Below, one piece after another: positions 1-64,000 of a stretch of 64,000 nucleotides of DNA. The stretch is taken from contig JAFTIM010000015.1 in assembly GCA_017456885.1 (NCBI GenBank), positions 186,001 to 250,000 of the forward strand, read 5' to 3'. A program made the translations under genes and the position numbers. The notes under the pieces are model-generated. The model did not search any database. It saw only the letters and a program-made list of their open reading frames with translations, and was not told the DNA's origin. Each line of letters starts with the position of its first letter. The first letter of the stretch is position 1. Source of the stretch: Paludibacteraceae bacterium. GTDB lineage: Bacteria; Bacteroidota; Bacteroidia; Bacteroidales; Paludibacteraceae.

Positions 1-339
1 CAAAAACGAATGATGACGAAATTCCTCTCGTTGGAAAACATTCGATATATGAACTTCGACAACCGGCGTTGTAACGGCACGAACAGCATCGGCAATCGCA
101 ACCGAAGTGTGTGTATAAGCACCTGCATTCAACACAATGCCGTCGTACGAAAAGCCGCACTCTTGTATCTTATCAATCAATGCACCCTCGCTATTCGACT
201 GAAAATATTGAAACTCTATTTGAGGGTAACTCGCTTTCATTTTCTGAAAATAGGCGTCAAAATTATTACTTCCGTAAATTTCAGGCTCTCTTTTTCCCAA
301 AAGATTTAAATTAGGGCCATTTACAATCAATATTTTCAT
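1..339 (-). CDS. aroQ: 3-dehydroquinate dehydratase, type II (3' part cut by window edge)
   Basis: Catalyses 3-dehydroquinate to 3-dehydroshikimate in the cytosolic shikimate pathway. Translating the minus strand from the ATG at 339 gives MKILIVNGPNLNLLGKREP, the type II dehydroquinase N-terminus with the NGPNLNLLG signature. It continues with the conserved NAGAYTHTSVAIADA stretch and the VEVHISN strand. The frame is open to base 1, so about 113 residues are seen and roughly 30 are missing. It starts 11 bases after the asnS stop on the same strand, so the two are probably co-transcribed. Assignment is very secure; the gene is only partial because the window ends. Confidence 0.95.
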   Translation of the reverse strand, partial: MKILIVNGPNLNLLGKREPEIYGSNNFDAYFQKMKASYPQIEFQYFQSNSEGALIDKIQECGFSYDGIVLNAGAYTHTSVAIADAVRAVTTPVVEVHISNVFQREEFRHHSFL

Positions 340-350
340 GGGATTACAAA

Positions 351-1748
351 TTAGAATTCTGCATTTTTAGGTGTGCGTGGAAATGGAATCACATCGCGAA
401 TATTTGCCATGCCCGTTACAAACAAAAGCAATCGCTCAAAGCCGAGTCCGAAGCCCGAATGAGGGCAAGTGCCAAACCGACGGGTATCCAAATACCACCA
501 CATGTCTTTCATCGGTATATTCAACTCATTGATTCGGGCAAGCAACTTATCGTAATCGGCCTCACGCTCCGAACCACCAATTATTTCACCGATTTTCGGG
601 AACAATACATCCATGGCACGCACGGTTTTTCCGTCGTCGTTTTGTTTCATATAAAAAGCCTTTATCTCTTTCGGATAGTCGGTCAGGATAACCGGTTTTT
701 TAAAATGTTCTTCCACCAAATAACGCTCGTGCTCCGAAGCCAAATCTGCACCCCAAAAAACGGGGAACTCAAATTTATGTCCTTTAGCAACAGCCTCTTC
801 CAATATTTTAATTCCTTCGGTATATGGCAAACGAACAAACGCATCTTTCAGCACACTCTCCAAACGTGCAACAAGTTCTTTATCGAACATATCGTTGAGG
901 AATTGAATATCGTCACGGCAATTATCCAAAGCCCATTGCACGCAGTATTTGATAAACTCCTCCGCCAGGTTCATATTATCCTCAATGTCGTTAAAAGCGA
1001 CCTCGGGTTCTATCATCCAAAATTCCGCCAAATGGCGTGGTGTGTTAGAGTTTTCGGCTCGGAAAGTAGGTCCGAAAGTATAAATCGCTCCAAGAGCCGT
1101 TGCAGCAAGCTCTCCCTCCAATTGCCCTGATACAGTTAAACTTGCTTGCTTACCGAAAAAGTCATCGTCGTAAATAATTGATCCGTTGGCATCTTTTTTC
1201 AAATCATACAGGTTTTTAGTCGTAACTTGAAACATCTGCCCTGCGCCTTCGCAGTCTGATGCCGTGATAATCGGAGTATGAAAATAAAAGAACCCTTTTT
1301 TATGGAAAAAGTCGTGAATTGCAATAGCCATATTATGACGAATACGGAAAACAGCGCCAAAAGTATTGGTGCGTGGGCGCAGATGCGCTATCTCACGCAA
1401 AAATTCCAACGAATGACCTTTCTTTTGCAGCGGATAGGTATCTACATCGGCCGTACCATACACCTCTATCGAAAAAGCCTGTATCTCCACGTTTTGACCT
1501 TTGCCCTGCGATTGTACCAATTTTCCTACGACACCGATGGCTGAACCGGTGGTTATCTTTTTCAACAAATCATCTTCAAATTTATCATTATCAACCACAA
1601 TTTGAAGGTTGTGTATTACCGATCCATCATTCAATGCAATAAAACTGACCATTTTGTTGCCACGACGGGTGCGAACCCAACCTTTAACCAATACATCTAT
1701 ATCGTATTGTGTCGATTTTAACACATCTGCTATTTTCACTCTTTTCAT
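351..1748 (-). CDS. asnS: asparaginyl-tRNA synthetase
   Basis: Charges tRNA-Asn with asparagine in the cytosol. The 465-residue protein has normal length for bacterial AsnRS. An N-terminal OB-fold anticodon-binding domain (about residues 15-110, starting [12 protein letters not shown]) is followed by the class II catalytic core: motif 2 region [21 protein letters not shown] near residue 235, and motif 3 [16 protein letters not shown] near the C-terminus. The ATG at 1748 lies about 20 bases downstream of a TACCTTTG promoter box. aroQ follows 11 bases after the stop. Confidence 0.97.
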
Positions 1749-1770
1749 TTTATATTCTTTATTTTTTACG

Positions 1771-1778
1771 CAAAGGTA
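1771..1778 (-). promoter_or_regulatory. promoter -7 box for asnS-aroQ
   Basis: TACCTTTG on the minus strand matches the Bacteroidota -7 consensus TAnnTTTG and lies 22 bases before the asnS ATG. A clear -33 box at standard spacing is not obvious. Confidence 0.6.
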
Positions 1779-1793
1779 AATCTTTTAAACAAA

Positions 1794-1820
1794 GAAACAT
1801 CTATTAAATATAGATGTTTC
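1794..1820 (-). terminator. hairpin terminator after gldJ-like gene
   Basis: A perfect 11-bp stem (GAAACATCTAT, 1794-1804, with ATAGATGTTTC, 1810-1820) and a 5-base loop lie 23 bases past the stop of the gldJ-like gene, with a T-rich stretch beyond on the minus strand. It separates that gene from the asnS promoter. Confidence 0.65.
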
Positions 1821-1842
1821 TCGCAAATCATTATAGATTCTT

Positions 1843-3396
1843 TTATTTTTTACGTTTTGCAGGTTTCTTGATAGGAACCGATTCGCCTATCTTCGTCATA
1901 GCACATCTGAAACCAATATCGCAGGTAGATTTGCTTGCCTCCAAATAACGTCTTGTTGCAGGATTCAACCAATAAGCACGATCTCTCCACGAACCACCTT
2001 TATAAACCCGCATATCATCGTTTACGTCTGTAGCAAGCAATGCCATCGGGTCTTTACGTTTATATTGCATCAAGAGCAAGGTATCTGTTGCACGCTTTTT
2101 CCAATCTTCATTGCCGAAAAGAGAACTTTTAGCATCGCCATCGCGGAAATTACGAACATCTTTTTCCAAATCGTAGGCCAAACGACCATATTCGTCTATT
2201 ACATAATCGGCACTGTCTTTGGTCGGACGTACAATCACATTTCCACGGAATGCGTTATACTCTTCCACCTCCATCGAAGAAGTTTCACGATAAACATCTT
2301 CAACCCACTCGCTGACATTTCCTGCCATATTGTACAAACCATAATCGTTCGGAGTAAAAGAATAAACGGGAGCGGTAATAGCACCTCTATCGCTCAACGA
2401 CTCGACATGCTCAATCAAGTCGCCTCGACCACGAACATAGTTTGCCTGCATTTCGCCACGTACCTTTTTACTTGGATTACGCATTTGCTGTCCTTCCCAC
2501 GGATATGCTTTGTTTTCAGCAAAAAATCCTTCTTCGTTAGGCAACATTCCATAAGCGGCATACTCCCACTCTGATTCCGTCGGGAGACGAACCTCTGGAA
2601 ATACCAATCCGTGAGACAACGTGGTTTTTATGGTATCGCCAAATGCGTTTAATTGCGGACGTTTTCCCAATTCAGGATTATAGGACTTCATCAACAAATA
2701 TTTTTGCATACTGAATACATAAGTTCTATTGATACTATCCTGCATTGCCAAACGTATAGAATCCTTTTGAACTTCGGTATATGTAGTATCTAAAGCGATG
2801 ATAGCAGCAGCCGAACATTTGCGTATTGCTTCAAAATCCGTCATAGGCATAATACCAGCTTTCACCAACTCCATTTCATTGATACGGTCGGTACGCCAAC
2901 GGCAATACTCTTGAGCCTGATTCCATGAAACACCCACTACAGGATAATCTCCATAAGCGGCATGCGAATAATAGTAACGTACGTAAGGTTCGTTAAATAC
3001 CAACTCACCACGCCAAACCGTACTATCGGGAAGAGCAACCTCTACCACCTCCGGCGTATTATGATACACCACCGAAAGCCAGTTTACATATTCACGCCAG
3101 TTGATGTTTGTTATCTCATACTCATCCATAAAAAACGACGAAACCGTAACCGTTCTTTTTTGGTTGTTCGTAAAGTTCGACAAGGTTTCAAGATTCTGCC
3201 CCATGGTAATTTTTCCTCCTTGTACGAAAACCATTCCCGGAGGCATTTTCGGATGGTACTTACTCAACACTTGGTATCCACCATGTTTAGGATCGTTATA
3301 ATTCATACCTGTTGTGTTCGATTGAGCATGTTTGCTACATGCAGCAAAGACAACCGACAACCCTAAAAATAAAACACTGATTTTGATTGCTTTCAT
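1843..3396 (-). CDS. gldJ: GldJ-like gliding/type IX secretion lipoprotein (SUMF1/FGE-type fold)
   Basis: Predicted outer-membrane lipoprotein of the gliding/type IX secretion apparatus. From the ATG at 3396 the 517-residue protein has a signal peptide with lipobox ending FAAC (Cys20). It continues with the formylglycine-generating-enzyme-like domain typical of GldJ/GldK: PGMVFVQGG near residue 50, FFMDEYEITN, YPVVGVSWNQAQEYCRWRTDR, EVRLPTESEWEYAA, NMAGNVSEWVEDVY and a final KGGSWRDRAY...IGFRCAM block. GldJ fits better than GldK because of the large insert between the WRTDR and LPTESEWEYAA segments. The upstream in-frame ATG at 3423 would break the signal peptide, so 3396 is preferred. It is monocistronic, with its own promoter box and terminator. 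The catalytic function of the fold is thought to be lost in this family. Confidence 0.8.
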   Translation of the reverse strand: MKAIKISVLFLGLSVVFAACSKHAQSNTTGMNYNDPKHGGYQVLSKYHPKMPPGMVFVQGGKITMGQNLETLSNFTNNQKRTVTVSSFFMDEYEITNINWREYVNWLSVVYHNTPEVVEVALPDSTVWRGELVFNEPYVRYYYSHAAYGDYPVVGVSWNQAQEYCRWRTDRINEMELVKAGIMPMTDFEAIRKCSAAAIIALDTTYTEVQKDSIRLAMQDSINRTYVFSMQKYLLMKSYNPELGKRPQLNAFGDTIKTTLSHGLVFPEVRLPTESEWEYAAYGMLPNEEGFFAENKAYPWEGQQMRNPSKKVRGEMQANYVRGRGDLIEHVESLSDRGAITAPVYSFTPNDYGLYNMAGNVSEWVEDVYRETSSMEVEEYNAFRGNVIVRPTKDSADYVIDEYGRLAYDLEKDVRNFRDGDAKSSLFGNEDWKKRATDTLLLMQYKRKDPMALLATDVNDDMRVYKGGSWRDRAYWLNPATRRYLEASKSTCDIGFRCAMTKIGESVPIKKPAKRKK

Positions 3397-3433
3397 ATTT
3401 TTTGCAATTAGATTTTGTATCAAAAATTAGTTG

Positions 3434-3441
3434 CAAATATA
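3434..3441 (-). promoter_or_regulatory. promoter -7 box for gldJ-like gene
   Basis: TATATTTG on the minus strand fits TAnnTTTG and lies 37 bases upstream of the chosen ATG at 3396. Confidence 0.5.
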
Positions 3442-3503
3442 AAACTTTATTTTTAATCCGAGTATTTTTTCAAATAAAAACAAAATAAATAGACTTTAAT
3501 GCC

Positions 3504-3511
3504 TATTTTTG
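3504..3511 (+). promoter_or_regulatory. promoter -7 box for folP operon
   Basis: TATTTTTG matches TAnnTTTG and lies 12 bases before the folP ATG at 3524. This short leader argues for 3524 over the upstream TTG at 3509. Confidence 0.6.
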
Positions 3512-3523
3512 CATAAAGAAATC

Positions 3524-4372
3524 ATGAAAAACACGATGCAAATGCCGATAAACAAGGAACATTCCGTAATGGCAATCATAAACATTACGCCCGACTCCTT
3601 TTACGAGAAAAGCCGCTGTCTTGATGTCAAAAATTTGGAAGAGAGACTCCGTAGTTTAAAGAACTCCCCGTTTGATATTCTCGACATCGGATCGTACTCC
3701 TCGCGTCCGAACGGCAAATACGTTTCAAACGGCAAATACGTTTCAAAAGAGGAAGAACTCAGCCGTTTGCTTCCCGCATTGCAACTAATCAAACAAACAT
3801 TTCCTAAGGCCGTAATCTCCATCGACACCTTTCGTGCCGATGTGGCAGAAGCCTGTATAAAGCAGTTTGACATAGATATAATCAACGACATTTCCGGAGG
3901 AACTTTGGACGAGCGTATGTATGATGTCGTTGCAAAATACCAGAAAGCATACGTACTGATGCACATGAGAGGAACCCCTCAAACCATGTCGCTTGCAGGA
4001 AACACGCAATACGAAAATTTATTGGAAGAAATCACGGATTTTTTCGATAAAAGAATCAAGCAACTTGAGCAGGCAGGTTGTAAAGACATCATTCTTGACC
4101 CCGGATTCGGATTTGCAAAAACGACGGAACAAAATTATACCCTTTTGAAAAATCTGCAATTACTAAAAAAATGGGGTTATCCTTTATTGGTCGGTTTTTC
4201 ACGAAAATCAATGATTTGGGAACCGTTAAACACCACTCCCGAGAGTTCGCTTAACGGAACTACCGTTTTAAACACATTGGCTCTAACTCAAGGAGCAAAC
4301 ATTTTGAGGGTACACGATGTAAACGAAGCCCACGAAGCTATAAAATTGTTTACCACCTACAATCACGCATAA
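3524..4372 (+). CDS. folP: dihydropteroate synthase
   Basis: Condenses p-aminobenzoate with 6-hydroxymethyl-7,8-dihydropterin diphosphate in folate synthesis; it is the sulfonamide target. The 282-residue TIM barrel shows MAIINITPDSFY (loop 1), DILDIGSYSSRP (loop 2), ISIDTFRADVAE, IINDISGGT, LMHMRGTPQTM and ILDPGFGFAKT. Loop 2 is unusual: the RP is followed by NGKYVS twice in tandem, encoded by two identical 18-bp units, where relatives have a short RPG-type loop. Translation probably starts at ATG 3524 rather than the TTG at 3509. cdaA begins 4 bases after the stop, so the two share a transcript. Confidence 0.95.
   Translation: MKNTMQMPINKEHSVMAIINITPDSFYEKSRCLDVKNLEERLRSLKNSPFDILDIGSYSSRPNGKYVSNGKYVSKEEELSRLLPALQLIKQTFPKAVISIDTFRADVAEACIKQFDIDIINDISGGTLDERMYDVVAKYQKAYVLMHMRGTPQTMSLAGNTQYENLLEEITDFFDKRIKQLEQAGCKDIILDPGFGFAKTTEQNYTLLKNLQLLKKWGYPLLVGFSRKSMIWEPLNTTPESSLNGTTVLNTLALTQGANILRVHDVNEAHEAIKLFTTYNHA
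3710..3745 (+). repeat. perfect 18-bp tandem duplication inside folP
   Basis: The unit AACGGCAAATACGTTTCA occurs at 3710-3727 and again at 3728-3745 with no mismatch. It adds six residues (NGKYVS) in frame to the loop that carries the SSRP motif of dihydropteroate synthase. Confidence 0.97.
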
Positions 4373-4376
4373 ACAA

Positions 4377-5150
4377 ATGGAAGGAATCGGAATTAAAGAC
4401 CTTATAGACATTCTGCTGGTAGCATTTTTAATGTACCAAACCTACAAGTTGATGAAGGAAACAGGTACCGTAAAAATATTCATTGGCATTATGGCCTTTA
4501 TAACCATTTGGTTTTTGGTGGAATATGTACTCAAAATGGAGTTATTAGGTTCCATTCTCAACCGTGTGGTAAGCGTTGGTGCCATCGGATTGATTGTTAT
4601 TTTTCAGAATGAAATCCGAAGGTTTTTGTTCCATATAGGTTCCGGAAAGGATATTAAAATTGTAGAAAGCATAAAAAAATTCTTTCAAAAAAAAGATACC
4701 GACACAAACACTTTCCCTATTATGCCATTGATTATGGCTTGTCAGAAAATGTCGAAAGAAAAAACAGGCGCTCTTATCATTATAGAAAAGAAAAATAGAT
4801 TGTGGGATTTCATTGAAACGGGTGAAACCATCAATGCCGATGTAAATGCACAACTTTTGGAAACGCTGTTTTTCAAAAACAGTCCGTTGCACGACGGAGC
4901 TGTCATTATATCGGGCGAACGAGTGCTTGCTGCACGCTGCATACTTCCTGTTTCTCAAAACTTGAACATTCCTAATCATTTTGGGCTTCGACATCGTGCC
5001 GCTATTGGTCTTACAGAGCAAACAGACGCCATTGCCATTGTGGTTTCGGAAGAAACCGGACATATTACCTTGGCTTTCAACGGTAAATGGACAGCACCGC
5101 TCTCTGCCGAACAGTTAAAAACAAAACTTGTTAAACATTTACAACAATAG
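4377..5150 (+). CDS. cdaA: diadenylate cyclase CdaA (c-di-AMP synthase)
   Basis: Makes cyclic di-AMP from two ATP at the inner membrane. The 257-residue protein has the CdaA layout: three N-terminal membrane segments (about residues 10-90), then a DAC domain with the catalytic DGA motif (HDGA, residues 172-175) and the RHR motif (residues 205-207) needed for ATP binding. No residue is missing. It starts 4 bases after folP; this folP-cdaA pairing suggests one transcript running into the downstream hydrolase and acyltransferase. A CdaR regulator is not adjacent. Confidence 0.93.
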   Translation: MEGIGIKDLIDILLVAFLMYQTYKLMKETGTVKIFIGIMAFITIWFLVEYVLKMELLGSILNRVVSVGAIGLIVIFQNEIRRFLFHIGSGKDIKIVESIKKFFQKKDTDTNTFPIMPLIMACQKMSKEKTGALIIIEKKNRLWDFIETGETINADVNAQLLETLFFKNSPLHDGAVIISGERVLAARCILPVSQNLNIPNHFGLRHRAAIGLTEQTDAIAIVVSEETGHITLAFNGKWTAPLSAEQLKTKLVKHLQQ

Positions 5151-5175
5151 TCCCTGACACAGACACATATTTTTT

Positions 5176-5967
5176 ATGGGAAATCTTTATTTCTTAAGTT
5201 TAGGGAGCGGAAGCAGCGGCAACTGCTATTACATAGGTACAAACGACTACGGTTTTTTGATTGATGCTGGAATCTCATCGGTCAGGACAAGAAAATACCT
5301 TAAAAAATACAACATTTCGTTAGAACAGATTCAAGGTATTTTTATCACACACGACCACACCGATCACGCAAAATATGCAGGCATCTTGAACACCAAATAC
5401 GGCATTCCGATTTTTACGACAAAAAGAATTTTTTACGGAATGCAACGCAACAGAAATCTGAAAAACCCACCCACTTTCTGCAATTTCATTCATAAAAACG
5501 AAACCGTGCAGTTGAGAGATTTTTCCATTTTACCATTCCCTGTTTCGCACGATGCTTCAGAATGTATGGGATTCACGTTCTCGTTTCACAACAAAAATTT
5601 CACGATTGCCACCGACTTGGGTTTCATAAACGATTTTGCCGCTCAACAGATTTCCTTATCCGATTATTTGGTCATAGAGGCCAATTACGATGAACAAATG
5701 TTGGAAAACGGACCTTATCCGGAGCCACTGAAAAACAGGGTAAAAGGAACGCACGGACATCTCAGCAATCACACCACGGCCACTTTTCTTGCCGAAAATT
5801 GGAACGGAAAGCTGAAATACATTTTTTTATGCCATTTGAGTGCCGAAAACAACAATCCGCGATTAGCCTATCAAACCGTTTTTAACAAATTGCAAAACAA
5901 GGACATCTCTCCGCATTTTTTAGCTCCGCTCGACAGGCTGACCCCGTCCGAATTATTCATTCTGTGA
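5176..5967 (+). CDS. MBL-fold metallo-hydrolase (YycJ/WalJ-like)
   Basis: Metallo-beta-lactamase fold protein of 263 residues, probably a cytosolic metal-dependent phosphodiesterase or nuclease. It starts with LSLGSGSSGNCYYI, the hallmark of the YycJ/WalJ group, and carries the metal-binding HDHTDH motif near residue 60, a later H in FPVSHDASE, and the DLGF strand near residue 156. Substrate is unknown; WalJ relatives have been linked to DNA repair and cell-wall coordination. It lies 25 bases after cdaA, and its stop overlaps the next gene's ATG by one base, indicating translational coupling. Confidence 0.85.
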   Translation: MGNLYFLSLGSGSSGNCYYIGTNDYGFLIDAGISSVRTRKYLKKYNISLEQIQGIFITHDHTDHAKYAGILNTKYGIPIFTTKRIFYGMQRNRNLKNPPTFCNFIHKNETVQLRDFSILPFPVSHDASECMGFTFSFHNKNFTIATDLGFINDFAAQQISLSDYLVIEANYDEQMLENGPYPEPLKNRVKGTHGHLSNHTTATFLAENWNGKLKYIFLCHLSAENNNPRLAYQTVFNKLQNKDISPHFLAPLDRLTPSELFIL

Positions 5968-7013
5968 TGAATGCTCACAAAACAAACTCATTGATCGATC
6001 TGCTAAAATTCGTTTTTGCCTTAGCCATTGTTGTTCATCACATTGAGCAATATCGTGCTTCGTGCGGATTTGTCAATTATTGGGAGAATGCCACTATCAT
6101 TAGTTTTGGAAAAACAAGCATTATCTTTTTCTTTGTTTTAAGCGGTTATTTGGTTACCAACTCCTTTTTACGACAAGCAACTTTCGACATCAAGAAGTTT
6201 TATAAAAGACGTTTGCTACGGATTGCCCCCTTATACTACATTTTGGTATGCTGTTCGATATTTATTTTTCCGAATATCAACCTATTAAACAGCACTTCCT
6301 CCCTTGCCGACACAACTCAAAACCTGCTTTATTTTCTGTTTTTGCCCAACATTGTCCTTGCGGCATTTCCGGCAAATCCTTTTTTGGCACACACTTGGTT
6401 TGTGGGTACTACCGAGCAATACCATTTTCTATCGGCATTATGCTACAAATATTCAAAAAGCAGACAAACCTATGCTTTTCTGTTAATGGCTTTGGTTGCA
6501 ATCTATTGGGCATTCGGACTTTATGTAAAAATATTTGCCCAAGAGTCTTTTGCATATACCTTTTGGCACTATTTTAACATCGATTGTCTTGCCATTGGTG
6601 CCATTTTTGCCCTTCTTCCAAAAGAGGGGAAATGGATATCGTTCCTTAAAAAAAAGTGCGTATTCATCGTGTCAGCACTCGTTTTTATATTTTTACTCAT
6701 AAGCGGCATAGTAATTCCTTTCGTTTACAATCAGTTATTGGCTCTGTGTTTCGGGGTTTTCATTTACAATATAATGCAACACGATACCTCGTTTGCTTCC
6801 GCCAATGGGGTTGTCCGTTTTTTGGGAAAAATTTCTTACAGCATTTATATGATTCATCCGATCGTCATCATCTGTACAATCAATTTACTACAAGAATACG
6901 CCAACGCAACGATTCTAACATACGGATTCGTAGTTTTATTCACTTTATTGGTTGCTTCGGCATATCATATTTTTATAGAAAAACGCATCACCAACAAGCC
7001 GTTTTCTCACTAA
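5967..7013 (+). CDS. acyltransferase family 3 membrane protein
   Basis: Membrane-bound O-acyltransferase of the AT3 (OafA/NodX-like) family, 348 residues with about ten predicted membrane helices. It begins with the family's catalytic-His region (IVVHHIEQYRA, about residue 20). Next come SIIFFFVLSGYLV and YKRRLLRIAPLYY, also diagnostic, and a late SYSIYMIHPI helix. Such enzymes usually acetylate surface sugars or lipids; the substrate here is not predictable. The ATG at 5967 overlaps the hydrolase stop (TGATG). A GTG one codon upstream is possible but less likely. Confidence 0.85.
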   Translation: MNAHKTNSLIDLLKFVFALAIVVHHIEQYRASCGFVNYWENATIISFGKTSIIFFFVLSGYLVTNSFLRQATFDIKKFYKRRLLRIAPLYYILVCCSIFIFPNINLLNSTSSLADTTQNLLYFLFLPNIVLAAFPANPFLAHTWFVGTTEQYHFLSALCYKYSKSRQTYAFLLMALVAIYWAFGLYVKIFAQESFAYTFWHYFNIDCLAIGAIFALLPKEGKWISFLKKKCVFIVSALVFIFLLISGIVIPFVYNQLLALCFGVFIYNIMQHDTSFASANGVVRFLGKISYSIYMIHPIVIICTINLLQEYANATILTYGFVVLFTLLVASAYHIFIEKRITNKPFSH

Positions 7014-7064
7014 AAAATTAGGGATTTAAGAGTAAGGGATTGCATTGCTACTACGAAAAAATCG

Positions 7065-7072
7065 TATTTTTG
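7065..7072 (+). promoter_or_regulatory. promoter -7 box for TonB-dependent receptor
   Basis: TATTTTTG fits TAnnTTTG, with a TTG at 7045-7047 upstream that could serve as the -33 element. The receptor ATG follows at 7111. Confidence 0.55.
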
Positions 7073-7110
7073 CACCCGATTTCGCATGCCGAAATCCTAA
7101 TTTTTATTTT

Positions 7111-9219
7111 ATGTTCAAACAATTTCTTAAAAAGCGTTCCTTTCGCTTCCGTCAGTTTAGCCGCAAGGCATACGCTGCTTTTTGTTCCTTGCACCGCGAG
7201 GTAACCATCGGGCGTGTGTCGGGCTATATGACCGAACTGGAGATGCTCAAGCATGGCAAAAGCGCAGCATTGACCGCCCTTATGCTGATGGCAGGCATTT
7301 CGACCATGGAAGCGGAAGACGAAGTCCCGACAGACTCCGAATCGACAGAACCCCAGCAACTTAGTCTTCAGGAGGTGCTGGTAGTTTCCCGTAAAGCTGA
7401 AGTTAATTCGGATGCGTATCGGCTCATTACGCAAGTCTCCCACGACGAGATTCAGGCTTTGCCTATCCAGACCGTAGCGGATATTTTACAATATCTGCCG
7501 GGTATTGATGTCCGCACGCGAGGCGCCAACGGCGCACAAGCGGACATCAGCATGCGCGGTGGCACCTTCGACCAAGTGCTCGTCATGCTCAACGGCGTGA
7601 GTCTCAACGACTTCCACACGGGGCACTATGCGCTCAACCTGCCTATCTCGCCCTCGCTCATAGAGCGCGTGGAGGTCTTGCAGGGCACGTCCGCTAACCT
7701 CTTCGGAGCCTTCTCCGGAGCCATCAACATCATCACAAAGACCGCTCCCGAGATGGTGATGAAACTCACGGCGGGCATGAACGGCTTGGTAAACCCCGAG
7801 TTTACAGGCTCGTGGCAGAAAGGCGATGTGCATATCAATGCCTCTGCCGAGTACTCTCGCGCCGAGGGCTACTATGCCCCCGACCCCACCGAGAAAGAGC
7901 AGACGGCGCTCACCAACTCCGACTACCAGTTGGCGAACCTCTACCTGCAGACGCGGTGGCGCGGGCTGGATGTGCAGATGGGCGCACAGTGGAAAGACGC
8001 AGGTGCAGGCATGTACTATGGTTTCGGCTCGCAAGACCAGTTCGACGCCACACGCACGGCTTTCGCTTCGGCGAAGTACGCCCATCGTTGGGGCGCATGG
8101 CGACTGGAAGCGCAGGCGGCTTATCGCGCCAACTACGACCGCTACGAGTGGCACCGCGGGCAACGACTCTACGGCAATTTCCATTTCGCGCAGACTGCTT
8201 CGGCTGCCCTCTTGGCACACTATGCTTCCCGCATAGGTACCACCTCTTTCGGCGTCAGCATACGCAACGAGAACATCCACTCCACCAACCTCGGCGATAC
8301 CATCAACCCCGGCGGGCAGATTCCCAACGTGGAGGGCTTCAACTTGGCGGACGTGCGGGTGTTGGACTTGGTACGCGGAGGCAACCGCTTCCACCTCAAC
8401 TACTTTGCAGAGCAGACCTTCTACTACGCAGGCTTGTCGGCTTCGTTGGGCGTGAACGGCACCTACAACACGCAGTTTGGCAACCACTTTGCAGGGGGTG
8501 CAAACATCGGCTATGAGTACGCAAAGAATAGCAGCGTCTATATCAATGCCAATCGTTCGCTCCGTATGCCTACCTTCACAGACCTCTACTACAATGCAGG
8601 CAACCAGTTGGGAAACAAACACTTACAGCCCGAAGAGGCGTGGTTGCTCTCTGCAGGAACGAAGTACAACCCCACCTTCGGCAAGGCGGGCAGTCTCTCG
8701 CTGGCGGCAGACTGGTACTACCGTTGGGGCAAGAACATCATCGATTGGGTCTATACCCCCGAGGATAGCAAGCGCCCCTACCACGCGCAGAACCAGCAGC
8801 AGGTAAACGCGACGGGTGTGGAACTTTCCGTAGCGTATCGCTGGAACGAATGGCTGCGCTGCTTGTCCGTGGACTATGCCTACACCTATCTGGACTTGGA
8901 CTTGAAGGAGGCGGGCTCACGCTACCTCGACTACCTGAGCCACAAACTCACTATCCACCTCGAGCACGGCATTTACAAAGGCTTGGGTGCTTCTTGGACG
9001 GTGCGCTACCAGCAGCGCGAAGGGCAGTTCAACAATGCGCAGGGCGAAGTGCAAGACTACCAACCCGTTTGGCTCTTGGACGGCTCGCTCTTCTGGCAGA
9101 ACAAGCACCTGCGCGTGAGTGTGGACTGCACCAACATGACCAACACCCGCTACTACGACTACGGAGGCATTCTCCAGCCCGGCGCATGGGCGAAGATATC
9201 CATCAAAGCCAATTTGTAA
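7111..9219 (+). CDS. TonB-dependent outer-membrane receptor (BtuB-like)
   Basis: Outer-membrane gated channel for a scarce ligand (cobalamin-, iron- or similar complex), powered by TonB. The 702-residue protein starts with an N-terminal stretch of the SRKAYAAFCSLHREVTIG type often seen on Bacteroidales receptors. A plug domain follows (about residues 95-205: DILQYLPGIDVRTRG, ISMRGGTFDQVLVMLNG, IERVEVLQGTSANLFGAFSGAINIITK) and then a 22-strand barrel with a C-terminal NMTNTRYYDYGG...WAKISIKANL. No carboxypeptidase-like domain or SusD partner is present, so it is not a SusC. The coding sequence is clearly richer in G+C than the genes before it. It is followed by a strong terminator. The longer start at 7045 precedes the promoter box and is rejected. 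Confidence 0.88.
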   Translation: MFKQFLKKRSFRFRQFSRKAYAAFCSLHREVTIGRVSGYMTELEMLKHGKSAALTALMLMAGISTMEAEDEVPTDSESTEPQQLSLQEVLVVSRKAEVNSDAYRLITQVSHDEIQALPIQTVADILQYLPGIDVRTRGANGAQADISMRGGTFDQVLVMLNGVSLNDFHTGHYALNLPISPSLIERVEVLQGTSANLFGAFSGAINIITKTAPEMVMKLTAGMNGLVNPEFTGSWQKGDVHINASAEYSRAEGYYAPDPTEKEQTALTNSDYQLANLYLQTRWRGLDVQMGAQWKDAGAGMYYGFGSQDQFDATRTAFASAKYAHRWGAWRLEAQAAYRANYDRYEWHRGQRLYGNFHFAQTASAALLAHYASRIGTTSFGVSIRNENIHSTNLGDTINPGGQIPNVEGFNLADVRVLDLVRGGNRFHLNYFAEQTFYYAGLSASLGVNGTYNTQFGNHFAGGANIGYEYAKNSSVYINANRSLRMPTFTDLYYNAGNQLGNKHLQPEEAWLLSAGTKYNPTFGKAGSLSLAADWYYRWGKNIIDWVYTPEDSKRPYHAQNQQQVNATGVELSVAYRWNEWLRCLSVDYAYTYLDLDLKEAGSRYLDYLSHKLTIHLEHGIYKGLGASWTVRYQQREGQFNNAQGEVQDYQPVWLLDGSLFWQNKHLRVSVDCTNMTNTRYYDYGGILQPGAWAKISIKANL

Positions 9220-9238
9220 AAATCAATGTGAACAGATA

Positions 9239-9271
9239 AAAAAGAGAGGCAGTTTATGCTGCCTCTTTTTT
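9239..9271 (+). terminator. rho-independent terminator after TonB receptor
   Basis: An 8-bp stem (AGAGGCAG, 9245-9252, with CTGCCTCT, 9259-9266), a 6-base loop and a run of T lie 25 bases after the receptor stop. The A run before the stem makes it usable in both directions. Confidence 0.85.
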
Positions 9272-9377
9272 ATATAACTAACCGTTTGATTTTTGATTTA
9301 ACCACTACTTTGACAGCTGTTTCATCGGTTTTAACAACGTAAACACCATCAATTGTTATATAAATTTTGATTAGCAT
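9270..9377 (-). CDS. possible small ORF (35 aa), uncertain
   Basis: The 330-base gap between the receptor terminator and the next gene holds one short minus-strand frame, from ATG 9377 to the stop at 9270. Its middle, GVYVVKTDETAVKVVVK, resembles the beta-strand tail of Bacteroidota cell-surface sorting domains. No convincing promoter or upstream domain is seen, so it may be a relic of a larger gene or chance. The rest of the gap (9378-9607) is A+T-rich with no other recognisable feature. Confidence 0.25.
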   Translation of the reverse strand: MLIKIYITIDGVYVVKTDETAVKVVVKSKIKRLVI

Positions 9378-9607
9378 TAAAAAAGTTGCAATACGTCAAA
9401 GTTTAATATTTAGGATTTTGTACAACCCTACATTCCTACTTACAAAGGGAAATATATTTTTTCAAAAAAAATACGGATTCCGTATTTTGTAGATTAAAAT
9501 TTGGTCAGAAGAGAGATTTTCGGCACAAAATCGGTAAAAATGTAATATCGTACTTGCGATAAACGGGAAAAAACCGCAACTTTGCCGGTCTTAATTTGAA
9601 TTGGACG

Positions 9608-10840
9608 ATGGTACTGAATTATATTTGGATAGGATTTTTGCTGACGGCCGTGGCAGTGGCGTTACTGCAACTATGCGTATCGGGCGACGGCTCTGTGCTG
9701 AATGCCGTGATGGATTCGATGTTTGCGTCGGCCAAAACCGGTTTCGAGATTTCCATCGGACTGACGGGCGTGCTGTCGCTGTGGCTCGGCATTATGAAAA
9801 TAGGCGAACGCGGTGGTGCCGTAGGGTTTCTGTCGCGCCTGACAGCGCCATTTTTCTGCAAGATTTTTCCCGAAGTGCCGCGCAACCACCCCGCCATGGG
9901 CACCATATTTATGAACTTGTCGGCCAATATGCTCGGCCTCGACAACGCCGCCACGCCGCTCGGTTTGAAAGCGATGAAAGAGTTGCAGGAGTTGAATCCC
10001 AAGAAAGATACCGCCTCGAACGCCGAAATCATGTTTTTGGTGCTCAACACCTCGGGGCTGACACTGATACCGATAACCATAATGACCTACCGCGCACAAT
10101 TCGGCGCCGCCAACCCGAGCGATGTGTTTCTGCCGATACTGATGGCCACGTTTTTCTCGTCGCTGGTGGGACTGATAGCAGTGGCTATTGCGCAGAAAAT
10201 CAATCTGTTTCAGCGTAACATTGTACTGACGCTTAGCGGACTCACGGCACTGATTGTGGGCATGATAGTGCTGTTTTCGCAGATGAGTCAGGAGATCCTG
10301 ACGCGCTACTCGGCCATCGTAACCAACGTGGTGCTGCTGGGCATTGTGTGCAGTTTTGTGATAGCCGGCATGGTGAAAAAAATCAACGTGTACGACGCCT
10401 TTGTCGAAGGTGCCAAAGAGGGTTTCAAAGTGGCTGTCGGCATCATTCCCTACCTGATAGCCATATTGGTGGCCATCGGCATGTTTCGCGCATCGGGCGC
10501 CATGGATTGGCTGCTGCTCGGCGTGGAGAAAGCGTTTGCCGCCATCGGGTGCAACACCGACTTTGTGAACGCCCTGCCCACGGCACTGATGAAACCTTTG
10601 AGCGGCAGCGGCGCACGCGGCATGATGCTCGACGCGATGAACACCTACGGCGCCGATTCGTTTGCCGGACGGCTGTCGTGCATCGTGCAAGGCTCTACCG
10701 ACACCACATTCTACATTCTGGCACTCTACTTCGGATCGGTGGGCATCACCAAAACGCGCAACGCCCTTGTGTGCGGCCTGATAGCCGACTTTGCGGGCAT
10801 TGTGGCTGCCTTGTTCATCGGTTATTTGTTTTTTCACTAA
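9608..10840 (+). CDS. nucleoside recognition domain protein, SpmA-SpmB fusion type
   Basis: Polytopic inner-membrane protein of 410 residues with two Gate/nucleoside-recognition domains in tandem, corresponding to Bacillus SpmA (about residues 1-200) and SpmB (about 220-410). It shows SANMLGLDNAATPLGLKAMKEL and LNTSGLTLIP in the first half and KPLSGSGARGMMLDAM and IVQGSTDTTFYILALYFGSVGI in the second. In Bacillus these affect spore dehydration; in non-sporulating Bacteroidota the transported substrate is unknown. ATG 9608 gives the usual MVLNYIWIG start; a TTG at 9596 is less likely. Codons end in G/C far more than in the 3-7 kb genes. ybeY follows after 21 bases. Confidence 0.85.
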   Translation: MVLNYIWIGFLLTAVAVALLQLCVSGDGSVLNAVMDSMFASAKTGFEISIGLTGVLSLWLGIMKIGERGGAVGFLSRLTAPFFCKIFPEVPRNHPAMGTIFMNLSANMLGLDNAATPLGLKAMKELQELNPKKDTASNAEIMFLVLNTSGLTLIPITIMTYRAQFGAANPSDVFLPILMATFFSSLVGLIAVAIAQKINLFQRNIVLTLSGLTALIVGMIVLFSQMSQEILTRYSAIVTNVVLLGIVCSFVIAGMVKKINVYDAFVEGAKEGFKVAVGIIPYLIAILVAIGMFRASGAMDWLLLGVEKAFAAIGCNTDFVNALPTALMKPLSGSGARGMMLDAMNTYGADSFAGRLSCIVQGSTDTTFYILALYFGSVGITKTRNALVCGLIADFAGIVAALFIGYLFFH

Positions 10841-10861
10841 AAAATTAAGGACAAAAGAAAA

Positions 10862-11278
10862 ATGATTTCGTACAACACCGACAATGTGAAAATGCCCGCG
10901 CTGAAACGCCGCGCCACCAATGCGTGGATTCGCACCGTGGCCGCACGCTACGGCAAAAAAGTGGGCGAAGTGGCCTACATTTTTTGCGACGACGCAAAGA
11001 TACTCGAAGTCAATCGGCAATATCTGCAACACGACTACTACACCGACATCATCACCTTCGACTACTGCGAGGGCGACACGCTGCACGGCGACATATTCGT
11101 CAGCCTCGACACCGTGTGCAGCAACGCCGCCGAGTTTGGCACCACATTCGACAACGAGTTGCACCGCATACTCATTCACGGCATTCTGCATCTGTGCGGT
11201 CAGGCCGATAAAACGCCTGAAGCCCGCGCCGAAATGACCCGCAAAGAGAACGACGCCCTGACACTACTTCACGATTGA
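10862..11278 (+). CDS. ybeY: endoribonuclease YbeY (16S rRNA 3'-end maturation)
   Basis: Single-strand-specific metallo-endoRNase used in 16S rRNA maturation and ribosome quality control. The 138-residue protein contains the zinc site in HGILHLCGQADKT (about residues 104-116), the YbeY form of the family's HGxLHLxGxDH motif. In place of the usual final DH it has ADK, so the third ligand may be the aspartate or nearby histidine; this is slightly off-consensus. DIITFDY and HGDIFVS strands also match. It is in the same G+C-rich block as the two preceding genes. Its stop overlaps by 10 bases the end of the convergent gene on the minus strand. Confidence 0.9.
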   Translation: MISYNTDNVKMPALKRRATNAWIRTVAARYGKKVGEVAYIFCDDAKILEVNRQYLQHDYYTDIITFDYCEGDTLHGDIFVSLDTVCSNAAEFGTTFDNELHRILIHGILHLCGQADKTPEARAEMTRKENDALTLLHD

Positions 11279-11667
11279 AGTTCGCCTAAATAAAATTCAT
11301 AATCGGCATCGCTGCCACGCAAATAGATATTCGTAAGCACATTGTTGACAAAGTGCAACACGATTTGCATTCTTACCGGAGGCAAACAATCGAACATTAC
11401 ATCGGCATCGGCAGTAAGCGTAGCCGTCTTGTCCGAATAGTGATCAAAAGAGATGTCGTCAATGGTACGACAATCAATTTTGGTTTTATTGATGTAAACA
11501 AACATATCGGCACCCTCGAGGCAACAAACTCCGACAGCATTTGTCGTTTCCGTTTTTTTCGTTGTTTTATCAAAACGCGAATAACCTACCAAGGGCAAAT
11601 AAAAATTTTCGGCAAAAGCGGCAGCAACCGACCAACAACAAACGATGAACAGAAAAATGCGTTTCAT
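11269..11667 (-). CDS. secreted protein of unknown function
   Basis: A 132-residue protein with a Sec signal peptide (MKRIFLFIVCCWSVAAAFAEN) and a beta-rich mature part with two cysteines in VCCLEGADMF. No family was recognised. Start at 11667 overlaps the lpxB stop as ATGA, so it is translationally coupled to lpxB and is the last gene of the gldF-surE-lpxB transcript; an envelope role is an inference from this position. The longer frame from 11709 lacks a signal peptide at its start and overlaps lpxB, so it is not preferred. Confidence 0.65.
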   Translation of the reverse strand: MKRIFLFIVCCWSVAAAFAENFYLPLVGYSRFDKTTKKTETTNAVGVCCLEGADMFVYINKTKIDCRTIDDISFDHYSDKTATLTADADVMFDCLPPVRMQIVLHFVNNVLTNIYLRGSDADYEFYLGELQS

Positions 11668-12788
11668 TGTAAACTTGCATAAATAAGTTTTGCCGTATTT
11701 GTTGCACAAGCGGCATTGCCCAACCTATCGGCTACCAACGCATATCCGTTTTGTTGTTCGGCTCGCACACGTTCATCGTAGAGCAAGGGTGAAAGATGCT
11801 TTTTCAAATTCTCGTCGGTAAACAGATGCGCCACCAACTCGGGGACTACCTCTTTTCCCGCTATCAAATTAACCAACGACACATACGGAATATGCAACAA
11901 TATTTTTTTCAAAAGCGAGGCGAATCGTCCTCCAACCACATGATAAACAACCACCTGAGGCGTTCCTATCAACGCTGTTTCCAAGGTTGCCGTACCGGAG
12001 TTGACCACGGCGGCATAAGCATTCTGCACCAAAGCATAGGTCTGTCCGAACACGATAGGCAATCCGGCAACGTATTTTTCGTAAAACGCCGTTTCAACCC
12101 CCGGTGCGCCTGCCACCACAAACTGATATTCGGGGAAACAGGTTGCCATGCGTGCCATGCGGGGTAAACATTTGGCAATCTCTTGACGCCGACTGCCTGC
12201 CAACAAAGCAACCACAGGCTTTTCGGTCAGTTCGTTTGTTGCAAGAAACGCCTCACTGCAAGGAGCTTTTGCTTTAAAATCGGACACCGAATCCATCGTC
12301 GGGTTGCCTACGTATTCCACCTCGTAACCGTGTTTTTTATAAAAATCGACCTCAAAAGGCAAGATGCAATACATTTTGTCGATATATCGCTTTATCGACT
12401 TGATGCGGTATTCTTTCCAAGCCCAGATTTTCGGTGAAATGTAGTAATAGACAGGGATTGTCATTTTTTGCTTGACAAACTTGGCAATGCGAAGATTGAA
12501 ACTCGGATAATCGACTAAAATCACCACATCGGGACGAAATTGCAACAATTTTTCTTTACAACGCTGCAAATTGGCAAGCACGGTACGAAGGTTCAACACC
12601 ACATTGACAATACCCATAAATGCCATTCTACGATAATGAATCACCGGAGCGGAAGCCGAAGCCTCTGCCATCAAATCGCCACCCAAAAAGCAAAATTCGG
12701 CAGCTGCGTCGCGCTCCTTCAAAGCACGTATCAGATTCGATGCGTGCAAATCGCCCGACGCTTCGCCCGCTATCAGAAAATATCTCAT
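11664..12788 (-). CDS. lpxB: lipid-A-disaccharide synthase
   Basis: Glycosyltransferase (GT19) that joins UDP-2,3-diacylglucosamine and lipid X to form the lipid A disaccharide on the inner-membrane surface. The 374-residue protein shows YFLIAGEASGDLHASNLIRAL, FLGGDLM, VDYPSFNLRIAKF, YYISPKIWAWKEYR, VALLAGSRRQEI and VNSGTATLETALIGTPQVVVYH in the expected order, so it appears complete. The upstream small membrane gene ends just 1 base away, and the downstream gene overlaps by 4 bases. Confidence 0.96.
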   Translation of the reverse strand: MRYFLIAGEASGDLHASNLIRALKERDAAAEFCFLGGDLMAEASASAPVIHYRRMAFMGIVNVVLNLRTVLANLQRCKEKLLQFRPDVVILVDYPSFNLRIAKFVKQKMTIPVYYYISPKIWAWKEYRIKSIKRYIDKMYCILPFEVDFYKKHGYEVEYVGNPTMDSVSDFKAKAPCSEAFLATNELTEKPVVALLAGSRRQEIAKCLPRMARMATCFPEYQFVVAGAPGVETAFYEKYVAGLPIVFGQTYALVQNAYAAVVNSGTATLETALIGTPQVVVYHVVGGRFASLLKKILLHIPYVSLVNLIAGKEVVPELVAHLFTDENLKKHLSPLLYDERVRAEQQNGYALVADRLGNAACATNTAKLIYASLQ

Positions 12789-12789
12789 A

Positions 12790-13080
12790 TCACATCAATA
12801 TTATTGCCACAATAAAATAAATCAACGTGGCTGAAATCAGCCCGCTGCACATTCGCCAAAGCTCCTTTTTATAAGCCACAAACATCAAAAGAAGATTCGG
12901 CGTTACACTGATAATAAACCATTTGAACAGCATCTGACTGCTCCCCATCACTTGGCTGAACACCGAGCCAAAAGCCATGCCGGTGCGTTCTTGCAACACA
13001 TACAAAAACAGCGAACCGAACAATGCAGGGAGCAACGATCCAAACAGCAACCCGAAAAGTACTTTATTTAATCTGCTCAT
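12790..13080 (-). CDS. small membrane protein, unknown
   Basis: A 96-residue hydrophobic protein with about three membrane segments (residues 6-28, 48-68 and 76-96). No family was recognised. It starts inside the 3' end of surE (17-base overlap) and ends 1 base before the lpxB start. Its position between surE and lpxB is the only functional hint. Confidence 0.65.
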   Translation of the reverse strand: MSRLNKVLFGLLFGSLLPALFGSLFLYVLQERTGMAFGSVFSQVMGSSQMLFKWFIISVTPNLLLMFVAYKKELWRMCSGLISATLIYFIVAIILM

Positions 13081-13834
13081 AACCGCTGTTTTTTAACCAC
13101 GCAAGACTTGCATAGTGTGTCAAATCGCACGTGGTAGGCACCACCGACACATAGCCGTTGTCCAAAGCCCACTCGTCGGTAGAGGTGTTGTCGGGTTCGG
13201 CATTCCGAAACTGCCCCGTCATCCAATAATAAGGCTGCCCGTGCGGATTTTGGCGGGCATCGAACTCCTCCACCCAATGCCCTTTGGATTGCGAGCAAAC
13301 CCTTACGCCTTTTATCTCTCCCACAGGTGCGTTTATGTTCAAGCAAACACCTTGCGGCAACGATTGACACATCACACGCTCAATAAACATCGAAACATAA
13401 GGTCGGAAAGCGGAAAAATCGGCTTCGGGAGAATGGTCGTTCAGCGAGAATCCCACCGAGGGTATCTCTTGGCTACAGCCCTCCAACACAGCACCCATCG
13501 TACCCGAATAAATCACATTGACCGACGAATTGGAACCGTGGTTGATACCCGAAAGCAACACATCGGGTTTGCGATCAAGTATGTGATTCAACGCCATTTT
13601 TACACAATCGGTAGGCGTACCTGTACATTCGTACACGGTCAGATTCTGTTCCTGCACAAGCAAACGCTTGTAAAGAGGTGCTGTCATCGTAATGGCATTG
13701 GACTGCCCCGAACGGGCTCCGTCGGGAGCCACCACCACTACCCGAGCAAACTGCCGTGCCACGGCTATCAATTCCGAAAGTCCTTTGGCACGCACGCCAT
13801 CGTCGTTCGTTATTAAAATCAATTTTTCGTTCAT
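13064..13834 (-). CDS. surE: 5'/3'-nucleotidase SurE
   Basis: Metal-dependent nucleoside-monophosphate phosphatase linked to stationary-phase survival. The 256-residue protein has the signature LILITNDDGVRAKGL at the N-terminus (ligand aspartates in NDDG), then VVVAPDGARSGQSNAIT, TGTPTDCVKMAL, DVLLSGINHGSN and YSGTMGAVLEG, all conserved SurE blocks. Its ATG overlaps the gldF stop as ATGA. Confidence 0.96.
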   Translation of the reverse strand: MNEKLILITNDDGVRAKGLSELIAVARQFARVVVVAPDGARSGQSNAITMTAPLYKRLLVQEQNLTVYECTGTPTDCVKMALNHILDRKPDVLLSGINHGSNSSVNVIYSGTMGAVLEGCSQEIPSVGFSLNDHSPEADFSAFRPYVSMFIERVMCQSLPQGVCLNINAPVGEIKGVRVCSQSKGHWVEEFDARQNPHGQPYYWMTGQFRNAEPDNTSTDEWALDNGYVSVVPTTCDLTHYASLAWLKNSGYEQIK

Positions 13835-14559
13835 CGTTTAATTTTTTCGTGTGTAAACAAAAGAAACATACATTGCAGGGTCAGGAAATAGAGTATGTCG
13901 CGACTATCGAGTACCCCGCGGCTCATCGAACGGTAGTGCGCATCAATGCCGAAACGCTCCATCACATCGGCTACACTGCCCGAAGAGAAAAGCATGGCCA
14001 CCAATTCGAAGCCGTACAAAAAGCAGAAGCAAAAAATAACTGCCACCACAAACGCCACCAACTGATTTTTACTCAAAGCCGATGCAAAAACACCGATTGC
14101 CACATACGTTGCTGCCAAAAACACCAATCCTAAAAACGAGCCCCAAAAAGCTCCCGAATCGACATTGCCCACAGGCTCCGCCAAAAGCCACACCGTGGCA
14201 TACCACAAAAGCGTGGGCAACAACGCTATCAGCATCAACGTAAACCCTGCAAAAAATTTACCTAATACAATCGAGATTCTGCGTACGGGCTTCGTATAAA
14301 GTAGCTCCATAGTACCCTTGTCCTGTTCCTCGGCAAAAAGTTGCATTGTAACGGCAGGTGCCAAAAACAAATAGAGCCACGGAGCCAAGACAAAAAGTCC
14401 GTCGAGGTTGGCATAACCCGAATCAAGCACATTGTATTCGCCACGAAAAACCCACAGAAACAAACCCGTTATCAACAGAAATACGGCAATGACTATGTAA
14501 CCCATCGCCGTATTGAAAAATCGCTGTAATTCCTTTCTATAAACTACCCACATAGCCAT
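13831..14559 (-). CDS. gldF: ABC-2 type permease, GldF-like
   Basis: Membrane subunit of an ABC transporter of the GldAFG type needed for gliding/type IX secretion-related functions. The 242-residue protein has six membrane helices and the family sequence KELQRFFNTAMGYIVIAVFLLITGLFLW at the N-terminus, AEEQDKGTMELLYTKPV in the first cytoplasmic part, and SRGVLDSRDILYFL near the end. Usually gldF is followed by gldG; here surE follows, so partner genes must lie elsewhere. It is the first gene of the operon to 11269. Confidence 0.8.
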   Translation of the reverse strand: MAMWVVYRKELQRFFNTAMGYIVIAVFLLITGLFLWVFRGEYNVLDSGYANLDGLFVLAPWLYLFLAPAVTMQLFAEEQDKGTMELLYTKPVRRISIVLGKFFAGFTLMLIALLPTLLWYATVWLLAEPVGNVDSGAFWGSFLGLVFLAATYVAIGVFASALSKNQLVAFVVAVIFCFCFLYGFELVAMLFSSGSVADVMERFGIDAHYRSMSRGVLDSRDILYFLTLQCMFLLFTHEKIKR

Positions 14560-14599
14560 CTTTTTTTATCCGATGACAAAGATAGAAATTTTTATAGGC

Positions 14600-15019
14600 T
14601 TATTTATGGACCAAATCCTCACCCGTATAAAAAATATTCCAGATTAGTTCTTTAGACCAATTCAACCCATACATTGCATATTCTAACAAATCGAAATAAA
14701 AAGCCTTTCGCTCATTTATTATTTGTGGATTCATCTCTTTTTTAGACCACCATTCCGGATGGATTTTTATTGTATCTACCATATTATTTAAAAATAATTG
14801 CTCTTCGGCAGACCATTCAAAATCGGTTAAAACTTGTTGAATTTTATCCTCCCAAAACAAAACACACTCTTGTTCCGAATACTGAGACAACATTTTAATC
14901 TTATCCTGCAATGTCGGCAACAATTTCCATTCTTCTCTTGTATTAAGATTCTCTGCTGCTTGAGTAGCAGAAGCACAAAACAGCACAATCAGTACTATAA
15001 CCATTGTTCTCATAATCAC
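14600..15019 (-). CDS. secreted helical protein, unknown
   Basis: A 139-residue protein with a signal peptide (about residues 1-21, ending ATQAAEN) and a helix-rich, acidic and tryptophan-rich mature part (EEWKLLP, CVLFWEDKIQQ, HPEWWSKKEMN). No family was recognised. It sits 11 bases after the GntR regulator, so it is probably the last gene of that transporter operon. Start could be Met1 or Met3. Confidence 0.6.
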   Translation of the reverse strand: MIMRTMVIVLIVLFCASATQAAENLNTREEWKLLPTLQDKIKMLSQYSEQECVLFWEDKIQQVLTDFEWSAEEQLFLNNMVDTIKIHPEWWSKKEMNPQIINERKAFYFDLLEYAMYGLNWSKELIWNIFYTGEDLVHK

Positions 15020-15030
15020 ACTCTTTTAAA

Positions 15031-15399
15031 TTAAACATTATTTTTATTCAAACGATTATATACTTCAACAACCTCTTCCATTTTGAGATTCAGCAAAGAC
15101 ATCTGACGGAAAAATTCTGGCAATACTTCTTCTATAAAGGTTTTCCATCGAGCCATTTGAATTTTCGATTTGGCATCCGAGGAAACAAAATAACCGATAC
15201 CGCGCTTGTTATATATTATTTCTTTATTTTGAAGATACTCATAAGAGCGGATTATGGTATTGACATTTACCTCTACCAACACCGCATAATCGCGTACAGA
15301 GGGAATTCGTTCGCCCTCACCATAAACGCCTCGCAGTATTTCATCACAAATACGATTGGCTATCTGTATAAAAATGCTTTCTTTTACTTTAAACTCCAT
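15031..15399 (-). CDS. GntR-family transcriptional regulator (YtrA type)
   Basis: A 122-residue DNA-binding protein: a winged-helix GntR domain (about residues 9-78, with IANRICDEILRGVYGEGERIPSVRDYA and VNVNTIIRSYEYLQNKEIIYNKRGIGYFV) and a short helical tail. There is no ligand-binding domain, as in the YtrA subfamily that controls adjacent ABC transporters. It follows the permease gene by 5 bases, so it likely regulates its own operon. Confidence 0.88.
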   Translation of the reverse strand: MEFKVKESIFIQIANRICDEILRGVYGEGERIPSVRDYAVLVEVNVNTIIRSYEYLQNKEIIYNKRGIGYFVSSDAKSKIQMARWKTFIEEVLPEFFRQMSLLNLKMEEVVEVYNRLNKNNV

Positions 15400-15404
15400 A
15401 GCAA

Positions 15405-16151
15405 CTATCTTTCGATTTTACAAAAACGAAAACAAAATCCGACAAAAAGAAAACACGACAAAGCCGCATTCAACAACGCAATACAAAGAAATGTTTTCTC
15501 TGCCGACAAGGCAAATACTTCACGAACCATCGGCATTACATATTGGGTCAGCAGGAGTAAAAAGAAGACAAAAAGAGCAATTGCTTTAATCAAGACGTGC
15601 TTTTGAAACAACGTTGGGAAAAAAATAAAGAACTGATAAGCAAATACCATCATAGAAGCAAGATAGCAGACAATCTCACTTTTAGACGCAATTAACATAT
15701 TCGTGTAGATGGTTTCAAACGGATTCATATTAAACGATATAATACAGAATGCACACAAACAAACCATTGTAAGAAACAACACAATGGGGAAAACAATAAA
15801 ATTAACAAGCAATACCGAGATTATTTTTTCAGAATTATTAGCAGGAAGCAACATATAAAAACATCTTGTTTTATCGAAACACAAACGCCTTACAGAAGTA
15901 TATCCCAGAATAGCAGGCAATGCAACTAACATTACATCAAAAATTCCGACAAATACAGACAACAGTAACGCACATTGTTGATGATTTCCAATGTCATTGC
16001 CCATTTTTTCACCTAAAAAACCGACACACAAACAACTGACAATCGCAATCGCAGAAAAACTGCACAACAAAGAAATGTAAATGTACTTATTCTCCGCCAC
16101 CTCTTTTTTTACAAGCAGTTTTAAACGTTGAAAACTAAAATTACCCTTCAT
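15405..16151 (-). CDS. ABC transporter membrane subunit
   Basis: A 248-residue protein with about six hydrophobic helices. It lacks any strong signature but forms an evident pair with the ATPase, whose gene overlaps it by 11 bases. The N-terminus MKGNFSFQRLKLLVKKEVAENKYIY places a basic stretch before the first helix. This resembles permeases of GntR-linked ABC modules that answer to envelope-active compounds; the substrate is unknown. Confidence 0.75.
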   Translation of the reverse strand: MKGNFSFQRLKLLVKKEVAENKYIYISLLCSFSAIAIVSCLCVGFLGEKMGNDIGNHQQCALLLSVFVGIFDVMLVALPAILGYTSVRRLCFDKTRCFYMLLPANNSEKIISVLLVNFIVFPIVLFLTMVCLCAFCIISFNMNPFETIYTNMLIASKSEIVCYLASMMVFAYQFFIFFPTLFQKHVLIKAIALFVFFLLLLTQYVMPMVREVFALSAEKTFLCIALLNAALSCFLFVGFCFRFCKIER

Positions 16152-16977
16152 TTAGAAAATCATTTATTCGTTTAAAATTCAAATTAACCGCATTAAAAAT
16201 GGCTTCCAAACTCAACGCAGACAAATCGTCTGTGTAATTCGGACACAAATAAATATATCCATTAGTAATGGGTTGCTGATACAATGCCTCCGACTTACAA
16301 CTATCATCAGTTGTAAAACGGATTTTATTGGCAATCGTTTCTACTGAATGATTGAACACACTCCCATCTTTCAATAATATAACTACATGCTCAAGCAAAT
16401 TTTCAATGCCACTTACCTGATTTGTAGCAATAATAAGCGAACGCTCTTCATTCATATTCAGGGCAACCAGCTTTCGGAATTGTCCCTCACTTTGCATATC
16501 CAACCCTTTTGTCGGCTCATCTATAAGCAAATAAGGCGTATTCGTTGCAAAAGCAAAACTAAGCATCATTTTTTTCTGTTCTCCGTCTGTCAAAGTAGCT
16601 ATTTTATTATCGCACGACAAATTACACAGGGAAAGATTACTGAAAAAATCGTCATAATTAAAACAAGGATAAAAGGGCGCATTCAACTCCAAAAACGTTT
16701 GTATTGTAAAGTCAATATTCGAAAAGCCAACTTTATCGGGTAAGAAAAACAAAGATTTCAATATATCGTACCTTCTAATGGAAACATCGTTCTCGTCTAT
16801 CAGAATCCGACCTTGCCGAGGACGGCATAATCCTGAAATACAGCTAAGAAGCGTCGTTTTCCCCACTCCATTACAACCCAACAATCCATAAATTTTTCCT
16901 TTATCGAAAGAAAGCGAATCAATTGCCAATTCCTTATCGTTTTTATACTTATACAATAAGTTTTCAACTTCAATCAT
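16141..16977 (-). CDS. ABC transporter ATP-binding protein
   Basis: A 278-residue ATPase: Walker A GCNGVGKTT near residue 35, Walker B YLLIDEPT near residue 155, and a switch histidine replaced region IIATNQVSG. The signature motif reads LTDGEQKK, off the usual LSGGQ. Residues 200-278 form a C-terminal extension without a recognised fold. It starts the operon ATPase-permease-GntR-secreted protein and has its own promoter box at 17003-17010. Confidence 0.87.
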   Translation of the reverse strand: MIEVENLLYKYKNDKELAIDSLSFDKGKIYGLLGCNGVGKTTLLSCISGLCRPRQGRILIDENDVSIRRYDILKSLFFLPDKVGFSNIDFTIQTFLELNAPFYPCFNYDDFFSNLSLCNLSCDNKIATLTDGEQKKMMLSFAFATNTPYLLIDEPTKGLDMQSEGQFRKLVALNMNEERSLIIATNQVSGIENLLEHVVILLKDGSVFNHSVETIANKIRFTTDDSCKSEALYQQPITNGYIYLCPNYTDDLSALSLEAIFNAVNLNFKRINDFLNEG

Positions 16978-17002
16978 AGTGATATATTTATCTATAACAC
17001 CG

Positions 17003-17010
17003 CAAATGTA
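17003..17010 (-). promoter_or_regulatory. promoter for the ABC/GntR operon
   Basis: TACATTTG (-7 box) with TTTG at 17030-17033 as the -33 element, 19 bases apart, on the minus strand. It lies 26 bases before the ATPase ATG. Confidence 0.65.
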
Positions 17011-17050
17011 TTGAATATTTTTAAACTAACAAAAAAATTTATTTTTTATC

Positions 17051-17058
17051 TATCTTTG
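17051..17058 (+). promoter_or_regulatory. promoter -7 box for the 17-25 kb gene run
   Basis: TATCTTTG matches TAnnTTTG exactly, 17 bases before the ATG at 17076. It is divergent from the ABC-operon promoter. Confidence 0.65.
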
Positions 17059-17075
17059 CGAGCAAAAAAAGAAGT

Positions 17076-17813
17076 ATGCGGCGTATTTATATAGTTGTAC
17101 ACAATGAGGTTTTTCCCGAGCAAGCATTAAAGGCGGCTACGCAAATGGGCGAACGGTTTTCGCACGAAGTACGTTGGCTTTTTCTTTCCGAAACGGCACC
17201 TTTGTCCACAAGAGCCGACTTCGAGCAATTACCGCACGACATCATCAATGCCGAATCTCTTGCCGACACAACGGAGCAGACCGATGCTTCGATGTTGGTG
17301 TTTCAGCTATCCGCACATCCGAAATCACACTACGTGCAACGCCTGCTCAACTTCACACGCAACCTACGCATACCGTATCTGTTTGTCAAAGAGGGTCAAA
17401 GTATCGATTTCTCACAAATTGCCGTAGGAGTCGGTTTTTTGGAAGAAGACAAGGAGAAAGCCACCTTTGCATCGGCTTTCGGACGTTTTTTTGCGAGCCA
17501 CATCACGCTCATCACCGCCAACGACTACGGCAGCAAAGCCGAACAACACACCAATGCCATTGCAACGCTATTGGACAAATTCAATCTTTCGTACACACGA
17601 ACGAAAGCACGAAAAGACAGCTTCGGCATCGACAAAGAGATAGTTGTCAACGCTGCGGCACAGGGATTCGGGCTTGTAATGCTATCCGCCACACGCGAAT
17701 ACGGGTTAGACGATTTGCTATTCGGGCCGAAAGAACGAAAGCTGATACAGCAAACCGAAGTTCCACTGCTGCTTATCAACCCGCGCGGCGATTTGTATGC
17801 ACTATGCGATTAA
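17076..17813 (+). CDS. universal stress protein-like protein
   Basis: A 245-residue protein resembling a two-part universal stress protein (Rossmann-like alpha/beta fold). It has strands such as RRIYIVVHNE, LRIPYLFVKEG and VGVGFLEEDKEKATFASAFGRFF, and a C-terminal PLLLINPRGDLYALCD. A clear GxxGSxxxx ATP site is not visible, so nucleotide binding is uncertain. It precedes the prenyltransferase gene by 13 bases. Confidence 0.65.
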   Translation: MRRIYIVVHNEVFPEQALKAATQMGERFSHEVRWLFLSETAPLSTRADFEQLPHDIINAESLADTTEQTDASMLVFQLSAHPKSHYVQRLLNFTRNLRIPYLFVKEGQSIDFSQIAVGVGFLEEDKEKATFASAFGRFFASHITLITANDYGSKAEQHTNAIATLLDKFNLSYTRTKARKDSFGIDKEIVVNAAAQGFGLVMLSATREYGLDDLLFGPKERKLIQQTEVPLLLINPRGDLYALCD

Positions 17814-17826
17814 AAAATAAAATCAG

Positions 17827-18801
17827 ATGAAAAAACTATTCGATTATCTTCAACTCACCCGACCACTTAATTTGGCATTCATCGTTGCCATTCAGATACT
17901 GATGCTTCGTGCCGTCATTTATCCCATACTTGCAGGTTTTGGTCTTGAATCACAGATTTTATCTCTGCCTATAGCCCTGCTGATAGTGTCGGGTACAGTA
18001 CTCGTAGCAGCAGGCGGCTACGTCATCAACGACTATTTCGATTTGAAAATAGACCGCATCAATCGCCCAAGCAAAGTAATCATAAGCAATAGTATCGACA
18101 AAAAAAGCGCCATGCGTTTTTATCAGGTGCTGACGCTCGTAGGCGTTGCATGCGGAGTGTCGGCAGCCGTATGGTTGCGCAACAGTACGCTTGCCTTTTT
18201 GTTCGTCATCATTCCGGGATTGCTGTGGTTCTATTCGGCTTCGTACAAACGGCAGTTTTTGGTGGGAAACATCGTAGTGGCTTTTTGCGCCGCACTGGTG
18301 CCGCTCACAATGGTTTTTGCTCAACACATTGCACTCGAAGCGACCTACTCCGACCTAATCTACCAAACGCCCATTCTCAAAGTTTGCTATACATGGGTGG
18401 GCGGATTTGCCCTTTTCGCATTTCTCACAACCCTGCTGCGCGAAATTGTCAAAGACATGCAGGACGAATACGGCGACCGCGAAATGGAGTGCCGTACATT
18501 ACCCATCAAGCTCGGCATCAAATGGACAAAATATGTGGTTTATTCACTGATAATTGTCATTGTGGGACTGCTTTCGTTTTTCGTATTTGCAGGAATCCAC
18601 TTCGAGGAGAGTTCGCTCACAGAACGTTATTTTGTTTTCGGCATTGTGATACCGCTGATTTTTGTGGCATATCTTACCTACCGGGCACACACCGCCTCCG
18701 ACTACAAACAGGTAAGCAACCTCGTAAAATTTGTAATGCTCACAGGCACACTCTATAGTTTGGTATTTCTGTTTTTAAGTAACACAACCAGCCTGCAATG
18801 A
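17827..18801 (+). CDS. UbiA-family prenyltransferase
   Basis: Intramembrane prenyltransferase, 324 residues with eight or nine helices. Both aspartate-rich motifs are present: NDYFDLKIDRINRPSK (about residues 67-82) and DMQDEYGDREMEC (about residues 213-225). The Bacteroidota homologues are usually annotated as geranylgeranylglycerol-phosphate geranylgeranyltransferase-like; the acceptor could also be a quinone head or another ring. Its stop overlaps the start of the next gene (ATGA). Confidence 0.85.
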   Translation: MKKLFDYLQLTRPLNLAFIVAIQILMLRAVIYPILAGFGLESQILSLPIALLIVSGTVLVAAGGYVINDYFDLKIDRINRPSKVIISNSIDKKSAMRFYQVLTLVGVACGVSAAVWLRNSTLAFLFVIIPGLLWFYSASYKRQFLVGNIVVAFCAALVPLTMVFAQHIALEATYSDLIYQTPILKVCYTWVGGFALFAFLTTLLREIVKDMQDEYGDREMECRTLPIKLGIKWTKYVVYSLIIVIVGLLSFFVFAGIHFEESSLTERYFVFGIVIPLIFVAYLTYRAHTASDYKQVSNLVKFVMLTGTLYSLVFLFLSNTTSLQ

Positions 18802-21800
18802 AACGAGCATGGATTATATCGCTGTGTGTAGTTGTTGCTATTCCATTGCTGTTGATGGCAGGCATAAACGCCACACTCTTTTTTTTCACTACCGACAAAG
18901 GCAAACAACAACTTTCAGCCCTTACCGAACAATACCTCGACAATCGTTTACAAATAGAGGATTTGGACTATTCGTTGATAAAAACATTTCCCGCTCTCGG
19001 CATTTCGCTGCAAAACGCCACACTGACCTCCGACACCGACACTGTGGTAGCCATCAAAAATGCCGACATACAGTTTCGTTGGACAAAACTTATCAGCAAA
19101 AACACCATTTTTTTTGACAAACTGCTGATTGACAGCTCCTCCGTAAACATTCACATGAGAGCTGATTCCTCCCTCAACTTGAAAATGAGAGAAACTGAAA
19201 GCAACGACACGGCAAGCCAAGGAGCATTACCCCGTATCATTATCAAAAACGGGCAATTGAACCATATCCGATTTGCATACAAAAACGATACCGACAGCAC
19301 GTCCGTTGTTGTAAACGACTTGGAAATACAGGCTCGCAGCCTGATTTCGGACACGATTTTTGCACGTTTTTCGATTGCTACGCCACGCATCACATTCCGA
19401 AACAAACAACTATCGGTCGATTCCATTCCGCTCCGCGTGGAGGGAAAAGCGGCAATCCAAAAAGATTTCGAATTGTTCGGCATCAAACAGTTCGAAATCG
19501 AATCGGACTTGTTGCAAGCCAACCTCGAAGGACGCATCACACACCAAACAGGGAACGACTACCTTACCAACCTCGATTGGCAACTGAACATCGACTCGCT
19601 ATCCGACATCAACGAACTATCCGTTGCTCCTTACAAACAGCATCTTTCGAAAATTCTCCTGCAAGGATCTCTGCAAATGAGCGGCTCCGTACACGGCGTT
19701 TGGGGAGATAAAAATCGACCAACAATAGATGCTGCCATTGCCTTAAAAGAGGCTTCGATGGCTATTGCAGGAGCAAAAAAAAGAATTGATACGCTTGCAT
19801 TGTATGCCAACACCTCCATCAACTTCGACAACCACCGGACTTCGTTTGCTGACATCGAACAGTTGAACATCAAAAGCGGCAATTCTTATTTGAAAATCGT
19901 AGGACGTATCGACAGTTTGTTTCACGAAAACCACATACAGGCCTCGTCAAATATCTATTTGCAGTTGGATTATCTGAAAGACATCTTGCCCAAAGATATT
20001 TTTTCGGTTTGCAAAGGAGAAGTGCGCGCCGACATTGCGGCCGACCTAAAACTCTCCGATTTAAAACGCAAAGAGTACGGGAAAATAATAAGCAAGGCCG
20101 AGATAAACACAAAAAAAATACAGCTGAAATCGGAAAAATTCGACCTCAACGCCTTTTCGGATAACCTGCATTGGGAGTTCGGCACCAACTCCATCGCATT
20201 GAAACGTTCTAAAAAAGTGGCATTTTTCGTTTCCCGATTGGCATTCGACAGCATTTCGCTTCAATATCAGCAACTGATAAAGAAGTGTCGCATCTCGCGT
20301 TTCGATTTCAACTGTCATGCCGACAATCTGAGAACCGACGTCCCAAATCTGCGTACATCGTTGACATTGAACGGGATACGCGGAGTGTTTGACACCGTTT
20401 TCATAGCCTCAAAAAAAACACGCGTTTCGTTCGTTATCAACAAAGACAAGACAGACACGCTCATTCCTTACGGAAAATTGCGTTTCTTCACCGATTCGTT
20501 ACTCATAGGGACACCGTTGGCAGGCATGCGGTTCGATTCCACGCAATTCGTAGCCGAAACAAAACCGCGCGTACGGCAACGATTCCGCGCATCGAAACGT
20601 AAATCGGCCGAAGAGAACAGCAACGACTCGTTGCAATGGATATATGCAAAAGCCAATCGTCGCCCGATGACACTCGACTCGTTATACCGACTTACGAACT
20701 TGATATTGCAATCGTCGGAACCATCGGATTTGTTTTTGAAGAAATTTCGAAACAAGGGAGAAATCAAGATGAAAGAATTACGCATAAGAGCCCCCTACTT
20801 TCAACTGCCGATTTCGTCGAAAAACATGGGGCTGACCTTTACCGACGACACGCTCCATTTACGCAATTTTCGCCTCAACATCGGGCAATCCGACCTTACT
20901 TTCGACAGAAATGCTACGAATATGCGACGTGCTTTCCTTCGCGGAAGAACGCTCTCCGGAAAGTTAAATCTTTACTCCAAAAAACTAAATATCAACGAAT
21001 TACTAAATGCTTACCAAAAGGGAGGCGAGCGTTTCAAATCGGAACATGCACCGCTTTTGCAAGACGAAACTCCAACCGCAACTGCAGACACCATCAACTC
21101 CGAAATGAAATTGTTTGTTGTTCCGGAACCTTTCGATTTGGCTTTTAAGGCGACAATCGACACCTTGATTTTCTCTGATATTCTGTTCAACGATTTTTAT
21201 GGAGATGTTACGATGAGAGAGAAAATATTACGAATAAAAAATCTTTCGACATCGACCAATCTCGGGCATTTTGCAATGAACGTAATGTACAAATGCGATA
21301 CTCCCCAAAAGGCAATAGCCGGTGTGGACATCTCGACAAAGAAGATTGATGTCGACCAACTGATTAAACAGATACCGATGCTCGACTCAATTGTGCCGAT
21401 GTTGCGCTCGTTCGATGGTCAGTTGGATTGTTCGATGACGGCAGTTACCGACCTCGATTCCGCCATGAACGTCGATTTGCCCACCCTTTCGGCAGCCGCC
21501 TATTTGCATGGTGAAGATATGGTGTTGCTCGACGGCGAGACATTCTCCGAAATTGCAAAAACACTGATGTTTAAGAATAAAAAACGGAATTTGATAGACA
21601 GCATCTCGGTGGAATTGACCATAAAAAACAACCAAATGGAGGTTTATCCGTTTATGCTCGAAATGGACAAATACCGTGCAGCCATCAGCGGCACGCACAA
21701 TTTTGACATGTCGTTCAACTATCACATTTCGTTGTTGAATCCATTAAAAATCGGATTGAATATTTACGGTAATTTGGAAAAACCGAAATTCAAACTTGTT

Positions 21801-21923
21801 TTACCCAAATACAAAGACGAAAAAAGCGTAACACGCTCCACCTCTCTTCAAGGAAAAACGCTCAACCTGCGGCAACAATTCCAAAAGTCGTTGCAACAAA
21901 TCATTTTAGAACAAACAAACTGA
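18798..21923 (+). CDS. AsmA-family large envelope protein
   Basis: A 1041-residue protein anchored by one N-terminal membrane helix (residues 4-27), followed by a very long beta-rich periplasmic part with an AsmA-like N-terminal region (DLDYSLIKTFPALGISLQNATL) and an AsmA_2-like C-terminal region (NHISLLNPLKIGLNIYGNLEKPKFKLV type ending). AsmA relatives (TamB, YhdP) are bridge-like proteins that move phospholipids between membranes, so a lipid-transport role is plausible. It is translationally coupled to the UbiA gene. Maf follows 9 bases later. Confidence 0.82.
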   Translation: MKRAWIISLCVVVAIPLLLMAGINATLFFFTTDKGKQQLSALTEQYLDNRLQIEDLDYSLIKTFPALGISLQNATLTSDTDTVVAIKNADIQFRWTKLISKNTIFFDKLLIDSSSVNIHMRADSSLNLKMRETESNDTASQGALPRIIIKNGQLNHIRFAYKNDTDSTSVVVNDLEIQARSLISDTIFARFSIATPRITFRNKQLSVDSIPLRVEGKAAIQKDFELFGIKQFEIESDLLQANLEGRITHQTGNDYLTNLDWQLNIDSLSDINELSVAPYKQHLSKILLQGSLQMSGSVHGVWGDKNRPTIDAAIALKEASMAIAGAKKRIDTLALYANTSINFDNHRTSFADIEQLNIKSGNSYLKIVGRIDSLFHENHIQASSNIYLQLDYLKDILPKDIFSVCKGEVRADIAADLKLSDLKRKEYGKIISKAEINTKKIQLKSEKFDLNAFSDNLHWEFGTNSIALKRSKKVAFFVSRLAFDSISLQYQQLIKKCRISRFDFNCHADNLRTDVPNLRTSLTLNGIRGVFDTVFIASKKTRVSFVINKDKTDTLIPYGKLRFFTDSLLIGTPLAGMRFDSTQFVAETKPRVRQRFRASKRKSAEENSNDSLQWIYAKANRRPMTLDSLYRLTNLILQSSEPSDLFLKKFRNKGEIKMKELRIRAPYFQLPISSKNMGLTFTDDTLHLRNFRLNIGQSDLTFDRNATNMRRAFLRGRTLSGKLNLYSKKLNINELLNAYQKGGERFKSEHAPLLQDETPTATADTINSEMKLFVVPEPFDLAFKATIDTLIFSDILFNDFYGDVTMREKILRIKNLSTSTNLGHFAMNVMYKCDTPQKAIAGVDISTKKIDVDQLIKQIPMLDSIVPMLRSFDGQLDCSMTAVTDLDSAMNVDLPTLSAAAYLHGEDMVLLDGETFSEIAKTLMFKNKKRNLIDSISVELTIKNNQMEVYPFMLEMDKYRAAISGTHNFDMSFNYHISLLNPLKIGLNIYGNLEKPKFKLVLPKYKDEKSVTRSTSLQGKTLNLRQQFQKSLQQIILEQTN

Positions 21924-21932
21924 TTGACACCT

Positions 21933-22520
21933 ATGAAAGAACCTTTTAAGATAAAAAACATAGCACATCTGCAACTCATTTTGGCTTCGCAATCGCCACG
22001 CCGAAAAGAATTGCTCTCCAAATTAGGATTGGATTTTAAAACACAAAACGTCGATGTAGAAGAAGATTTTCCCGCATCGTTGCAAAGGGAGGAGATTGTG
22101 GAATTCCTTGCAAAAAAGAAAGCAGATGCCTTTCCCATCAAACCCCAGCAGCTTGTCATTACAGCCGACACCATCGTTTGGCACGAAAACCAACTTTTTG
22201 GCAAACCCAAAGACATTGCAGACGCAAAAGCAATGCTACGACAACTATCGGGGCATACACACGAAGTTTTTACTGGAGTTGGGCTGACCACAACCCACAA
22301 ACAACGAATTTTCTCAGTTCGTTCCGAAGTCCGCTTTGCACCGTTGAGCGACGAAGAAATCGATTACTACATCGACACCTATCGCCCATTGGATAAAGCG
22401 GGAGCCTACGGCATTCAGGAATGGATAGGATTTGTAGGTATCGAAGCCATTTCAGGGTCGTTTTGGAACGTCATGGGCTTGCCCATACAACGACTTTATC
22501 AGGAATTACGAAATTTTTAA
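21933..22520 (+). CDS. maf: Maf-like nucleotide pyrophosphatase
   Basis: House-cleaning nucleoside-triphosphate pyrophosphatase (dTTP/UTP type or a modified-nucleotide type), 195 residues. It shows LILASQSPRRKELLSKLG at the N-terminus, ITADTIVWHENQLFGKPKD with the catalytic aspartate, SGHTHEVFTGVGL, and DKAGAYGIQEWIG near residue 155. ATG 21933 fits the family start. A TTG 9 bases earlier touches the AsmA stop and is not preferred. It ends at a terminator. Confidence 0.93.
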   Translation: MKEPFKIKNIAHLQLILASQSPRRKELLSKLGLDFKTQNVDVEEDFPASLQREEIVEFLAKKKADAFPIKPQQLVITADTIVWHENQLFGKPKDIADAKAMLRQLSGHTHEVFTGVGLTTTHKQRIFSVRSEVRFAPLSDEEIDYYIDTYRPLDKAGAYGIQEWIGFVGIEAISGSFWNVMGLPIQRLYQELRNF

Positions 22521-22550
22521 CAGAGGAGATTACCTTTTTTCCCCTTTTTC

Positions 22551-22579
22551 AAACCGCATCAAACGTATGGTGCGGTTTT
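22551..22579 (+). terminator. terminator after maf
   Basis: AAACCGCA (22551-22558) pairs with TGCGGTTT (22571-22578), with a 12-base loop and a T run. Confidence 0.7.
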
Positions 22580-22608
22580 CTGTTATAAAAAAGATAAAGG
22601 ATTTTCAC

Positions 22609-22616
22609 TACCTTTG
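22609..22616 (+). promoter_or_regulatory. promoter -7 box for TPR gene
   Basis: TACCTTTG matches TAnnTTTG, 16 bases before the ATG at 22632. Confidence 0.6.
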
Positions 22617-22631
22617 AGGCAACTAAATGTT

Positions 22632-24668
22632 ATGAAAGAATTTCTCAAATACGCATTTCTATCGGCGTTGTTATGGTTTTCGTCAGTCGCTTATGCCCAA
22701 CTCAACACCGACCGTTTACTCTCTATCGGACGGAATGCACTCTATTTTGAAGATTATATTCTGTCTATTCAATATTTCAACCAGATAATCCGCATCAAGC
22801 CCTATCTTGCCGAACCATACTACTTTCGTGCCATAGCCAAAATACAACTTGAGGATTACGAAGGCGCCGAACAAGACATTAACGAAGTATTACTGCGAAA
22901 TCCTTTTATTGCAGGCGCTTTTTATGCACGCGGTTTTGCCCGCAAACAGATAGGAAAATTCAGCGAAGCGGAGGCCGATTTCGATAAGGCGTTGGAATTT
23001 AGTCCCGACAACTTATCCGTATTGCTCAACCGTATAGAACTCTACGAGCGACAAGAGAAATACGATCAGGCATTGCAAGAAATCGATACGTTGATAAAGC
23101 GAAAGGTGGAACTTGACGTATTGGGATTTGAACGCGGAAGGTTACTTTTTATGAAAGGCGATACGCTCGGTTCGTTGCAATCGTTTGACCGCCTGATAGA
23201 GCAAGACAGCACCTCGGACGAGGGTTGGGGAATGCGCGGACTCATTCATTTGCAAATGGGGAACCGCGAAGCCGCCCTTGCCGACTACAATGAAGCCATA
23301 AAACGTAATCGCTACAACTCCAATTATTACATCAATCGCGGAATACTCAACTATTGGAAGAAAAACTACAAAGGCGCTCTTGCCGATTTCGACCGTGCCA
23401 TTGAGCTTGATCCGCAAAATCAGTTGTCGTTGTTCAACAGAGCCTTGCTGCGCGACGAGGTTGGCGACTACGACCGAGCCATCGACGACCTAAATAAAAC
23501 CTTGCAGTTGAATCCGAATTTTTACGAAGCACTGCTCAAACGTGCCGAAATATACATCGGCAAGGGCGAATGGTCGTCTGCCGAACGCGATTTTACAACC
23601 ATCTTGATTCGTTATCCGAACTTTGTACCCGCCTACTACGGACGTTCCACCGCACGAAGGAATTTAGGTATGGTGCAATCGGCTTATCTCGATATTGAAA
23701 CAGCCCAACAATTAGAGAAAAATAAAGACAAGATAAAAAAAGAGATTTCGACCGAAGCCCAATACGCCGACGAAGAGAGCGTACAAGACAGAACAAAAGA
23801 TTTTGACACGTCGGGCGGAACCGATTTGGCAAAAAGCAAATACGACAACAAATTGCGAGGTGCTGTGCAAAACCGATTCGCCGACGTTGTCAATGAACGA
23901 AACTTTGCAATCTCTTACTATGCTCATACCGAAAATACGGGGCAGCATTACTACAAATGTATTGCCGAAATAGACAACAGCGGCATTTTGCCTGCAAAAC
24001 TGAAAATAACCAACAATGAATTGGCTCTGACCTCATCGTCAATCGACTTTCACAACCAATCCATCAATCATTTTTCACATTTGATACAAGACAACGCCGA
24101 CAACGCATACCTCTACTTCGGGCGTGGCATCGACTATGCCCTCACTCAAGACTACAATAGTGCCATCAACGACTTTTCGAATGCCATTGCCATAAATCCC
24201 GAATTTGTCATTGCCTATTTTTGTCGTGCAAACATACGCTACAAACAACTCGAACGCATGGTAAACGACCAAGAAAAAACACCCGTAGAAACAGAAGAAA
24301 ACCTCCTGCAAAAGAATAACAACAAAACGTTGGGAACGGTGCAGCACATCTCTCCCGACAAAAAATACAATTACGACTTTGAACTCATTATGCGGGACTA
24401 TGACAAAACCATCGAGTTGGCACCCGAATTTGAATACGCATGGTTCAACAAAGCCAATCTGCTCTGTTCGCAAAAGGATTTTCGTTCGGCAATAAAACAT
24501 TACAGCAAAGCCATCGAAATAAATCCCGAGTTTGCCGAAGCCTATTTCAACCGAGGCTTGACACGCATCTATACAGGCGACACCAAAGACGGATTCGCCG
24601 ATTTAAGCAAAGCCGGCGAATTGGGCATCTACCAATCGTATAACCTTTTAAAACGTTTAAAGAAATGA
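22632..24668 (+). CDS. secreted tetratricopeptide-repeat protein
   Basis: A 678-residue protein with a signal peptide (MKEFLKYAFLSALLWFSSVAYAQ) and about twelve TPR units of 34 residues in two blocks (roughly residues 25-370 and 480-670). Typical units read ALADYNEAIKRNRYNSNYYINRG and AIKHYSKAIEINPEFAEAYFNRG. The linker between the blocks is charged and probably disordered. TPR proteins of this kind act as scaffolds; the partner is unknown. The stop overlaps the start of the TraB/GumN gene, so the two products probably work together. Confidence 0.82.
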   Translation: MKEFLKYAFLSALLWFSSVAYAQLNTDRLLSIGRNALYFEDYILSIQYFNQIIRIKPYLAEPYYFRAIAKIQLEDYEGAEQDINEVLLRNPFIAGAFYARGFARKQIGKFSEAEADFDKALEFSPDNLSVLLNRIELYERQEKYDQALQEIDTLIKRKVELDVLGFERGRLLFMKGDTLGSLQSFDRLIEQDSTSDEGWGMRGLIHLQMGNREAALADYNEAIKRNRYNSNYYINRGILNYWKKNYKGALADFDRAIELDPQNQLSLFNRALLRDEVGDYDRAIDDLNKTLQLNPNFYEALLKRAEIYIGKGEWSSAERDFTTILIRYPNFVPAYYGRSTARRNLGMVQSAYLDIETAQQLEKNKDKIKKEISTEAQYADEESVQDRTKDFDTSGGTDLAKSKYDNKLRGAVQNRFADVVNERNFAISYYAHTENTGQHYYKCIAEIDNSGILPAKLKITNNELALTSSSIDFHNQSINHFSHLIQDNADNAYLYFGRGIDYALTQDYNSAINDFSNAIAINPEFVIAYFCRANIRYKQLERMVNDQEKTPVETEENLLQKNNNKTLGTVQHISPDKKYNYDFELIMRDYDKTIELAPEFEYAWFNKANLLCSQKDFRSAIKHYSKAIEINPEFAEAYFNRGLTRIYTGDTKDGFADLSKAGELGIYQSYNLLKRLKK

Positions 24669-25525
24669 AGAAAAAACTTTTATTCTGCCTGCTTTTGGCA
24701 TTGCCCGCATTGGGCAACGCACAACTTCTTTGGGAAATATCGGGAAATCATTTGAAGCAGAAGTCGTATCTTTTCGGTTCGCATCACTTGGTTCCCATTT
24801 CGTTTTTAGACTCCATCAAAGGCATTTATCCGGCATTCAATAGTTGCGAAAATGTAGTCGGTGAAATCATCTTGGACGACCCTGCCGTGATAAAAAAACT
24901 GCAACAAGCGGCCGTCATTACCACGGGGAAAACCACCAAAGATTGGCTCACCGACGCACAATACGCTGTGGCCGACTCGATACTGAAAAGCACCATCGGA
25001 ATGGGGCTTCAGGAGTTACGCTTTTTCAAACCTGCCATGATTGAAAACATCTATGTTCTTGCACTCTACGACCGATATTTTCAACGCGACGAAGACTTTC
25101 AGATAGATTCGTATTTCCAGAAAATAGGCAAAAAAGAGGGGAAACGCCTCTTTTCTTTAGAAACGGTTGAGGAACAAATCCAACTCCTATTGGAGAATAA
25201 ATCGCTTGAAGAACAAGCTCAATCACTTTACGAAACACTCACGTCCTCTGCCAAATTACTTACCCAAATTGAGGCACTTAACGGCAAATACCTTGCTCAA
25301 GATTTAGACGGGTTGCTCGAACTGAACAACAACGACACCACTCAAACGGAAGAAGAACGCTTTGCTCTCATTGACAAACGAAACATTCGATGGGCAGAAA
25401 TACTTCCGAAACAACTTGCCTTGGGGAATAATTTCATTATAGTAGGTGCTATGCATCTACCCGGTGAAAACGGGCTTATTCATCTCCTGCAAAAACAAGG
25501 ATACAAAGTTAAACCCGTCAAATAA
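24665..25525 (+). CDS. TraB/GumN-family secreted protein
   Basis: A 286-residue protein with a signal peptide (residues 1-19, ending LGNAQ) and the TraB/GumN (Tiki-like) fold. The first motif reads SYLFGSHHLVP (about residue 35-45), the metal-binding GxxH type. The second is IIVGAMHLPGENGLI near residue 260. Some members of the clan are metalloproteases; activity here is an inference. It is the last gene before two strong hairpins. Confidence 0.82.
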   Translation: MKKKLLFCLLLALPALGNAQLLWEISGNHLKQKSYLFGSHHLVPISFLDSIKGIYPAFNSCENVVGEIILDDPAVIKKLQQAAVITTGKTTKDWLTDAQYAVADSILKSTIGMGLQELRFFKPAMIENIYVLALYDRYFQRDEDFQIDSYFQKIGKKEGKRLFSLETVEEQIQLLLENKSLEEQAQSLYETLTSSAKLLTQIEALNGKYLAQDLDGLLELNNNDTTQTEEERFALIDKRNIRWAEILPKQLALGNNFIIVGAMHLPGENGLIHLLQKQGYKVKPVK

Positions 25526-25573
25526 GAACAACAGATAAAATCTCAACAACCCTCCTAAAGGGATATGGACTCT

Positions 25574-25605
25574 CAGTTGATTATTTTATAATCGACTGTT
25601 TTTTT
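25574..25605 (+). terminator. strong terminator after TraB/GumN gene
   Basis: CAGTTGATTAT (25574-25584) pairs with ATAATCGACTG (25588-25598) over 11 bp with one wobble, a TTT loop, then seven T. Confidence 0.85.
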
Positions 25606-25633
25606 GCTAATGTTGTAGGACTTAAAGCAACTG

Positions 25634-25650
25634 AATCCCCTTTGGGGATT
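25634..25650. terminator. second hairpin in the same gap
   Basis: AATCCCC-TTT-GGGGATT, a perfect 7-bp stem with a 3-base loop. Only a short T-rich stretch follows, so it may be an mRNA end stabiliser rather than a true terminator. Confidence 0.4.
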
Positions 25651-25785
25651 TCTTCGTAAAAAGAAAACAAGGGAAACCCTTTCCCTTCTTACCTCCTTTT
25701 TTGTACTTTTTTGTACTTTTGTGTGCATTGTCGGAGGACAGAATTTTATTTTTATTAACCATAGCGTTTGCTATTTATTCGAGAT

Positions 25786-25898
25786 GCCCTAAAAATTTGC
25801 CAATTTATAAAGCATCACATAGAATAAGTTCGGTAAACGTCTGCATGAAGTGTGGACAGAACTTATTGTGATGCAGGTTACGGCAAATTTCCTTGGGC
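25786..25898. other. 113-bp fold-back element upstream of mod (possible structured RNA or MITE)
   Basis: In the 465-base gap before mod, two nested complementary pairs are visible. The outer arms are GCCCTAAAAATTTGCC (25786-25801) and GGCAAATTTCCTTGGGC (25882-25898). The inner arms are 25812-25830 (GCATCACA...AATAAGTT) and 25860-25874 (AACTTATTGTGATGC). They are separated by small internal loops and topped by a 29-base loop. No ORF is convincing here. The shape suits a structured 5' leader, an independent RNA, or a small inverted-repeat transposon. Confidence 0.4.
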
Positions 25899-25990
25899 AC
25901 ATAAGCGAAGTTCACGCTTTTTTGTATTCAAGGATTTTTGCTGTCCTGCATACTCGGTAAGTGCTAACGCTGAAAAAGTAGCATTTGCCG

Positions 25991-27826
25991 ATGAGTACAA
26001 ACCTATCAAAACTTCATCGCGAAGAGTTGCTGGACAAAATTCAGCAGATTCGCACATTTATTGCAAAAGCCAATCAAGATGAAAACACGCAAAATCTTTT
26101 GCAATATCTTAATGAACTTACCCAAGACGTCAAGGGCAAAAAGTACGGGCTTGTCTTTGAAGAACACCGCGAGAGTATCGACGAGGTGCTGGAAAACAAT
26201 TTGCCCGTTCTCACGGAAGATACCGACTTGTTTATAGATAACGGCGGACAAATGAACTTCCTTATCGAGGGCGATAATCTGGCAAGCCTTAAACTCTTGG
26301 AAAAAACGCATAAAGGCAGAATTGACCTTATTTACATAGATCCGCCGTATAATACGGGACGCAAAGATTTTGTTTATGACGATGTGTTTGTTGACAATAA
26401 TGATTCTTTCCGTCACAGCAAATGGCTTTCGTTTATGGAACAACGCTTGCTTTGTTCATCGCGGTTATTAAAAAACAATGGAATCATAATGATTTCTATT
26501 GATGATAGAGAACTATTCAACTTAAAAGTCCTATGCGACGATGTTTTTAGCGAACAAAATTTCGTATCTTGTTTTAGTTGTCAATCAAATCCAGGTGGAG
26601 ATAAAAGCGACTATATTGAAGGCACTTTACAATATGTTTTAGTTTATTCCAAAAATAAAAACAGCATCTCAGATTTTGGAATGAACGAACAAATTGAATC
26701 TGCTGACTATAAGTTGAAAGATTCTTTGGGATATTATAAAAAAGGCGGACAACTTGAAAAATGGGGAAATGATGATACAACTCATACCCACCCTAATTTA
26801 GCATATTCAATCTATTACAATCCTCAAACAGGTGATGTAAAACATTTATTTGACTATAATCAAGAAGAAATAAATGCCGACAGAACGTTACGAATCAAAT
26901 ATGAAAAGCCAAACGAAAAACTAATATCCGCGGGATATGTATGTATTAGACCAAGAATAACCAATGCTGGCGAAAACGGACGGTGGCGATTAGAACCGGA
27001 AACTTTTTATAAAAGACTTCACGATAATGGATTTATATTCCAAAGCACAAAAAACGGGTATAAAATCTACGAAAAAGACAGGATAACAGAATCACGTTTT
27101 GTAAAAGCTAAAAACTTTATACCTGCAACTGTAGCTAAACAAGAAAGCAAAGAACTGTTATCCATCTTTGGAAGCAAAGTTTTTGATTACCCGAAACCGT
27201 TGAGTTTAATGACATATCTTATTGGAATCGTTCCCCAAAGTGACATAACCGTTCTCGACTTTTTTGCAGGTAGCGGAACGACAGGTCACGCCGTGATGAA
27301 ATTGAACGCAGAGGACGGCGGTAGCCGTAAGTTTATCCTATGCACAAACAACGAAAACAATATTTGTCGCGACGTAACGTATGAGCGCATTAAACGCGTT
27401 ATTGCAAAGGATGATTACAAAGCAAGCCTTAAATATTTCAAAGTGGACTATTTGCCCATTTCGGATAAGTTATATTACGAGTATGCGGACGAACTGCTTT
27501 TGCATATCCGCGAACTTGTGGAATTGGAAAACGGCATCAACTTTAACGGTAACAACGAAATTGCAATCATTCTGACGGAAGAGGAACTCGACGAATTTGC
27601 AGCAAACATTCCCAAAACGTGCAAGGCGATTTACGTCGGACACGACGTTCTCCCCACCGAGGAGCAAGAAAAGATTTTTGCAATGAAAAAGATTAAAGTA
27701 AACGTGATACCCGAATATTATTACCATGATTTGGAGGGCTACTATCATCCCCAAAACGAAATGTACATTTTTCTAAAACGAAACGTACAATTTTCGCGGA
27801 CTTTTTTTGAGCGGACGACTTGTTGA
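25991..27826 (+). CDS. mod: type III restriction-modification DNA methyltransferase (Mod), C-terminus extended by prophage
   Basis: Adenine-N6 or cytosine-N4 methyltransferase and specificity subunit of a type III system. It has beta-class order: motif IV DPPY (residues 117-120) precedes the target-recognition region (about 190-390), and motif I FFAGSGTTGHAV is near residue 423. ATG 25991 gives MSTNLSKLHREELLDKI; the TTG at 25985 is less likely. Codons 1-584 are host sequence ending ...HDLEGY. The last 27 residues (YHPQNEMYIF...ERTTC) are encoded by the prophage right end, because insertion replaced the TAA stop. The partner res lies 32 kb away at 59835 and was originally 3 bases downstream. 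Confidence 0.93.
   Translation: MSTNLSKLHREELLDKIQQIRTFIAKANQDENTQNLLQYLNELTQDVKGKKYGLVFEEHRESIDEVLENNLPVLTEDTDLFIDNGGQMNFLIEGDNLASLKLLEKTHKGRIDLIYIDPPYNTGRKDFVYDDVFVDNNDSFRHSKWLSFMEQRLLCSSRLLKNNGIIMISIDDRELFNLKVLCDDVFSEQNFVSCFSCQSNPGGDKSDYIEGTLQYVLVYSKNKNSISDFGMNEQIESADYKLKDSLGYYKKGGQLEKWGNDDTTHTHPNLAYSIYYNPQTGDVKHLFDYNQEEINADRTLRIKYEKPNEKLISAGYVCIRPRITNAGENGRWRLEPETFYKRLHDNGFIFQSTKNGYKIYEKDRITESRFVKAKNFIPATVAKQESKELLSIFGSKVFDYPKPLSLMTYLIGIVPQSDITVLDFFAGSGTTGHAVMKLNAEDGGSRKFILCTNNENNICRDVTYERIKRVIAKDDYKASLKYFKVDYLPISDKLYYEYADELLLHIRELVELENGINFNGNNEIAIILTEEELDEFAANIPKTCKAIYVGHDVLPTEEQEKIFAMKKIKVNVIPEYYYHDLEGYYHPQNEMYIFLKRNVQFSRTFFERTTC
27740..27744. repeat. target-site duplication TACTA, copy 1
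   Basis: TACTA immediately outside the prophage right end; the second copy is at 59826-59830. Five bases is the duplication length made by Mu-type transposition. Confidence 0.9.
27753..27796 (+). promoter_or_regulatory. right-end transposase sites R1 and R2
   Basis: R1 is AAAACGAAATGTACATTT at 27753 and R2 is AAAACGAAACGTACAATTT at 27775, 22 bp apart, contiguous as in Mu R1-R2. They match the left-end sites in inverted orientation. Both lie inside the extended mod reading frame. Confidence 0.8.
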
Positions 27827-27841
27827 TGTCGCCCGCTTTTT
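27811..27841 (+). terminator. phage right-end terminator holding the new mod stop codon
   Basis: GCGGACGAC (27811-27819) pairs with GTCGCCCGC (27828-27836) with one mismatch, followed by TTTTT. The TGA ending the extended mod frame (27824-27826) is in the loop. It should stop transcription coming from mod. Confidence 0.75.
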
Positions 27842-27992
27842 GTGTGCGTCGTTTCGCTATTTACACACCAATTTTGTGCTGTTTAATTAGTGTTTCAATA
27901 GCAATTTGCATTACACATTAAGAGAAAACTTTATGTCTTTTTCGCCTTGCAGAAGACGGAATGTGTTGAGCCGGGGACGTTTTTTCACGTCC

Positions 27993-28139
27993 TCATTTCT
28001 TCTCCTCTTGCTCCACCTCTTCCCATGCTTCGGGGTCGATGTCGCCCGACACGCTCGTGGCGTAGATGCGCATCTCGCCCTCGGCCAACTGTTTTTGCGT
28101 CAAAAATTTGCCTTCGGAGGCTATCAGTGTCTGTTTCAT
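27993..28139 (-). CDS. small phage protein (48 aa) after the tail fibre
   Basis: Read on the minus strand from ATG 28139, this short frame gives MKQTLIASEGKFLTQK and ends in an acidic tail EEVEQEEKK. It starts 13 bases after the tail-fibre stop. Small acidic proteins of this form often follow tail-fibre genes in Bacteroidota phages, and could be fibre chaperones. The 166 bases between it and mod hold the terminator and nothing else recognisable. Confidence 0.6.
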   Translation of the reverse strand: MKQTLIASEGKFLTQKQLAEGEMRIYATSVSGDIDPEAWEEVEQEEKK

Positions 28140-28152
28140 TGCTCTTCGTTTT

Positions 28153-30018
28153 TTATTGGGTTATAAATTCGCCTATGTTCGTCTCGATGTTTCCTTCCGC
28201 ATTGATGCGGATGTAGCACGACTGATTGCAGCCTTGCAGCAAAATGCCGTCGCGGCAGAGCAGCACATTTCGCGTGCGGTCGGTGTAGCCGTCGCTGCCC
28301 TCCGTCGTCTTCTGAAAATTGCCGAAAAGCACGCGGCTGTTGTATTCGTCCACCACCTCCGAACTTGCTCTTTGCACCGTTCTTATGTACAGGCTCACGC
28401 CGTTGTAGTCCCACACCGTACTGCCCGTGTAGTCCGCCTCGATGCGGAACGGCAGCAGCTTGTTCAACTCCGGCGTGTAGGTGTCGGCCGTTTCTTTGAA
28501 ACTGCTTATTCTCAACTCATAAACACCGCTCCCGACGTGTTCCAATTCGCCTTGACGAACGCCGTTGCGCGAGGTCAGATAAAATCGTGCTCCGCTCTTG
28601 GCCGAACCCTCGCCAAGCGTCAGTTCGAACTTGTAATATCCCGTGTAATACGGATAACGGCACAAGCCGCTGCGGAGGCGTTGCAACGTCGTGTAGTCGC
28701 TGTAATCGTTCGCACACAGATACACAAAACGCTCGTATGCACGGCGCCATATATCCTGCACAAGCACTGCCGTCGTGTTCGGAAGTATTGTCGTAATCGC
28801 ACTTGCAGGCGTAAAGTCGCGATATTCCGTGTCCGCTGTCGCCGTTATTTCGTAGCCCCACAAGCCGACCTCCTCGTACTTCGACAACGTGCTGCCAGCC
28901 TTGTCCTGATAGTTGTACATCGCCTCCTCTACCGTTACGTTCGGGTTCACGCGGAGCAATCCGTCGTCCAACACTCCGTCGCTCGTGTCCGTATCGGTGT
29001 GTTTAAAAAGAAGCTCGTCCACGTTCACGCTGCCGGACGGCTCGATACGCACATTGCGACCGCCTTTCACAACGCCGGTTTTGTCTTGTCCGGCTGTTTC
29101 GGCGGTGTTACTTTCTGTCGCCTCCCACTCCGACCACACATAGCCGTTGCCGTTCCATACGCCCGTTCGACGACGCACGGCGTCGACTCCCGATAGCGTC
29201 AGCAACGTCAGCGTCTGAAGCACGCTGTTCGGCACGCTCACTCCCATCGCTGCCGACACCTGTGTCGTTACCGAGTAGTTGTTTATCACCTCCAACTTAA
29301 ACACATCGGCAACCACATTCGCCATATCCACCACGGCTCCCGTATACAGACCTATCTCCGTGGCGCTGTTAAGCACATCGCCCGTGTAACTGTCCGTAAT
29401 GCCGAGAAACACCGATGTCATCACCTCACGCCACGCCTCCCAAGTCGTTGCTCCGGTGTTCAAGTCGGTTTGTCCGTGTCGGGTATAAATCTTCGTATCG
29501 CTGCCACGACGGTTGCCTAACATCAACGTCTGAGCAATCATAGTCGGAATGTTTCTCGGCACGCTCGCGTCGAAATACCCCTGCTGCACGTTCACCACCA
29601 GCGTAAAGGCAACGTTGTTTCTGTCCACCTCGTCCTCGTCGTAATTCGTTATCGGCAGATTGTCGGCAGCGTTTTTTCGCCAACCGGCAAACTGATACAC
29701 ACCCGTCTCCGTGTAGTCGTTCAGGTCGCTTTCCGCTCCCCACGGCTCTTCCGCGTGCGTAGCGTCTATCATCGCTTGCACATCGCTGGCCGTCGTTTTC
29801 TCCTCGTCCAACTTCGCTATGCTCTCCTCCAACTTCTTGTGCAACGACAAGGCGTCGGCTCGTGTCATTTTCTCGGCTATGAGGGCCGACAAATTTTCCA
29901 CGTCGCTCACGCTCAACTTTTCGTCCACGTGCCTGAAACTGTCTATCAACTCGGCAAATTGTGCCTCTGTGGGTTTCGCTCCCGTGCGAAACCATTTTTT
30001 TAATGTCGTTCTGTCCAT
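28153..30018 (-). CDS. tail fibre / receptor-binding protein
   Basis: A 621-residue protein at the distal end of the tail operon. The N-terminus (about residues 1-110: TLKKWFRTGAKPTEAQFAELIDSF, then coiled-coil with LSLHKKLEESIAKL) is the tail-attachment type found in Bacteroidota phage fibres. The middle has repeated beta-rich segments of the GVYQFAGW/GLYTGAV type, with bulky aromatic and TWEAWREV motifs. The C-terminal part (430-621) is beta-rich and likely binds the receptor. There is no reverse transcriptase or template repeat nearby, so no diversity-generating retroelement. The function is assigned from position and composition. Confidence 0.75.
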   Translation of the reverse strand: MDRTTLKKWFRTGAKPTEAQFAELIDSFRHVDEKLSVSDVENLSALIAEKMTRADALSLHKKLEESIAKLDEEKTTASDVQAMIDATHAEEPWGAESDLNDYTETGVYQFAGWRKNAADNLPITNYDEDEVDRNNVAFTLVVNVQQGYFDASVPRNIPTMIAQTLMLGNRRGSDTKIYTRHGQTDLNTGATTWEAWREVMTSVFLGITDSYTGDVLNSATEIGLYTGAVVDMANVVADVFKLEVINNYSVTTQVSAAMGVSVPNSVLQTLTLLTLSGVDAVRRRTGVWNGNGYVWSEWEATESNTAETAGQDKTGVVKGGRNVRIEPSGSVNVDELLFKHTDTDTSDGVLDDGLLRVNPNVTVEEAMYNYQDKAGSTLSKYEEVGLWGYEITATADTEYRDFTPASAITTILPNTTAVLVQDIWRRAYERFVYLCANDYSDYTTLQRLRSGLCRYPYYTGYYKFELTLGEGSAKSGARFYLTSRNGVRQGELEHVGSGVYELRISSFKETADTYTPELNKLLPFRIEADYTGSTVWDYNGVSLYIRTVQRASSEVVDEYNSRVLFGNFQKTTEGSDGYTDRTRNVLLCRDGILLQGCNQSCYIRINAEGNIETNIGEFITQ

Positions 30019-30029
30019 CTTCTTTTTTA

Positions 30030-30092
30030 AATTGAAAGTTGAAAATTGAAAGTTGAAAATTGAAAGTTGAAAATTGAAAGTTGAAAATGCTT
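30030..30092. repeat. tandem TTGAAAGTTGAAAA repeats upstream of the fibre gene
   Basis: About four copies of a 14-bp unit (TTGAAAGTTGAAAA and variants) fill the leader of the tail-fibre gene. Related TTGAAAATTGAA tracts recur before other phage genes (31143, 32519, 33227, 53588) and read as TTCAATTTTCCAT on the other strand elsewhere. Confidence 0.85.
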
Positions 30093-30179
30093 TAAATCTA
30101 ATTTTTCTATCGTTTAATCATTATTTAAATTGTTTCGACCTTGGCTGGTGTGTCAAAAATCGAGTTTCGTGTTTCGAGT

Positions 30180-30219
30180 GGCTAAATCGCTGTTTGAGCT
30201 TTGCGAGTTCGATTTAGCC
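30180..30219. repeat. inverted repeat in the 30.0-30.35 kb gap
   Basis: GGCTAAATCG (30180-30189) and CGATTTAGCC (30210-30219) are a perfect 10-bp inverted pair with a 20-base loop. The surrounding 330-base gap between the fibre and collar genes holds only this, the tandem repeats and TTTTCCATT tracts. Confidence 0.6.
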
Positions 30220-30347
30220 GAAACCGAAACGACAAATTTTTGGTTACGCAGCAGCCTCAGTCTTGATTTTTCTTTGGTTCGTTTCTTTTCATCAAGGAAA
30301 AGAAATGAATGACTTCTTTCCATTTTCAATTCTCCATTTTCCATTAT

Positions 30348-31133
30348 TTATTTAACCTTCATTATGTACGCCAGCACATAGTACGGCGGAATGTTCTTGT
30401 GGGGTTTTGCTGTAGTTGAGGCTTCTGTTGTAGTAGTAGTTTTAATGCGCAAGTATTCTCCACTTGATTCTCTTGTCATTGATAAAAAAGTGTTGCCATC
30501 TTTGGTGTCTGTTCTATAGACATAAGAATATTTGTGCGTATGGCTTGGCATTGCACATTCTCCTGCCGTCAGCTTAATCGTTTCATCTCCGCCTGTTTTG
30601 TTTAATTTATAATCCGTATCTCCGTCCGACGATTTGCCAACGCCCACAATAAACCGTCCGCACAGGTTCGGCGTTCCGTTCTCCCCGTCGCACAACGCCC
30701 AACCAGCAGGAATGGCATCTATCGCACCGCTCCACATCACAATGGCTCCTTTGGGCATCAGGTGGGGCGTCATCGCCTCTATCGTGGTCATTTGCTCAAA
30801 TTCGCTCGACAAACGTGTACTTTTGGTCTGTACACCGCTGTACACCGCACGACGAATCACACGCGCACCATCGTATTTCAATCCGTCCGCCTCGAGCGTC
30901 TCGCTCGTTTCAACCACATCTATGTACGGCTGACGGCCTCCTTCGAGCGGCATCAACTCGCCATCTACCACAATAACTCCTTCCGTGTAATCCGTCGAGT
31001 CCTTCAAAATGTAGTTCCGTCCGTGCAACTCGGCCACGCTGTAAATCAGCTCAATCTGACGTTGAATAAAATCCAACCCTTCGGTCGATAGCGGATACCG
31101 ACCCATTCCGTTTTTGTAATTTGCTCTATCCAT
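30348..31133 (-). CDS. tail-collar domain fibre protein
   Basis: A 261-residue tail protein. The C-terminal half carries the phage tail-collar (T4 gp12-like) motif PKGAIVMWSG...IPAGWALCDG...TPNLCGRFIVGVG (about residues 125-180) and an H-x-H pair in MPSHTHKYSY that can bind metal in trimeric fibres. The N-terminal half is a phage-specific attachment region. It lies upstream of the main fibre gene in the same direction; one is probably a distal host-recognition part. Confidence 0.85.
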   Translation of the reverse strand: MDRANYKNGMGRYPLSTEGLDFIQRQIELIYSVAELHGRNYILKDSTDYTEGVIVVDGELMPLEGGRQPYIDVVETSETLEADGLKYDGARVIRRAVYSGVQTKSTRLSSEFEQMTTIEAMTPHLMPKGAIVMWSGAIDAIPAGWALCDGENGTPNLCGRFIVGVGKSSDGDTDYKLNKTGGDETIKLTAGECAMPSHTHKYSYVYRTDTKDGNTFLSMTRESSGEYLRIKTTTTTEASTTAKPHKNIPPYYVLAYIMKVK

Positions 31134-31176
31134 CTTTTTTTAAATTGAAATTTGATATTTGAAAATTGAAATTGAA

Positions 31177-31668
31177 TCATTTTCCATTTTCCATTTTCCA
31201 TTCTCCATTTTCCATTATTTCATAACTTTTCCCTGCCGGCTTGTACCTGTCCACTATGTGCCGTATTGTCGGCACGCTATCGCTCAACTCTTTCGGCACA
31301 CGCACCGTGAACGCATATTCGCCCACCACGCTCGCCTCGTCGTACAGCGTCGTCCCGCCGTCTATCATGGTAGGGCGGTCGTTGCCCGACTCGTCGTACA
31401 CCGTCAGCCAACTGCCGCGGGCCGTGGCGTCTTCTATCTCAAAACCGCTCACACCAAACCACCTGTTCAACGCATATCGCAGCAGGCGACGTTGACCCGT
31501 CGTGCGAAGCCAAAACATACGCTCCTCTCGCTCACGCATCCGACGCTCCGACAACGACACCAACGGTGCCACCAACGCACGCACAAGGCTCATCAGTCGC
31601 ACGCCTCGCATTCGGCTCGGCAACAACAGCACCACCAATCGCTCAAAATCAATTCGTTGCACGCTCAT
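31177..31668 (-). CDS. baseplate/tail protein in the gp48/gpI position
   Basis: A 163-residue basic protein that follows the baseplate J-like gene with a 20-base overlap, the place of Mu gp48 or P2 gpI, which join baseplate and fibre. No motif was recognised apart from a beta-rich C-terminal half (GEYAFTVRVPKELSD). Its last residues, EIMENGEWKMENGK, are translated intergenic repeat, so the stop codon lies inside a repeat tract and the ancestral protein probably ended near residue 149. Confidence 0.6.
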   Translation of the reverse strand: MSVQRIDFERLVVLLLPSRMRGVRLMSLVRALVAPLVSLSERRMREREERMFWLRTTGQRRLLRYALNRWFGVSGFEIEDATARGSWLTVYDESGNDRPTMIDGGTTLYDEASVVGEYAFTVRVPKELSDSVPTIRHIVDRYKPAGKSYEIMENGEWKMENGK

Positions 31669-32509
31669 ACTCCTTGTAATCTATCTTGATGTTTTTCGCC
31701 TCGTAAGCATAATAACCCGAATATGGCGTCGAGTACGCCGCTATCGGCTTCCATTTCGACTCGTCCGTCATGCGCTCCGAGGCACTCGCAAGCTCGGGTA
31801 TCACCACGCCCTCCACCTCTTGCAAACGGTCTACCAATTCGCTGTTGCGGTATTCGCCGTTGAAAGGCAGATTTTCGATGTATTGCTTTATCGCCTCTTC
31901 CACCGGCTTTGTTCCGTAAGCAAGGTGCTTACCTTCTTTGTCCAGCAACATCGGGTCGTAGTAAATCGTCAATTTCAATTGCAAACGGCAACCCGCCTCG
32001 CTTATCACCTCCACCGACACGCCGGCATCGCGCACCTCGTCCACATAGGATTCAAACGCCGAACGCTCCGACTCGTCAAGCGGTTGCTTTTCTCCGCCTG
32101 CGTCCTTGGCCACTTTCAGATAAACAATGTTGCGCTGCTCCATGGCTGCCGCAAACTTCACTATTTGACGCTTAGCCAACTCCTCCTCGTCGAGGCCGCT
32201 GTTGTCGTACTCGCAACTATCCTCCGGCAACTCGCTGCCCAACTGAAAACGCTTGGACTTCTCCACCCACCAACGCAGCGTGTGCGGTTTCATCGCGGCT
32301 ATGTACGTCTCCACCTCCTCGCAGTGAACCTCAAACAACCGTTCGTGCAACCACAACGCCGTAGCCACTATGTAGCACAGCACATTCTCCACACTCACGC
32401 GGCTGAACTTCCACTCCGAGCCAACCTCGTAGCCGTATGCCTTGGCAAGCACCTCATCGTGCATCCACGCAGACGTAATCTCTTTTTTTATCTCTTCTAT
32501 CGTCCTCAT
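31649..32509 (-). CDS. baseplate J-like protein (Mu gp47 type)
   Basis: A 286-residue baseplate wedge protein. The N-terminus MRTIEEIKKEITSAWM and the later ALEQRNIVYLKVAKD/LDESERSAFESYVDEVRDAGV segment are typical of short J-like proteins from Bacteroidota Mu-like phages, as is the C-terminal LDDRLQEVEGVVIPEL-type stretch. It helps connect the hub to fibres. The assignment combines weak sequence resemblance and gene order (after the gp45/gp46-like genes, before the fibre genes). Confidence 0.7.
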   Translation of the reverse strand: MRTIEEIKKEITSAWMHDEVLAKAYGYEVGSEWKFSRVSVENVLCYIVATALWLHERLFEVHCEEVETYIAAMKPHTLRWWVEKSKRFQLGSELPEDSCEYDNSGLDEEELAKRQIVKFAAAMEQRNIVYLKVAKDAGGEKQPLDESERSAFESYVDEVRDAGVSVEVISEAGCRLQLKLTIYYDPMLLDKEGKHLAYGTKPVEEAIKQYIENLPFNGEYRNSELVDRLQEVEGVVIPELASASERMTDESKWKPIAAYSTPYSGYYAYEAKNIKIDYKEYERATN

Positions 32510-32540
32510 CTTTTTTTAATTGAAAGTTGAAAATTGAAAT

Positions 32541-32596
32541 TGAATCATTCCCCAAACCGTAGGGACGCATTGAATGCGTCCGTTTTTAAAACCATT
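32541..32596. repeat. REP-like palindromic element, copy 1
   Basis: GAATCATTCC, then CCGTAGGGACGCAT-TGA-ATGCGTCCG (perfect 8-bp stem), then TTTTAAAACCATT. The same frame occurs at 33261-33316 with a different stem. Confidence 0.8.
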
Positions 32597-32597
32597 G

Positions 32598-32906
32598 TTA
32601 ATTTTCCATTATTTTAAAGTTTTTCCCGACACACCAATAGCCGATGCCTTCGCCTCCGTAGAGCAACGTGTTCAACTCCTTGTCGTCGATGTCCGTGGCA
32701 GGCGACACACGCTCCTGTGCGTAGCGTTCCACCACTTTTTCGCTCACCACGTCGGCGGCTTCGTACCTCAGCAACGTGCCTTCGGGCAACGGGTCGGTTA
32801 TGCTCCGCCCGTTTCTCTCTGCCAACGCAAATGCTCCCTCTGCACCTCCCAAATACTCCAACGCCACATCGAACATCGTCTGACGCTCTTTTACCTTCAC
32901 TTCCAT
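32598..32906 (-). CDS. LysM-like tail protein (gpX position)
   Basis: A 102-residue protein with one LysM-type fold (about residues 3-48: VKERQTMFDVALEYLGG...LAERNGRSITDPLPEGTLLRY), as in P2 gpX and related tail proteins that may touch peptidoglycan. The end KNFKIMEN comes from the intergenic repeat that abuts the gene. It lies between the baseplate J-like gene and the membrane protein at 32913. Confidence 0.7.
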   Translation of the reverse strand: MEVKVKERQTMFDVALEYLGGAEGAFALAERNGRSITDPLPEGTLLRYEAADVVSEKVVERYAQERVSPATDIDDKELNTLLYGGEGIGYWCVGKNFKIMEN

Positions 32907-32912
32907 CGTCTG

Positions 32913-33215
32913 TTAGTTTTTTGGTTGTATTTTTACCGAATCCAACTCCAAACGATAGGTCTTTTCGGCCGGTACGCTTATCGTTCCTTTGTTGTAACGA
33001 CCATATACATTTAAGCGGCTGCGGTCGGTTACGTGCAGTTCTACGTCGAACACCGTCATGCGGCGCGCCAACAGCGAATCTATCACGGCCGACTGTTCCT
33101 CTACCTGTTTGCGGAGGGTTTTTACCTCGCGGTGCTGAACACCGCACACGGCCGCCAATGTCGTTACCGCCGACACCAGCACGCCTATCACTATCCATTT
33201 AATCCATGTTCTCAT
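32913..33215 (-). CDS. membrane-anchored coiled-coil protein, possible spanin subunit
   Basis: A 100-residue protein with one N-terminal membrane helix (residues 6-24), a short coiled coil (REVKTLRKQVEEQSAVIDSLLARR) and a C-terminal beta part. This shape, next to an amidase and a holin-like gene, suits an inner-membrane spanin (Rz-like). No sequence family was recognised. Confidence 0.5.
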   Translation of the reverse strand: MRTWIKWIVIGVLVSAVTTLAAVCGVQHREVKTLRKQVEEQSAVIDSLLARRMTVFDVELHVTDRSRLNVYGRYNKGTISVPAEKTYRLELDSVKIQPKN

Positions 33216-33260
33216 CTTTGTTTAATTGAAAGTTGATATTTGATAATTGATAATTGAAAA

Positions 33261-33316
33261 TGAATCATTCCACAACCGTAGGGACGTGGCGTGCCGCGTC
33301 CGTTTTAAAACCATTT
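33261..33316. repeat. REP-like palindromic element, copy 2
   Basis: GAATCATTCC, then CCGTAGGGACGTGGC-GT-GCCGCGTCCG (9-bp stem with one wobble), then TTTTAAAACCATT. The flanks match copy 1; the stem bases differ but keep pairing. Confidence 0.8.
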
Positions 33317-33338
33317 TCAATTCTCCATTTTCCATTAT

Positions 33339-33653
33339 TTAATTCTCATCGTCGTTGTCCATTTTTAGTTGTTGTTTTACAGGGCAATCGGCGGCGTGCG
33401 GGCAATCGGCTATCTTGTCGATGGCACGGTTCAATTTCCGCACATCGCGCCGCAGGGCGTTTATCTCTTTTTTCAGCGGCTCCACCACATAGCCCATCAC
33501 TATCTGTGCCGCTTTCTCGTCGTTGTCGAGTTCGACGCTCTTGGCCTGCTCCTTGGTCTTTTTCAATGTCGGTTTCAGCGTTACAAGCGTAACGATGCCT
33601 CCGCTCACAAACAGCACATTCAGCACAAGGCTGACAATCTCGAATGTTGTCAT
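33339..33653 (-). CDS. small membrane protein, holin candidate
   Basis: A 104-residue protein: one N-terminal membrane helix (TTFEIVSLVLNVLFVSGGIVTLVTL, residues 2-26) followed by a charged helical tail with a coiled coil (KEINALRRDVRKLNRAIDKI) and a cysteine/histidine pair CPHAADCP. The start at 33653 overlaps the amidase stop (ATGA). Its position after the endolysin suggests a holin or lysis regulator, but a single helix plus cytoplasmic coil is also seen in other phage proteins. Confidence 0.55.
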   Translation of the reverse strand: MTTFEIVSLVLNVLFVSGGIVTLVTLKPTLKKTKEQAKSVELDNDEKAAQIVMGYVVEPLKKEINALRRDVRKLNRAIDKIADCPHAADCPVKQQLKMDNDDEN

Positions 33654-34063
33654 AGTAGTGCCTCCTTTATCCATTTTTGCACGTCGAAACACGGGCACGC
33701 TTTGTTGGCAAACTCGTTATGCCCATGGATAGTCGCCGTCGGGAAACGCCGTTTCAACTCCCGTATCAATCCCGCCATGGCTGTTTTTTGTGCGTCGGTG
33801 CGGGTGTCTTTCGGCCGATGGTTCCGGTCGCAGCCGCCAACGTAACAGATGCCGATGCTGTGTGCATTCCGTCCTTGGCAATGTGCGCCCACCTGTTCCA
33901 ATGGGCGACCATTGCGCACGCTGCCGTCTGCCATTATCACATAGTGGTAGCCGATGTCCGAAAAACCGCGCTCCTTGTGCCAACGGCGTATTTCGTCCAC
34001 CGTTACCGCACGTCCCTCGGGCGTGTCCGAGCAGTGAATAATGATTTTGTCTATTGTTCTCAT
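33650..34063 (-). CDS. N-acetylmuramoyl-L-alanine amidase (endolysin)
   Basis: Cell-wall hydrolase of the T7-lysozyme type (amidase_2 fold), 137 residues. Zinc ligands fit: IIIHCSDTP (His10), a late HGHNEF and ACPCFDV cysteine. GYHYVIMADGSV and NAHSIGICYVGG are typical. It has no signal peptide, so it needs a holin; the coupled membrane protein downstream is the candidate. Confidence 0.93.
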   Translation of the reverse strand: MRTIDKIIIHCSDTPEGRAVTVDEIRRWHKERGFSDIGYHYVIMADGSVRNGRPLEQVGAHCQGRNAHSIGICYVGGCDRNHRPKDTRTDAQKTAMAGLIRELKRRFPTATIHGHNEFANKACPCFDVQKWIKEALL

Positions 34064-34073
34064 AGTCGTTTTT

Positions 34074-34370
34074 TTACTCTATTACAATTGTTCCGTCGGC
34101 CGACAAACTGACACGCTCGGCCGGTACGCCCTCTTCGTTCAACTGACGACGGGCTCTGCCGCACCAAAATGGCGACAAACCGTTGCTGCCGATGTGTTGG
34201 GCAACAAACAGCCCTACAAGCGGACGCTCTTTGAAGTCGCCCTGTGCCGACAACATCAAACGCTCGGCAACATCACTCGTCGATTCGCCTATCGCAAACC
34301 TGCCGTCGGCAATGCAAATATCTCCCGTTGCACTCTCTGTCAATATCCCTTTCATATCCAATTTGTTCAA
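34074..34370 (-). CDS. baseplate wedge protein (Mu gp46 / gp25-like)
   Basis: A 98-residue protein with a gp46-like core: GDICIADGRFAIGESTSDVAERLMLSAQGDFKERPLVG. These small W-type proteins form the inner baseplate wedge. It overlaps the gp45-like gene by 4 bases and precedes the amidase by 10 bases. Gene order gp45, gp46 is that of Mu, but the lysis genes intervene before gp47. Confidence 0.8.
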   Translation of the reverse strand: MNKLDMKGILTESATGDICIADGRFAIGESTSDVAERLMLSAQGDFKERPLVGLFVAQHIGSNGLSPFWCGRARRQLNEEGVPAERVSLSADGTIVIE

Positions 34371-34849
34371 TGTTTCACTTTTTCGTCTTCGTAATCGCTT
34401 TTGCTAAATTTTGTTACAAGTGTTTCTGTTATCGCCGTTTGTCCATTCGGACAAACATGCGTATGCGTTTGTAAATCATTTGCCAAAGCATTCAATTTTT
34501 CAGTCAATTTCTCGATGTTAATCAATCCGCCGTTATTGCCGCCGTTAAACGATACTTTGTCGCAGGCAATTTCCACTTTCTCTATTTCGCTGTAAGCAAT
34601 CACCAGCAAATCGGTCATTGCATCTCCAAGGTCTATCATGGTTACATAACTTTCGCACGCAGGCGTAATCAGCATTTTGCTCTCTTTGCCATTCACCACG
34701 GCACGCAGGCGTACATCGCTGAGCGTGAGGTCGTCGACCTGAACCGTACACGTTTCTCCATCTACGCTCTTCACCCGGCCGACGTAGAGCATCTCTCTAT
34801 GACCGGCTATCTGGCGAATACTTCTTTTAATTCTACTAAAATCGTCCAT
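34367..34849 (-). CDS. baseplate spike protein (Mu gp45 / gpV-like)
   Basis: A 160-residue spike protein: an OB-fold N-terminal half (YVGRVKSVDGETCTVQVDD) and a beta-helix-like part (EKVEIACDKVSFNGGNNGGLINIEKL). The tip region contains HTHVCPNG, an H-x-H pair typical of metal-capped spikes. It starts at 34849, facing the moron promoter at 34866. Confidence 0.78.
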   Translation of the reverse strand: MDDFSRIKRSIRQIAGHREMLYVGRVKSVDGETCTVQVDDLTLSDVRLRAVVNGKESKMLITPACESYVTMIDLGDAMTDLLVIAYSEIEKVEIACDKVSFNGGNNGGLINIEKLTEKLNALANDLQTHTHVCPNGQTAITETLVTKFSKSDYEDEKVKH

Positions 34850-34865
34850 CGTTTAAACTTTTATT

Positions 34866-34873
34866 TACATTTG
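34866..34873 (+). promoter_or_regulatory. promoter -7 box of the plus-strand moron
   Basis: TACATTTG matches TAnnTTTG in the 57-base gap between the divergent spike gene and the moron ATG at 34907. It should allow expression in the lysogen independent of phage late genes. Confidence 0.65.
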
Positions 34874-34906
34874 TGGTCGAAAAAATATCAAAATCTGTTA
34901 CGACCT

Positions 34907-35728
34907 ATGAAAAAAACAACGCTTCTTTGTTTGCTAATCGTTGCATTGCCTGTAACTCTTTTTTCACAACCTTACCTCAAAGGCAAGGTGAAAGTGGTAA
35001 ATTCGCTTGCCGACTACAAAGTGCGAGTGGTAAATGCCTTCCCCGATCTCAAAGTACAAATCGTCAACACCACGCCACACCACGATGGTCAGTGGCAAAT
35101 GGTAACAGCCTTGGAAGATTTCTCCATTCAGTTTGTCGATGCCTTCGAGGACTTTACCATTCAGTATGTCGACGCTTTCCCGGGTCCGACTAAAAAACAC
35201 AATGCTTCGCCGGCTGTTTCGTCGCAATCAAACGCACAAACCGTTTCCGAATCGTCAACATCGTCTTCCACTGTTGTTGTTTCAGGTTGGCCCAATCGCA
35301 GGGTGCTTCCCAATTCCGAATACGGCGTGGTGGTCGAAGAGGATTCTTTCTCTATTCCTCGGAGGCTTCCCGGACGCAAATTTCCGATCCACGCTCGAGT
35401 ACAGATTGTCGATTCGTTGCCCGACTTGCTGTTAAAATACAGTTCAGGAAAAGCTTTCCCAAACCTTAAGCTTTCAATGGACTCCACCGCTTCCGACAAA
35501 AAATTCCATTGGCAGATTGTCGATTCTTGCCCCGACTTCACCATACAGTTCTACAACTATTGGCAGTATGTTGATGCCATTGTCGTTTTTACAAACTTCT
35601 ACGACGACAAAAACCTCCGAATCATCCTTTACGAGAATAGCAAGAAGAGCAGAGCACTTTTCCCCGAACCCGATAAAGTACCGCCTTTGCCCGACTGCAA
35701 ACCGCTTCCACTCTCCAATGGTCGTTAA
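34907..35728 (+). CDS. secreted beta-repeat protein; prophage moron
   Basis: A 273-residue protein read against the surrounding late operon, with its own host-type promoter. A signal peptide (MKKTTLLCLLIVALPVTLFS) is followed by 11- to 12-residue repeats of the form K-V-x-V-V-N/D-x-F-P-D-x: KVKVVNSLADY, KVRVVNAFPDL, SIQFVDAFEDF, TIQYVDAF, RVQIVDSLPDL. Two longer units carry HDGQWQMVTALEDF and KFHWQIVDSCPDF. A serine/threonine linker splits the repeats (about residues 100-135). This resembles short beta-repeat exported proteins of Bacteroidota (DUF6150-like), but the match is by eye. Its stop overlaps the convergent gpD-like stop. It probably changes the surface of the lysogen; function unknown. 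Confidence 0.75.
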   Translation: MKKTTLLCLLIVALPVTLFSQPYLKGKVKVVNSLADYKVRVVNAFPDLKVQIVNTTPHHDGQWQMVTALEDFSIQFVDAFEDFTIQYVDAFPGPTKKHNASPAVSSQSNAQTVSESSTSSSTVVVSGWPNRRVLPNSEYGVVVEEDSFSIPRRLPGRKFPIHARVQIVDSLPDLLLKYSSGKAFPNLKLSMDSTASDKKFHWQIVDSCPDFTIQFYNYWQYVDAIVVFTNFYDDKNLRIILYENSKKSRALFPEPDKVPPLPDCKPLPLSNGR

Positions 35729-36678
35729 CTCAACCTCCTGCCCAAACTCACTTTGCGTTTGGCTCCACTTTGTCCGAACTCTACCTCTACGCCCGTTACG
35801 TAGTAGGTGCCATTTTCATTCCTATCTTTGTCTATCAGGCGAACGCTTCCGCCTGCTTGTACCCGCGGAACGAGCCAGCCCGTAAAATCGCCTTCGTAGC
35901 CGCTGTAGTTCCATAGGTTATATTCGTTCTCGGCAGCACGCATTAAATCTCCTTCGTTGCTCGATTTTACATAGCGACTTACCGTCCGTCCTCCACTTAC
36001 GCCGTACTCTCTTTTATCAATTTTCCCATCTGGATTTATATATTTCACCTCCACCTGAACTTTCTTGTCGTTTTTGTCCACCCATTTTAAATTGCTACTC
36101 TGTACGTTTTTACGCATATCGAACACACAACACTTATCGCCCGACAGCTGCTGATACACCGGATGAACATGTAGCGTTTTCCCCTCAAAATAGATGTTCG
36201 CCTTCGTGTCTTCGTGTATCTTTTTCAGCACGTCGAAGGCGGTGTTCTTAAACACAACCATCTTTTCGTAAGTAAAATCGTAGTCGCAATCAACACTCAT
36301 TTCAGGGTCAATCTGTGCAACTATATTTTGCAAAAGCACCTTCAAACCTACCGACTTATATTCCATATCGGACAATGTATTGTCCATCAAATAAAGTGCG
36401 TCTATACACTCCAACACAAGCGAATTATTATCTCTTTTAATGCTTTTTAAATAGCCGTTAAATTCCGTTTCAAGGGCGTCGTCATAACCCAGTTGTATGC
36501 ACACGTCATCTCCTACATGTATATCTCCTTCCACCTGTTTCCATTGGTTCATGTGTTTGCACGGCAACGCTATCACGGCCGTATCGGCCAAGTTCAACAC
36601 CGAACTGCTTATCACCACCGACTTCAGCGTCTGCAAACGATAGCCGGCTATTTTGATATGCCACGTGAGTTTGTACAT
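35725..36678 (-). CDS. tail hub protein (Mu gp44 / late-control D-like)
   Basis: A 317-residue hub protein that caps the tail tube and holds the spike. The N-terminal half resembles gpD (LKSVVISSSVLNLADTAVIALP and HVGDDVCIQLGYDDALETEFNGYLKSI). The C-terminal part ends with ENGTYYVTGVEVEFGQSGAKRKVSLG, the usual end of D-like proteins. The adjacent gp45-like gene is displaced by the moron. The stop codon overlaps the moron's stop on the other strand. Confidence 0.8.
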   Translation of the reverse strand: MYKLTWHIKIAGYRLQTLKSVVISSSVLNLADTAVIALPCKHMNQWKQVEGDIHVGDDVCIQLGYDDALETEFNGYLKSIKRDNNSLVLECIDALYLMDNTLSDMEYKSVGLKVLLQNIVAQIDPEMSVDCDYDFTYEKMVVFKNTAFDVLKKIHEDTKANIYFEGKTLHVHPVYQQLSGDKCCVFDMRKNVQSSNLKWVDKNDKKVQVEVKYINPDGKIDKREYGVSGGRTVSRYVKSSNEGDLMRAAENEYNLWNYSGYEGDFTGWLVPRVQAGGSVRLIDKDRNENGTYYVTGVEVEFGQSGAKRKVSLGRRLS

Positions 36679-36679
36679 C

Positions 36680-37282
36680 TTATTCCTCTTTTATTAACAA
36701 ATCGTAATCGTAGTCGCTCATCGCCTGTATCTCTACCACCTGACGATTGGTGTGCGTCTCTTGCAAGAGCGAATACGACTTCACCACAATGCCGTAATCC
36801 GTATCGCCGTCCAAGTCGAACGGCTCCAAAAATTTACTCGTAATGTATAGGCGGTTCGGCTCGTCGAGCAGGTTGCGCAACCTACGCACACCTACATACG
36901 GATAAACGTCGTATTGTTTGCAGACACCCTGTTCCGTTGCCGTGTAATCGCCATCGGCAGTGGTGCTCACCACCGAAAGTGCCATGCTCAACTGAACATC
37001 GCCCCACGACACCATCTCCTTTACCGTGCCGCGACCGTCGAGCACAGGCGTTGCCACTATGTTCCTGTCGCGGGTGAGCGTTACAACCGCTTCCGGAAAA
37101 TACATCTCGTCGCCGGAAGCTCCCTTCAGCGTCAGTTCCACCGTATAACTATCGCCTACGACAAGCGGATAGGACGACACCAACGACTCCTCCGCTTTCA
37201 AAGCAGACGCATGGTATTTCACTGCCGTTCCAAACGTGGCCGGCAAAAGGCGGACGTTCGGTATTTGTATATTTAGTTTCAT
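36680..37282 (-). CDS. tail protein between tape measure and hub (DUF6046-like)
   Basis: A 200-residue protein conserved in Bacteroidota Mu-like phages, in the slot of Mu gp43 (DNA-circulation protein N type). It has beta-rich content and no motif I can use to assign a function. It overlaps the tape-measure stop by 4 bases and ends 1 base before the hub gene's start codon, so it is translationally linked to both. Confidence 0.65.
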   Translation of the reverse strand: MKLNIQIPNVRLLPATFGTAVKYHASALKAEESLVSSYPLVVGDSYTVELTLKGASGDEMYFPEAVVTLTRDRNIVATPVLDGRGTVKEMVSWGDVQLSMALSVVSTTADGDYTATEQGVCKQYDVYPYVGVRRLRNLLDEPNRLYITSKFLEPFDLDGDTDYGIVVKSYSLLQETHTNRQVVEIQAMSDYDYDLLIKEE

Positions 37283-39222
37283 ATTGCTGTTTCTGCCATT
37301 CCTAAAATTCGTGCCATCAACTCGCGGAGCTTCTGTTCCACATCGCGGCTGTTGTCGGAAAGCGAACCGTTGAAGTTCATCGTTTTCACCATGCTCTCGA
37401 GCGTGATGTTCACCTGTTGTGCCTTCCCGGCCGACACACCCGCCGACGAACCCAAATTGCCACCAATCAATTCGGGTTTGCTACCACCGTTTTTTTTCAC
37501 TTTCTCGGGTTGAAGTATGCCGGCATTTATGTTCCCGTTCTCTATATCGAACGCTCCGTCGGCTTCCTCTTTCTCTTTTTGGTCGCGACGCCACGACTCG
37601 CTCCCTTTTTCGGCTCCTATCCTGTACGCATCGCCTATTTTCTCAAACGCATCTTTCGGAAACAACTTGTTCCAAAGCTTACGTATCGGCTCAAAAAGCT
37701 TCCCGAGTCCGTCTATTATCTTGTTAAAAACATCTTTTATCACCGTCCAAATGCCCGTAAATGCCTGTTTTATGGGCTTTACAAGACGCTCTGTTATCCA
37801 CGTACCGAAACGACCGAGCTTCTCCACCATCCAATCGAATGCCGACACGGCCGAGGTACTTATCCACGTCCAAATGCCCGTAAAAAAGTCGCCGATGCCG
37901 GTGCCCACCTCCACCGCTTTCTCCCACAACCATACGGCACCCTCCACTATGCTCGACCAAAGCGACGAAACATAACCCTTCAGCGTATCGATAAACGGCC
38001 TTACCATCTCCCAAATGCCCGTTATCAGACCTTTCAGCAACTCCCACAAATGCGACACAATGGCTTTTACCACCTCCCACACGCCGAAAAGCAGACGACG
38101 GAAGCCCTCGCTCTTCTCCCACAAAAGTTTGAAAACGGACACCACGGCTGCCACCACAGCCACTATCCAACCTATAATCGGTATGTTTTTTATGGCCGTG
38201 CCTATCGACTTGCACGCCACTTTGGCCGTGGCTGCCAATCCTTTGAAAAACGCTCCCGTTGCCACTATGGCGGTGTTGATAATACTCAAATCGAAAACCG
38301 TATTTAAGGTGCCTTTTCGTACGGCGTTTCGGAATTTGTTCCACTGTTTGGTAGTCCATTTGATGGCTCCTCCAACGGCCGAAAACAGCGGCGAAAGCTG
38401 AGCAATGGGAAGTGCTACTTGAGCTGCAGCATCTACCCACAAACCAAAATCGCCCGTAGCATTGAATATCGCCACCTTTACCTCTTCTATTGTGTCTTGT
38501 ATAGAAGCCATTTTGCCTGCTGTGGTTTCCGAAGCTTCGGCTATGGCGTTATAGAAAAGCCCTCCTTCGCTCGTAGCCGATTGGAAAGCTGCCTCTACCA
38601 TTCCAACAGAAACAGCCCCTTTCTCCATCTCTTTTTTGAGATCTGCAACACTTTTTCCCGTTTGTTTGCTTATCTCTTGCAAGGGATTAAAGCCCGCATT
38701 GACCATTTGCATCAAATCCTGACCCGTCAATTTCCCTGTACTCGACATTTGAGCAAATGCCAACGAAAGCGACTGCATTTTCTGCTTATCGCCCATGGCG
38801 ATGTCGCCAATTTGCTTGAGCGTTTCAAACGCTTTTTCGCCCTCGATGCCAAACGACATCATCGTGCGTTGTGCCTCTATAAGCCCAGCCTTGTCGTATG
38901 GCGTTACCTTGCCGTATTCCGATATTCGTTCATACATATCGTTCGCAGCCTCGGCATTTCCGCCAAACAAGGTTTTCAGGTTCATCAGCTGAAGCTCCGC
39001 ATTCGCTCCTGCTTGCGTAATGCCTCCTATAGCATCATTAACGCTTTGAATAGTGGACACAACACCTTGAAATGCTACTGCCTTACCTTTAATTCCTTCA
39101 AAGACATTTACTGTTTGCGACAAACTTTTATTTAATACACCTGTGCTTTGCACGATGTTATTTATAACCTCATTTGCATTGCCTGTAATATTAAATATGT
39201 AGTTTATTGTTTGGTTATTCAT
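37279..39222 (-). CDS. tail tape measure protein
   Basis: A 647-residue protein that sets tail length and enters the cell during DNA injection. The tape-measure core domain spans about residues 60-230 (LQLMNLKTLFGGNAEAANDMYERISEYGKVTPYDKAGLIEA, TGKLTGQDLMQMVNAGFNPLQEISKQTG). Hydrophobic helices follow (about 265-375: FFKGLAATAKVACKSI, IGWIVAVVAAVVSVFKLL), then tryptophan-rich repeats (LWEKAVEVGTGIGDFFTGIWTWIS). It is short for the family, predicting a tail of modest length. The 5' end is repeated upstream as two decayed copies. Confidence 0.9.
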   Translation of the reverse strand: MNNQTINYIFNITGNANEVINNIVQSTGVLNKSLSQTVNVFEGIKGKAVAFQGVVSTIQSVNDAIGGITQAGANAELQLMNLKTLFGGNAEAANDMYERISEYGKVTPYDKAGLIEAQRTMMSFGIEGEKAFETLKQIGDIAMGDKQKMQSLSLAFAQMSSTGKLTGQDLMQMVNAGFNPLQEISKQTGKSVADLKKEMEKGAVSVGMVEAAFQSATSEGGLFYNAIAEASETTAGKMASIQDTIEEVKVAIFNATGDFGLWVDAAAQVALPIAQLSPLFSAVGGAIKWTTKQWNKFRNAVRKGTLNTVFDLSIINTAIVATGAFFKGLAATAKVACKSIGTAIKNIPIIGWIVAVVAAVVSVFKLLWEKSEGFRRLLFGVWEVVKAIVSHLWELLKGLITGIWEMVRPFIDTLKGYVSSLWSSIVEGAVWLWEKAVEVGTGIGDFFTGIWTWISTSAVSAFDWMVEKLGRFGTWITERLVKPIKQAFTGIWTVIKDVFNKIIDGLGKLFEPIRKLWNKLFPKDAFEKIGDAYRIGAEKGSESWRRDQKEKEEADGAFDIENGNINAGILQPEKVKKNGGSKPELIGGNLGSSAGVSAGKAQQVNITLESMVKTMNFNGSLSDNSRDVEQKLRELMARILGMAETAI

Positions 39223-39230
39223 TTTTTTTC

Positions 39231-39238
39231 TATATTTG
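39231..39238 (+). promoter_or_regulatory. promoter for small divergent gene
   Basis: TATATTTG (-7 box) with TTTG at 39210-39213 as -33 element, 17 bases between, on the plus strand, overlapping the start region of the tape-measure gene. Confidence 0.65.
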
Positions 39239-39262
39239 AAGCCAATTTTTAAACAAAAAGTT

Positions 39263-39463
39263 ATGTTTGGATTTATTATTTTTGTTGCACTTCTTTATTA
39301 TTTTATAAGAGTTCTTTTAGTAATACTTTTCCCAGATAACGATAAATTCGATAAATGGGGATGTGGGGGGGATTCTTCTAAGAAAAAAGATGCCCCTTTA
39401 AAACAAAATATTACAATCTCAATTAATGTAAAGCAAAAATCCGACAAAGACGGCAAAAACTAA
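39263..39463 (+). CDS. small membrane protein 1, divergent from tape measure
   Basis: A 66-residue protein with one N-terminal membrane helix (MFGFIIFVALLYYFIRVLLVILFP) and a polar tail ending NITISINVKQKSDKDGKN. It is A+T-rich and read against the tail operon from its own promoter. A paralogue with the same layout lies at 39593-39826. No family was recognised; a lysogen-expressed membrane protein (for example superinfection exclusion) is a guess from design. Confidence 0.6.
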   Translation: MFGFIIFVALLYYFIRVLLVILFPDNDKFDKWGCGGDSSKKKDAPLKQNITISINVKQKSDKDGKN

Positions 39464-39550
39464 TTCTTCTAAAACATCATTCACTTGTAACACCCCTTTG
39501 TAGGCATTACCATTCAGGTTTATCGTAAAATTTAATGTTTCGTTTGCCAT
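39419..39550 (-). pseudogene. decayed copy of the tape-measure 5' end, copy 1
   Basis: From ATG 39550 the minus strand encodes MANETLNFTINLNGNAYKG and 24 further residues, then a stop. The start aligns with the tape-measure N-terminus (NNQTINYIFNITGNAN). After about 30 residues the frame runs into the antisense of small membrane protein 1. It is therefore a truncated tape-measure start, not a functional gene. Confidence 0.65.
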
Positions 39551-39592
39551 TGTTTTGTTTTTTTACTACATTGCAATACAAAATTTGTTATT

Positions 39593-39826
39593 ATGATTCT
39601 AATCGCTATCATATTTTGGGTTATAATTATCTTTTCAGTTTTAGGTTTTATTCTAAAAATAATTGAACTTATTAGAGAAAAACCGTCTAATAAAACTGCA
39701 ACATTTCCAGAACCTCTTAAAAGCCTGCTTGGAAGCGATAATACCATTCATAATATTACAATTACGATTAACACAGAGCAAGAATCCGATAAGAACTCTG
39801 AATTTGATACTCAAAAAATAGATTAA
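39593..39826 (+). CDS. small membrane protein 2, paralogue of protein 1
   Basis: A 77-residue protein with an N-terminal membrane helix (LIAIIFWVIIIFSVLGFILKIIEL) and a polar tail with HNITITINTEQESDKNSEF, matching the NITISINVKQKSDKDG end of the gene at 39263. Each lies about 40 bases from an oppositely oriented tape-measure start. A degraded promoter (TACATTG) may serve it. Function unknown. Confidence 0.55.
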   Translation: MILIAIIFWVIIIFSVLGFILKIIELIREKPSNKTATFPEPLKSLLGSDNTIHNITITINTEQESDKNSEFDTQKID

Positions 39827-39960
39827 TGTATCTGCAAATTTTTTTATGCTAGAAGATGCATTCTCTACACTTTTAATAACTTGTTCTACTGCATCATCTA
39901 TCTGCAGAATACCTTTATAAGCATTCCCGTTTAGGTTTATTGTAAAATTTAATGTGTTGT
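39818..39960 (-). pseudogene. decayed copy of the tape-measure 5' end, copy 2
   Basis: The minus strand encodes ENNTLNFTINLNGNAYKG, then ILQIDDAVEQVIKSVENASSS and more, closely similar to copy 1 and to the tape-measure start. There is no ATG; the 5' side is replaced by a TTTTCAATTCTCCAT repeat tract. Its 3' side passes into antisense of small membrane protein 2. Confidence 0.6.
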
Positions 39961-39993
39961 TTTCAATTCTCCATTTTCAATTCTCCATTTACC

Positions 39994-40466
39994 TCACTTC
40001 TTTTTTGCACCAAACATAGCGGCCAGTAGTTCTGCTTGGTTTTGCAGCCGGAAGCTCTCAAGCCAAAGGGCTTGGGCGTAAGCCTCGGCAAACTCCATGG
40101 GCGTGAGCCTGTGCGTATCGATACCGAGATTCGCCCGTATCAAGGCACTCATTTTCATTAAGTCGTCGGAGTCGGTTTTGGCGTCCGCACCAAGTGCAAA
40201 CGCCTCTACGAGTTTTTTATTTCAGCCACCACGCCTTCTTGCAACACCCCCATTTTTGACACCACGGCCATAAGCAGGTAAGGGTCGGTTTTCAGACATT
40301 CGTCGCCACCAAGCCAGCAACCTTTGAGCAACTCCACGGCGGCAAGCACCTCGTCGGTCTTGCCTAACTTGTTTACACGACTCAACGTTGCAATATCGGG
40401 TCGGCACACACGGCACGAATACTCGTTTTCGCCATCGCGTACCACTATTTCTATCTCTTTTTTCAT
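39994..40466 (-). CDS. tail assembly chaperone, -1 frameshift fusion product
   Basis: Reading to the AAC codon at 40212-40214 and slipping back one base gives a 157-residue fusion. The extension reads LVEAFALGADAKTDSDDLMKMSALIRAN and ends AELLAAMFGAKKK at the TGA at 39994. The extension is helical, coding-like and has no start codon of its own at its head, as in lambda gpG-T and Mu gp41 fusions. This explains the 200 bases after the short ORF, which otherwise look empty. Confidence 0.75.
40206..40466 (-). CDS. tail assembly chaperone, short (zero-frame) product
   Basis: An 86-residue protein in the Mu gp41 position, between tail tube and tape measure. It begins MKKEIEIVVRDGENEYSCRVCRP and ends AEIKNS. 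Tail assembly chaperones coat the tape measure during tail assembly and are normally made in two forms by -1 frameshifting. A slippery A AAA AAC precedes the stop by one codon, and the -1 frame is open for a further 72 codons. Confidence 0.8.
   Translation of the reverse strand: MKKEIEIVVRDGENEYSCRVCRPDIATLSRVNKLGKTDEVLAAVELLKGCWLGGDECLKTDPYLLMAVVSKMGVLQEGVVAEIKNS
40212..40218 (-). promoter_or_regulatory. -1 ribosomal frameshift site A AAA AAC
   Basis: On the minus strand the zero-frame codons are ATA AAA AAC TCG TAG, so the heptamer A AAA AAC has the X XXY YYZ phase required for simultaneous slippage. Confidence 0.75.
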
Positions 40467-40549
40467 ACTTTAATACGTTTTTTTATGGTTGTAAAAGAAA
40501 ACACGGACGGACAATTTTTCGTTTCACTTTCCGTCCGTGCTTGTTGTTC

Positions 40550-40987
40550 TCATCTCTTTGGTCGTCCCCATTCGATATAACCTACTGCCAAATCGAGGTC
40601 AATCGTTTTCGATGCGTCGCCTTCGCTCCAGCTTCTGGAGTTCTTTTTGAAAGAGCAGTTGCGCAGTTTGTCAATCACTACCATGCCGCCATCGAAAGGA
40701 ATGTAGCTCACAATGACGTCGAAAGAGGGCAAATCCTGCAACCTTCCGTTCGTTGTATTGGCAACAAGTGCATTCACCTCGCTCGAATACAGCGTGAGTT
40801 TGCCCGAACAAGTGATACGACCCTTGCTTCTGCTTACGGGATAGCGCCCGGCACCGTAGTTGTCCGTTATCTCTTGTTCGTCGGCATACTCCACGCCTGT
40901 TATTCCTGTTACGGGAACTCCGCCCACCGTACACACAATGTCGCCCCAACTGTACTCAATTCCGTTTATTAAAGGTATTCCGTTCAT
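40550..40987 (-). CDS. tail tube protein
   Basis: A 145-residue protein directly after the sheath gene (3 bases apart). The sequence INGIEYSWGDIVCTVGGVPVTGITGVEYADEQE and a terminal IDLDLAVGYIEWGRPKR suit a Bacteroidota myovirus tube subunit (Mu gpM-like). It forms hexameric rings inside the sheath. Assigned from order and general resemblance. Confidence 0.78.
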   Translation of the reverse strand: MNGIPLINGIEYSWGDIVCTVGGVPVTGITGVEYADEQEITDNYGAGRYPVSRSKGRITCSGKLTLYSSEVNALVANTTNGRLQDLPSFDVIVSYIPFDGGMVVIDKLRNCSFKKNSRSWSEGDASKTIDLDLAVGYIEWGRPKR

Positions 40988-40990
40988 AGT

Positions 40991-42226
40991 TTAGTCAATT
41001 TTTTGGGTAAATCCGATTTTTACCGTTACACGGCGCATCACGCCGAGCGGCACGTTTTTAATCACAATCTCGAGCGAGGAGGTCGAAAGCACGTTTTGCT
41101 CACGGTCTATCTCCACCTTGTATCCGCTCAATTCGCCGAGGCGTTCCATGTCCTCCAAAGCACAACCTGCCACCGTTTCGAGCACGGCAACCGTGTCGGC
41201 ACTCAAATATCCCGTCGTGGCATCTACCTTGAGCGGAGAGCCAAGATACGGCAGCAAATTGGCACGAATGCCGCGCACGGCTTTGTCCATGGTTCGCACA
41301 TTCTCTATGTAGGCATAGTCGCTCGTGGGTTCGGTCATGGTATGACTGTTGTTGAAGTACACGTTTTGTACGCCTACATGTGTGCGATAGAATATCATAC
41401 GGGCATCGTCGAGCAAATCGAGGTCGTACGCTTTCAGGTCTTTCAGTGCATCGCCCGTTACAATGCCGGGCACCGACACCTCAACCGGAAACTTGCCCAC
41501 CCACGACACCGACTCGTGTACCGAAGCGGCACTCACACAGCCCACAATCGTACCCACGGCGGCAATATCCGCAAAGCCATGCGTCATCTGTTCCTCCATG
41601 AGTTGTGCGTCAAGGTCTTTGGCTATACACAGACTCACGGCAGGTGCGTTTTTCTTATACGCCGTGCTCTCTTGCAATTCTTTCAAAGAACCACACACCT
41701 TTCCGTCCAAACCAATAATCACGCTGAGCGGCATATGCTCCTCCGACAACCGGTTGGCAACGTCGTTGTATTCCGTTACCAAGGCGTCGATGCTTGCTCC
41801 ATCGACCGATGGCGAGGCAATACCCGCTTGTCGGATAATGCCGTTGGCGTAGCGTTGCAACCGGTAGAGATTTTCGCCGGTTAAAACATTCGGTTCGATT
41901 GCCAAATAGAGCGTGCCCTTGGGCGAGTATTTGAAAAACTCCTTGCAGTGATAATGGATAAAGTTAAGCGTCATCTCGCGGTCGGTCAGCTCCACGCCCA
42001 CGGTTGCAGGTGTATTTACAATGCCCAAGGCTTCGAGTTCCTCTACGTACTTCAGTTTTTTTACATAAAGGCCTCCTTTCAACGAAATAAAATCTTTGTA
42101 AATCGCATCGTTCGGGCTCATGCTCATTTCAAGCCCAAACAACAGAGCGCTCACAGGGTCGTCGCTTTCGGCACGGCGAGCCATTCCGCCGTTTTGTTTC
42201 TCAAAATAAATATCGTTTAAAGCCAT
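40991..42226 (-). CDS. contractile tail sheath protein (DUF2586-like)
   Basis: A 411-residue sheath protein (Mu gpL role). ATG 42226 gives MALNDIYFEKQNGGMARR, the usual start in this family, so the longer frame from 42250 is not used. Conserved features include DIAAVGTIVGCVSAASVHESVSWVGKFPV and, near the end, RTMDKAVRGIRANLLPYLGSPLKVDATTGYLS, the region that interlocks adjacent sheath subunits. It shows that the phage is a myovirus. Confidence 0.85.
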   Translation of the reverse strand: MALNDIYFEKQNGGMARRAESDDPVSALLFGLEMSMSPNDAIYKDFISLKGGLYVKKLKYVEELEALGIVNTPATVGVELTDREMTLNFIHYHCKEFFKYSPKGTLYLAIEPNVLTGENLYRLQRYANGIIRQAGIASPSVDGASIDALVTEYNDVANRLSEEHMPLSVIIGLDGKVCGSLKELQESTAYKKNAPAVSLCIAKDLDAQLMEEQMTHGFADIAAVGTIVGCVSAASVHESVSWVGKFPVEVSVPGIVTGDALKDLKAYDLDLLDDARMIFYRTHVGVQNVYFNNSHTMTEPTSDYAYIENVRTMDKAVRGIRANLLPYLGSPLKVDATTGYLSADTVAVLETVAGCALEDMERLGELSGYKVEIDREQNVLSTSSLEIVIKNVPLGVMRRVTVKIGFTQKID

Positions 42227-42228
42227 TT

Positions 42229-42411
42229 TTAACTGTTTTTTAAGTGGCATTCAGCCTCTTTGCGGGTCAGAAAAAGCAACCCGTCGGGCGTCTGCCAAAG
42301 TTTTTTTGTAGGATTAAAGACGATGTGCGGTGCAGACACATCGTCGACTACTCTCCCGGCTCCTGCACAAGCCACACCCTTACGGGTGTTCTCTCGGTTT
42401 TTACGTTTCAT
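42229..42411 (-). CDS. small phage protein (60 aa), unknown
   Basis: A basic 60-residue protein between capsid and sheath genes (22 bases after the capsid, 2 before the sheath start). It has IVFNPTKKLWQTPDGLLFLTRKEAECHLKN, a short beta-rich segment and no recognised family. Its tight packing supports a real gene, perhaps a head-tail joining protein. Confidence 0.6.
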   Translation of the reverse strand: MKRKNRENTRKGVACAGAGRVVDDVSAPHIVFNPTKKLWQTPDGLLFLTRKEAECHLKNS

Positions 42412-42432
42412 TCAAAAAAAAATGTTTTTTCG

Positions 42433-43338
42433 TTAGGCAACCGTACTTTGATAGAGCAACACCACGCCGCGTTTGTCGTTACGCACATAGTGTCCTCCGG
42501 CACGTACGGTGGCCGAAAGTATGTCGCCAAAAGCGATTGCGTCGCCGGCGTTTTCGTTAATATCGACCGAACCGAGAGCCACGCTCACGCATTCGTCGTG
42601 CCAAGCAATGGCGGCTGCACTATCGGTAGCGGCGGCTGCACCCGTTTTTTTTGCGCCTGCCGCTGTAACGGTAATCACTTTGCTTCGCATGTAGATGTCG
42701 AAGCCGTACAAACGCCCGACAATGCCGCTCTTGGCATCGGCAGTTGTCAAAAATGCCGACGCTTCGCTCTCGGTGAGCGAGCCGAGCAACTGCGAGTACA
42801 TATCGGCGTCCAACATCAGGCAACGACCCGTTTGCGGCAAATCCCACTTGTCGAACTGTGCACGCAAAGCACGCACATCGGCACGCGTAACGGCACCTCG
42901 TTTGCCGGTGGCCGACGGAGCTGTTGCAGCAACGCCCTCGCCCGTAGTTTCAATTTTGGTAACGTCGGACGGCACCCAATTCTCCAACAAATCCTGATAA
43001 AGTTTGTCGGCAAGAGCCGTTTTCAGACTTTTCAGCACGCTGTTTCGTTTGTCGTACGAGAGTTCTACCTGTTCGGGGTTCTCTATCAGCACCGGACCTG
43101 CAAAGTAGGTTTCGATGTTGTAGGTTAGGTCGGTATCGACACGCCCTTTCAGTCCGGTCAGGTTTTCAAGTGCCTTAGCACGTGTTTTTGTTACGCTCGG
43201 AGCAGCACCCGCACCGGGTATGTGCACGGTTTTTCCATCGACAAAAGCCGAGTGGTTGATAGCACGTTTAGCAAACGAATTATCGGCAAACAGACCTTCT
43301 GTAATGCTCGAAATCCAAATCTCTTTTTGTAAAGCCAT
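42433..43338 (-). CDS. major capsid protein
   Basis: A 301-residue capsid subunit with an HK97-like fold expected from its place after the protease-scaffold gene. It starts MALQKEIWISSITEGLF and has VTRADVRALRAQFDKWDLPQTGRCLMLDADMYSQLLG, a segment typical of Bacteroidota Mu-like capsids, and a C-terminal beta part ending HYVRNDKRGVVLLYQS. It is the most strongly required structural gene; no truncation is seen. Confidence 0.85.
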   Translation of the reverse strand: MALQKEIWISSITEGLFADNSFAKRAINHSAFVDGKTVHIPGAGAAPSVTKTRAKALENLTGLKGRVDTDLTYNIETYFAGPVLIENPEQVELSYDKRNSVLKSLKTALADKLYQDLLENWVPSDVTKIETTGEGVAATAPSATGKRGAVTRADVRALRAQFDKWDLPQTGRCLMLDADMYSQLLGSLTESEASAFLTTADAKSGIVGRLYGFDIYMRSKVITVTAAGAKKTGAAAATDSAAAIAWHDECVSVALGSVDINENAGDAIAFGDILSATVRAGGHYVRNDKRGVVLLYQSTVA

Positions 43339-43360
43339 AGTTGTTTGTTTTTAAATGTTT

Positions 43361-43804
43361 TTAAAGTTTCACGTTGAATTTTTCGTTGTAAAGTTGTTTG
43401 TAGCGTTCGGGGTTTTCGGCACGCAACGAAGCGAGCAGACCGGCACGGTCGAGTTCGTCCCACGATTTTCCGTCGTATTTGACCTCGGAGCCAACGATGT
43501 TGAGTTGCGATGCAACGGATTCCACCTTTGGTTTCCGCTCAATGATGCGTTGCACGGCGTCAAAATCCTTTTCGGCAAGACTCATGTAGGTTTCGCGTTC
43601 GTCGGAGGAGATGCGGTGTTCGACCACGGCACGGTCGATAAGTTCCTCCACCTTTGCCTTTTTCAGGCATTCAATCTGATTTTCGAGCTCGTCGATGTGT
43701 TGTTTTTGAGCACACAAGGCTTGTTCCAACTCCTCGACCGTAGCCTCCTGACTAATGCCGAGCATCTCCGCAATGCCGGGAGTGAATAACTGTTTTTCTT
43801 TCAT
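43361..43804 (-). CDS. nested scaffolding protein from an internal start
   Basis: From ATG 43804 (MKEKQLFTPGIAEMLG) the same frame gives a 147-residue helical protein equal to the C-terminal half of the protease-scaffold fusion. Mu (gpI/gpZ) and lambda (C/Nu3) produce scaffold this way. The upstream AAACAAAAAATTAACAAC is A-rich, as is common before Bacteroidota starts. Confidence 0.6.
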   Translation of the reverse strand: MKEKQLFTPGIAEMLGISQEATVEELEQALCAQKQHIDELENQIECLKKAKVEELIDRAVVEHRISSDERETYMSLAEKDFDAVQRIIERKPKVESVASQLNIVGSEVKYDGKSWDELDRAGLLASLRAENPERYKQLYNEKFNVKL

Positions 43805-44263
43805 GTTGTTAATTTTTTGTTTGTTAAAGTTTAAAAAAGAGAGCTTCACCTTGTCGAAGGTGGTAGGCTCGTTGTTTTCGTCGTAGAGCAACACGGCACC
43901 CGCATCGCTTGGCACGCTCACAATGCTTGCTTCGAGCAACTCGGTTTTGGTAGCCACAAATCCGTGTTCGTATTCGTTCATCTGTTTTATGTAGATGCCC
44001 ACGGAACACCCGCGCAAATAGCCGCGTTCCACTTTGCGTGCCACCTCGGCACCGGTTTTGTCGTCGGTGTCGAACTCGGCATCGGCCAACAAGCGGCCTT
44101 CGTCGATACGCAAATTTTTCCAGCAACCAATCACCTGTTCGTGATGGTGGTTGTAAAGCATCACCGGATTGCGGTCGAAACGGCTCAGGTCCATTCCATC
44201 GAGTTCAATACGGAACCCGTGCGAATTGGTAATCGAGCTGTCGGAAAGTATAAATGTTTTCAT
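43361..44263 (-). CDS. prohead protease-scaffold fusion
   Basis: A 300-residue protein. Residues 1-150 form an HK97-type serine protease (S78): FRIELDGMDLSRFDRNPVMLYNHHHE with the catalytic His, and LEASIVSVPSDAGAVL with the catalytic Ser. Residues 154-300 are a helical scaffold (EELEQALCAQKQHIDELENQIECLKKAK). An in-frame ATG at 43804 at the join could give scaffold alone. ATG 44263 is chosen because the longer start at 44290 lies inside the promoter box. Confidence 0.87.
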   Translation of the reverse strand: MKTFILSDSSITNSHGFRIELDGMDLSRFDRNPVMLYNHHHEQVIGCWKNLRIDEGRLLADAEFDTDDKTGAEVARKVERGYLRGCSVGIYIKQMNEYEHGFVATKTELLEASIVSVPSDAGAVLLYDENNEPTTFDKVKLSFLNFNKQKINNMKEKQLFTPGIAEMLGISQEATVEELEQALCAQKQHIDELENQIECLKKAKVEELIDRAVVEHRISSDERETYMSLAEKDFDAVQRIIERKPKVESVASQLNIVGSEVKYDGKSWDELDRAGLLASLRAENPERYKQLYNEKFNVKL

Positions 44264-44287
44264 CGTTTTTTTATTTCGTTTTGCAAG

Positions 44288-44295
44288 CAAAAATA
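44288..44295 (-). promoter_or_regulatory. promoter -7 box for the capsid-tail operon
   Basis: TATTTTTG on the minus strand, 25 bases before the protease ATG at 44263. Confidence 0.6.
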
Positions 44296-44330
44296 GGGGC
44301 CGTTTTTATGCAGAAAAAATAAAATGGGAA

Positions 44331-44363
44331 CGCTTGTAACAAGTGATTTAACGCTTGTAATAA
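44331..44363. promoter_or_regulatory. paired CGCTTGTAA sites in the divergent late region
   Basis: CGCTTGTAACAAGTG (44331-44345) is a near-palindrome. CGCTTGTAATAA repeats at 44352, 21 bp on (two helical turns), and a weaker CGCTTCAAT is at 44385. They lie between the divergent capsid and packaging operons, 40-75 bp upstream of the capsid promoter, where a late activator would bind. A further palindrome, GGCACTCGTCGAGTGCC (44408-44424), is next to the plus-strand gene. Confidence 0.5.
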
Positions 44364-44444
44364 AATTTCATGGTTTGGCTTTTACGCTTCAATTTTGCAC
44401 CAAACAAGGCACTCGTCGAGTGCCTTATAAAAACGTGAAAAGAG

Positions 44445-44906
44445 ATGACAAAAAAAGAGATTGAAGAGAGAAAAGCCCTTGCACGCCAATACTACATGAA
44501 TGGCATGACGCAAAAGGAGATTGCCGAAAAAACGGGCATATCGAAACCCAGCATCTGCCGATGGGTGGAAACAGAGCGTTGGGCAACCGTGCGCGCAGGC
44601 GTACAGATAACCCGTCCGGAACTGGTGAACAAAGCGCTCGGAGCCGTCAACAAACTGCTTGACCAGATATACGAAAGCAACGACCCCGAACTCATTTGCA
44701 AACTGCCCGACCAGCTGGCCAAGTTTGCCTCCTTTATCGAAAAGCTCGACAAAAAAGCCAACGTGGTAAGCACCATCGACGTGTTTATCGCTTTCGAGAA
44801 GTGGATAGAACACCGTGCTTCGTACGACAGCGAAATAACACCTGAATTTATAAACGCACTACGCAAATATCACAACATGTTTGTGCAGGAGTCTTTGTCA
44901 AAATAA
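44445..44906 (+). CDS. terminase small-subunit-like protein (Mu gp27 / DUF1804-like)
   Basis: A 153-residue protein with an N-terminal helix-turn-helix (residues 10-45: ALARQYYMNGMTQKEIAEKTGISKPSICRWV), as in small terminase subunits that recognise packaging sites, and a helical C-terminal part. It is the first gene of the plus-strand packaging operon, just before the large subunit. Confidence 0.78.
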   Translation: MTKKEIEERKALARQYYMNGMTQKEIAEKTGISKPSICRWVETERWATVRAGVQITRPELVNKALGAVNKLLDQIYESNDPELICKLPDQLAKFASFIEKLDKKANVVSTIDVFIAFEKWIEHRASYDSEITPEFINALRKYHNMFVQESLSK

Positions 44907-44921
44907 AAAAACGTGTTCGGT

Positions 44922-45047
44922 ATGAATGCAACAAACAAATATCAGAAAACCATGCGGAAGCTGGAAAAAACATACGACAAGGAGTTTGTTCATGCAATAA
45001 CCCGTTGGAACGAACATATTAAACAATGGCAACAGCAGCAGAAATAA
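44922..45047 (+). CDS. small phage protein (41 aa)
   Basis: A short basic frame from ATG 44922: MNATNKYQKTMRKLEKTYD and ending IKQWQQQQK, overlapping the terminase start by 22 bases. It fills the gap between the two terminase genes and is probably translated to couple them. No family known. Confidence 0.5.
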   Translation: MNATNKYQKTMRKLEKTYDKEFVHAITRWNEHIKQWQQQQK

Positions 45048-46579
45048 AACAGGCAAAGCAGCGTTGGGCTATCCGACAACAGGAGATAAGCTCGTTTGGC
45101 AGCGTATCCGTTTCCGACAGCAAACAACAACAAGCGGAACGCATAGCGCGTGCACGCGAGGACTACGCTTTTTTTGTGTCGTACTACTTTCCGCACTACA
45201 CCATGGACAAGCAAACGGGCAAAAGCATACCATCGGCACCTTTCCACATTGCGGCAGCCAACTACATACGCTCGCATCACACCACGCGTGCCGTGTTTGA
45301 GTGGGCGCGCGGGCATGCCAAATCGACACACATGGGCGTATTCATTCCCATGTGGCTCATGGCACAAGAAAAACCCGACATACACATGGTAGTGTTGGTG
45401 AGCAAATCCGAACAAAGCGCCATCGACCTCATTGCCGACCTGCAAGCCGAACTGCAATACAACGAACGCTACGCACACGACTTTGGCAAACAATACAACG
45501 CCGGGCAATGGGAGGCCGGACGCTTCACCACGCTCGGGACGAAAGTGTCGTTTGTGGCACTCGGACGCGGGCAGTCGCCTCGCGGACTGAAAAAAACGGG
45601 TTGCCGACCCGACTACATCATCATCGACGACCTCGACGACGACGAACTATGCCTAAACGAAGACCGCGTGCGTCGTGCCACGGCGTGGGTTGAAGACGCT
45701 CTGTTTCCGACACAAGGAGCCGAGGGCGGACGCTTCATTATGGTGGGCAACCTGATAAGCAAAAACTCCGTGTTGTACAACATCAGCCAAAAAGACGGCA
45801 CACACCTGACACGCGTGGATATTCGCAACGCACAGGGACGCCCCTCGTGGCCTGCTCTATGGACGGAGGAACGCATACGCGAACGCGAACAGTTTATGGG
45901 CTTTCGTGCCTTTCAAAAAGAGTATATGAACAACCCGATAACCGAAGGCACCGTGTTTTCGGAAATGAATTGGGGCAAGATACCTCCGTTGCGTCGTTTC
46001 AAATGGCTTGTGTGCTACGGCGACCCATCGCCCAGCAACAACAAAAACAAGGCAAACTCGATGAAGGCGGCCTTTGTTGTCGGCATGCACGAGGGTTGTT
46101 ACTATGTGATAGACGGACGCGTGGACAGAGCCACCAATGCCGAATTTGTTGAATGGTTTTACGACCTGAACGCCAACATTCCGCAAAGCGTACAGGTGTA
46201 CAACCTGATAGAAAACAACACCCTGCAAGACCCTTTTTATCGTCAGGTGCTTGTACCGCTCTTTGAACGCCACGAAGGCGAATTGCTCCTTTCGCCCGAC
46301 GAAAGGAAAAAGCCGGACAAGTTCGCCCGTATCGAGGGCAACCTTGAACCACTGAACCGACAAGGACGTCTTGTGCTGAACATTGCCAAAAAGGACAACC
46401 CGCACTTCAAGCGTTTGGAGGAGCAATTCCTTTTGCTCACGCCACGCCTGCAAGCACCGGCCGACGGTGCCGACTGCATCGAAGGTGCCGTGTGGTGCGT
46501 TTCACGCAAAAGCAGCGCCATAGACGAAGGCAGCATCTCCCTTACGGGGCGAAGCACACACAACCGATTCAGAATGTAA
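45026..46579 (+). CDS. terminase large subunit (Mu gp28-like)
   Basis: A 517-residue packaging motor. The ATPase part has Walker A WARGHAKST near residue 95 and Walker B YIIIDDLDDDE near residue 195; the nuclease part (about 330-490) begins WLVCYGDPSPSN with the first metal-binding aspartate. The end SLTGRSTHNRFRM is typical of Bacteroidota Mu-like terminases. Headful packaging from the integrated end is expected. Confidence 0.9.
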   Translation: MATAAEIKQAKQRWAIRQQEISSFGSVSVSDSKQQQAERIARAREDYAFFVSYYFPHYTMDKQTGKSIPSAPFHIAAANYIRSHHTTRAVFEWARGHAKSTHMGVFIPMWLMAQEKPDIHMVVLVSKSEQSAIDLIADLQAELQYNERYAHDFGKQYNAGQWEAGRFTTLGTKVSFVALGRGQSPRGLKKTGCRPDYIIIDDLDDDELCLNEDRVRRATAWVEDALFPTQGAEGGRFIMVGNLISKNSVLYNISQKDGTHLTRVDIRNAQGRPSWPALWTEERIREREQFMGFRAFQKEYMNNPITEGTVFSEMNWGKIPPLRRFKWLVCYGDPSPSNNKNKANSMKAAFVVGMHEGCYYVIDGRVDRATNAEFVEWFYDLNANIPQSVQVYNLIENNTLQDPFYRQVLVPLFERHEGELLLSPDERKKPDKFARIEGNLEPLNRQGRLVLNIAKKDNPHFKRLEEQFLLLTPRLQAPADGADCIEGAVWCVSRKSSAIDEGSISLTGRSTHNRFRM

Positions 46580-46602
46580 TAATCAAGAAAAAAACAACAC
46601 AC

Positions 46603-47037
46603 ATGAACGAGTATTTAAACAAAACGGATTTGACAAGAGGCATTCGGGCCGAAGTGCTCGACACACTCACGCGAGGCGACGACCAAGTGTGCCTTCATGC
46701 CATCAGCGAAGCGTGCAGCGAGGTGGCAGGCTACCTGTCGGCTCGCTACGATATAGCCGAAGAACTAAAAAAAACGGCATCGGACGAGCGTGTCGCACTG
46801 GTGGTAAAAATAGTGCGCGAGGTGGCACTGTTTAACATCTACAACTTTTCGTCGCCGGTAAACATGCCCGAAACACGACAAAAAGCATACGACAACACCA
46901 TCGCTTTTTTGAGAAACGTACAATCGGAAAAAGCGTCCATCGTAGGGCTTTCGCGCCTGAACACCGACCCATCGGGCAACGTGCAGAGCAGCTACATAGC
47001 CTACGGTGGCAACGAGAAACGACAAAATCACTTTTAA
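46603..47037 (+). CDS. head-tail connector-like protein (Mu gp36 / DUF1320-like)
   Basis: A 144-residue protein starting MNEYLNKTDLTRGIRAEVLDTLTRGDD, with SEACSEVAGYLSARYDIAEEL and MPETRQKAYDNTIAFLRNVQ, which fit the gp36 family. It is thought to be a head completion protein. It starts 23 bases after the terminase; the longer frame from 46492 lies inside terminase and is not used. Confidence 0.78.
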   Translation: MNEYLNKTDLTRGIRAEVLDTLTRGDDQVCLHAISEACSEVAGYLSARYDIAEELKKTASDERVALVVKIVREVALFNIYNFSSPVNMPETRQKAYDNTIAFLRNVQSEKASIVGLSRLNTDPSGNVQSSYIAYGGNEKRQNHF

Positions 47038-47055
47038 TAACAGAACCGGATAGTT

Positions 47056-48348
47056 ATGCAAAAACCAATTATAGGGCTTTTAGAAAGCCGTCAGACCTAC
47101 CACACCACGCAGAGCATTGTGCGTTGGAAACACGCTGTAAATGCCTTTGAAAACAGAGAAAACCCGAACCGCGTGTTGCTCTACGACATGTACGAAGACA
47201 TCTTGCTCGACGGACAACTCGAATGCACATGGGGAAAACGGGTCGACTCATTGCTCAACCGAAAGCTTGCGTATATGCGCAACGGCAAAAACGTACCCGA
47301 AATAGACAAGGTACTTGCCTCGCCCGACATTCGTATGATTCTGCGCGAAATAATGAATGCGATAGCTTACGGATACACACTGCTGCAAGTGAACGACATA
47401 AAATACGACACCGACAGCGAATGCTACAAAATCGTGTTCGACCTCGTGCCACGCAAACACGTACACCCCGAAAAGGGATTTGAGTGTGTAAGCCGCGAAC
47501 AACATTCGGCCGACCGCGATTTTTTGTACAAAGAAAAACCGCTTGCCAAATACATGATTTACGCCGGCGAACCCACCGACAAAGGAATTTTTATAAAAGC
47601 TGCTCCTTACGTCATCTACAAACGCGGAGCTTTTGGCGACTGGGCACAGTTCTCCGAAATGTTCGGCATGCCGTTTCGCGAAGCCATTTATGAGGCTTAC
47701 GACGAAAAAACGCGTGAACGCATTCAAAGTTTTATGAAAGAATGGGCTGCACAAGAATACCTCGTGCACGACCGTAACGTGGAGGTGAAAATACATGAAA
47801 CGGGAGGCTCGTCGGCCTCGTCGGACATTTACGACAAATTTATAGCCGTATGCGATGCGGGCATCAGCAAAACCATTCTCGGCAACACACTCACCACCGA
47901 ACAGGGCGACAAAGGGGCGCGTGCCTTGGGCGAAGTGCATCAAAAGGAGCAGAAAAGCAAAGAACAAAGCGACAAAGAGTTTGTGCTTTCGGTGCTGAAT
48001 ACGCAATTTCGGTCGGTGCTCAAAACATTCGGTATCGACGCCTCGGGTGGCTGTTTCTACTTTGAAGAAAACGACGAGGACTGGAACAAAGTGCAAACCA
48101 AATGGAACGTGATAAACTCCGTTGCTGCCCGCGTTCCCGTCGACGACGACTACATATACGAAGCAACAGGCATACCCAAACCGAAAAACTACAACGAGTT
48201 GAAAGAAGAACAGGAACGCCGACGCCGTGAAATGCTCGAGCGTATGCACGATGGAAACGACCCCGACAAGAATGAGGAGAAAACACCATCGACCGCCAAG
48301 AAAAAACTCGCAGCACGCATAGCCGATTTTTTCGGGTTCGCCCCTTAG
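47056..48348 (+). CDS. portal protein (Mu gp29 / DUF935-like)
   Basis: A 430-residue portal subunit. It shows LLYDMYEDILLDGQLECTWGKRVDSLLNRKL, a region that corresponds to the family core, then LVPRKHVHPEKG, GDWAQFSEMFGMPFREAIYEAYDEKTRERI and ILGNTLTTEQGDKGARALGEVH. The C-terminal tail is charged. It forms the dodecameric ring for DNA passage. Confidence 0.88.
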   Translation: MQKPIIGLLESRQTYHTTQSIVRWKHAVNAFENRENPNRVLLYDMYEDILLDGQLECTWGKRVDSLLNRKLAYMRNGKNVPEIDKVLASPDIRMILREIMNAIAYGYTLLQVNDIKYDTDSECYKIVFDLVPRKHVHPEKGFECVSREQHSADRDFLYKEKPLAKYMIYAGEPTDKGIFIKAAPYVIYKRGAFGDWAQFSEMFGMPFREAIYEAYDEKTRERIQSFMKEWAAQEYLVHDRNVEVKIHETGGSSASSDIYDKFIAVCDAGISKTILGNTLTTEQGDKGARALGEVHQKEQKSKEQSDKEFVLSVLNTQFRSVLKTFGIDASGGCFYFEENDEDWNKVQTKWNVINSVAARVPVDDDYIYEATGIPKPKNYNELKEEQERRRREMLERMHDGNDPDKNEEKTPSTAKKKLAARIADFFGFAP

Positions 48349-48401
48349 TCGGGGGCGACACAATAGATCTGGAGTACCACACCAACAGCCAATCTCCATT
48401 A

Positions 48402-49724
48402 GTGGAAAGCGATGTGAGTTTGAGTGTGGAAGCTATTGCACACGCATTGGTGAACATATACAAGAGGAAAGTGGATATTGACCACGAAGTGGAAGAGAAC
48501 CTATTTCAAGAAACACGCCAAATCTTCAACGAAGCAATTTCAGAAGGTTATGCTAACGCAGCAGAAAAGGATGTGCCTCTGCCCGACGATGCCTTCAGGA
48601 GTTCGTTCAAGCATAGTGCGGATGTGTTCTCGGCTTTCAGGGTGCACCGTATGCAAAAGGACATTGCTGCACAGATGATAGACGATGAGGGGCAAGTGAA
48701 GCCGTTTCAGAAGTTTGTACGCGATGTGTCGCCCTACATTGAGCACCGCAATCGTGCTTGGTTGCGCACCGAATATGACACTGCTATACTCAGAGCTCAG
48801 AACGCTGCCGAGTGGAAAATGTTTGAAGCGGAAAAGGATGTTTATCCCAACCTTGAGTGGATTCAGTCAACCTCTCCTGATCCGGGTGCGGACCACATGA
48901 TTTATTGGGGGACAATACGTCCTGTTGATGATCCTTTTTGGAGTGAGCACAAGCCCGGCGATAGGTGGAACTGCAAGTGTGAGCTCCGACAAACCGACAA
49001 GAACGCTACTGCACTGCCTGTGAGCGACGGCAAGTCGGACCCCATGCGTGGCTTAGAGAGTAACCCTGCCAAAGCGGAAGAACTGTTCTCCGACCACCAC
49101 CCATACTACCCAAGCAATTGTGCGAGTTGTCCGTTTGCTGGCAGTAAGCTTATGGCTCTTGCTCGAAGTTTGAGAAGACGAAAAAACTGTAATGCGTGCA
49201 AGAGAGTAAATAAAGAGATAGACCGCCAACGCATTATAGCCAACCGCAAGGAGTACGAACGCTTGAAGAAAGACCCCAACTACTTTGATGTAGAATTTAA
49301 TGAAAAAACAGGAGGCGTTAAAGCCACCCATATAGGCCATAATCTCGATAAGGTTGGAGGTAAATACGAACTTGATACTTTAATTGCCGGTGTTAAGGCT
49401 GGCAATATTGTCGTTCTCGAAAATGAAAAAGGAGAAGGAAAGCATACTGAAGGTCTTTGGAATGGAAAGCCGTTTGAAGTTGCAGGTTGTCAAACAGGTA
49501 CTGCAAATAATATCGTGCGTGGGCTTAAACACTGTGCGTCAAAACGAAAAACTGAATTTGCAGTTATTGTATTGCCAAACACTGATTTTGATAAGGTCGT
49601 TTTTGAAACTGCAATAAAGCGTTTTAAAGGTCTTGAAAAATTAAATGACGGGCAATACCTTAAATTCAAAAAAATTATCTGTGTACATAACCAAGAAGTG
49701 GTTTATATCACAGATGGTATATAA
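48402..49724 (+). CDS. F-like minor head protein with an extra C-terminal domain
   Basis: A 440-residue protein. Residues 1-300 match the Mu gpF head-morphogenesis fold: FQKFVRDVSPYIEHRNRAWLRTEYDTAILRAQNAAEW, ADHMIYWGTIRPVDDPFWSEHKPGDRWNCKCELRQTD, and a cysteine cluster NCASCPF...NCNACKR. Residues 300-440 form a further domain (ATHIGHNLDKVGGKYELDTLI, KPFEVAGCQTGTANNIVRGLKH, EFAVIVLPNTDF) that looks like a small nuclease or toxin of the BECR/CdiA-CT type often fused to F-like proteins. A GTG start at 48402 is used; the frame is open 50 bases further upstream, so the true start may be earlier. Codon use in the last third is more A+T-rich. Confidence 0.78.
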   Translation: MESDVSLSVEAIAHALVNIYKRKVDIDHEVEENLFQETRQIFNEAISEGYANAAEKDVPLPDDAFRSSFKHSADVFSAFRVHRMQKDIAAQMIDDEGQVKPFQKFVRDVSPYIEHRNRAWLRTEYDTAILRAQNAAEWKMFEAEKDVYPNLEWIQSTSPDPGADHMIYWGTIRPVDDPFWSEHKPGDRWNCKCELRQTDKNATALPVSDGKSDPMRGLESNPAKAEELFSDHHPYYPSNCASCPFAGSKLMALARSLRRRKNCNACKRVNKEIDRQRIIANRKEYERLKKDPNYFDVEFNEKTGGVKATHIGHNLDKVGGKYELDTLIAGVKAGNIVVLENEKGEGKHTEGLWNGKPFEVAGCQTGTANNIVRGLKHCASKRKTEFAVIVLPNTDFDKVVFETAIKRFKGLEKLNDGQYLKFKKIICVHNQEVVYITDGI

Positions 49725-49734
49725 AAAGGAACGG

Positions 49735-49764
49735 AAGGCATACTCGTAGTAACTTCCTCCCGCA
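49735..49764 (-). ncRNA. candidate small RNA 4 (weakest of the array)
   Basis: A TATATTTG box at 49768-49775 (minus) is followed at once by GGAAG...CTTCC and GTTCCTTTTT. This gives a transcript of about 30-40 bases reading toward the 3' end of the F-like gene. The hairpin is weak. Confidence 0.35.
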
Positions 49765-49816
49765 CTGCAAATATACAAAAATTTATTTTGATAATACGAT
49801 TTTGAATAAAAAAAAA

Positions 49817-49828
49817 CCGCCGAAGCGG
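49817..49828 (-). terminator. UUCG-type hairpin inside the RNA array
   Basis: On the minus strand CCGC-TTCG-GCGG is followed by nine T (49808-49816). It acts as a backup terminator after candidate RNA 3; no separate promoter was seen for it. Confidence 0.6.
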
Positions 49829-49873
49829 GCTGTTAATCCACAAGGGGAATGGAGAATTTGAGGTGCATGAAAT

Positions 49874-49997
49874 AAAAAAACCCGAATAGCAAAATATTCG
49901 GGAAAAACTAGCGGCGATTTTACTCGTCGCAGCGTTTTTTAGGGTTGCGGCTTAAAATACGAATTGCCCGCAAAGCAGGATTCCTATCCTCACCACG
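49874..49997 (-). ncRNA. candidate small RNA 3 of tandem array
   Basis: The -7 box TACCTTTG (50001-50008, minus) gives a start near 49997. The transcript ends at CCCGAATA-TTTTGC-TATTCGGG (49881-49902) followed by seven T. It is about 124 bases and contains a second hairpin, GCGA...TCGC, near 49910-49930. There is no good start codon with a conserved frame. The 615-base gap 49725-50339 is filled by this array. Confidence 0.6.
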
Positions 49998-50051
49998 TTG
50001 CAAAGGTACATTTTTTTTGGATATGATACTAAAATAGTAATGATTTTGAAT

Positions 50052-50156
50052 AAAAAAAGGGGCAAAAGCCCCTTGTCTTACTTCAAAGGCGAGGTTCTCT
50101 ACGAGAGACAACTCCACCTGCTGTTTATAATGTCGCCACTATGAACTCGTAAGACA
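50052..50156 (-). ncRNA. candidate small RNA 2 of tandem array
   Basis: The -7 box TATCTTTG (50160-50167, minus) gives a start near 50156. The 5' end TTGTCTTAC (50157-50149) pairs perfectly with GTAAGACAA (50081-50073), which abuts the terminator GGGGC-TTTT-GCCCC plus seven T. The result is a closed RNA of about 105 bases with an inner hairpin TCTCTCGTAGAGA, the best-formed unit of the array. Confidence 0.65.
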
Positions 50157-50191
50157 ATGCAAAGATACACATTTATTTGAGATAAGTGAAA

Positions 50192-50262
50192 TAAAAAATC
50201 CCGAATAGCGAACTATTCGGGCAAAAGTAAATGAGGGTCATGCCCCCACAACCTTTTTCTTT
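50192..50262 (-). ncRNA. candidate small RNA 1 of tandem array
   Basis: The -7 box TATCTTTG (50266-50273, minus) gives a start near 50262. The terminator is CCCGAATAG-TTCG-CTATTCGGG (50200-50221) with a UUCG tetraloop and a T run. Length is about 70 bases. It contains GGGGGCATGACCC, so a 22-codon frame from that ATG is possible, but it runs through the terminator. Confidence 0.6.
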
Positions 50263-50339
50263 CTGCAAAGATACGAAAAATAAATGAACTATGAAAACAC
50301 TACTACTGCTCATTTTCAATTATCCATTATCAACTAACA

Positions 50340-50789
50340 ATGACACCCGAACAATTTAAAAATCTGCTTAAAACAAAGCAAAATGAGTTAAAACAGGCGT
50401 ATGCACGCACCTTGCCTATTAAGGTAGGAACTGAGGCTGTTAACTTCTTTCGTGATAACATTCGCAAAGAGGGTTTTGTCGATTCAAAGCTGGAGAAATG
50501 GAAACCTGCCAAACGAAAGTCCAACCCACGCCATCCCGATAGAGCATACGGCACGTTGCTCTCCCGACGCAGTGTTCTATACCGTTCAATCAACAAACGC
50601 ACCTCTCCGGGCAAGGTTACCATCTACAGCGATGTGCCTTATGCTGCCGTGCACAACGAGGGACTGCGTGCCGGTCGTGGCAAGGGCTTTACGATGCCTC
50701 GTCGGCAGTTCATCGGCGAGAGTCGCGAGCTTACACAAAAGATACGCGAAACGATAGAGAACGAAATCGGCAGAATACTGAAAGGGTAA
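50340..50789 (+). CDS. virion morphogenesis protein (Mu gpG-like)
   Basis: A 149-residue protein of the gpG family involved in tail/head completion. MTPEQFKNLLKTKQNEL, AVNFFRDNIRKEGF, SKLEKWKPAKRK, YGTLLSRRSVLYRSINKR and YAAVHNEGLRAGRGKGFTMPRRQFIGESRELTQKI are all conserved positions. It is the last gene of the plus-strand packaging operon, separated from the F-like gene by the RNA array. Confidence 0.88.
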   Translation: MTPEQFKNLLKTKQNELKQAYARTLPIKVGTEAVNFFRDNIRKEGFVDSKLEKWKPAKRKSNPRHPDRAYGTLLSRRSVLYRSINKRTSPGKVTIYSDVPYAAVHNEGLRAGRGKGFTMPRRQFIGESRELTQKIRETIENEIGRILKG

Positions 50790-50811
50790 AAAAATTTTTT
50801 TACTTTTGCGG

Positions 50812-50899
50812 TACCTAAAAGTGCCCGTATAGGCTTAGTCGCTATATCTGCACTATAAAAAGGATGTATGGAGTTCCGGTGCACACGGAACTCTTTTTT
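50812..50899 (+). ncRNA. candidate small RNA 5, plus strand
   Basis: TACTTTTG (50801-50808) matches TAnnTTTG, 11 bases after the G-like stop. The transcript would run about 88 bases to GAGTTCCG-GTGCACA-CGGAACTC (50871-50893) followed by six T. Inside, AGTGC (near 50819) pairs with GCACT (near 50850), enclosing TAGGCTTAGTCGCTATA. No frame is conserved. Confidence 0.6.
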
Positions 50900-50919
50900 A
50901 TTTCACCAAAAAACAACCC

Positions 50920-50949
50920 CGCCCCGAAGCGTTCGCTCCGGGGCGGTGG
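50920..50949. repeat. 30-bp palindromic repeat, copy 1
   Basis: CGCCCCGAAGCG-TT-CGCTCCGGGGCG plus GTGG, a near-perfect 12-bp stem. An identical 30-bp copy is at 51738-51767. Both are preceded by AACAACCC. Confidence 0.9.
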
Positions 50950-50967
50950 TGTAATAAGTAAAAAAAA

Positions 50968-51624
50968 TTATTCGACACTTATTTCGGGATGGTTCTGCAA
51001 ATACATGTCGCGCAGTGGAATGCTCAATACGAAACAAACATCCCCGATTGTTACAGCATAATCTTTTTCTTCGCCGTTTATTGTCAGTGTACGCATAGGA
51101 CTATTGTACACCCAATTTTTCATTCGATTAAAAATGTCGTTTTGCAGATTTTCGAACAACACTTCGCTTGCCGTTGTTTCTACGTCAAGGGCTGTTTTAG
51201 GCAATTTTTGTTCGATTTCGTTCAGCAAGAACTCTTTGTTGGCTTCCAAAAATTCCTTGCCACTGATATCTTCAAACAATCGTTCGCCCGCATCGTTTAA
51301 CTTGCGCGGACTTTTCTTGACTGAAAAGGCAGTTGCTGCACTTGGATTTTTTATCATCAAAAAAGTCTTTATCTGAACAATATCTTCGGATATTTGCTTA
51401 AACAAATCAGAATGTTTGTCGCAAGGTATCGCGTCCATCTTTGATTTGATAGGTTCTAATTTTTTTATGGTGCTTTCGTGGTCTTTACACGGTAGGTTGC
51501 ATACTTTTTCTTCCATTCTGCCAATACTCTTGCTCTGATTGACAAGAATTGCAATAATGCTTATAACACCACCCAAAGACACTAAAGCAGTAATAGACGC
51601 AATAACAATTTCGACGATAGTCAT
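50968..51624 (-). CDS. membrane-anchored protein of unknown function; moron cassette
   Basis: A 218-residue protein with one N-terminal membrane helix (TIVEIVIASITALVSLGGVISIIAILV), a helical/coiled-coil middle with two CDKH/CKDH pairs (about residues 45-80), and a soluble C-terminal domain ending MRTLTINGEEKDYAVTIGDVCFVLSIPLRDMYL. It is more A+T-rich than its neighbours. It has its own promoter box and is bracketed by two identical palindromes, which marks it as an acquired cassette. No family recognised; a role in phage exclusion is a guess. Confidence 0.65.
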   Translation of the reverse strand: MTIVEIVIASITALVSLGGVISIIAILVNQSKSIGRMEEKVCNLPCKDHESTIKKLEPIKSKMDAIPCDKHSDLFKQISEDIVQIKTFLMIKNPSAATAFSVKKSPRKLNDAGERLFEDISGKEFLEANKEFLLNEIEQKLPKTALDVETTASEVLFENLQNDIFNRMKNWVYNSPMRTLTINGEEKDYAVTIGDVCFVLSIPLRDMYLQNHPEISVE

Positions 51625-51652
51625 ACCTATCAATATTAAAAATTTTGGTTGT

Positions 51653-51660
51653 GCAAAAAT
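51653..51660 (-). promoter_or_regulatory. promoter -7 box for the 50.97 kb moron
   Basis: TATTTTTG on the minus strand, 29 bases before ATG 51624. Confidence 0.55.
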
Positions 51661-51737
51661 AATACATTATTTTCATTTGTGTAACTTTTTGACAAAGTTT
51701 AGTTATTAAACGGTGTTAAACCGCTAAACAAACAACC

Positions 51738-51767
51738 CGCCCCGAAGCGTTCGCTCCGGGGCGGTGG
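51738..51767. repeat. 30-bp palindromic repeat, copy 2
   Basis: Identical to 50920-50949 in the same orientation. It can act as a terminator-like hairpin on either strand. Confidence 0.9.
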
Positions 51768-51792
51768 TCTCTCAAGCATTAGCGGACTTTCT

Positions 51793-52290
51793 TTATTGGT
51801 TGATGTACAAGGAAATGCCTTCGACTACTTTGTTGTGAGGCACTGCCGAGGTGTCGCGTAAGAGGCATGTATATTCCTCTACGCTATCGACGTAGCGCTC
51901 GTGGTCGTGATTGGTGATGGAGGCGGTACGCATCCACGAATTCATATAGTCGGTACGAAATGCTTGCATGCGTGCAACGACAAGGTCGGAGAGGTCGAGA
52001 AAGTCCAACGCCCTGCTTTCGATGGGCGAAAGATGATCGGTGCCGGAGAACCATTCGGTTACGATGTGCAACCGTATAATCGGATTGCACTCCTGCGTAC
52101 GCTGTCCGATGGTACGCCATTGCATGGTGTCGAACTCGACAAAGAGTGCCGGCGTGGCAAAAGGCGTTTCCTGTTCGAGGAAATCGACCTGACGGTTCCA
52201 AAGGTCGAAATGCGCAAAAAGCGGTTTGTTGTCGGCTGTCAGAACAGTCATCAAATGCTCTTTAATGTCTAAATAAAGTTGTTTTCTCAT
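51793..52290 (-). CDS. phage protein of unknown function, possible tail-completion protein
   Basis: A 165-residue protein on the minus strand, last of the early/middle operon. MRKQLYLDIKEHLMTVLTADN...FDLWNRQVDFLEQETPFATPALFVEF and the later IIRLHIVTEWFSG...ALDFLDLSD are of a form seen in tail terminator/completion proteins (Mu gp37 role), but the position among middle genes is unusual. The assignment is tentative. Confidence 0.55.
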   Translation of the reverse strand: MRKQLYLDIKEHLMTVLTADNKPLFAHFDLWNRQVDFLEQETPFATPALFVEFDTMQWRTIGQRTQECNPIIRLHIVTEWFSGTDHLSPIESRALDFLDLSDLVVARMQAFRTDYMNSWMRTASITNHDHERYVDSVEEYTCLLRDTSAVPHNKVVEGISLYINQ

Positions 52291-52292
52291 TG

Positions 52293-52529
52293 TTAAAAAA
52301 GTTTAGGTTGTTGTTTTTCTTTTTGTTGTCGACGTGCACGCAGCTCTTTCAATTCGGTTTTGGCAGGCACAGCCAAATAGTTGTTGAAACAGGAATAAGA
52401 GATGTGATAGCGGTCGGCAATGTATCTCGAATAGATTGCAATCTGCGTAAGTCCTTTTTCTTTGTAAAAAAGTACGGTGTTCTGAATTTCGATGATTCTT
52501 ATCAACAGATTTTCACGATTGTAGGCCAT
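52293..52529 (-). CDS. small basic phage protein (78 aa)
   Basis: MAYNRENLLIRIIEIQNTVLFYKEKGLTQIAIY and a basic C-terminal tail ELRARRQQKEKQQP. Proteins of this type are frequent in Bacteroidota Mu-like phages, always near gam and transposase genes. It may bind DNA through a helix-turn-helix (residues 38-60: IADRYHISYSCFNNYL). The stop is 2 bases from the next gene's start. Confidence 0.6.
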   Translation of the reverse strand: MAYNRENLLIRIIEIQNTVLFYKEKGLTQIAIYSRYIADRYHISYSCFNNYLAVPAKTELKELRARRQQKEKQQPKLF

Positions 52530-52564
52530 AAACTAATGGAGAATGGAGAATGGATAATGGAAAA

Positions 52565-52780
52565 TCAGGGATAGCAGCCTTCGTAGGGGTCGGTGTTGTC
52601 GGGTTCGCAGTACGCCGACACGGTGATGGTGCCTTTCATGTGTTTGGCCACGCGTCCGCTGCCTTCGCACACGGGGCATACGGGAGCCACCTGCGCGTTG
52701 TAACCGCCCACCACAAAGCCGGCGCCGCGGCAGTTGCGGCAAATCTCTATTTTGGTGTAGTCGAATGTTCGCTGTTTCAT
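52565..52780 (-). CDS. small zinc-ribbon protein (DnaJ-type CxxCxGxG)
   Basis: A 71-residue protein with two CxxCxGxG-like motifs, CRNCRGAG (residues 14-21) and CPVCEGSG (residues 35-42), like half of a DnaJ zinc domain, followed by an acidic tail. It binds one zinc. Such short zinc ribbons occur in many phage middle regions; the partner is unknown. It is not a truncated DnaJ, because it begins and ends cleanly. Confidence 0.65.
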   Translation of the reverse strand: MKQRTFDYTKIEICRNCRGAGFVVGGYNAQVAPVCPVCEGSGRVAKHMKGTITVSAYCEPDNTDPYEGCYP

Positions 52781-52799
52781 AGTGCAAAGTGATAAGTTG

Positions 52800-53315
52800 T
52801 CAGTCCTCTTCGCTTTTGGGTTCGACGTAGAAAGTTTCGTCCTGCACGACGGTGATGCCGCAGTGTGCCATGGCGTCGAACATGCCTTCGGTGTCGCGTT
52901 CGGCGAGCAGACGGTCTTTGGCTATCTCTTCGGTGGTGCGTACGAACGCCGGCAGAAACTCGCGCACGAGCTGCAGCGCGCTTGCCCAAGTAAAGCCTTT
53001 CAAGGTCTTCAACTTCGGTGTTCCTGTGCGGAACCCGATGGTGCCGTGTGCCATGTCGAGGCTCTTTTTCTTGCTGAAGAGTTCGGCTTTGTTTTCCACG
53101 GCGAACGCTTGCAACACATCGAATGCCTGCGTGCGATCGGCGTCGAGTGCGGTGAGCCGGTCGGCGTACCGCTCGCGCAACTTGGCGCATTGCAGTTCGA
53201 TGTCGGCGTTGATTTTTACGATTTGTGCATCGGCTTTTGCATACTGTGCAAACGCCTCGTTGGCCTGTTCCCGGCTGATGCCCTGCATGAGGGTCTTTTT
53301 TTGTCGTGTTGCCAT
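52800..53315 (-). CDS. gam: Gam-like DNA-end-binding protein (host nuclease inhibitor)
   Basis: A 171-residue Mu Gam homologue. It binds double-stranded DNA ends (Ku-like) and protects them from RecBCD-type nucleases. Typical features: an N-terminal helical half (AQYAKADAQIVKINADIELQCAKLRERYADRLTALDADR) and the core AHGTIGFRTGTPKLKTLKGFTWASALQLVREFLPAFVRTTEEIAKDRLLAER. It is in the early operon, as in Mu. Confidence 0.87.
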   Translation of the reverse strand: MATRQKKTLMQGISREQANEAFAQYAKADAQIVKINADIELQCAKLRERYADRLTALDADRTQAFDVLQAFAVENKAELFSKKKSLDMAHGTIGFRTGTPKLKTLKGFTWASALQLVREFLPAFVRTTEEIAKDRLLAERDTEGMFDAMAHCGITVVQDETFYVEPKSEED

Positions 53316-53371
53316 AATAGTAAAGTGTTTAGTGTAAAGTGTTAAGTGTAAAGTGTAAAGTGTAAAGTTGT

Positions 53372-53587
53372 TTAATAGTTAATGAGTTTTGTTGTTGTAA
53401 AGTCGATATGCACGCCGACGGCCTCGTGTTGTTTGTGTACGGGCATTCGTGCCTGACAAAGTTCGATGAGGAGTTCGTTGCGTCGGCTGACGTACCGCTC
53501 GAATGCCTTGGCATCGCCCATGAACATGGCAATTGCTTTTGTGCAATCGCCGAGGTCGGCTTCTATCATCTGTTTCGTTCGTGCCAT
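53372..53587 (-). CDS. small phage protein (71 aa)
   Basis: MARTKQMIEADLGDCTKAIAMFMGDAKAFERYVSRRNELLIELCQARM and a short C-terminus: a helical, probably dimeric protein in the early operon between gam and a small membrane protein. No family recognised. Confidence 0.55.
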   Translation of the reverse strand: MARTKQMIEADLGDCTKAIAMFMGDAKAFERYVSRRNELLIELCQARMPVHKQHEAVGVHIDFTTTKLINY

Positions 53588-53710
53588 AAACTAATTGAAA
53601 ATTGAAATTTGAAAATTGAAAACAACCGCCGGCGAGTGAGTTGCGGGATTTTTATTCTTCACGACCTCGTTCTGTCGGTTTATCGGCGTGTTGCTTTCAT
53701 AATTGAAAAT

Positions 53711-53890
53711 TTACCAAACGCGTTTGATTTCCAAGAGTTCACGTTCTGCCATGTTCCAATTCAGTAAAAAACACCACGCAGCGGCACGCAACAAGCATCC
53801 CAAAACAAAAAACGGAATGCCAATAAGCACGAGTAGCAATTGAAACACATACAATGTTTTTTTCAGTAAGTTTTTAAGTTTTTCTTTCAT
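53711..53890 (-). CDS. small membrane protein (59 aa)
   Basis: A minus-strand frame from ATG 53890 encodes a basic N-terminus (KEKLKNLLKKTLYVF), two closely spaced hydrophobic stretches (QLLLVLIGIPFFVLGCLL and AAWCFLLNW) and a short tail ending EIKRVW. The 36-base spacing to gemA and the clean membrane-protein layout support it. It may act on the cell membrane early in infection. Confidence 0.6.
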   Translation of the reverse strand: MKEKLKNLLKKTLYVFQLLLVLIGIPFFVLGCLLRAAAWCFLLNWNMAERELLEIKRVW

Positions 53891-53925
53891 CGTAAAAATG
53901 GTTTTAATGGTTATTAAATAGCTGT

Positions 53926-54396
53926 TTACGCATCATAGCGTTTTGTGTTGTTCGTAAAGCTTTGCAACATGATGGAGGCAATCGCATCGTTGACACCCTG
54001 CAGGTCCTTCAGTTTGTTGTTGAAGGTGGCAATCAGGTTGAGCAACCTTTCGCGTGGTATTTTGTTGAACTCCTCATATCCGGTTGCCCGGCAAGCAATG
54101 GCTTTGATGAGGTTGGCATTGCTCTCTCGTCCCACGCTTTTCAGATAAGACCCGATGGAAGCCATGGCACGCTTGCGCAAGTGGTCGAGCGTGTTTTTTT
54201 GGCTGCCAAGCTGACACGACAGCTTGGCACAGACGTCCAACAAGTCGTGTGTGTCCATATCGCGGCTGCTCTCCACGCCGTAACTCTCCACAATGGCATG
54301 TTTTTCTTCGTAAGAGAGTCCTAACACCGTGCAAAGCGTGTGGAACTTCTTTAAAATGCCTTTGTGTATGCTGTCCATAGTTTTGTTTTCTGCCAT
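53926..54396 (-). CDS. GemA-like early regulatory protein (Mu gp16)
   Basis: A 156-residue helical protein from ATG 54396 (MAENKTMDSIHKGILKKFHTL). It matches the GemA family by LGLSYEEKHAIVESYGVESSRDMDTHDLLDVCAKL and KAIACRATGYEEFNKIPRERLLNLIATFNNKLKD. In Mu, GemA affects host DNA supercoiling and gene expression; DNA-binding activity is presumed. It follows the P-loop ATPase by 4 bases. Confidence 0.82.
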   Translation of the reverse strand: MAENKTMDSIHKGILKKFHTLCTVLGLSYEEKHAIVESYGVESSRDMDTHDLLDVCAKLSCQLGSQKNTLDHLRKRAMASIGSYLKSVGRESNANLIKAIACRATGYEEFNKIPRERLLNLIATFNNKLKDLQGVNDAIASIMLQSFTNNTKRYDA

Positions 54397-54400
54397 AATT

Positions 54401-55039
54401 CTACAATTTATCAACCCAGTATTTGTTTGCTCCATCGTCCCAAATCACAAAATCGGCACCGCCCTCGCCAAGTTCGGCCACCTCGTAGCGTGTGGTAACG
54501 AAAGCCTTGTATCCCTCGACCCGAATTTTTATATCGCTGTCGTATCGAATGTTTTGCGCAATCGTACCTTTTGGCAGACCGCCACTTTCGTGGCTGACGA
54601 AAATGAAGAGCTTGTTTGGGAACTCGTTGCGCAAAGTCTGATATTGTGAATCGTTGAAGCGGTGGAGATAATGCACGCTGTCAATCACAATCACATCGGG
54701 GCTTTGCTTTTTACGCAAGCGACAAGACAACTCGTCAAGCTGCTCTTTGTTCAGCAGGATAATCCGGCTTCCGACTTCACCCATATCGACGCGCTCCCAA
54801 GCCTTTTGCAACGACAGCGACAACCCCTGTTCGAGGCTGTTGTAGGCAACGCGACGGAATCGTGTGAGGTATTTGCACACCTGCATCACGAAAGTTGTTT
54901 TACCGCAACCGCTTCCGCCGTAGATTATCCACGCGCCCCGCAGTTCGGGTTTGCCGAAGCTGGCGAGGAACTCCCCGTCAAACTCGGCCACCTCAAACTT
55001 TGCGGTCAGTACATTCTTATTGCTTATCGCGCGTTTCAT
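54401..55039 (-). CDS. RecA-fold P-loop ATPase beside the transposition genes
   Basis: A 212-residue ATPase: WIIYGGSGCGKTTFVMQVCKYL (Walker A near residue 42) and PDVIVIDSVHYLHRF (Walker B near residue 115), with FIFVSHESGG as a sensor-like strand. The fold is RecA/DnaB-like (AAA_25 group), different from the AAA+ MuB. It lies next to muB (4 bases apart) and may act in replication or as a motor for end protection. The start at 55039 is used; the longer frame overlaps muB. Confidence 0.72.
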   Translation of the reverse strand: MKRAISNKNVLTAKFEVAEFDGEFLASFGKPELRGAWIIYGGSGCGKTTFVMQVCKYLTRFRRVAYNSLEQGLSLSLQKAWERVDMGEVGSRIILLNKEQLDELSCRLRKKQSPDVIVIDSVHYLHRFNDSQYQTLRNEFPNKLFIFVSHESGGLPKGTIAQNIRYDSDIKIRVEGYKAFVTTRYEVAELGEGGADFVIWDDGANKYWVDKL

Positions 55040-55043
55040 GTTG

Positions 55044-55895
55044 TCAGTTGTTTCCGGTTTTCTGTATTGCCCACACGGCACGTTTGACGCGTCGGAGGTC
55101 GCAATCGGAGTCGTCGACGATGCGGTTGACGGTCTTGGCGTCGGTTACGCCGTTGGCCACGCACACGGCAGCCACATCTTCGCTGTTCACCACCTGCAGC
55201 TCCACGAACTTGCGTCCCATGCGGCTGTAAATTTCCTCGTAGCCTTTGCGTTTGGTGCGTAAGCCCTTTTTGATACGCTTTTCAAGGTAGTTGGTAGCAC
55301 AAAGGATAATGCCGCAATGGTCTTCGAGCTGGTTGTAAAGACTGATAAAGAAATAGAACACCTGATCGGAGAGTTTGTCGGCCTCGTCGAGCACGATAAG
55401 TGGGCTTTCCTTGCGTTTGAGCGTGTCGATGATGTCGTCCATCATATCGCTTACGGTCGATCCGCTGTAATCAACGCCCATACACTTCAAGAGCTTGCCC
55501 ATAAACGTACGACGGTTCCAATACTCGGAACAGCAGAGGTGATAAACATTTCTGTTGGCCGAGGTGTAGTTTTTGATGGCTTCTGTCTTGCCACATCCGG
55601 CGTCGCCTGTAACGGCCATGACAAGGCTGTCGGTCTTTGCGTTGTTCAAGAGGAACGCCATACGCCTGTAAGCACGCGTTTCGGCAATCTGCCAGCCTTT
55701 TGTTTCGTGTCCGATTTGCGAGGCGATGGTGCGCCACATTTCGTCGCTGATGGTGTCCCAGTCGCCTGCCAGCACTTTGCTCACGGTGGCCGAGCTGACG
55801 CCGTTCAAACTGTTGGCCGCCTTGTTTTGGCTGCCTTTTTGTGCGCAGTAGTCTTTAAGACGTGCTGCAATCTGTTGTCTTTCTTCCTTTTGCAT
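55044..55895 (-). CDS. MuB-like transposition target-selection ATPase
   Basis: A 283-residue protein: an N-terminal helix-turn-helix (about residues 20-50, KAANSLNGVSSATVSKVLAGDWD) and an AAA+ core with VTGDAGCGKTEAIK (Walker A, near 98) and PLIVLDEADKLSD (Walker B, near 165). MuB binds target DNA, stimulates MuA and confers target immunity. It follows the transposase gene by 55 bases. ATG 55895 is preferred to the 55919 start. Confidence 0.9.
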   Translation of the reverse strand: MQKEERQQIAARLKDYCAQKGSQNKAANSLNGVSSATVSKVLAGDWDTISDEMWRTIASQIGHETKGWQIAETRAYRRMAFLLNNAKTDSLVMAVTGDAGCGKTEAIKNYTSANRNVYHLCCSEYWNRRTFMGKLLKCMGVDYSGSTVSDMMDDIIDTLKRKESPLIVLDEADKLSDQVFYFFISLYNQLEDHCGIILCATNYLEKRIKKGLRTKRKGYEEIYSRMGRKFVELQVVNSEDVAAVCVANGVTDAKTVNRIVDDSDCDLRRVKRAVWAIQKTGNN

Positions 55896-55950
55896 TTTTG
55901 TAATTTTTTTTATTATCAATTAAAATTTTATACTATTCGCCTTTTTGGCA

Positions 55951-57963
55951 CTAAAAAATACTGTAATCGTCGGAGTCCGTTTCCGGAGATGCCTTTGGCA
56001 CGACAGGCACTTCAAGCGTTTTCACCTCGATGTCATCGACCTCGGCGGCTCCGAGTCGTTGTTGTGCCTTTTGCAGTTTGTGCTGTCCGCGGCTGTCGCA
56101 GAGTAGCAGTCGTTGCAGAATGTCCGCTTGCGGCAAATCCTTTATGGCCTGTTCTCCTGCCTCTTGTTTCAATGCAAGCTGTGTTGTAATGTGTTCCTCC
56201 AATTGTCGGTTGAACTCCCGAACGCGTTGCAACTGCCCGGCATCGCCCTCCTTGCGGTCGGCAAGCGCCATCGGCTGCACGTATTTTTCGGTGAGCATGA
56301 AGCGCAGACTGCCGTCCTCGTTCACGGCAAGCACCTCACTGAGGTTGTCGGGGTCGTACTTCACCGTCCATCGTGTGGAAGCATGCTCCCTGAAACGGAT
56401 GTCGAAGCAGTCGTAATCACGCTTAACGCCCAACAGCGTAGGTCGCAGGCCGCAGCCCTCAATGGCATTTTTGAAGCCTGTTTCGGCACCGAAGTTCAGC
56501 AGGAACTGTTCGCGGCTCAACGTCAAACGGCGTTCTGCCGGCAGATGTTCCATCATTGCACGCAACTGTTCCACCTTGCTGCTGCGTTCCTGCATGATAA
56601 TGCGTGTAATCTGCTCACGCACGCCCGCCTCGTCGGGGAAGAAATGACGCAACTTGTTCAGCGCTTCGGCATTGGGCTGGCGTTTCGGGTCGGTCGTTAC
56701 ACCGTAACCACCCCAATTATTAAAGAGCTTGCAATACTTATCATTTAATTCCCTGAAATAGGGCTCCACGGGCTTTGCCTTTGCGTTCTTAACGCGTGCG
56801 GGTGTCAGTTTGTCGCCCATCACATTGTAAAGCGGCGTCATGGCCTTGATGGCGTAGTGGTCGCATTGTATTTGGTTGGCTCGTAGCATCACGCCGAAGA
56901 GTTCCTCGCTGTGCTTTGCAGCGTCGCGCAAGGCAGCCGCGATGAGTTCGGGTGTTTCGTGCGTGCCAATGGCAAAGCCTATCGGATAGTTGATGCAGGG
57001 GTCGAGCACCACCTCCACCGTGAGGCGGTTGTGGTAAGTTGTTACGCTGTGTCCGCGGCTGTCGGTCTTTGTGTCCTGATAAAGCAGCTCGGCAGTCCAA
57101 CCATCGAGCGACCACATAAGGAATGGAGCTGTCGGGCGACTGCGTTTCACCTGCATCGTTTTGTGGTTTCTTAAATTGGACACGCCAAGCCGTCCGGCAG
57201 CCGTTATAAGGTCGGTCTTTTCACGCCACACACCGACGGCCGATGCCGTTATGGGCTCCCAGCCCTTTTTCTCGGCAACGGCATTGTAAGCCTTTGCTAC
57301 GAAAGCATTGTCGAGGTTGTTTTGGTGCGCAAGAAGTCCGACAAGCAAGCCCTCCTTTTCGTCGCTGTCCACCTTGGCACTGTTTTTATTCAGGTATTTT
57401 TTGCTGATAAAACACTCGTAACCCACGTGCAGGTATTCGTTGAACTTGCGTTGCAGGCGGCGTTCGCTTTCGGGCAAAGAGTGCGGAAAACGGTCGGCCA
57501 AACGCGGAAGAGCAGCTGCTGCCTTTTTCCAAAATTCGGCCTTGTTAAGCTTCGGCTTCGACTGACGCAAACGATGAGAGTTTGCAGTGTCTATCACACG
57601 GCGAAAGGCATTCATGATGGCGCAGTTGTTTGAATATTCCGCCTGCTTTTCGGTGGTGAGGTGGCGACCGTCGTCCAGCACATAGTCCGCGTAAAACTGC
57701 ATGGCCTCGCCATCGGGTATTATTGTGTCCATAAATGGTTTGCTGTCGGCTTGTTCTTTCAGGTCGGGGTAACGGCGATAAACCTCCGTGCGGTATTTAA
57801 ACGGCAGACTATCGACGGCAAACAACGCAGGTGTGTCATAGCAACCACGACGCACCTGTCGGAGTTGGCAGCGACGGCGCAAATTCTTGATGGTTGCAGC
57901 CGTCATAATACCACCGACAAGCTCGTTGTGGCTTATACAAAGCGTGTTTGCGAAGTACTCCAT
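55951..57963 (-). CDS. MuA-like DDE transposase
   Basis: A 670-residue transposase. The N-terminal part (1-220) holds DNA-binding domains with helix-turn-helix segments (about 20-60 and 130-180). The RNase H-like core has the catalytic triad D287 (MWSLDGWT), D368 (QIQCDHYAI) and E400 (AKPVEPYF), spaced as in MuA. A beta-barrel domain follows (about 520-590: FDIRFREHASTRWTVKYDPDNLSEVLAV), and the C-terminal tail (KTLEVPVVPKASPE) would meet MuB. The protein is intact. It should bind the ACGAA-type sites at both prophage ends. Confidence 0.93.
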   Translation of the reverse strand: MEYFANTLCISHNELVGGIMTAATIKNLRRRCQLRQVRRGCYDTPALFAVDSLPFKYRTEVYRRYPDLKEQADSKPFMDTIIPDGEAMQFYADYVLDDGRHLTTEKQAEYSNNCAIMNAFRRVIDTANSHRLRQSKPKLNKAEFWKKAAAALPRLADRFPHSLPESERRLQRKFNEYLHVGYECFISKKYLNKNSAKVDSDEKEGLLVGLLAHQNNLDNAFVAKAYNAVAEKKGWEPITASAVGVWREKTDLITAAGRLGVSNLRNHKTMQVKRSRPTAPFLMWSLDGWTAELLYQDTKTDSRGHSVTTYHNRLTVEVVLDPCINYPIGFAIGTHETPELIAAALRDAAKHSEELFGVMLRANQIQCDHYAIKAMTPLYNVMGDKLTPARVKNAKAKPVEPYFRELNDKYCKLFNNWGGYGVTTDPKRQPNAEALNKLRHFFPDEAGVREQITRIIMQERSSKVEQLRAMMEHLPAERRLTLSREQFLLNFGAETGFKNAIEGCGLRPTLLGVKRDYDCFDIRFREHASTRWTVKYDPDNLSEVLAVNEDGSLRFMLTEKYVQPMALADRKEGDAGQLQRVREFNRQLEEHITTQLALKQEAGEQAIKDLPQADILQRLLLCDSRGQHKLQKAQQRLGAAEVDDIEVKTLEVPVVPKASPETDSDDYSIF

Positions 57964-57966
57964 AAA

Positions 57967-58326
57967 TTAGATTGTTTGTGCTTCCGCCTGTATGGCTGGA
58001 AGCCGGTCTAACATTACGTGTTGATAGTTCTTGACAGACTTGCCGTCTTTGATGATGTCCACACGCCCGTTCTTTTTGTTTAATTCCAGCATTACGCCGT
58101 TGGGTAGGTACTGACGCACATATCCGTCGTTGTCGTGAAGAGTCTCCATACACTCGCAAAGGCACATCAAAATGCCGCCTTTTTCATACGCGAGCTTGCG
58201 AATACGCTTCGCAAGGTCGTTGTCCTTGACAAAGTTCAGGGCATTATACACTGTGCGAGGCTCAATGTCAAATGCCTTGCTCAAAAACTCGCGCGTTTCT
58301 TTTGTTACGTGAATGTACTGTCTCAT
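57967..58326 (-). CDS. early phage protein with helix-turn-helix-like N-terminus
   Basis: A 119-residue protein located just before the transposase (3 bases). Residues 10-45 (ETREFLSKAFDIEPRTVYNALNFVKDNDLAKRIRKLA) form a likely helix-turn-helix. The C-terminal half is beta-rich (YLPNGVMLELNKKNGRVDIIKDGKSVKNYQHVML). It takes the place of Mu Ner but is longer; it may be a second regulator of the early operon. Confidence 0.6.
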   Translation of the reverse strand: MRQYIHVTKETREFLSKAFDIEPRTVYNALNFVKDNDLAKRIRKLAYEKGGILMCLCECMETLHDNDGYVRQYLPNGVMLELNKKNGRVDIIKDGKSVKNYQHVMLDRLPAIQAEAQTI

Positions 58327-58337
58327 ATCCTTTTACA

Positions 58338-58514
58338 TTAAATGGTTTCAAATTTGACTCTTGCCAAACGCGGAACATCTTCGCCCATAACTGTCATAAA
58401 CAAATCTCCGGCTGTGAACTCTATTGAAAAGCCATCAAACCGAAAAGGTTTTTTCATTGCAACAAGGTAGGCCGATAGGCGACCCAAGCATTCATTTGTT
58501 CTGTACGTTTTCAT
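58338..58514 (-). CDS. first gene of the early operon (58 aa), unknown
   Basis: MKTYRTNECLGRLSAYLVAMKKPFRFDGFSIEF and a short beta-rich rest. The start at 58514 is preferred to 58553. It is the first gene after the early promoter, in the position of Ner in Mu, but no helix-turn-helix is evident. Function unknown. Confidence 0.5.
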   Translation of the reverse strand: MKTYRTNECLGRLSAYLVAMKKPFRFDGFSIEFTAGDLFMTVMGEDVPRLARVKFETI

Positions 58515-58559
58515 TGTCATTTTACGTTTTACATTGTTTAGTATTTTCGACATTTTTAT

Positions 58560-58601
58560 TACTTTTGACAGCCGTTCCTATTGGAATACGGTGCAAAGAA
58601 A
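58560..58601. promoter_or_regulatory. divergent repressor/early promoters with a palindromic operator
   Basis: TACTTTTG (58560-58567) faces the repressor; TTTCTTTG on the minus strand (58594-58601), close to TAnnTTTG, faces the early genes. Between them is the imperfect palindrome CCGTTCCTATTGGAATACGG (58573-58592), the natural operator for the adjacent repressor. Confidence 0.5.
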
Positions 58602-58641
58602 CAAATAATTTCGCCACCATGCAAGAAAAAGAGCAAAAAAT
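58597..58641 (+). repeat. 45-bp direct repeat, copy 1 (spans repressor start codon)
   Basis: 45 identical bases from AGAAACAAATAATTTCGCC to GAGCAAAAAAT, repeated at 58843-58887. This copy covers part of the early promoter box, the repressor 5' untranslated region, the ATG at 58619 and the first seven codons. Confidence 0.95.
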
Positions 58642-59068
58642 ATCGCCGATAAAGCAAAGGATTTTGTTTTTTGTCGAAAAATTAGGCATTAGCAAACGAG
58701 ATTTTTATGCAAAAATTGGGGTATCTCGAGGCACTTTAGAAAGTAAAACAGGTATAACAGAAGATGTTATAACAAAGTTTTATACCGCATATCCTAATAT
58801 AAATATAGAATGGTTGATGACAGGCAATGGTGATATGTATTTAGAAACAAATAATTTCGCCACCATGCAAGAAAAAGAGCAAAAAATTGACGAGAATAAT
58901 GTTTCTGCAGAATTAAGCCAATCGGCTAACGACCAGCAACTTATAGCAAAACTTCTTGAACAGGCAGAAGAGATTGGTCGACTCAAAGAACGGATCGCAC
59001 AGCTTGAAAGGGAAAAGGGAAAAGATGTCTCGGCTGCCCAGACTTCTGGCGCTGCAAATGTAGGATAA
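58619..59068 (+). CDS. lysogeny repressor, helix-turn-helix protein
   Basis: A 149-residue protein opposite the early operon, in the place of Mu c. Residues 15-55 form an XRE/HTH-type domain (FVEKLGISKRDFYAKIGVSRGTLESKTG), followed by NIEWLMTGNGDMYLE, a phrase common in Bacteroidota phage repressors, and a coiled-coil tail (EQAEEIGRLKERIAQLEREKG). An in-frame 45-bp repeat places a second copy of the start (ATMQEKEQKI) at residues 82-92, giving an internal ATG at 58865. Start at 58619 fits the promoter at 58560; the longer frame from 58424 crosses that promoter and is rejected. Confidence 0.8.
   Translation: MQEKEQKISPIKQRILFFVEKLGISKRDFYAKIGVSRGTLESKTGITEDVITKFYTAYPNINIEWLMTGNGDMYLETNNFATMQEKEQKIDENNVSAELSQSANDQQLIAKLLEQAEEIGRLKERIAQLEREKGKDVSAAQTSGAANVG
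58843..58887 (+). repeat. 45-bp direct repeat, copy 2 (in frame inside repressor)
   Basis: Identical to 58597-58641, offset by 246 bases (82 codons), so it is in the same reading frame and translates to ETNNFATMQEKEQK. Confidence 0.95.
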
Positions 59069-59311
59069 AAGTGTTCCAAATTATGTTCACCCACAAACAC
59101 CCTTAAATGACCCTAAAATGGGGCTGATAAGTTGTTTTTCTATATTTTCACCATCAAAATACATTTAAATACTGATTATCAGAAACTTAAACAATTTCAA
59201 GGTGTATTTTTCCTGTATCCATTCAAACATTAAAGGGGGGAGATTTTCACGAAAAAGCCGCTTTTATATAGCCGTTTTTACCCTTTTGGGCTACTATTCA
59301 CAAGCCTAAAA

Positions 59312-59346
59312 GACACCCCAACTGACACCCCAACTGACACCCCAAG
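59312..59346. repeat. 12-bp tandem repeat, three copies
   Basis: GACACCCCAACT at 59312 and 59324, then GACACCCCAAG at 59336. It is in the 757-base left-end gap (59069-59825) that otherwise holds the ATTAAAG array and the L1 and L2 sites; no gene is seen there. Confidence 0.9.
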
Positions 59347-59611
59347 CCCATTTTTTGAACGAAACGGACAGGTTTTATCCTATTTTTTTACCTAGTATTT
59401 TTGCCCGATTTTTACACTCTCTTCAATCTCCATTTAACGGTTTCTTAAATACCCTTTAAACACCGTTCAAACACTTCTCATCAGCAACTACAAACCATAC
59501 GGGAAACCCACCAAAAACAACCCAATCCCTTTATTTATCGCAGTATAAACCAATCAACCACCTATAGAAAAGGCGGACAGAGAGCCGAAAACCGACAACC
59601 TGACCGCCATA

Positions 59612-59706
59612 AATTAAAGCGAATTAAAGCTGCATTTAACGGTACCACAAGCCCGATTAAACACCAGCCTCATCAAAATTAAAGCCTGATTAAAGCAAAT
59701 TAAAGA
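59612..59706. promoter_or_regulatory. helically phased ATTAAAG array at the phage left end
   Basis: Six copies of (A/G)ATTAAA(G/C)(C/A) start at 59612, 59622, 59655, 59677, 59688 and 59698. The steps are 10, 33, 22, 11 and 10 bp, that is, whole helical turns. They lie just inside the L2 transposase site. This is a protein-binding array by design; candidate binders are the repressor, an architectural protein, or the transposase N-terminal domain (as at Mu's internal enhancer). Confidence 0.6.
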
Positions 59707-59725
59707 AATCGTACACTTCGTTTTG
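59706..59725 (-). promoter_or_regulatory. left-end transposase site L2
   Basis: On the minus strand AAAACGAAGTGTACGATTT, matching L1, R1 and R2. Its core is 93 bp from that of L1. Confidence 0.75.
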
Positions 59726-59798
59726 AACGAGTCTCAATACAAAACCGCACATAACTCACTGATAACAAATAGGTTTGACCACTCAAAGCACCATACTC

Positions 59799-59825
59799 AT
59801 ATTGTACGCTTCGTTTTTATGCCCA
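59799..59825 (-). promoter_or_regulatory. left terminus and transposase site L1
   Basis: Read inward from 59825: TGGGCATAAAAACGAA then GCGTACAATAT. The ACGAA core begins 11 bases from the end, as at the right end. The terminal CA on the plus strand is canonical for Mu-type elements. Confidence 0.8.
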
Positions 59826-59830
59826 TACTA
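59826..59830. repeat. target-site duplication TACTA, copy 2
   Basis: TACTA directly outside the left end, followed by AAAG and the res ATG at 59835. Confidence 0.9.
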
Positions 59831-59834
59831 AAAG

Positions 59835-62054
59835 ATGAATTTAATGAATTTTCAGTTAAAAGCGATAAAAAACCTGCTTGAATGTATGGAGGATAATTCC
59901 ATGCGTGAAATAATCCTCAAAAGCCCCACGGGCAGCGGCAAAACCATTATGCTGACGCATTTTATGGACGAGTACGCCAAAGAACACGCAAAAACCGTGT
60001 TTGTATGGCTTACCCCGGGCAAAGGCGACTTGGAAACGCAAAGCAAGGCTAAAATGGACAAGTATATCCACAATGCGCAAACGAAATTGCTTGCCGACGT
60101 GATGACGTGCGGTTTTGAAGAAAACGATTCCTGTTTTATCAACTGGGAAAAACTCACGAAAAAAGGCAATAACTCCTTAAAAGACAGCGAGCGCACCAAC
60201 TTTTTGGAATGGATAGAAAAGGCGTTGAACAATGGCTTGTCGTTCAAAATCATCATAGACGAAAGCCATCAAAACTTTACGGACAAAGCCGATGCTATCG
60301 TGCAACTTTTCAAAACGGACAAGATTATCCGTTGTTCGGCTACCCCTATCGTGGACAAAAAGGCAAAACTCATCGAAATTACGGAAGAGGACGTTATTGC
60401 CGAAGGACTTATCAAAAAGCTGCTTGTTATCAACGAAAACTTTCCGCAAACAATCGAAACGGAGAATCAGACGTGGTATCTTCTGGAGTGCGCTCTTAAA
60501 AAGCAACGTGAAATCCGTTCTTTGTTTTTGCAAAAGGGCGTGGACGTCAATCCTCTTATCGTCGTGCAACTTCCTAACAACAGCGACTTGCTGTGCGAAA
60601 GCGTTGAACAGTATTTTTCCGAGCAAGGAATCACTATCGAAAATGAAACGCTTGCCGTGTGGCTTTCAAGCAGGCACGAAAACATTGATATAAACGATAA
60701 CGGAATTATCAAAAACATTTCCGAAAACAATGGCAAACAAGTTGCCGTCATTATGAAGCAAGCCGTTGCAACGGGTTGGGACTGTCCGCGCGCACATATT
60801 CTTGTAAAACTGCGTGAAAACATGGACGAAACGTTCGAGATACAGACAATCGATCGTATTCGCCGTATGCCCGAAGCAAAACATTACGACAACGACGTTT
60901 TGGACTGTTGCTACCTTTACACGTTCGACGGAAAGTTTACCGCCGGCGTAAAAGAGGCACTCTGCAAAGGCGCGCTTGACGGAAAAAATATTTTTCTTAA
61001 AAACGAGTACAAGTCGTTTATCCTTACCAAAGAACAACGTACAATGGTTACGGATTTGCGCGATCCGAGAAAAGCGTTGGCCTCTATCGCAAGTTACTTC
61101 AAAGCTACATACGGTTTGTCGGGCAATAAAAAGGAAAATAAAACAAGATTGGAAACGGCGGGATTTGTTTTCTCCGATTCTATCAACACCTATACGCAAT
61201 CGGGCAGTGTTGCCACGCTTTCGGATTTGGGTGATCGCGACAATCTGAACACAATCACCGTAAAAGAAACAGTAAACACGCATAAACTCGGGCGCGACCG
61301 CCATCATTGTATCGGCGTTATAGGGCGAGAAATCGGTATGGAATACAAGTATATGCAAACCATCATCGGCAAGTTGTTCGGGGACAAATTCGAGTATTCA
61401 AATAAATTACTTGCTCTTTCCACACGAGAATTGTATGCGTTTATCATAAACAATGTGGATATATTGCGCAGAGGCGTTCGTGAGGCAATGGCTGCACAAC
61501 TTGCACAGGGCGTTATATCTCCCGATATGGTTTCGACAAAGGAATTCGCGCTGCCGCGCGTCTGCAAGTTTACATACGATAGCACAAGCAAGGTACAGTC
61601 GGAAAGCGTGAAAAACGTTTATCAGGGCTATTTGATGTCCGCCGAGCCACGTTCCGCGTCCGAAAAGAAGTTTGAAAAGTTTTGCGAAAAGTGTTCCGCC
61701 GTCGATTGGATTTACAAAAACGGAGATAAAGGCGATGAGTATTTGTCTGTCGTCTATCTTGATAACGGCAACCGTCAAAAATTGTTCTACCCCGACTATA
61801 TTGTGTCGGTACGCGGCGAAACGTGGATTATCGAAACGAAAGGCGGATTCGACAAAGCCGGCAACAGCGAGAATATAGACATTTTTACGGCGAAAAAGTT
61901 TGAGGTTTTGAAAACGTATCTTGAAAAATACGGCTTGAAAGGCGGTATCGTCCGTTTTGATAAAAACAGTGACGAACTTTGTATTTGCACCGACAATTAC
62001 AGCGACGATATCCATTCCGACAGTTGGAGGCTTCTTGACGAGGGGTTTTTGTAA
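59835..62054 (+). CDS. res: type III restriction endonuclease subunit (Res)
   Basis: Helicase-nuclease of the type III system, 739 residues. Superfamily 2 motifs: SPTGSGKT (motif I, about 30-37), IIIDESHQNF (motif II, about 140-148), IRCSATPIV (motif III), VAVIMKQAVATGWDCPRAHI and IQTIDRIRRMPEAKH (motifs V-VI). The C-terminal PD-(D/E)xK nuclease reads FYPDYIV...TWIIETKGG near 652-672. It is complete, though shorter than many Res proteins. The prophage has separated it from mod and its promoter; the ATG is 9 bases from the phage end, so expression depends on read-through from the phage or on a new promoter. Confidence 0.92.
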   Translation: MNLMNFQLKAIKNLLECMEDNSMREIILKSPTGSGKTIMLTHFMDEYAKEHAKTVFVWLTPGKGDLETQSKAKMDKYIHNAQTKLLADVMTCGFEENDSCFINWEKLTKKGNNSLKDSERTNFLEWIEKALNNGLSFKIIIDESHQNFTDKADAIVQLFKTDKIIRCSATPIVDKKAKLIEITEEDVIAEGLIKKLLVINENFPQTIETENQTWYLLECALKKQREIRSLFLQKGVDVNPLIVVQLPNNSDLLCESVEQYFSEQGITIENETLAVWLSSRHENIDINDNGIIKNISENNGKQVAVIMKQAVATGWDCPRAHILVKLRENMDETFEIQTIDRIRRMPEAKHYDNDVLDCCYLYTFDGKFTAGVKEALCKGALDGKNIFLKNEYKSFILTKEQRTMVTDLRDPRKALASIASYFKATYGLSGNKKENKTRLETAGFVFSDSINTYTQSGSVATLSDLGDRDNLNTITVKETVNTHKLGRDRHHCIGVIGREIGMEYKYMQTIIGKLFGDKFEYSNKLLALSTRELYAFIINNVDILRRGVREAMAAQLAQGVISPDMVSTKEFALPRVCKFTYDSTSKVQSESVKNVYQGYLMSAEPRSASEKKFEKFCEKCSAVDWIYKNGDKGDEYLSVVYLDNGNRQKLFYPDYIVSVRGETWIIETKGGFDKAGNSENIDIFTAKKFEVLKTYLEKYGLKGGIVRFDKNSDELCICTDNYSDDIHSDSWRLLDEGFL

Positions 62055-62082
62055 AAAACTTGATTCGTTTTAACAAAACAGG

Positions 62083-62117
62083 TAAAAAAAAGAGCCGTCT
62101 TTACAGATGACTCTTTT
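62083..62117 (+). terminator. terminator between res and sufD
   Basis: AAAAAAAGAG...CTCTTTTTT around an imperfect stem (62090-62112), 30 bases after res and 20 bases before the convergent sufD end. It can serve both genes. Confidence 0.65.
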
Positions 62118-62134
62118 TTATAGTTTACATTTTT

Positions 62135-63472
62135 TCACTTGCAAATGACACAACCATCGCAATGAGAGCCATTGCCACGCAGACGTTTGTCTATCAGCAT
62201 TCGGATTCTATCCTTTAAACTTGTAATGCGGATATTATCCAATATATCGGCAGCAAATGCCGACATCAACAACAAACGAGCCTCTTTTTCCGAGATGCCT
62301 CGCTGTCGCATATAAAACATCGCATTGTCGTCGAGTTGCCCTATTGTTGCTCCATGGCTGCATTTCACATCGTCGTTATAAATTTCCAACTGTGGTTTGG
62401 TGTACATACGCGCCTCTCTTGTCAGGCAAATATTACGATTGATTTGAAAAGCCTCTGTTTTCGAAGCTCCTTCGGCTACCTGTATCCGACCAAGAAAGTT
62501 TCCTTTTGCGTTTTCGTCTAAAATATACTTAAACAACTCCCTGCTATTGCACGCAGGCACATGATGCAAAATAGATGTCGCATTATCGGAATGCTGATTT
62601 TTCCCGCCGATGAACATTCCGCAAAGCATCGTATTTGCTCCGCAACCATTTAGGTTCACTTTAATGTTGTTTCGTGAAACTCCGTTATGCAAACTAATCA
62701 CGTTGGTAAGCACATTCGAGTTTTCTTTTTGATTTACGACCAACGTGCAGAAATTTTTAGTGGTTTCGGTCGTACTTTCTACCTTGTAATGGTCGTATTC
62801 GGCACCATCATCGACAAAAACCTCGGTGATTCTATTGGCAAAAACATCAACATTTTTATCCATCGTATGATCGCAAACAACCAATTTGGATTTCGCTCCT
62901 TTTCCAATAATAATCACATTGTGGCTATTGGCGAGCAACGGTCGGTTCGCAGCAAGAATATTTACCAACTGAATCGGTTTCTCCAAAGCGACACCTTCAG
63001 GCACATACATAAAAAAGCCGTCTTGTGCAAACATCATATTTAATGCCGAAATGCCATCGTATTGCATATCAATCGAAGCGCCATAGTATTGTCGCAACAG
63101 CTCGGGATAATGTACTGCCGCATATTTCAACCCACAAACAATCACTCCATCGGGCAAATTCGATTGCAACGCAGCAACAAACGTATCGTTTACAACATAA
63201 TACAACAACGATGTAATGCCCGGCACATCGCAATGGAAATTCCGATAAGGATTAAACGTAGGAACCAAACCGCGAACATTGATGCCATAATCAGTAGCAA
63301 ACAACGTTGGCAAATCCATAAAACGATAAAAGTCGGCATCCGACGACGAAAATCCCAATCGGAGAAACTCCTGAAAAGCTTTTTTACGAGAAGCATTCAA
63401 AAGCGCAGGTGAATTCTCCTCAATCAAAGAGCCGTATTCTTCAAAAAAAGATATGAATTGATTGTTTTTCAT
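62135..63472 (-). CDS. sufD: Fe-S cluster assembly protein SufD
   Basis: Scaffold component of the SufBC2D iron-sulfur assembly complex, 445 residues. The beta-helix core with [38 protein letters not shown] and the C-terminal [56 protein letters not shown] are diagnostic. Start at 63472 overlaps the SufC stop (ATGA), and the longer frame from 63499 is not used. The end [13 protein letters not shown] carries three cysteines, unusual and possibly metal-binding. Confidence 0.95.
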
Positions 63473-64000
63473 TCTGCCGCCAAATCTTTTTTTATCCAAT
63501 CGTAACCTTTTTCTTCCAACTCCAATGCCAACTCCTTTGTTCCCGTTTTAACAATTTTCCCGTCGAAAAGAATATGCACAAAATCGGGTACAATATAGTC
63601 GAGCAACCGCTGATAATGGGTTATCACAATGCTTGCATTCTCTTTCGTTTTCAGTTTATTGACACCGGAAGCCACTATTCGCAACGCATCAATATCCAAC
63701 CCCGAATCCGTTTCGTCCAATATCGAAAGTTTAGGTTCCAACATTGCCATTTGAAATATCTCGTTGCGTTTTTTCTCACCGCCTGAAAATCCCTCGTTCA
63801 CAGAGCGATTAGTCAATTTGTTGTCCATTTCCACAAAATCCTTTTTCTCCCGCATCAAACGCAAAAAGTCGGAAGCCGACAACGGGGTTTCTCCACTATA
63901 TTTTCGCTGTTCGTTGATTGCCGTCCGCATAAAATTAACCATACTGACTCCGGGTATTTCGACAGGATATTGAAAACTTAAGAAGATACCTTCGCAGGCA
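63469..64000 (-). CDS. sufC: Fe-S assembly ATPase SufC (5' part outside window)
   Basis: ABC-type ATPase of the SufBCD complex. The frame is open at base 64000, so about 176 residues of the C-terminal part are seen. It includes [20 protein letters not shown] (the Q-loop region), the signature [20 protein letters not shown], Walker [17 protein letters not shown], and the switch His in [13 protein letters not shown]. Sequence upstream of the ATG at 63942 is clearly coding, so that ATG is internal. It is translationally coupled to sufD. Confidence 0.95.

Follow-up and report, generated by a model that had tools for sequence, protein, structure and literature searches.

The gap between the tail chaperone gene and the tape measure protein (TMP) gene of a prophage from a Paludibacteraceae bacterium is best explained, with somewhat better than even confidence, as a stack of reverse-strand superinfection-exclusion genes, built by recombination, that travel with the TMP N-terminus. 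For a membrane-protein gene that is reversed, has a housekeeping-type promoter and varies together with the TMP N-terminus, a role in exclusion is the simplest reading. The lysogen would make a membrane protein of 41-110 residues from a housekeeping promoter that sits in the interval separating the small gene from the TMP start and is directed away from the TMP. In the inner membrane, this protein would block the DNA entry of incoming phages; its most likely target would be the N-terminal ~60 residues of the incoming TMP or the entry step that these specify. A phage gaining a new TMP N-terminus would also gain the small gene adjacent to it, through joins that link a chaperone 3' end or a small-gene tail to the opening ~15-51 codons of a TMP (in genome G108, one join involves about 240). 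The small gene already present would remain behind the new unit, together with the sequence upstream of it, as in orphan CDI modules.

Anatomy of the locus in the window

The 64,000-nucleotide stretch analysed here (the window) carries the locus within a Mu-like prophage, which has a Mu-type protease by Pfam; ORFs at 55-58 kb and 45-50 kb are taken by us, from the ORF list, to be transposase-like and of terminase, portal and MuF type, respectively. The tail genes follow one another on the minus strand in the order sheath, tube, chaperone, TMP, and the presence of a DUF2586 sheath (Pfam) indicates a contractile tail. The chaperone-TMP gap contains two small membrane-protein genes, on the plus strand, and two remnants of TMP 5' ends, on the minus strand:

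37279..39222, minus strand: working TMP, 647 aa, start at 39222 (Pfam TMP_3, E 3.2e-17)
39231..39238, plus strand: -7 box of gene 1, TATATTTG (consensus TAnnTTTG), 24 nt upstream of gene 1
39263..39463, plus strand: small gene 1, 66 aa, hydrophobic N-terminal helix, tail NITISINVKQKSDK
39458..39550, minus strand: TMP 5' remnant 2, ATG at 39550, 31 codons, MANETLNFTINLNGNAYKGVLQVNDVLEEL, ending at the gene 1 stop
39593..39826, plus strand: small gene 2, 77 aa, hydrophobic start, tail NITITINTEQESDK
39809..39964 (approximate), minus strand: TMP 5' remnant 3, about 49-52 codons, no ATG
39960..39987, plus strand: 14-nt tandem direct repeat, TTTTCAATTCTCCA twice, between remnant 3 and the chaperone
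39994..40466, minus strand: tail assembly chaperone region (phrog_19076), upstream anchor of the array
40206-40466 and 39994-40158, minus strand: chaperone ORF and C-terminal ORF, its presumed frameshift partner

Three units would thus be represented in the window: unit 1 (gene 1 with the working TMP), an orphan unit 2 (gene 2 with 31 codons of TMP sequence) and a third, of which a stub is left. We propose that gene 1 is an exclusion gene that forms a pair with the start of the working TMP and that gene 2 is an orphan exclusion gene of a displaced TMP type. The 14-nt tandem repeat is possibly a deletion scar.

The first-pass annotation described the TMP 5' end as present in three versions, beginning at 39222, at 39550 and near 39960, and alignment statistics confirm this. 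A profile built without the two remnants (A3) recovers remnants 2 and 3 with E values of 9.6e-14 and 8.9e-8, and an N-terminal profile also built without them (A7) recovers them genome-wide with E values of 8.2e-19 and 4.6e-10; at profile scores of 69.2 and 41.8 bits, their similarity to the TMP is far beyond chance. Codons 1 to about 60 of the TMP form a variable, swapped module and the core is conserved from about codon 66; AlphaFold, run on the TMP with 30 sequences, places residues 1-57 below pLDDT 50. The intact TMP N-termini nearest to remnant 3 are those of loci L035 and L302. A further suggestion, that the locus is a reservoir for swapping TMP N-termini, is not supported, because the remnants, at only about 15-51 codons, are too short for use and remnant 3 of the window has no start codon.

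The ends of the two small genes match, as had been noticed at first reading: the tails of genes 1 and 2 are alike by BLASTP (E 4e-6 over 18 residues) and share a 44-nt repeat at 77%. The idea that the whole unit of TMP start and divergent gene had been duplicated stands for the small-gene tail and the TMP start only and fails for the membrane halves, of which that of gene 1 is nearest to L020 and that of gene 2 nearest to L302. Simple tandem duplication is thereby ruled out, and units of different origin were joined. Locus L020 is the nearest to the window both in the membrane half of gene 1 and in the TMP N-terminus, and the segment from the gene 2 start through the TMP start is 94% identical over 90 nt to unit C of the G108 array described below. 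Pfam, PHROG and PADLOC contain no family that recognises the small proteins, and a search of viral contigs with both window proteins found no relatives. A C-terminal stretch resembling N-I-x-I-x-I occurs in both window small proteins and in those of L028, L035, L065, L132, L135 and L389; such tails resemble strand-like segments of the TMP and, judged from sequence, may possibly be strand mimicry of it.

Small size and hydrophobicity would also suit type I-like addiction toxins or holins, a reading that we consider highly improbable, since the small genes lie outside the late operon, a likely lysis site exists elsewhere in the form of an amidase (33650-34063) with a small ORF beside it (33339-33698), and neither the position of the small genes nor their covariation with the TMP would be explained. 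The minus-strand late operon contains a second plus-strand gene at 34799-35728, which encodes a predicted secreted repeat protein (MKKTTLLCLLIVALPVTLFSQ...) with no match in Pfam and is likely another reverse moron.

Occurrence, promoter boxes and coding constraint of the small genes

Profile searches of viral contigs, contigs from GTDB and further genomes yielded relatives of the TMP, of which 118 loci have scores of at least 250 once duplicates are removed. This cut-off served for counts of N-terminal types and a cut-off of 300 for the box, Mantel and hydropathy analyses and the nearest-relative comparison; L068, L070, L099, L338 and L314, which have a miscalled TMP start or a low-complexity ORF, were removed by hand from the box, Mantel, hydropathy, nearest-relative and pair analyses. 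A divergent hydrophobic ORF lies directly upstream of 25 of the 27 TMPs whose N-terminus is of the F-x-I-N-[IL]-x-G-N type (Markov shuffles, 35 of 1080), and a candidate divergent gene is present at 14 of 91 loci with the other kind of N-terminus, the five hand-removed loci not having been dropped by name from either count. Across 35 loci the small proteins are 41-110 aa long with a predicted membrane helix, so that their location in the membrane is a prediction from hydropathy only. The N-terminus and the small gene form a portable module that is also found on unrelated TMP cores: upstream sequence of 320 nt or more is available for 43 N-terminal matches, and a small gene accompanies 36 of them and 10 of the 15 with a core score below 200 (the counts include remnants, and L387 is scored as gene-less, yet has an ORF overlapping the TMP start). 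In hankyphage p00 (L144), a 201-bp hypothetical gene at 22341-22541 lies directly upstream of the tape measure gene on the same strand.

The box upstream of gene 1 conforms to TAnnTTTG, which is described as the -7 consensus of the primary (housekeeping) sigma factor of Bacteroidetes (PMC7366714). A perfect box occurs no more than 90 nt upstream of 27 of the 35 small genes, as against 235 of 1750 shuffled sequences, at a distance from the start codon of 20-25 nt in 18 (gene 1 among them), 4-5 nt in 7 and 36-47 nt in 2; the other 8 of 35 have none, and no perfect box was found for gene 2 or its homologue in G108. Counted on the small-gene strand up to 120 nt from the TMP start, the box is present at 26 of 35 loci with the gene versus 5 of 57 without it. 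A sigma-70 scan gave no excess. At L021, L023, L024, L041, L049, L301 and L367 the box stands only 4-5 nt before the small-gene ATG, a spacing that suggests leaderless mRNA; such mRNA is described as rare in Bacteroides (PMC7366714). A strong terminator follows the small gene in three folded units of genome G071 (z -5.1 to -5.6), and none was found after the small genes of the window.

By coding constraint the small genes look like real genes: most of 11 close pairs have pN below pS, and dN/dS is 0.16-0.30 in 7 or 8 of the 11, the count hinging on one near-saturated pair. In the remaining close pairs dN/dS is 0.60, 0.85 and, in one, above 1, and in one it is not computable.

Coupled variation and arrays in related loci

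Comparison of the locus with related prophages, which the first-pass annotation had proposed, revealed further variants. A second copy in the same genome (G000:C13) has 171 of the 180 residues at positions 81-260 in common with the window TMP but 5 of the 40 at positions 21-60, and it carries a different small gene. This copy (L395, G000:C13 1-8000) belongs to a second, truncated prophage remnant, and a difference in both TMP N-terminus and small gene is what would be expected if co-residence requires distinct exclusion types. The TMP of L020, whose small gene is the closest, agrees with that of the window at 146 of 180 core residues and 19 of 40 N-terminal ones. DNA identity of L042 and L033 is about 90% ahead of the variable stretch, 48-66% in the small gene and TMP codons 1-60, and higher again beyond them; between L041 and L301, it is 31-48% in the small-gene tail and 53-61% in TMP codons 1-60, with 76-93% between them and up to 95-100% in the flanks.

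In a partial Mantel test on 35 loci, the small gene correlates with the TMP N-terminus given the core and chaperone (r 0.47, p 0.0005), and with the chaperone end at r 0.13. After dereplication to 29 loci, the partial r is 0.27 for the TMP N-terminus versus 0.16 for the chaperone. Matching is thus supported and is in part due to linkage; adjacent DNA covaries through linkage alone. Pairing is also inexact: L023 and L024 share 98% of their TMP N-terminus and have small proteins that are 62% identical with different tails, and among L026, L029, L030 and L031 the small proteins are 35-58% and the N-termini 84-91% identical, the near-identical pair L029/L030 excepted. The original proposal that the small proteins may be exclusion factors matched to a TMP version has indirect support only, and strict matching is broken at L023/L024 and in unit C of G108, where an L302-type small gene adjoins a different TMP start.

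These two breaks, and the large share of covariation for which linkage accounts, speak for a recombination-prone slot of lysogenic-conversion genes, the small proteins of which do other things, such as changing the envelope, and covary with the TMP through adjacency. We consider this explanation rather unlikely in view of the strong preference of the small genes for one TMP N-terminal type (25/27 versus 14/91), the lower partial r obtained for the chaperone end, which lies just as close, and the L041/L301 comparison, in which tail and TMP N-terminus differ around a conserved stretch.

The interpretation of the locus as the site of repeated recombination, put forward with the original description, is borne out by the variants in relatives, by the sharp drop in identity between conserved flanks and by independent arrays in two other genomes. 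The G108 array has three small genes. Small gene A lies in the first unit, between a chaperone and a TMP truncated at 251 aa; small gene B in the next, where it follows a duplicate of the chaperone 3' end (90% over 72 nt) and precedes a TMP start of 25 codons; and small gene C in the last, with a further TMP start. Of ten proteins tested in the flanks of this array, nine have a housekeeping-type Pfam match and one has none; a search of the G108 genome for a sheath was negative and is weak, as the genome is 82% complete and the controls were silent. In G071, four N-terminal matches, each with its own small gene and three with TMP stubs, occupy one site flanked by SecDF and oxidoreductase genes, and a fifth pair of N-terminus and small gene lies on another contig. 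By eye, the joins in both genomes contain short identical stretches common to chaperone and TMP. The G071 site (L400, G071:C15) is a phage remnant that has kept four small TMP-linked genes and mostly lost its virion genes; it also carries two tandem, closely similar secreted genes (6774-7226 and 7312-7689), the second of which is a DUF6150 gene, and the similarity of the window 34799-35728 protein to the DUF6150 genes of G071 is not significant.

Between host genes, G170 retains a truncated TMP and a small gene. G143 has lost both small gene and TMP N-terminus from this chromosomal site, so retention is not obligatory and G143 was rejected as proof of it. L034 and L065 each have two small genes without TMP stubs; in L034 (2330-2660) the small gene is tandem-duplicated with its promoter, and the copies differ mainly in the tail. 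The window locus is the only one of 148 where the gap ahead of a TMP contains TMP stubs, and such arrays are therefore uncommon.

A gene whose product aids the phage's own TMP, as an insertase, an assembly aid or an antisense control of TMP expression, would also be expected to lie strictly next to the TMP start and to covary with the N-terminus encoded there. Such a role is improbable for a gene with a housekeeping-type promoter on the strand opposite to the late operon, of which orphan copies and chromosomal islands exist without a full TMP and which most TMPs of the other type lack (candidates at 14 of 91). Exclusion, the reading preferred here, draws on the slot shared with gp15 of phage HK97, the putative promoters of the small genes, their coding constraint, the covariation with the TMP N-terminus, the transfer to other TMP cores and the recurrence of arrays; it is weakened by L023/L024, the mismatch in G108 unit C, the boxless gene 2 and 8 of 35 small genes, the loss in G143 and the shrinking of the covariation.

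It is possible, and we suggest it tentatively, that TMP N-termini and small exclusion proteins are matched and polymorphic partners, with an evolution like that of toxin/immunity pairs, in which case stacked orphans, in prophages and in chromosomes that the phage has otherwise left, would record earlier TMP types and may broaden immunity. If so, G071 would hold five such orphan-type exclusion genes and G108 three, and a polymorphic pair beside the TMP start would provide ready-made specificity groups in many Bacteroidales phages, contractile-tailed ones included. Chromosomal arrays would then make exclusion genes findable through short TMP 5' stubs with no need for a sequence family. Such pairs would bear on how prophages recognise the phages to be excluded and on which part of the TMP is recognised at the membrane.

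Comparison with known systems

HK97 hybrids that carry the tube and TMP genes of HK022 are reported to escape exclusion by gp15 (PMC10883804). Like the window genes, gp15 is a small membrane-protein gene (62 aa) in the slot between tail chaperone and TMP, and it has its own annotated terminator. Unlike them, it lies on the late-gene strand and is YebO-like by Pfam, a similarity that the small genes do not have; comparison of gene 1 with gp15 gave only a 16-residue hydrophobic match, and sequence kinship was rejected. In the literature consulted, no reports were found of covariation of gp15 with the TMP N-terminus or of gp15 arrays. By analogy, the small genes would work like gp15-type exclusion without being sequence relatives of gp15.

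The phages of the Ltp, SieA and SNIPE systems are not known to have contractile tails. The tape measure is described as the target of Ltp of TP-J34 and of SNIPE (PMC3952083, PMC13190303), and Ltp, P22 SieA and SNIPE resemble the role proposed here in being membrane-located blocks of DNA entry. The portions of the published accounts consulted do not present them as pairs matched with an adjacent TMP; ltp adjoins the integrase gene, and SNIPE is a nuclease defence system. A literature search that covered few subscription journals, and its sources in part, returned no description of the present gene arrangement.

In structure, the closest parallels lie among bacterial toxin/immunity systems. In orphan cdiA-CT/cdiI modules, the polymorphic end of a large protein is swapped together with a small partner gene, displaced copies stack, and an orphan CDI immunity gene is reported to be functional (PMC3150448); partner genes are likewise stacked in the arrays of tandem esaG immunity genes (PMC9484751). 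The present arrays differ in that they grow at the 5' side of the large gene, with the partner on the opposite strand, and in that the large partner, a toxin in CDI, is here a tape measure by Pfam, so that the claim extends only to how the pairs would work. Where CDI and esaG pair toxin with immunity, the pair here would be a phage TMP N-terminus and a proposed exclusion gene. The analogy is thus a structural one: in the window, in G108 and in G071, as in CDI, the truncated polymorphic end of a large gene is repeated together with a partner gene.

What the first reader, a model, noticed from the sequence alone, without database searches (positions are those of the whole stretch)
49735..50273. 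Tandem array of promoter-terminator units, candidate small-RNA genes, inside the prophage
On the minus strand, within 540 bases between the F-like and G-like genes, there are at least three and probably four units in a row, each with a TAnnTTTG box (50266-50273, 50160-50167, 50001-50008, 49768-49775) then 30-124 bases then a hairpin with a T run. Two terminators share the CCCGAATA stem; one unit has a perfect closing stem. No coding frame is conserved among units. A series of short antisense-oriented transcripts in the middle of the head operon is not part of the Mu plan. Possible roles: base-pairing regulators of host or phage mRNAs, decoys, or toxin-antitoxin RNAs guarding the adjacent toxin-like F domain.
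Basis: partly seen in the sequence, partly recalled or inferred. Interest (0 to 1): 0.8.

Follow-up and report, generated by a model that had tools for sequence, protein, structure and literature searches.

The report
RNA immunity array for phage toxins
Next to a toxin built into a gut-type phage's head protein sits a row of small structured RNA genes; comparison across about a hundred related phages suggests that such RNAs, one per toxin type, are the toxins' antidotes, where only protein antidotes had been described.

Summary
On the minus strand of the F-G gap (49724-50273) lie four complete promoter-RNA-terminator units (A-D) and a truncated fifth (A'). The F protein is a MuF polymorphic toxin; its C-terminal domain is predicted to be a CdiA-CT-like tRNA nuclease.

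The units are not peculiar to this phage. Of 57 Bacteroidales MuF proteins with nuclease-like or unassigned C-termini, 54 have one such unit converging on the toxin stop codon (4.8 expected by chance). MuF proteins without a toxin lack it. Those with glutamine-deamidase, acetyltransferase or peptidase-like toxins mostly have a small protein gene in the same slot and strand. The RNA fold covaries strongly, is exchanged together with the toxin, and persists without an intact toxin at several loci. No Rfam family matches.

Best explanation: each unit encodes a cognate RNA antitoxin/immunity factor for the adjacent nuclease toxin. Unit A belongs to the present F toxin; the others are probably retained from earlier cassettes, like orphan immunity genes at CDI loci. 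Binding and expression are untested, and cognate toxins for units B-D were not identified. It works like a type III toxin-antitoxin but fails that family's anatomical tests.

The parts
48402..49724 (+). F: MuF head protein with C-terminal toxin domain (toxin part about 49239-49721)
   Evidence: Pfam Phage_Mu_F; toxin domain modelled at pLDDT 92.9 and matched to CdiA-CT 1026b (4g6v, E 3.9e-4)
49768..49775 (-). Unit A promoter box TATATTTG
   Evidence: Bacteroidota-type -7 box; conserved position in homologous loci
49722..49764 (-). Unit A RNA, about 40 nt, cognate of the present F toxin; closing helix, then T run over the F stop codon
   Evidence: Covariance model R1 hit 49728-49775, E 2.8e-9; helix covaries across 21 loci
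49808..49851 (-). Unit A': 3' half of an RNA unit with terminator; promoter and 5' half lost
   Evidence: Intact relative beside a CdiA_C-like toxin in G001 (L038/L050) and without a toxin in G003 (L039)
49874..49997 (-). Unit B RNA, about 125 nt
   Evidence: Fold z -2.9; ortholog in G001 (L050:9349-9420 minus) with two double-compensated pairs
50001..50008 (-). Unit B promoter box TACCTTTG
50052..50157 (-). Unit C RNA, about 105 nt, 9-bp closing stem then separate terminator hairpin
   Evidence: Fold z -4.05; same layout as RNAs of CdiA_C-type loci such as L148
50160..50167 (-). Unit C promoter box TATCTTTG
50193..50262 (-). Unit D RNA, about 70 nt
   Evidence: Fold z -3.8
50266..50273 (-). 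Unit D promoter box TATCTTTG
   Evidence: 45 nt around it (50263-50307) identical to the unit promoter of another MuF locus in the same genome, L002
49856..49910 (-). Copy 1 of a 55-nt terminator repeat (84% identical to 50175-50229)
50291..50359 (+). Remnant ORF MKTLLLLIF..., the start of a gene that is 106 aa long at the same place in L002
50340..50789 (+). G: tail completion/virion morphogenesis protein, the next head-operon gene
   Evidence: Pfam Phage_tail_S

Best explanation
The array is a set of RNA immunity (antitoxin) genes for MuF polymorphic toxins. The phage builds a nuclease domain into its head protein F, to be delivered with phage DNA. Each nuclease-type toxin cassette carries, just past its stop codon and on the opposite strand, its own promoter and a small structured RNA (mostly 40-140 nt) whose terminator meets the toxin's stop codon. 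In a lysogen the RNA would be made independently of the head operon and would bind and block the cognate nuclease, protecting the cell from its own F or from F injected by a related phage. Toxin and RNA move together as one cassette. When the toxin is replaced or lost the old RNA can stay: in this phage unit A guards the present F toxin, while D, C, B and the decayed A' are retained RNAs against other toxins. SHOWN by sequence: dedicated units, fixed position and strand, covarying structure, link to toxin class, joint exchange, orphans. INFERRED: transcription, RNA-toxin binding, protection, and that units B, C and D have cognate toxins.
For: (1) 54 of 57 MuF genes with nuclease-like or unassigned C-termini have one such unit against 4.8 expected, and 2 on the plus strand; 23 of 23 viral loci found with the window's toxin, 22 of 22 of a second toxin class, and 14 more loci in the order-wide set, one of them with a 205-nt RNA. 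(2) MuF without a toxin part lack it (2 of 15 chance boxes, 0.8 expected). (3) MuF with Gln_amidase, GNAT-like or zincin-like C-termini have instead a 58-99 aa gene in the same slot and strand; by individual Pfam assignment 18 of 18 CdiA_C/PBECR/LPD3 have the RNA, 0 of 6 other enzyme types. (4) The closing helix covaries: 97.9% paired, 21 double changes against 5.0 expected, 0 of 500 shuffles; G-U pairs are frequent, which points to the minus-strand transcript. 55 units have mean fold z -3.5. (5) Toxin and RNA are exchanged together between near-identical F fronts and promoters (L095/L099) and are shared on different F backbones (L003/L157). (6) RNAs of this class stand without an intact toxin in G002, G006, G276, G293 and G339. 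(7) Orphan toxin-RNA modules in the same genome (L003) and in G108. (8) F toxin model matches the CdiA-CT 1026b toxin. (9) In 28 loci gene G follows the RNA directly, leaving no room for an immunity gene.
Against: No expression data and no binding or toxicity test. LPD3-type toxins and the second modelled class have no proven nuclease fold. Cognate toxins for units C and D were not found and B's is uncertain. A' is truncated, so at least one unit is dead. If the head operon is read through, its mRNA is complementary to the RNA, so an antisense role is not excluded. Two short MuF extensions (L019, L153) lack a unit. A protein immunity gene elsewhere in the phage was not excluded.
Confidence: 0.68

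Rival explanations
1. Cis-antisense regulators: the RNAs pair with the F-G stretch of the head-operon mRNA and keep the toxin or head genes silent in the lysogen; toxin neutralisation is not involved.
For: The RNA is transcribed from the opposite strand of the F-G gap, so read-through head mRNA is fully complementary to it; terminators overlap the toxin stop codon.
Against: Overlap with the toxin reading frame is about 0-40 nt. It does not explain why the unit depends on the toxin's enzyme type and is replaced by a protein gene in the same slot, nor RNAs kept without an F gene nearby, nor a covarying fold shared by RNAs of related toxins.
Confidence: 0.15
2. Terminator or insulation elements: the units only end transcription at the end of toxin cassettes and keep head and opposite-strand transcription apart.
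For: Every unit ends in a terminator at the toxin stop codon.
Against: A terminator needs no promoter 40-140 nt upstream, no conserved core and no covarying closing helix; MuF genes without a toxin have no such unit.
Confidence: 0.06
3. Unit A is a real antitoxin RNA, but A', B, C and D in this window are relics left by cassette exchange, without present function.
For: A' is truncated; recombination-prone 55-nt repeat; cognate toxins for B, C and D not found.
Against: B, C and D keep promoter box, fold and terminator; B has an ortholog with compensatory changes in a sister species.
Confidence: 0.3

Closest known systems
MuF polymorphic toxins of temperate phages (PMC5576092; Bxa/Bsi/BAH in Bacteroides, PMC11699363)
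   Same: MuF domain after the portal gene, exchangeable C-terminal toxin, temperate Bacteroidales phages.
   Different: Described immunity factors are small proteins; here a structured RNA on the opposite strand takes the place, for nuclease-type toxins.
Type III toxin-antitoxin systems (ToxIN, AbiQ, CptIN; AbiF-RCd22)
   Same: A nuclease-type protein toxin paired with a structured non-coding RNA.
   Different: Type III RNA lies upstream, co-transcribed with the toxin, as tandem repeats, and the toxin is ToxN-like (PMC12373285, PMC8860590). Here it lies downstream, convergent, with its own promoter, non-repeated; the toxin is CdiA-CT-like or PBECR.
CDI orphan toxin/immunity modules (PMC9086364)
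   Same: Displaced toxin-immunity modules and orphan immunity genes accumulate downstream of the active toxin.
   Different: Here the retained immunity is RNA, and the carrier is a phage head protein rather than CdiA.
Type I toxin-antitoxin systems with convergent antisense RNA
   Same: Convergent RNA meeting the toxin gene's 3' end; found in prophages.
   Different: Type I toxins are small hydrophobic peptides with longer antisense overlap (own knowledge); here the toxin is a large nuclease-like virion protein and the overlap is small.

Membership tests
MuF polymorphic toxin | MuF domain | tested here: met
   PF04233, E 8e-10
MuF polymorphic toxin | Gene directly downstream of the portal gene | tested here: met
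   Portal 47056-48348, F 48402-49724
MuF polymorphic toxin | Variable C-terminal toxin domain | tested here: met
   CdiA-CT-like model; C-termini swapped between near-identical fronts
MuF polymorphic toxin | Small downstream ORF as presumed immunity protein | tested here: not met
   The window gap holds only the 22-residue MKTLL remnant; in 28 nuclease-type loci G follows the RNA directly. This feature was reported for most, not all, MuF toxins
Type III toxin-antitoxin | RNA antitoxin neutralises the toxin by direct binding | not testable with these tools
   Needs biochemistry
Type III toxin-antitoxin | RNA upstream of, and co-transcribed with, the toxin gene | tested here: not met
   RNA is downstream and convergent with its own promoter
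Type III toxin-antitoxin | RNA made of tandem repeats | tested here: not met
   No tandem repeats
Type III toxin-antitoxin | ToxN/AbiQ-type toxin | tested here: not met
   Only significant PDB match is CdiA-CT 1026b
Type I toxin-antitoxin | Small hydrophobic toxin peptide | tested here: not met
   440-aa head protein
Type I toxin-antitoxin | RNA acts by base pairing with the toxin mRNA | tested here: inconclusive
   Little overlap with the reading frame, but full complementarity to a possible read-through F-G mRNA
Any Rfam 15 family | Match at the curated gathering score | tested here: not met
   0 matches in the window and in 20 toxin loci; only weak sub-threshold matches

The most novel reading that the evidence does not exclude
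A whole class of polymorphic toxins, nuclease-type MuF toxins of Bacteroidota phages, uses RNA instead of protein as its exchangeable, toxin-specific immunity factor, and some phages and chromosomes keep arrays of orphan immunity RNAs as a record of, and protection against, toxins met before.
Probability: 0.6. Interest if true: 0.93.

Novelty: new variant of a known kind. Interest (0 to 1): 0.86.

Why it matters
Immunity to polymorphic toxins is known as proteins. If the reading is right, a large and diverse group of phage-carried nuclease toxins is controlled by small RNAs that gene annotation does not see, which would explain MuF toxins with no apparent immunity gene. It would join polymorphic toxins with RNA-based toxin-antitoxin biology, supply many natural RNA inhibitors of nucleases, and explain tandem small-RNA arrays in prophages as orphan immunities. 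Each step can be tested in a laboratory E. coli strain with one toxin domain and one short RNA.

Tried and rejected
Rfam (gathering and permissive): nothing above threshold. Reading the units as coding: in the window's RNA class core lengths fall in all three phases and stops occur in every frame in part of the RNAs. One mobile repeat copied in tandem: rejected, no tandem repeats; only terminators are shared. Exact-pattern scans of viral contigs for units B and D gave nothing, and for C two very large contigs sharing only 18-22 nt. Search for viral relatives of the LPD3-type toxins failed, so that class was not modelled; the model of the second toxin class has no significant PDB match. A first idea that all these toxins are BECR-fold was corrected: the window's toxin resembles CdiA-CT 1026b. 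Literature (open-licence PMC only; no subscription journals or bioRxiv): no report of RNA immunity for MuF toxins; no expression data found.

Full report
WHAT IS THERE. The F-G gap of this Mu-like prophage carries on its minus strand units A (next to F), A' (truncated), B, C and D (next to G). The four boxes are exactly as reported, terminators are in place, and A, B, C and D fold better than shuffles (z -2.5, -2.9, -4.05, -3.8). They are different sequences, not a tandem repeat; only a 55-nt terminator stretch is shared by B and D.

WHAT F IS. F is a MuF head protein directly after a Mu-type portal gene. Its C-terminal 161 residues were modelled at pLDDT 92.9 from an alignment of 18 homologues. 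The single significant PDB match is the CdiA-CT toxin of B. pseudomallei 1026b (4g6v, E 3.9e-4, TM 0.50), listed among the PD-(D/E)XK family CdiA-CT toxins in PMC9086364; that it cleaves tRNA is from own knowledge. MuF proteins with toxin C-termini are a known family of phage-borne polymorphic toxins with presumed or shown protein immunity (PMC5576092; PMC11699363).

THE KEY COMPARISON. I collected MuF genes from 358 genomes of the host's family, 393 of its order, IMG/VR and named phages. Directly after the toxin stop codon, on the opposite strand, there is one unit of the window's kind: a TAnnTTTG box (with TTG about 20 nt upstream in 41 of 55), mostly 40-140 nt, then a terminator that often overlaps the toxin stop codon. 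It is present in 54 of 57 MuF genes with nuclease-like or unassigned C-termini; shuffles predict 4.8 and the plus strand shows 2. Of 15 MuF with little or no C-terminal extension 2 have a box (0.8 expected). Some of these entries are close relatives of each other. In the order-wide set 13 further loci have the unit within 150 nt and one (L202) at 205 nt. All 23 viral loci found with the window's toxin type, and 22 of 22 found with a second type, have it. It also occurs in Elizabethkingia phage TCUEAP3 (L212) and, about 230 nt long, in Porphyromonas gingivalis phages (L213, L214, L219).

THE SLOT IS AN IMMUNITY SLOT. MuF proteins whose C-terminus is a glutamine deamidase (Pfam Gln_amidase) have no such RNA. 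They have, in the same place and on the same strand, a 74-99 aa gene, as in Bacteroides phage p00; similar small ORFs accompany an acetyltransferase-like and a zincin-like C-terminus. Counting only C-termini individually assigned by Pfam, 18 of 18 with CdiA_C, PBECR2/3 or LPD3 hits (some of them weak) have the RNA and 0 of 6 with other enzyme families do. The wider count (68 of 71 against 0 of 16, p 8e-15) puts unassigned C-termini with the nucleases partly because they carry an RNA, so it is partly circular.

THE RNA IS UNDER SELECTION AS RNA. For the window's RNA class the closing helix pairs in 97.9% of cells over 21 sequences, with 21 cells changed on both sides (5.0 expected, 0 of 500 shuffles) and at most 4 when the helix is slid. 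Many pairs are G-U, which would be A-C mismatches on the plus strand. 55 units average z -3.5, 18 of the second class -4.6. Unit B has an ortholog in a sister species with two double-compensated pairs.

TOXIN AND RNA ARE ONE CASSETTE. L095 and L099 share 95% of F and 97% of the promoter but not the toxin (47%) or RNA (37%; random pairs 37% and 31%); L009 and L011 likewise. Conversely L003 and L157 share toxin (92%) and RNA (96%) on different F backbones (59%). In the window's own genome L003 carries F-toxin1-RNA1 followed by an orphan toxin2-RNA2, and G108 has tandem modules.

ORPHANS AND THE ARRAY. A covariance model of the window's RNA class found, besides loci with intact toxins, RNAs with no toxin or only a toxin remnant in G002, G006, G276, G293 and G339, and a weaker one in G352. 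In G002 the RNA core is identical to the window's while the promoter region has diverged but keeps its box. Unit A' occurs intact beside a CdiA_C-like toxin in G001, with unit B's ortholog in the same locus, and without a toxin in G003. A' and B were thus probably together in an ancestor whose toxin has since been replaced, which is what an array of retained immunities would look like; compare orphan CDI immunities (PMC9086364).

MECHANISM AND LIMITS. The most economical mechanism is RNA binding to the nuclease, as in type III toxin-antitoxins, but the anatomy differs from type III (downstream, convergent, own promoter, no repeats, other toxin folds; PMC12373285, PMC8860590), so I do not file it there. 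Expression, binding, toxicity and cognate toxins for B, C and D are not shown. Cis-antisense action on a read-through F-G mRNA is the main rival. Literature was searched only in open-licence PMC.

Noticed in passing
L003/L054 (G000:C8) and L002/L053 (G000:C13): Two further MuF loci in the same genome, each with its own RNA unit; L003 has an orphan second toxin module fused to an MKTLL start, and L002 lies beside a tRNA-Gly, as does the toxin/A'/B locus of sister species G001.
   Followed up: partly
L002 (reverse complement 1529-1849) and window 50291-50359: A plus-strand gene starting MKTLL lies between the RNA unit and G: 106 aa in L002, a 22-residue remnant in the window; possibly an additional immunity or accessory protein.
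   Followed up: partly
L094 and L096: Nearly identical F and first part of the toxin, then different toxin halves and different RNA subtypes: a natural swap inside the toxin domain that takes the RNA along.
   Followed up: partly
window 50919-50946 and 51737-51764: Two identical 28-nt terminator hairpins on the minus strand, at the ends of two opposite-strand genes downstream of G (50968-51633 and 51793-52290), neither with a Pfam match.
   Followed up: no
L004 21037-21336, L116, L122, L204 (minus strand after F): A family of 74-99 aa proteins (motif IPxxI) paired with glutamine-deamidase MuF toxins, no Pfam match; probable immunity proteins.
   Followed up: partly
L213, L214, L219 (Porphyromonas gingivalis phages): The unit there is about 230 nt long and a 52-aa ORF annotated over it (4116-4274) may be spurious.
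   Followed up: partly
L151 (G108:C13): Tandem toxin modules, each with its own convergent RNA unit, in one locus.
   Followed up: partly
L197, L198: MuF C-terminus with a weak zincin-metallopeptidase Pfam match and a 78-aa opposite-strand ORF in the immunity slot.
   Followed up: no
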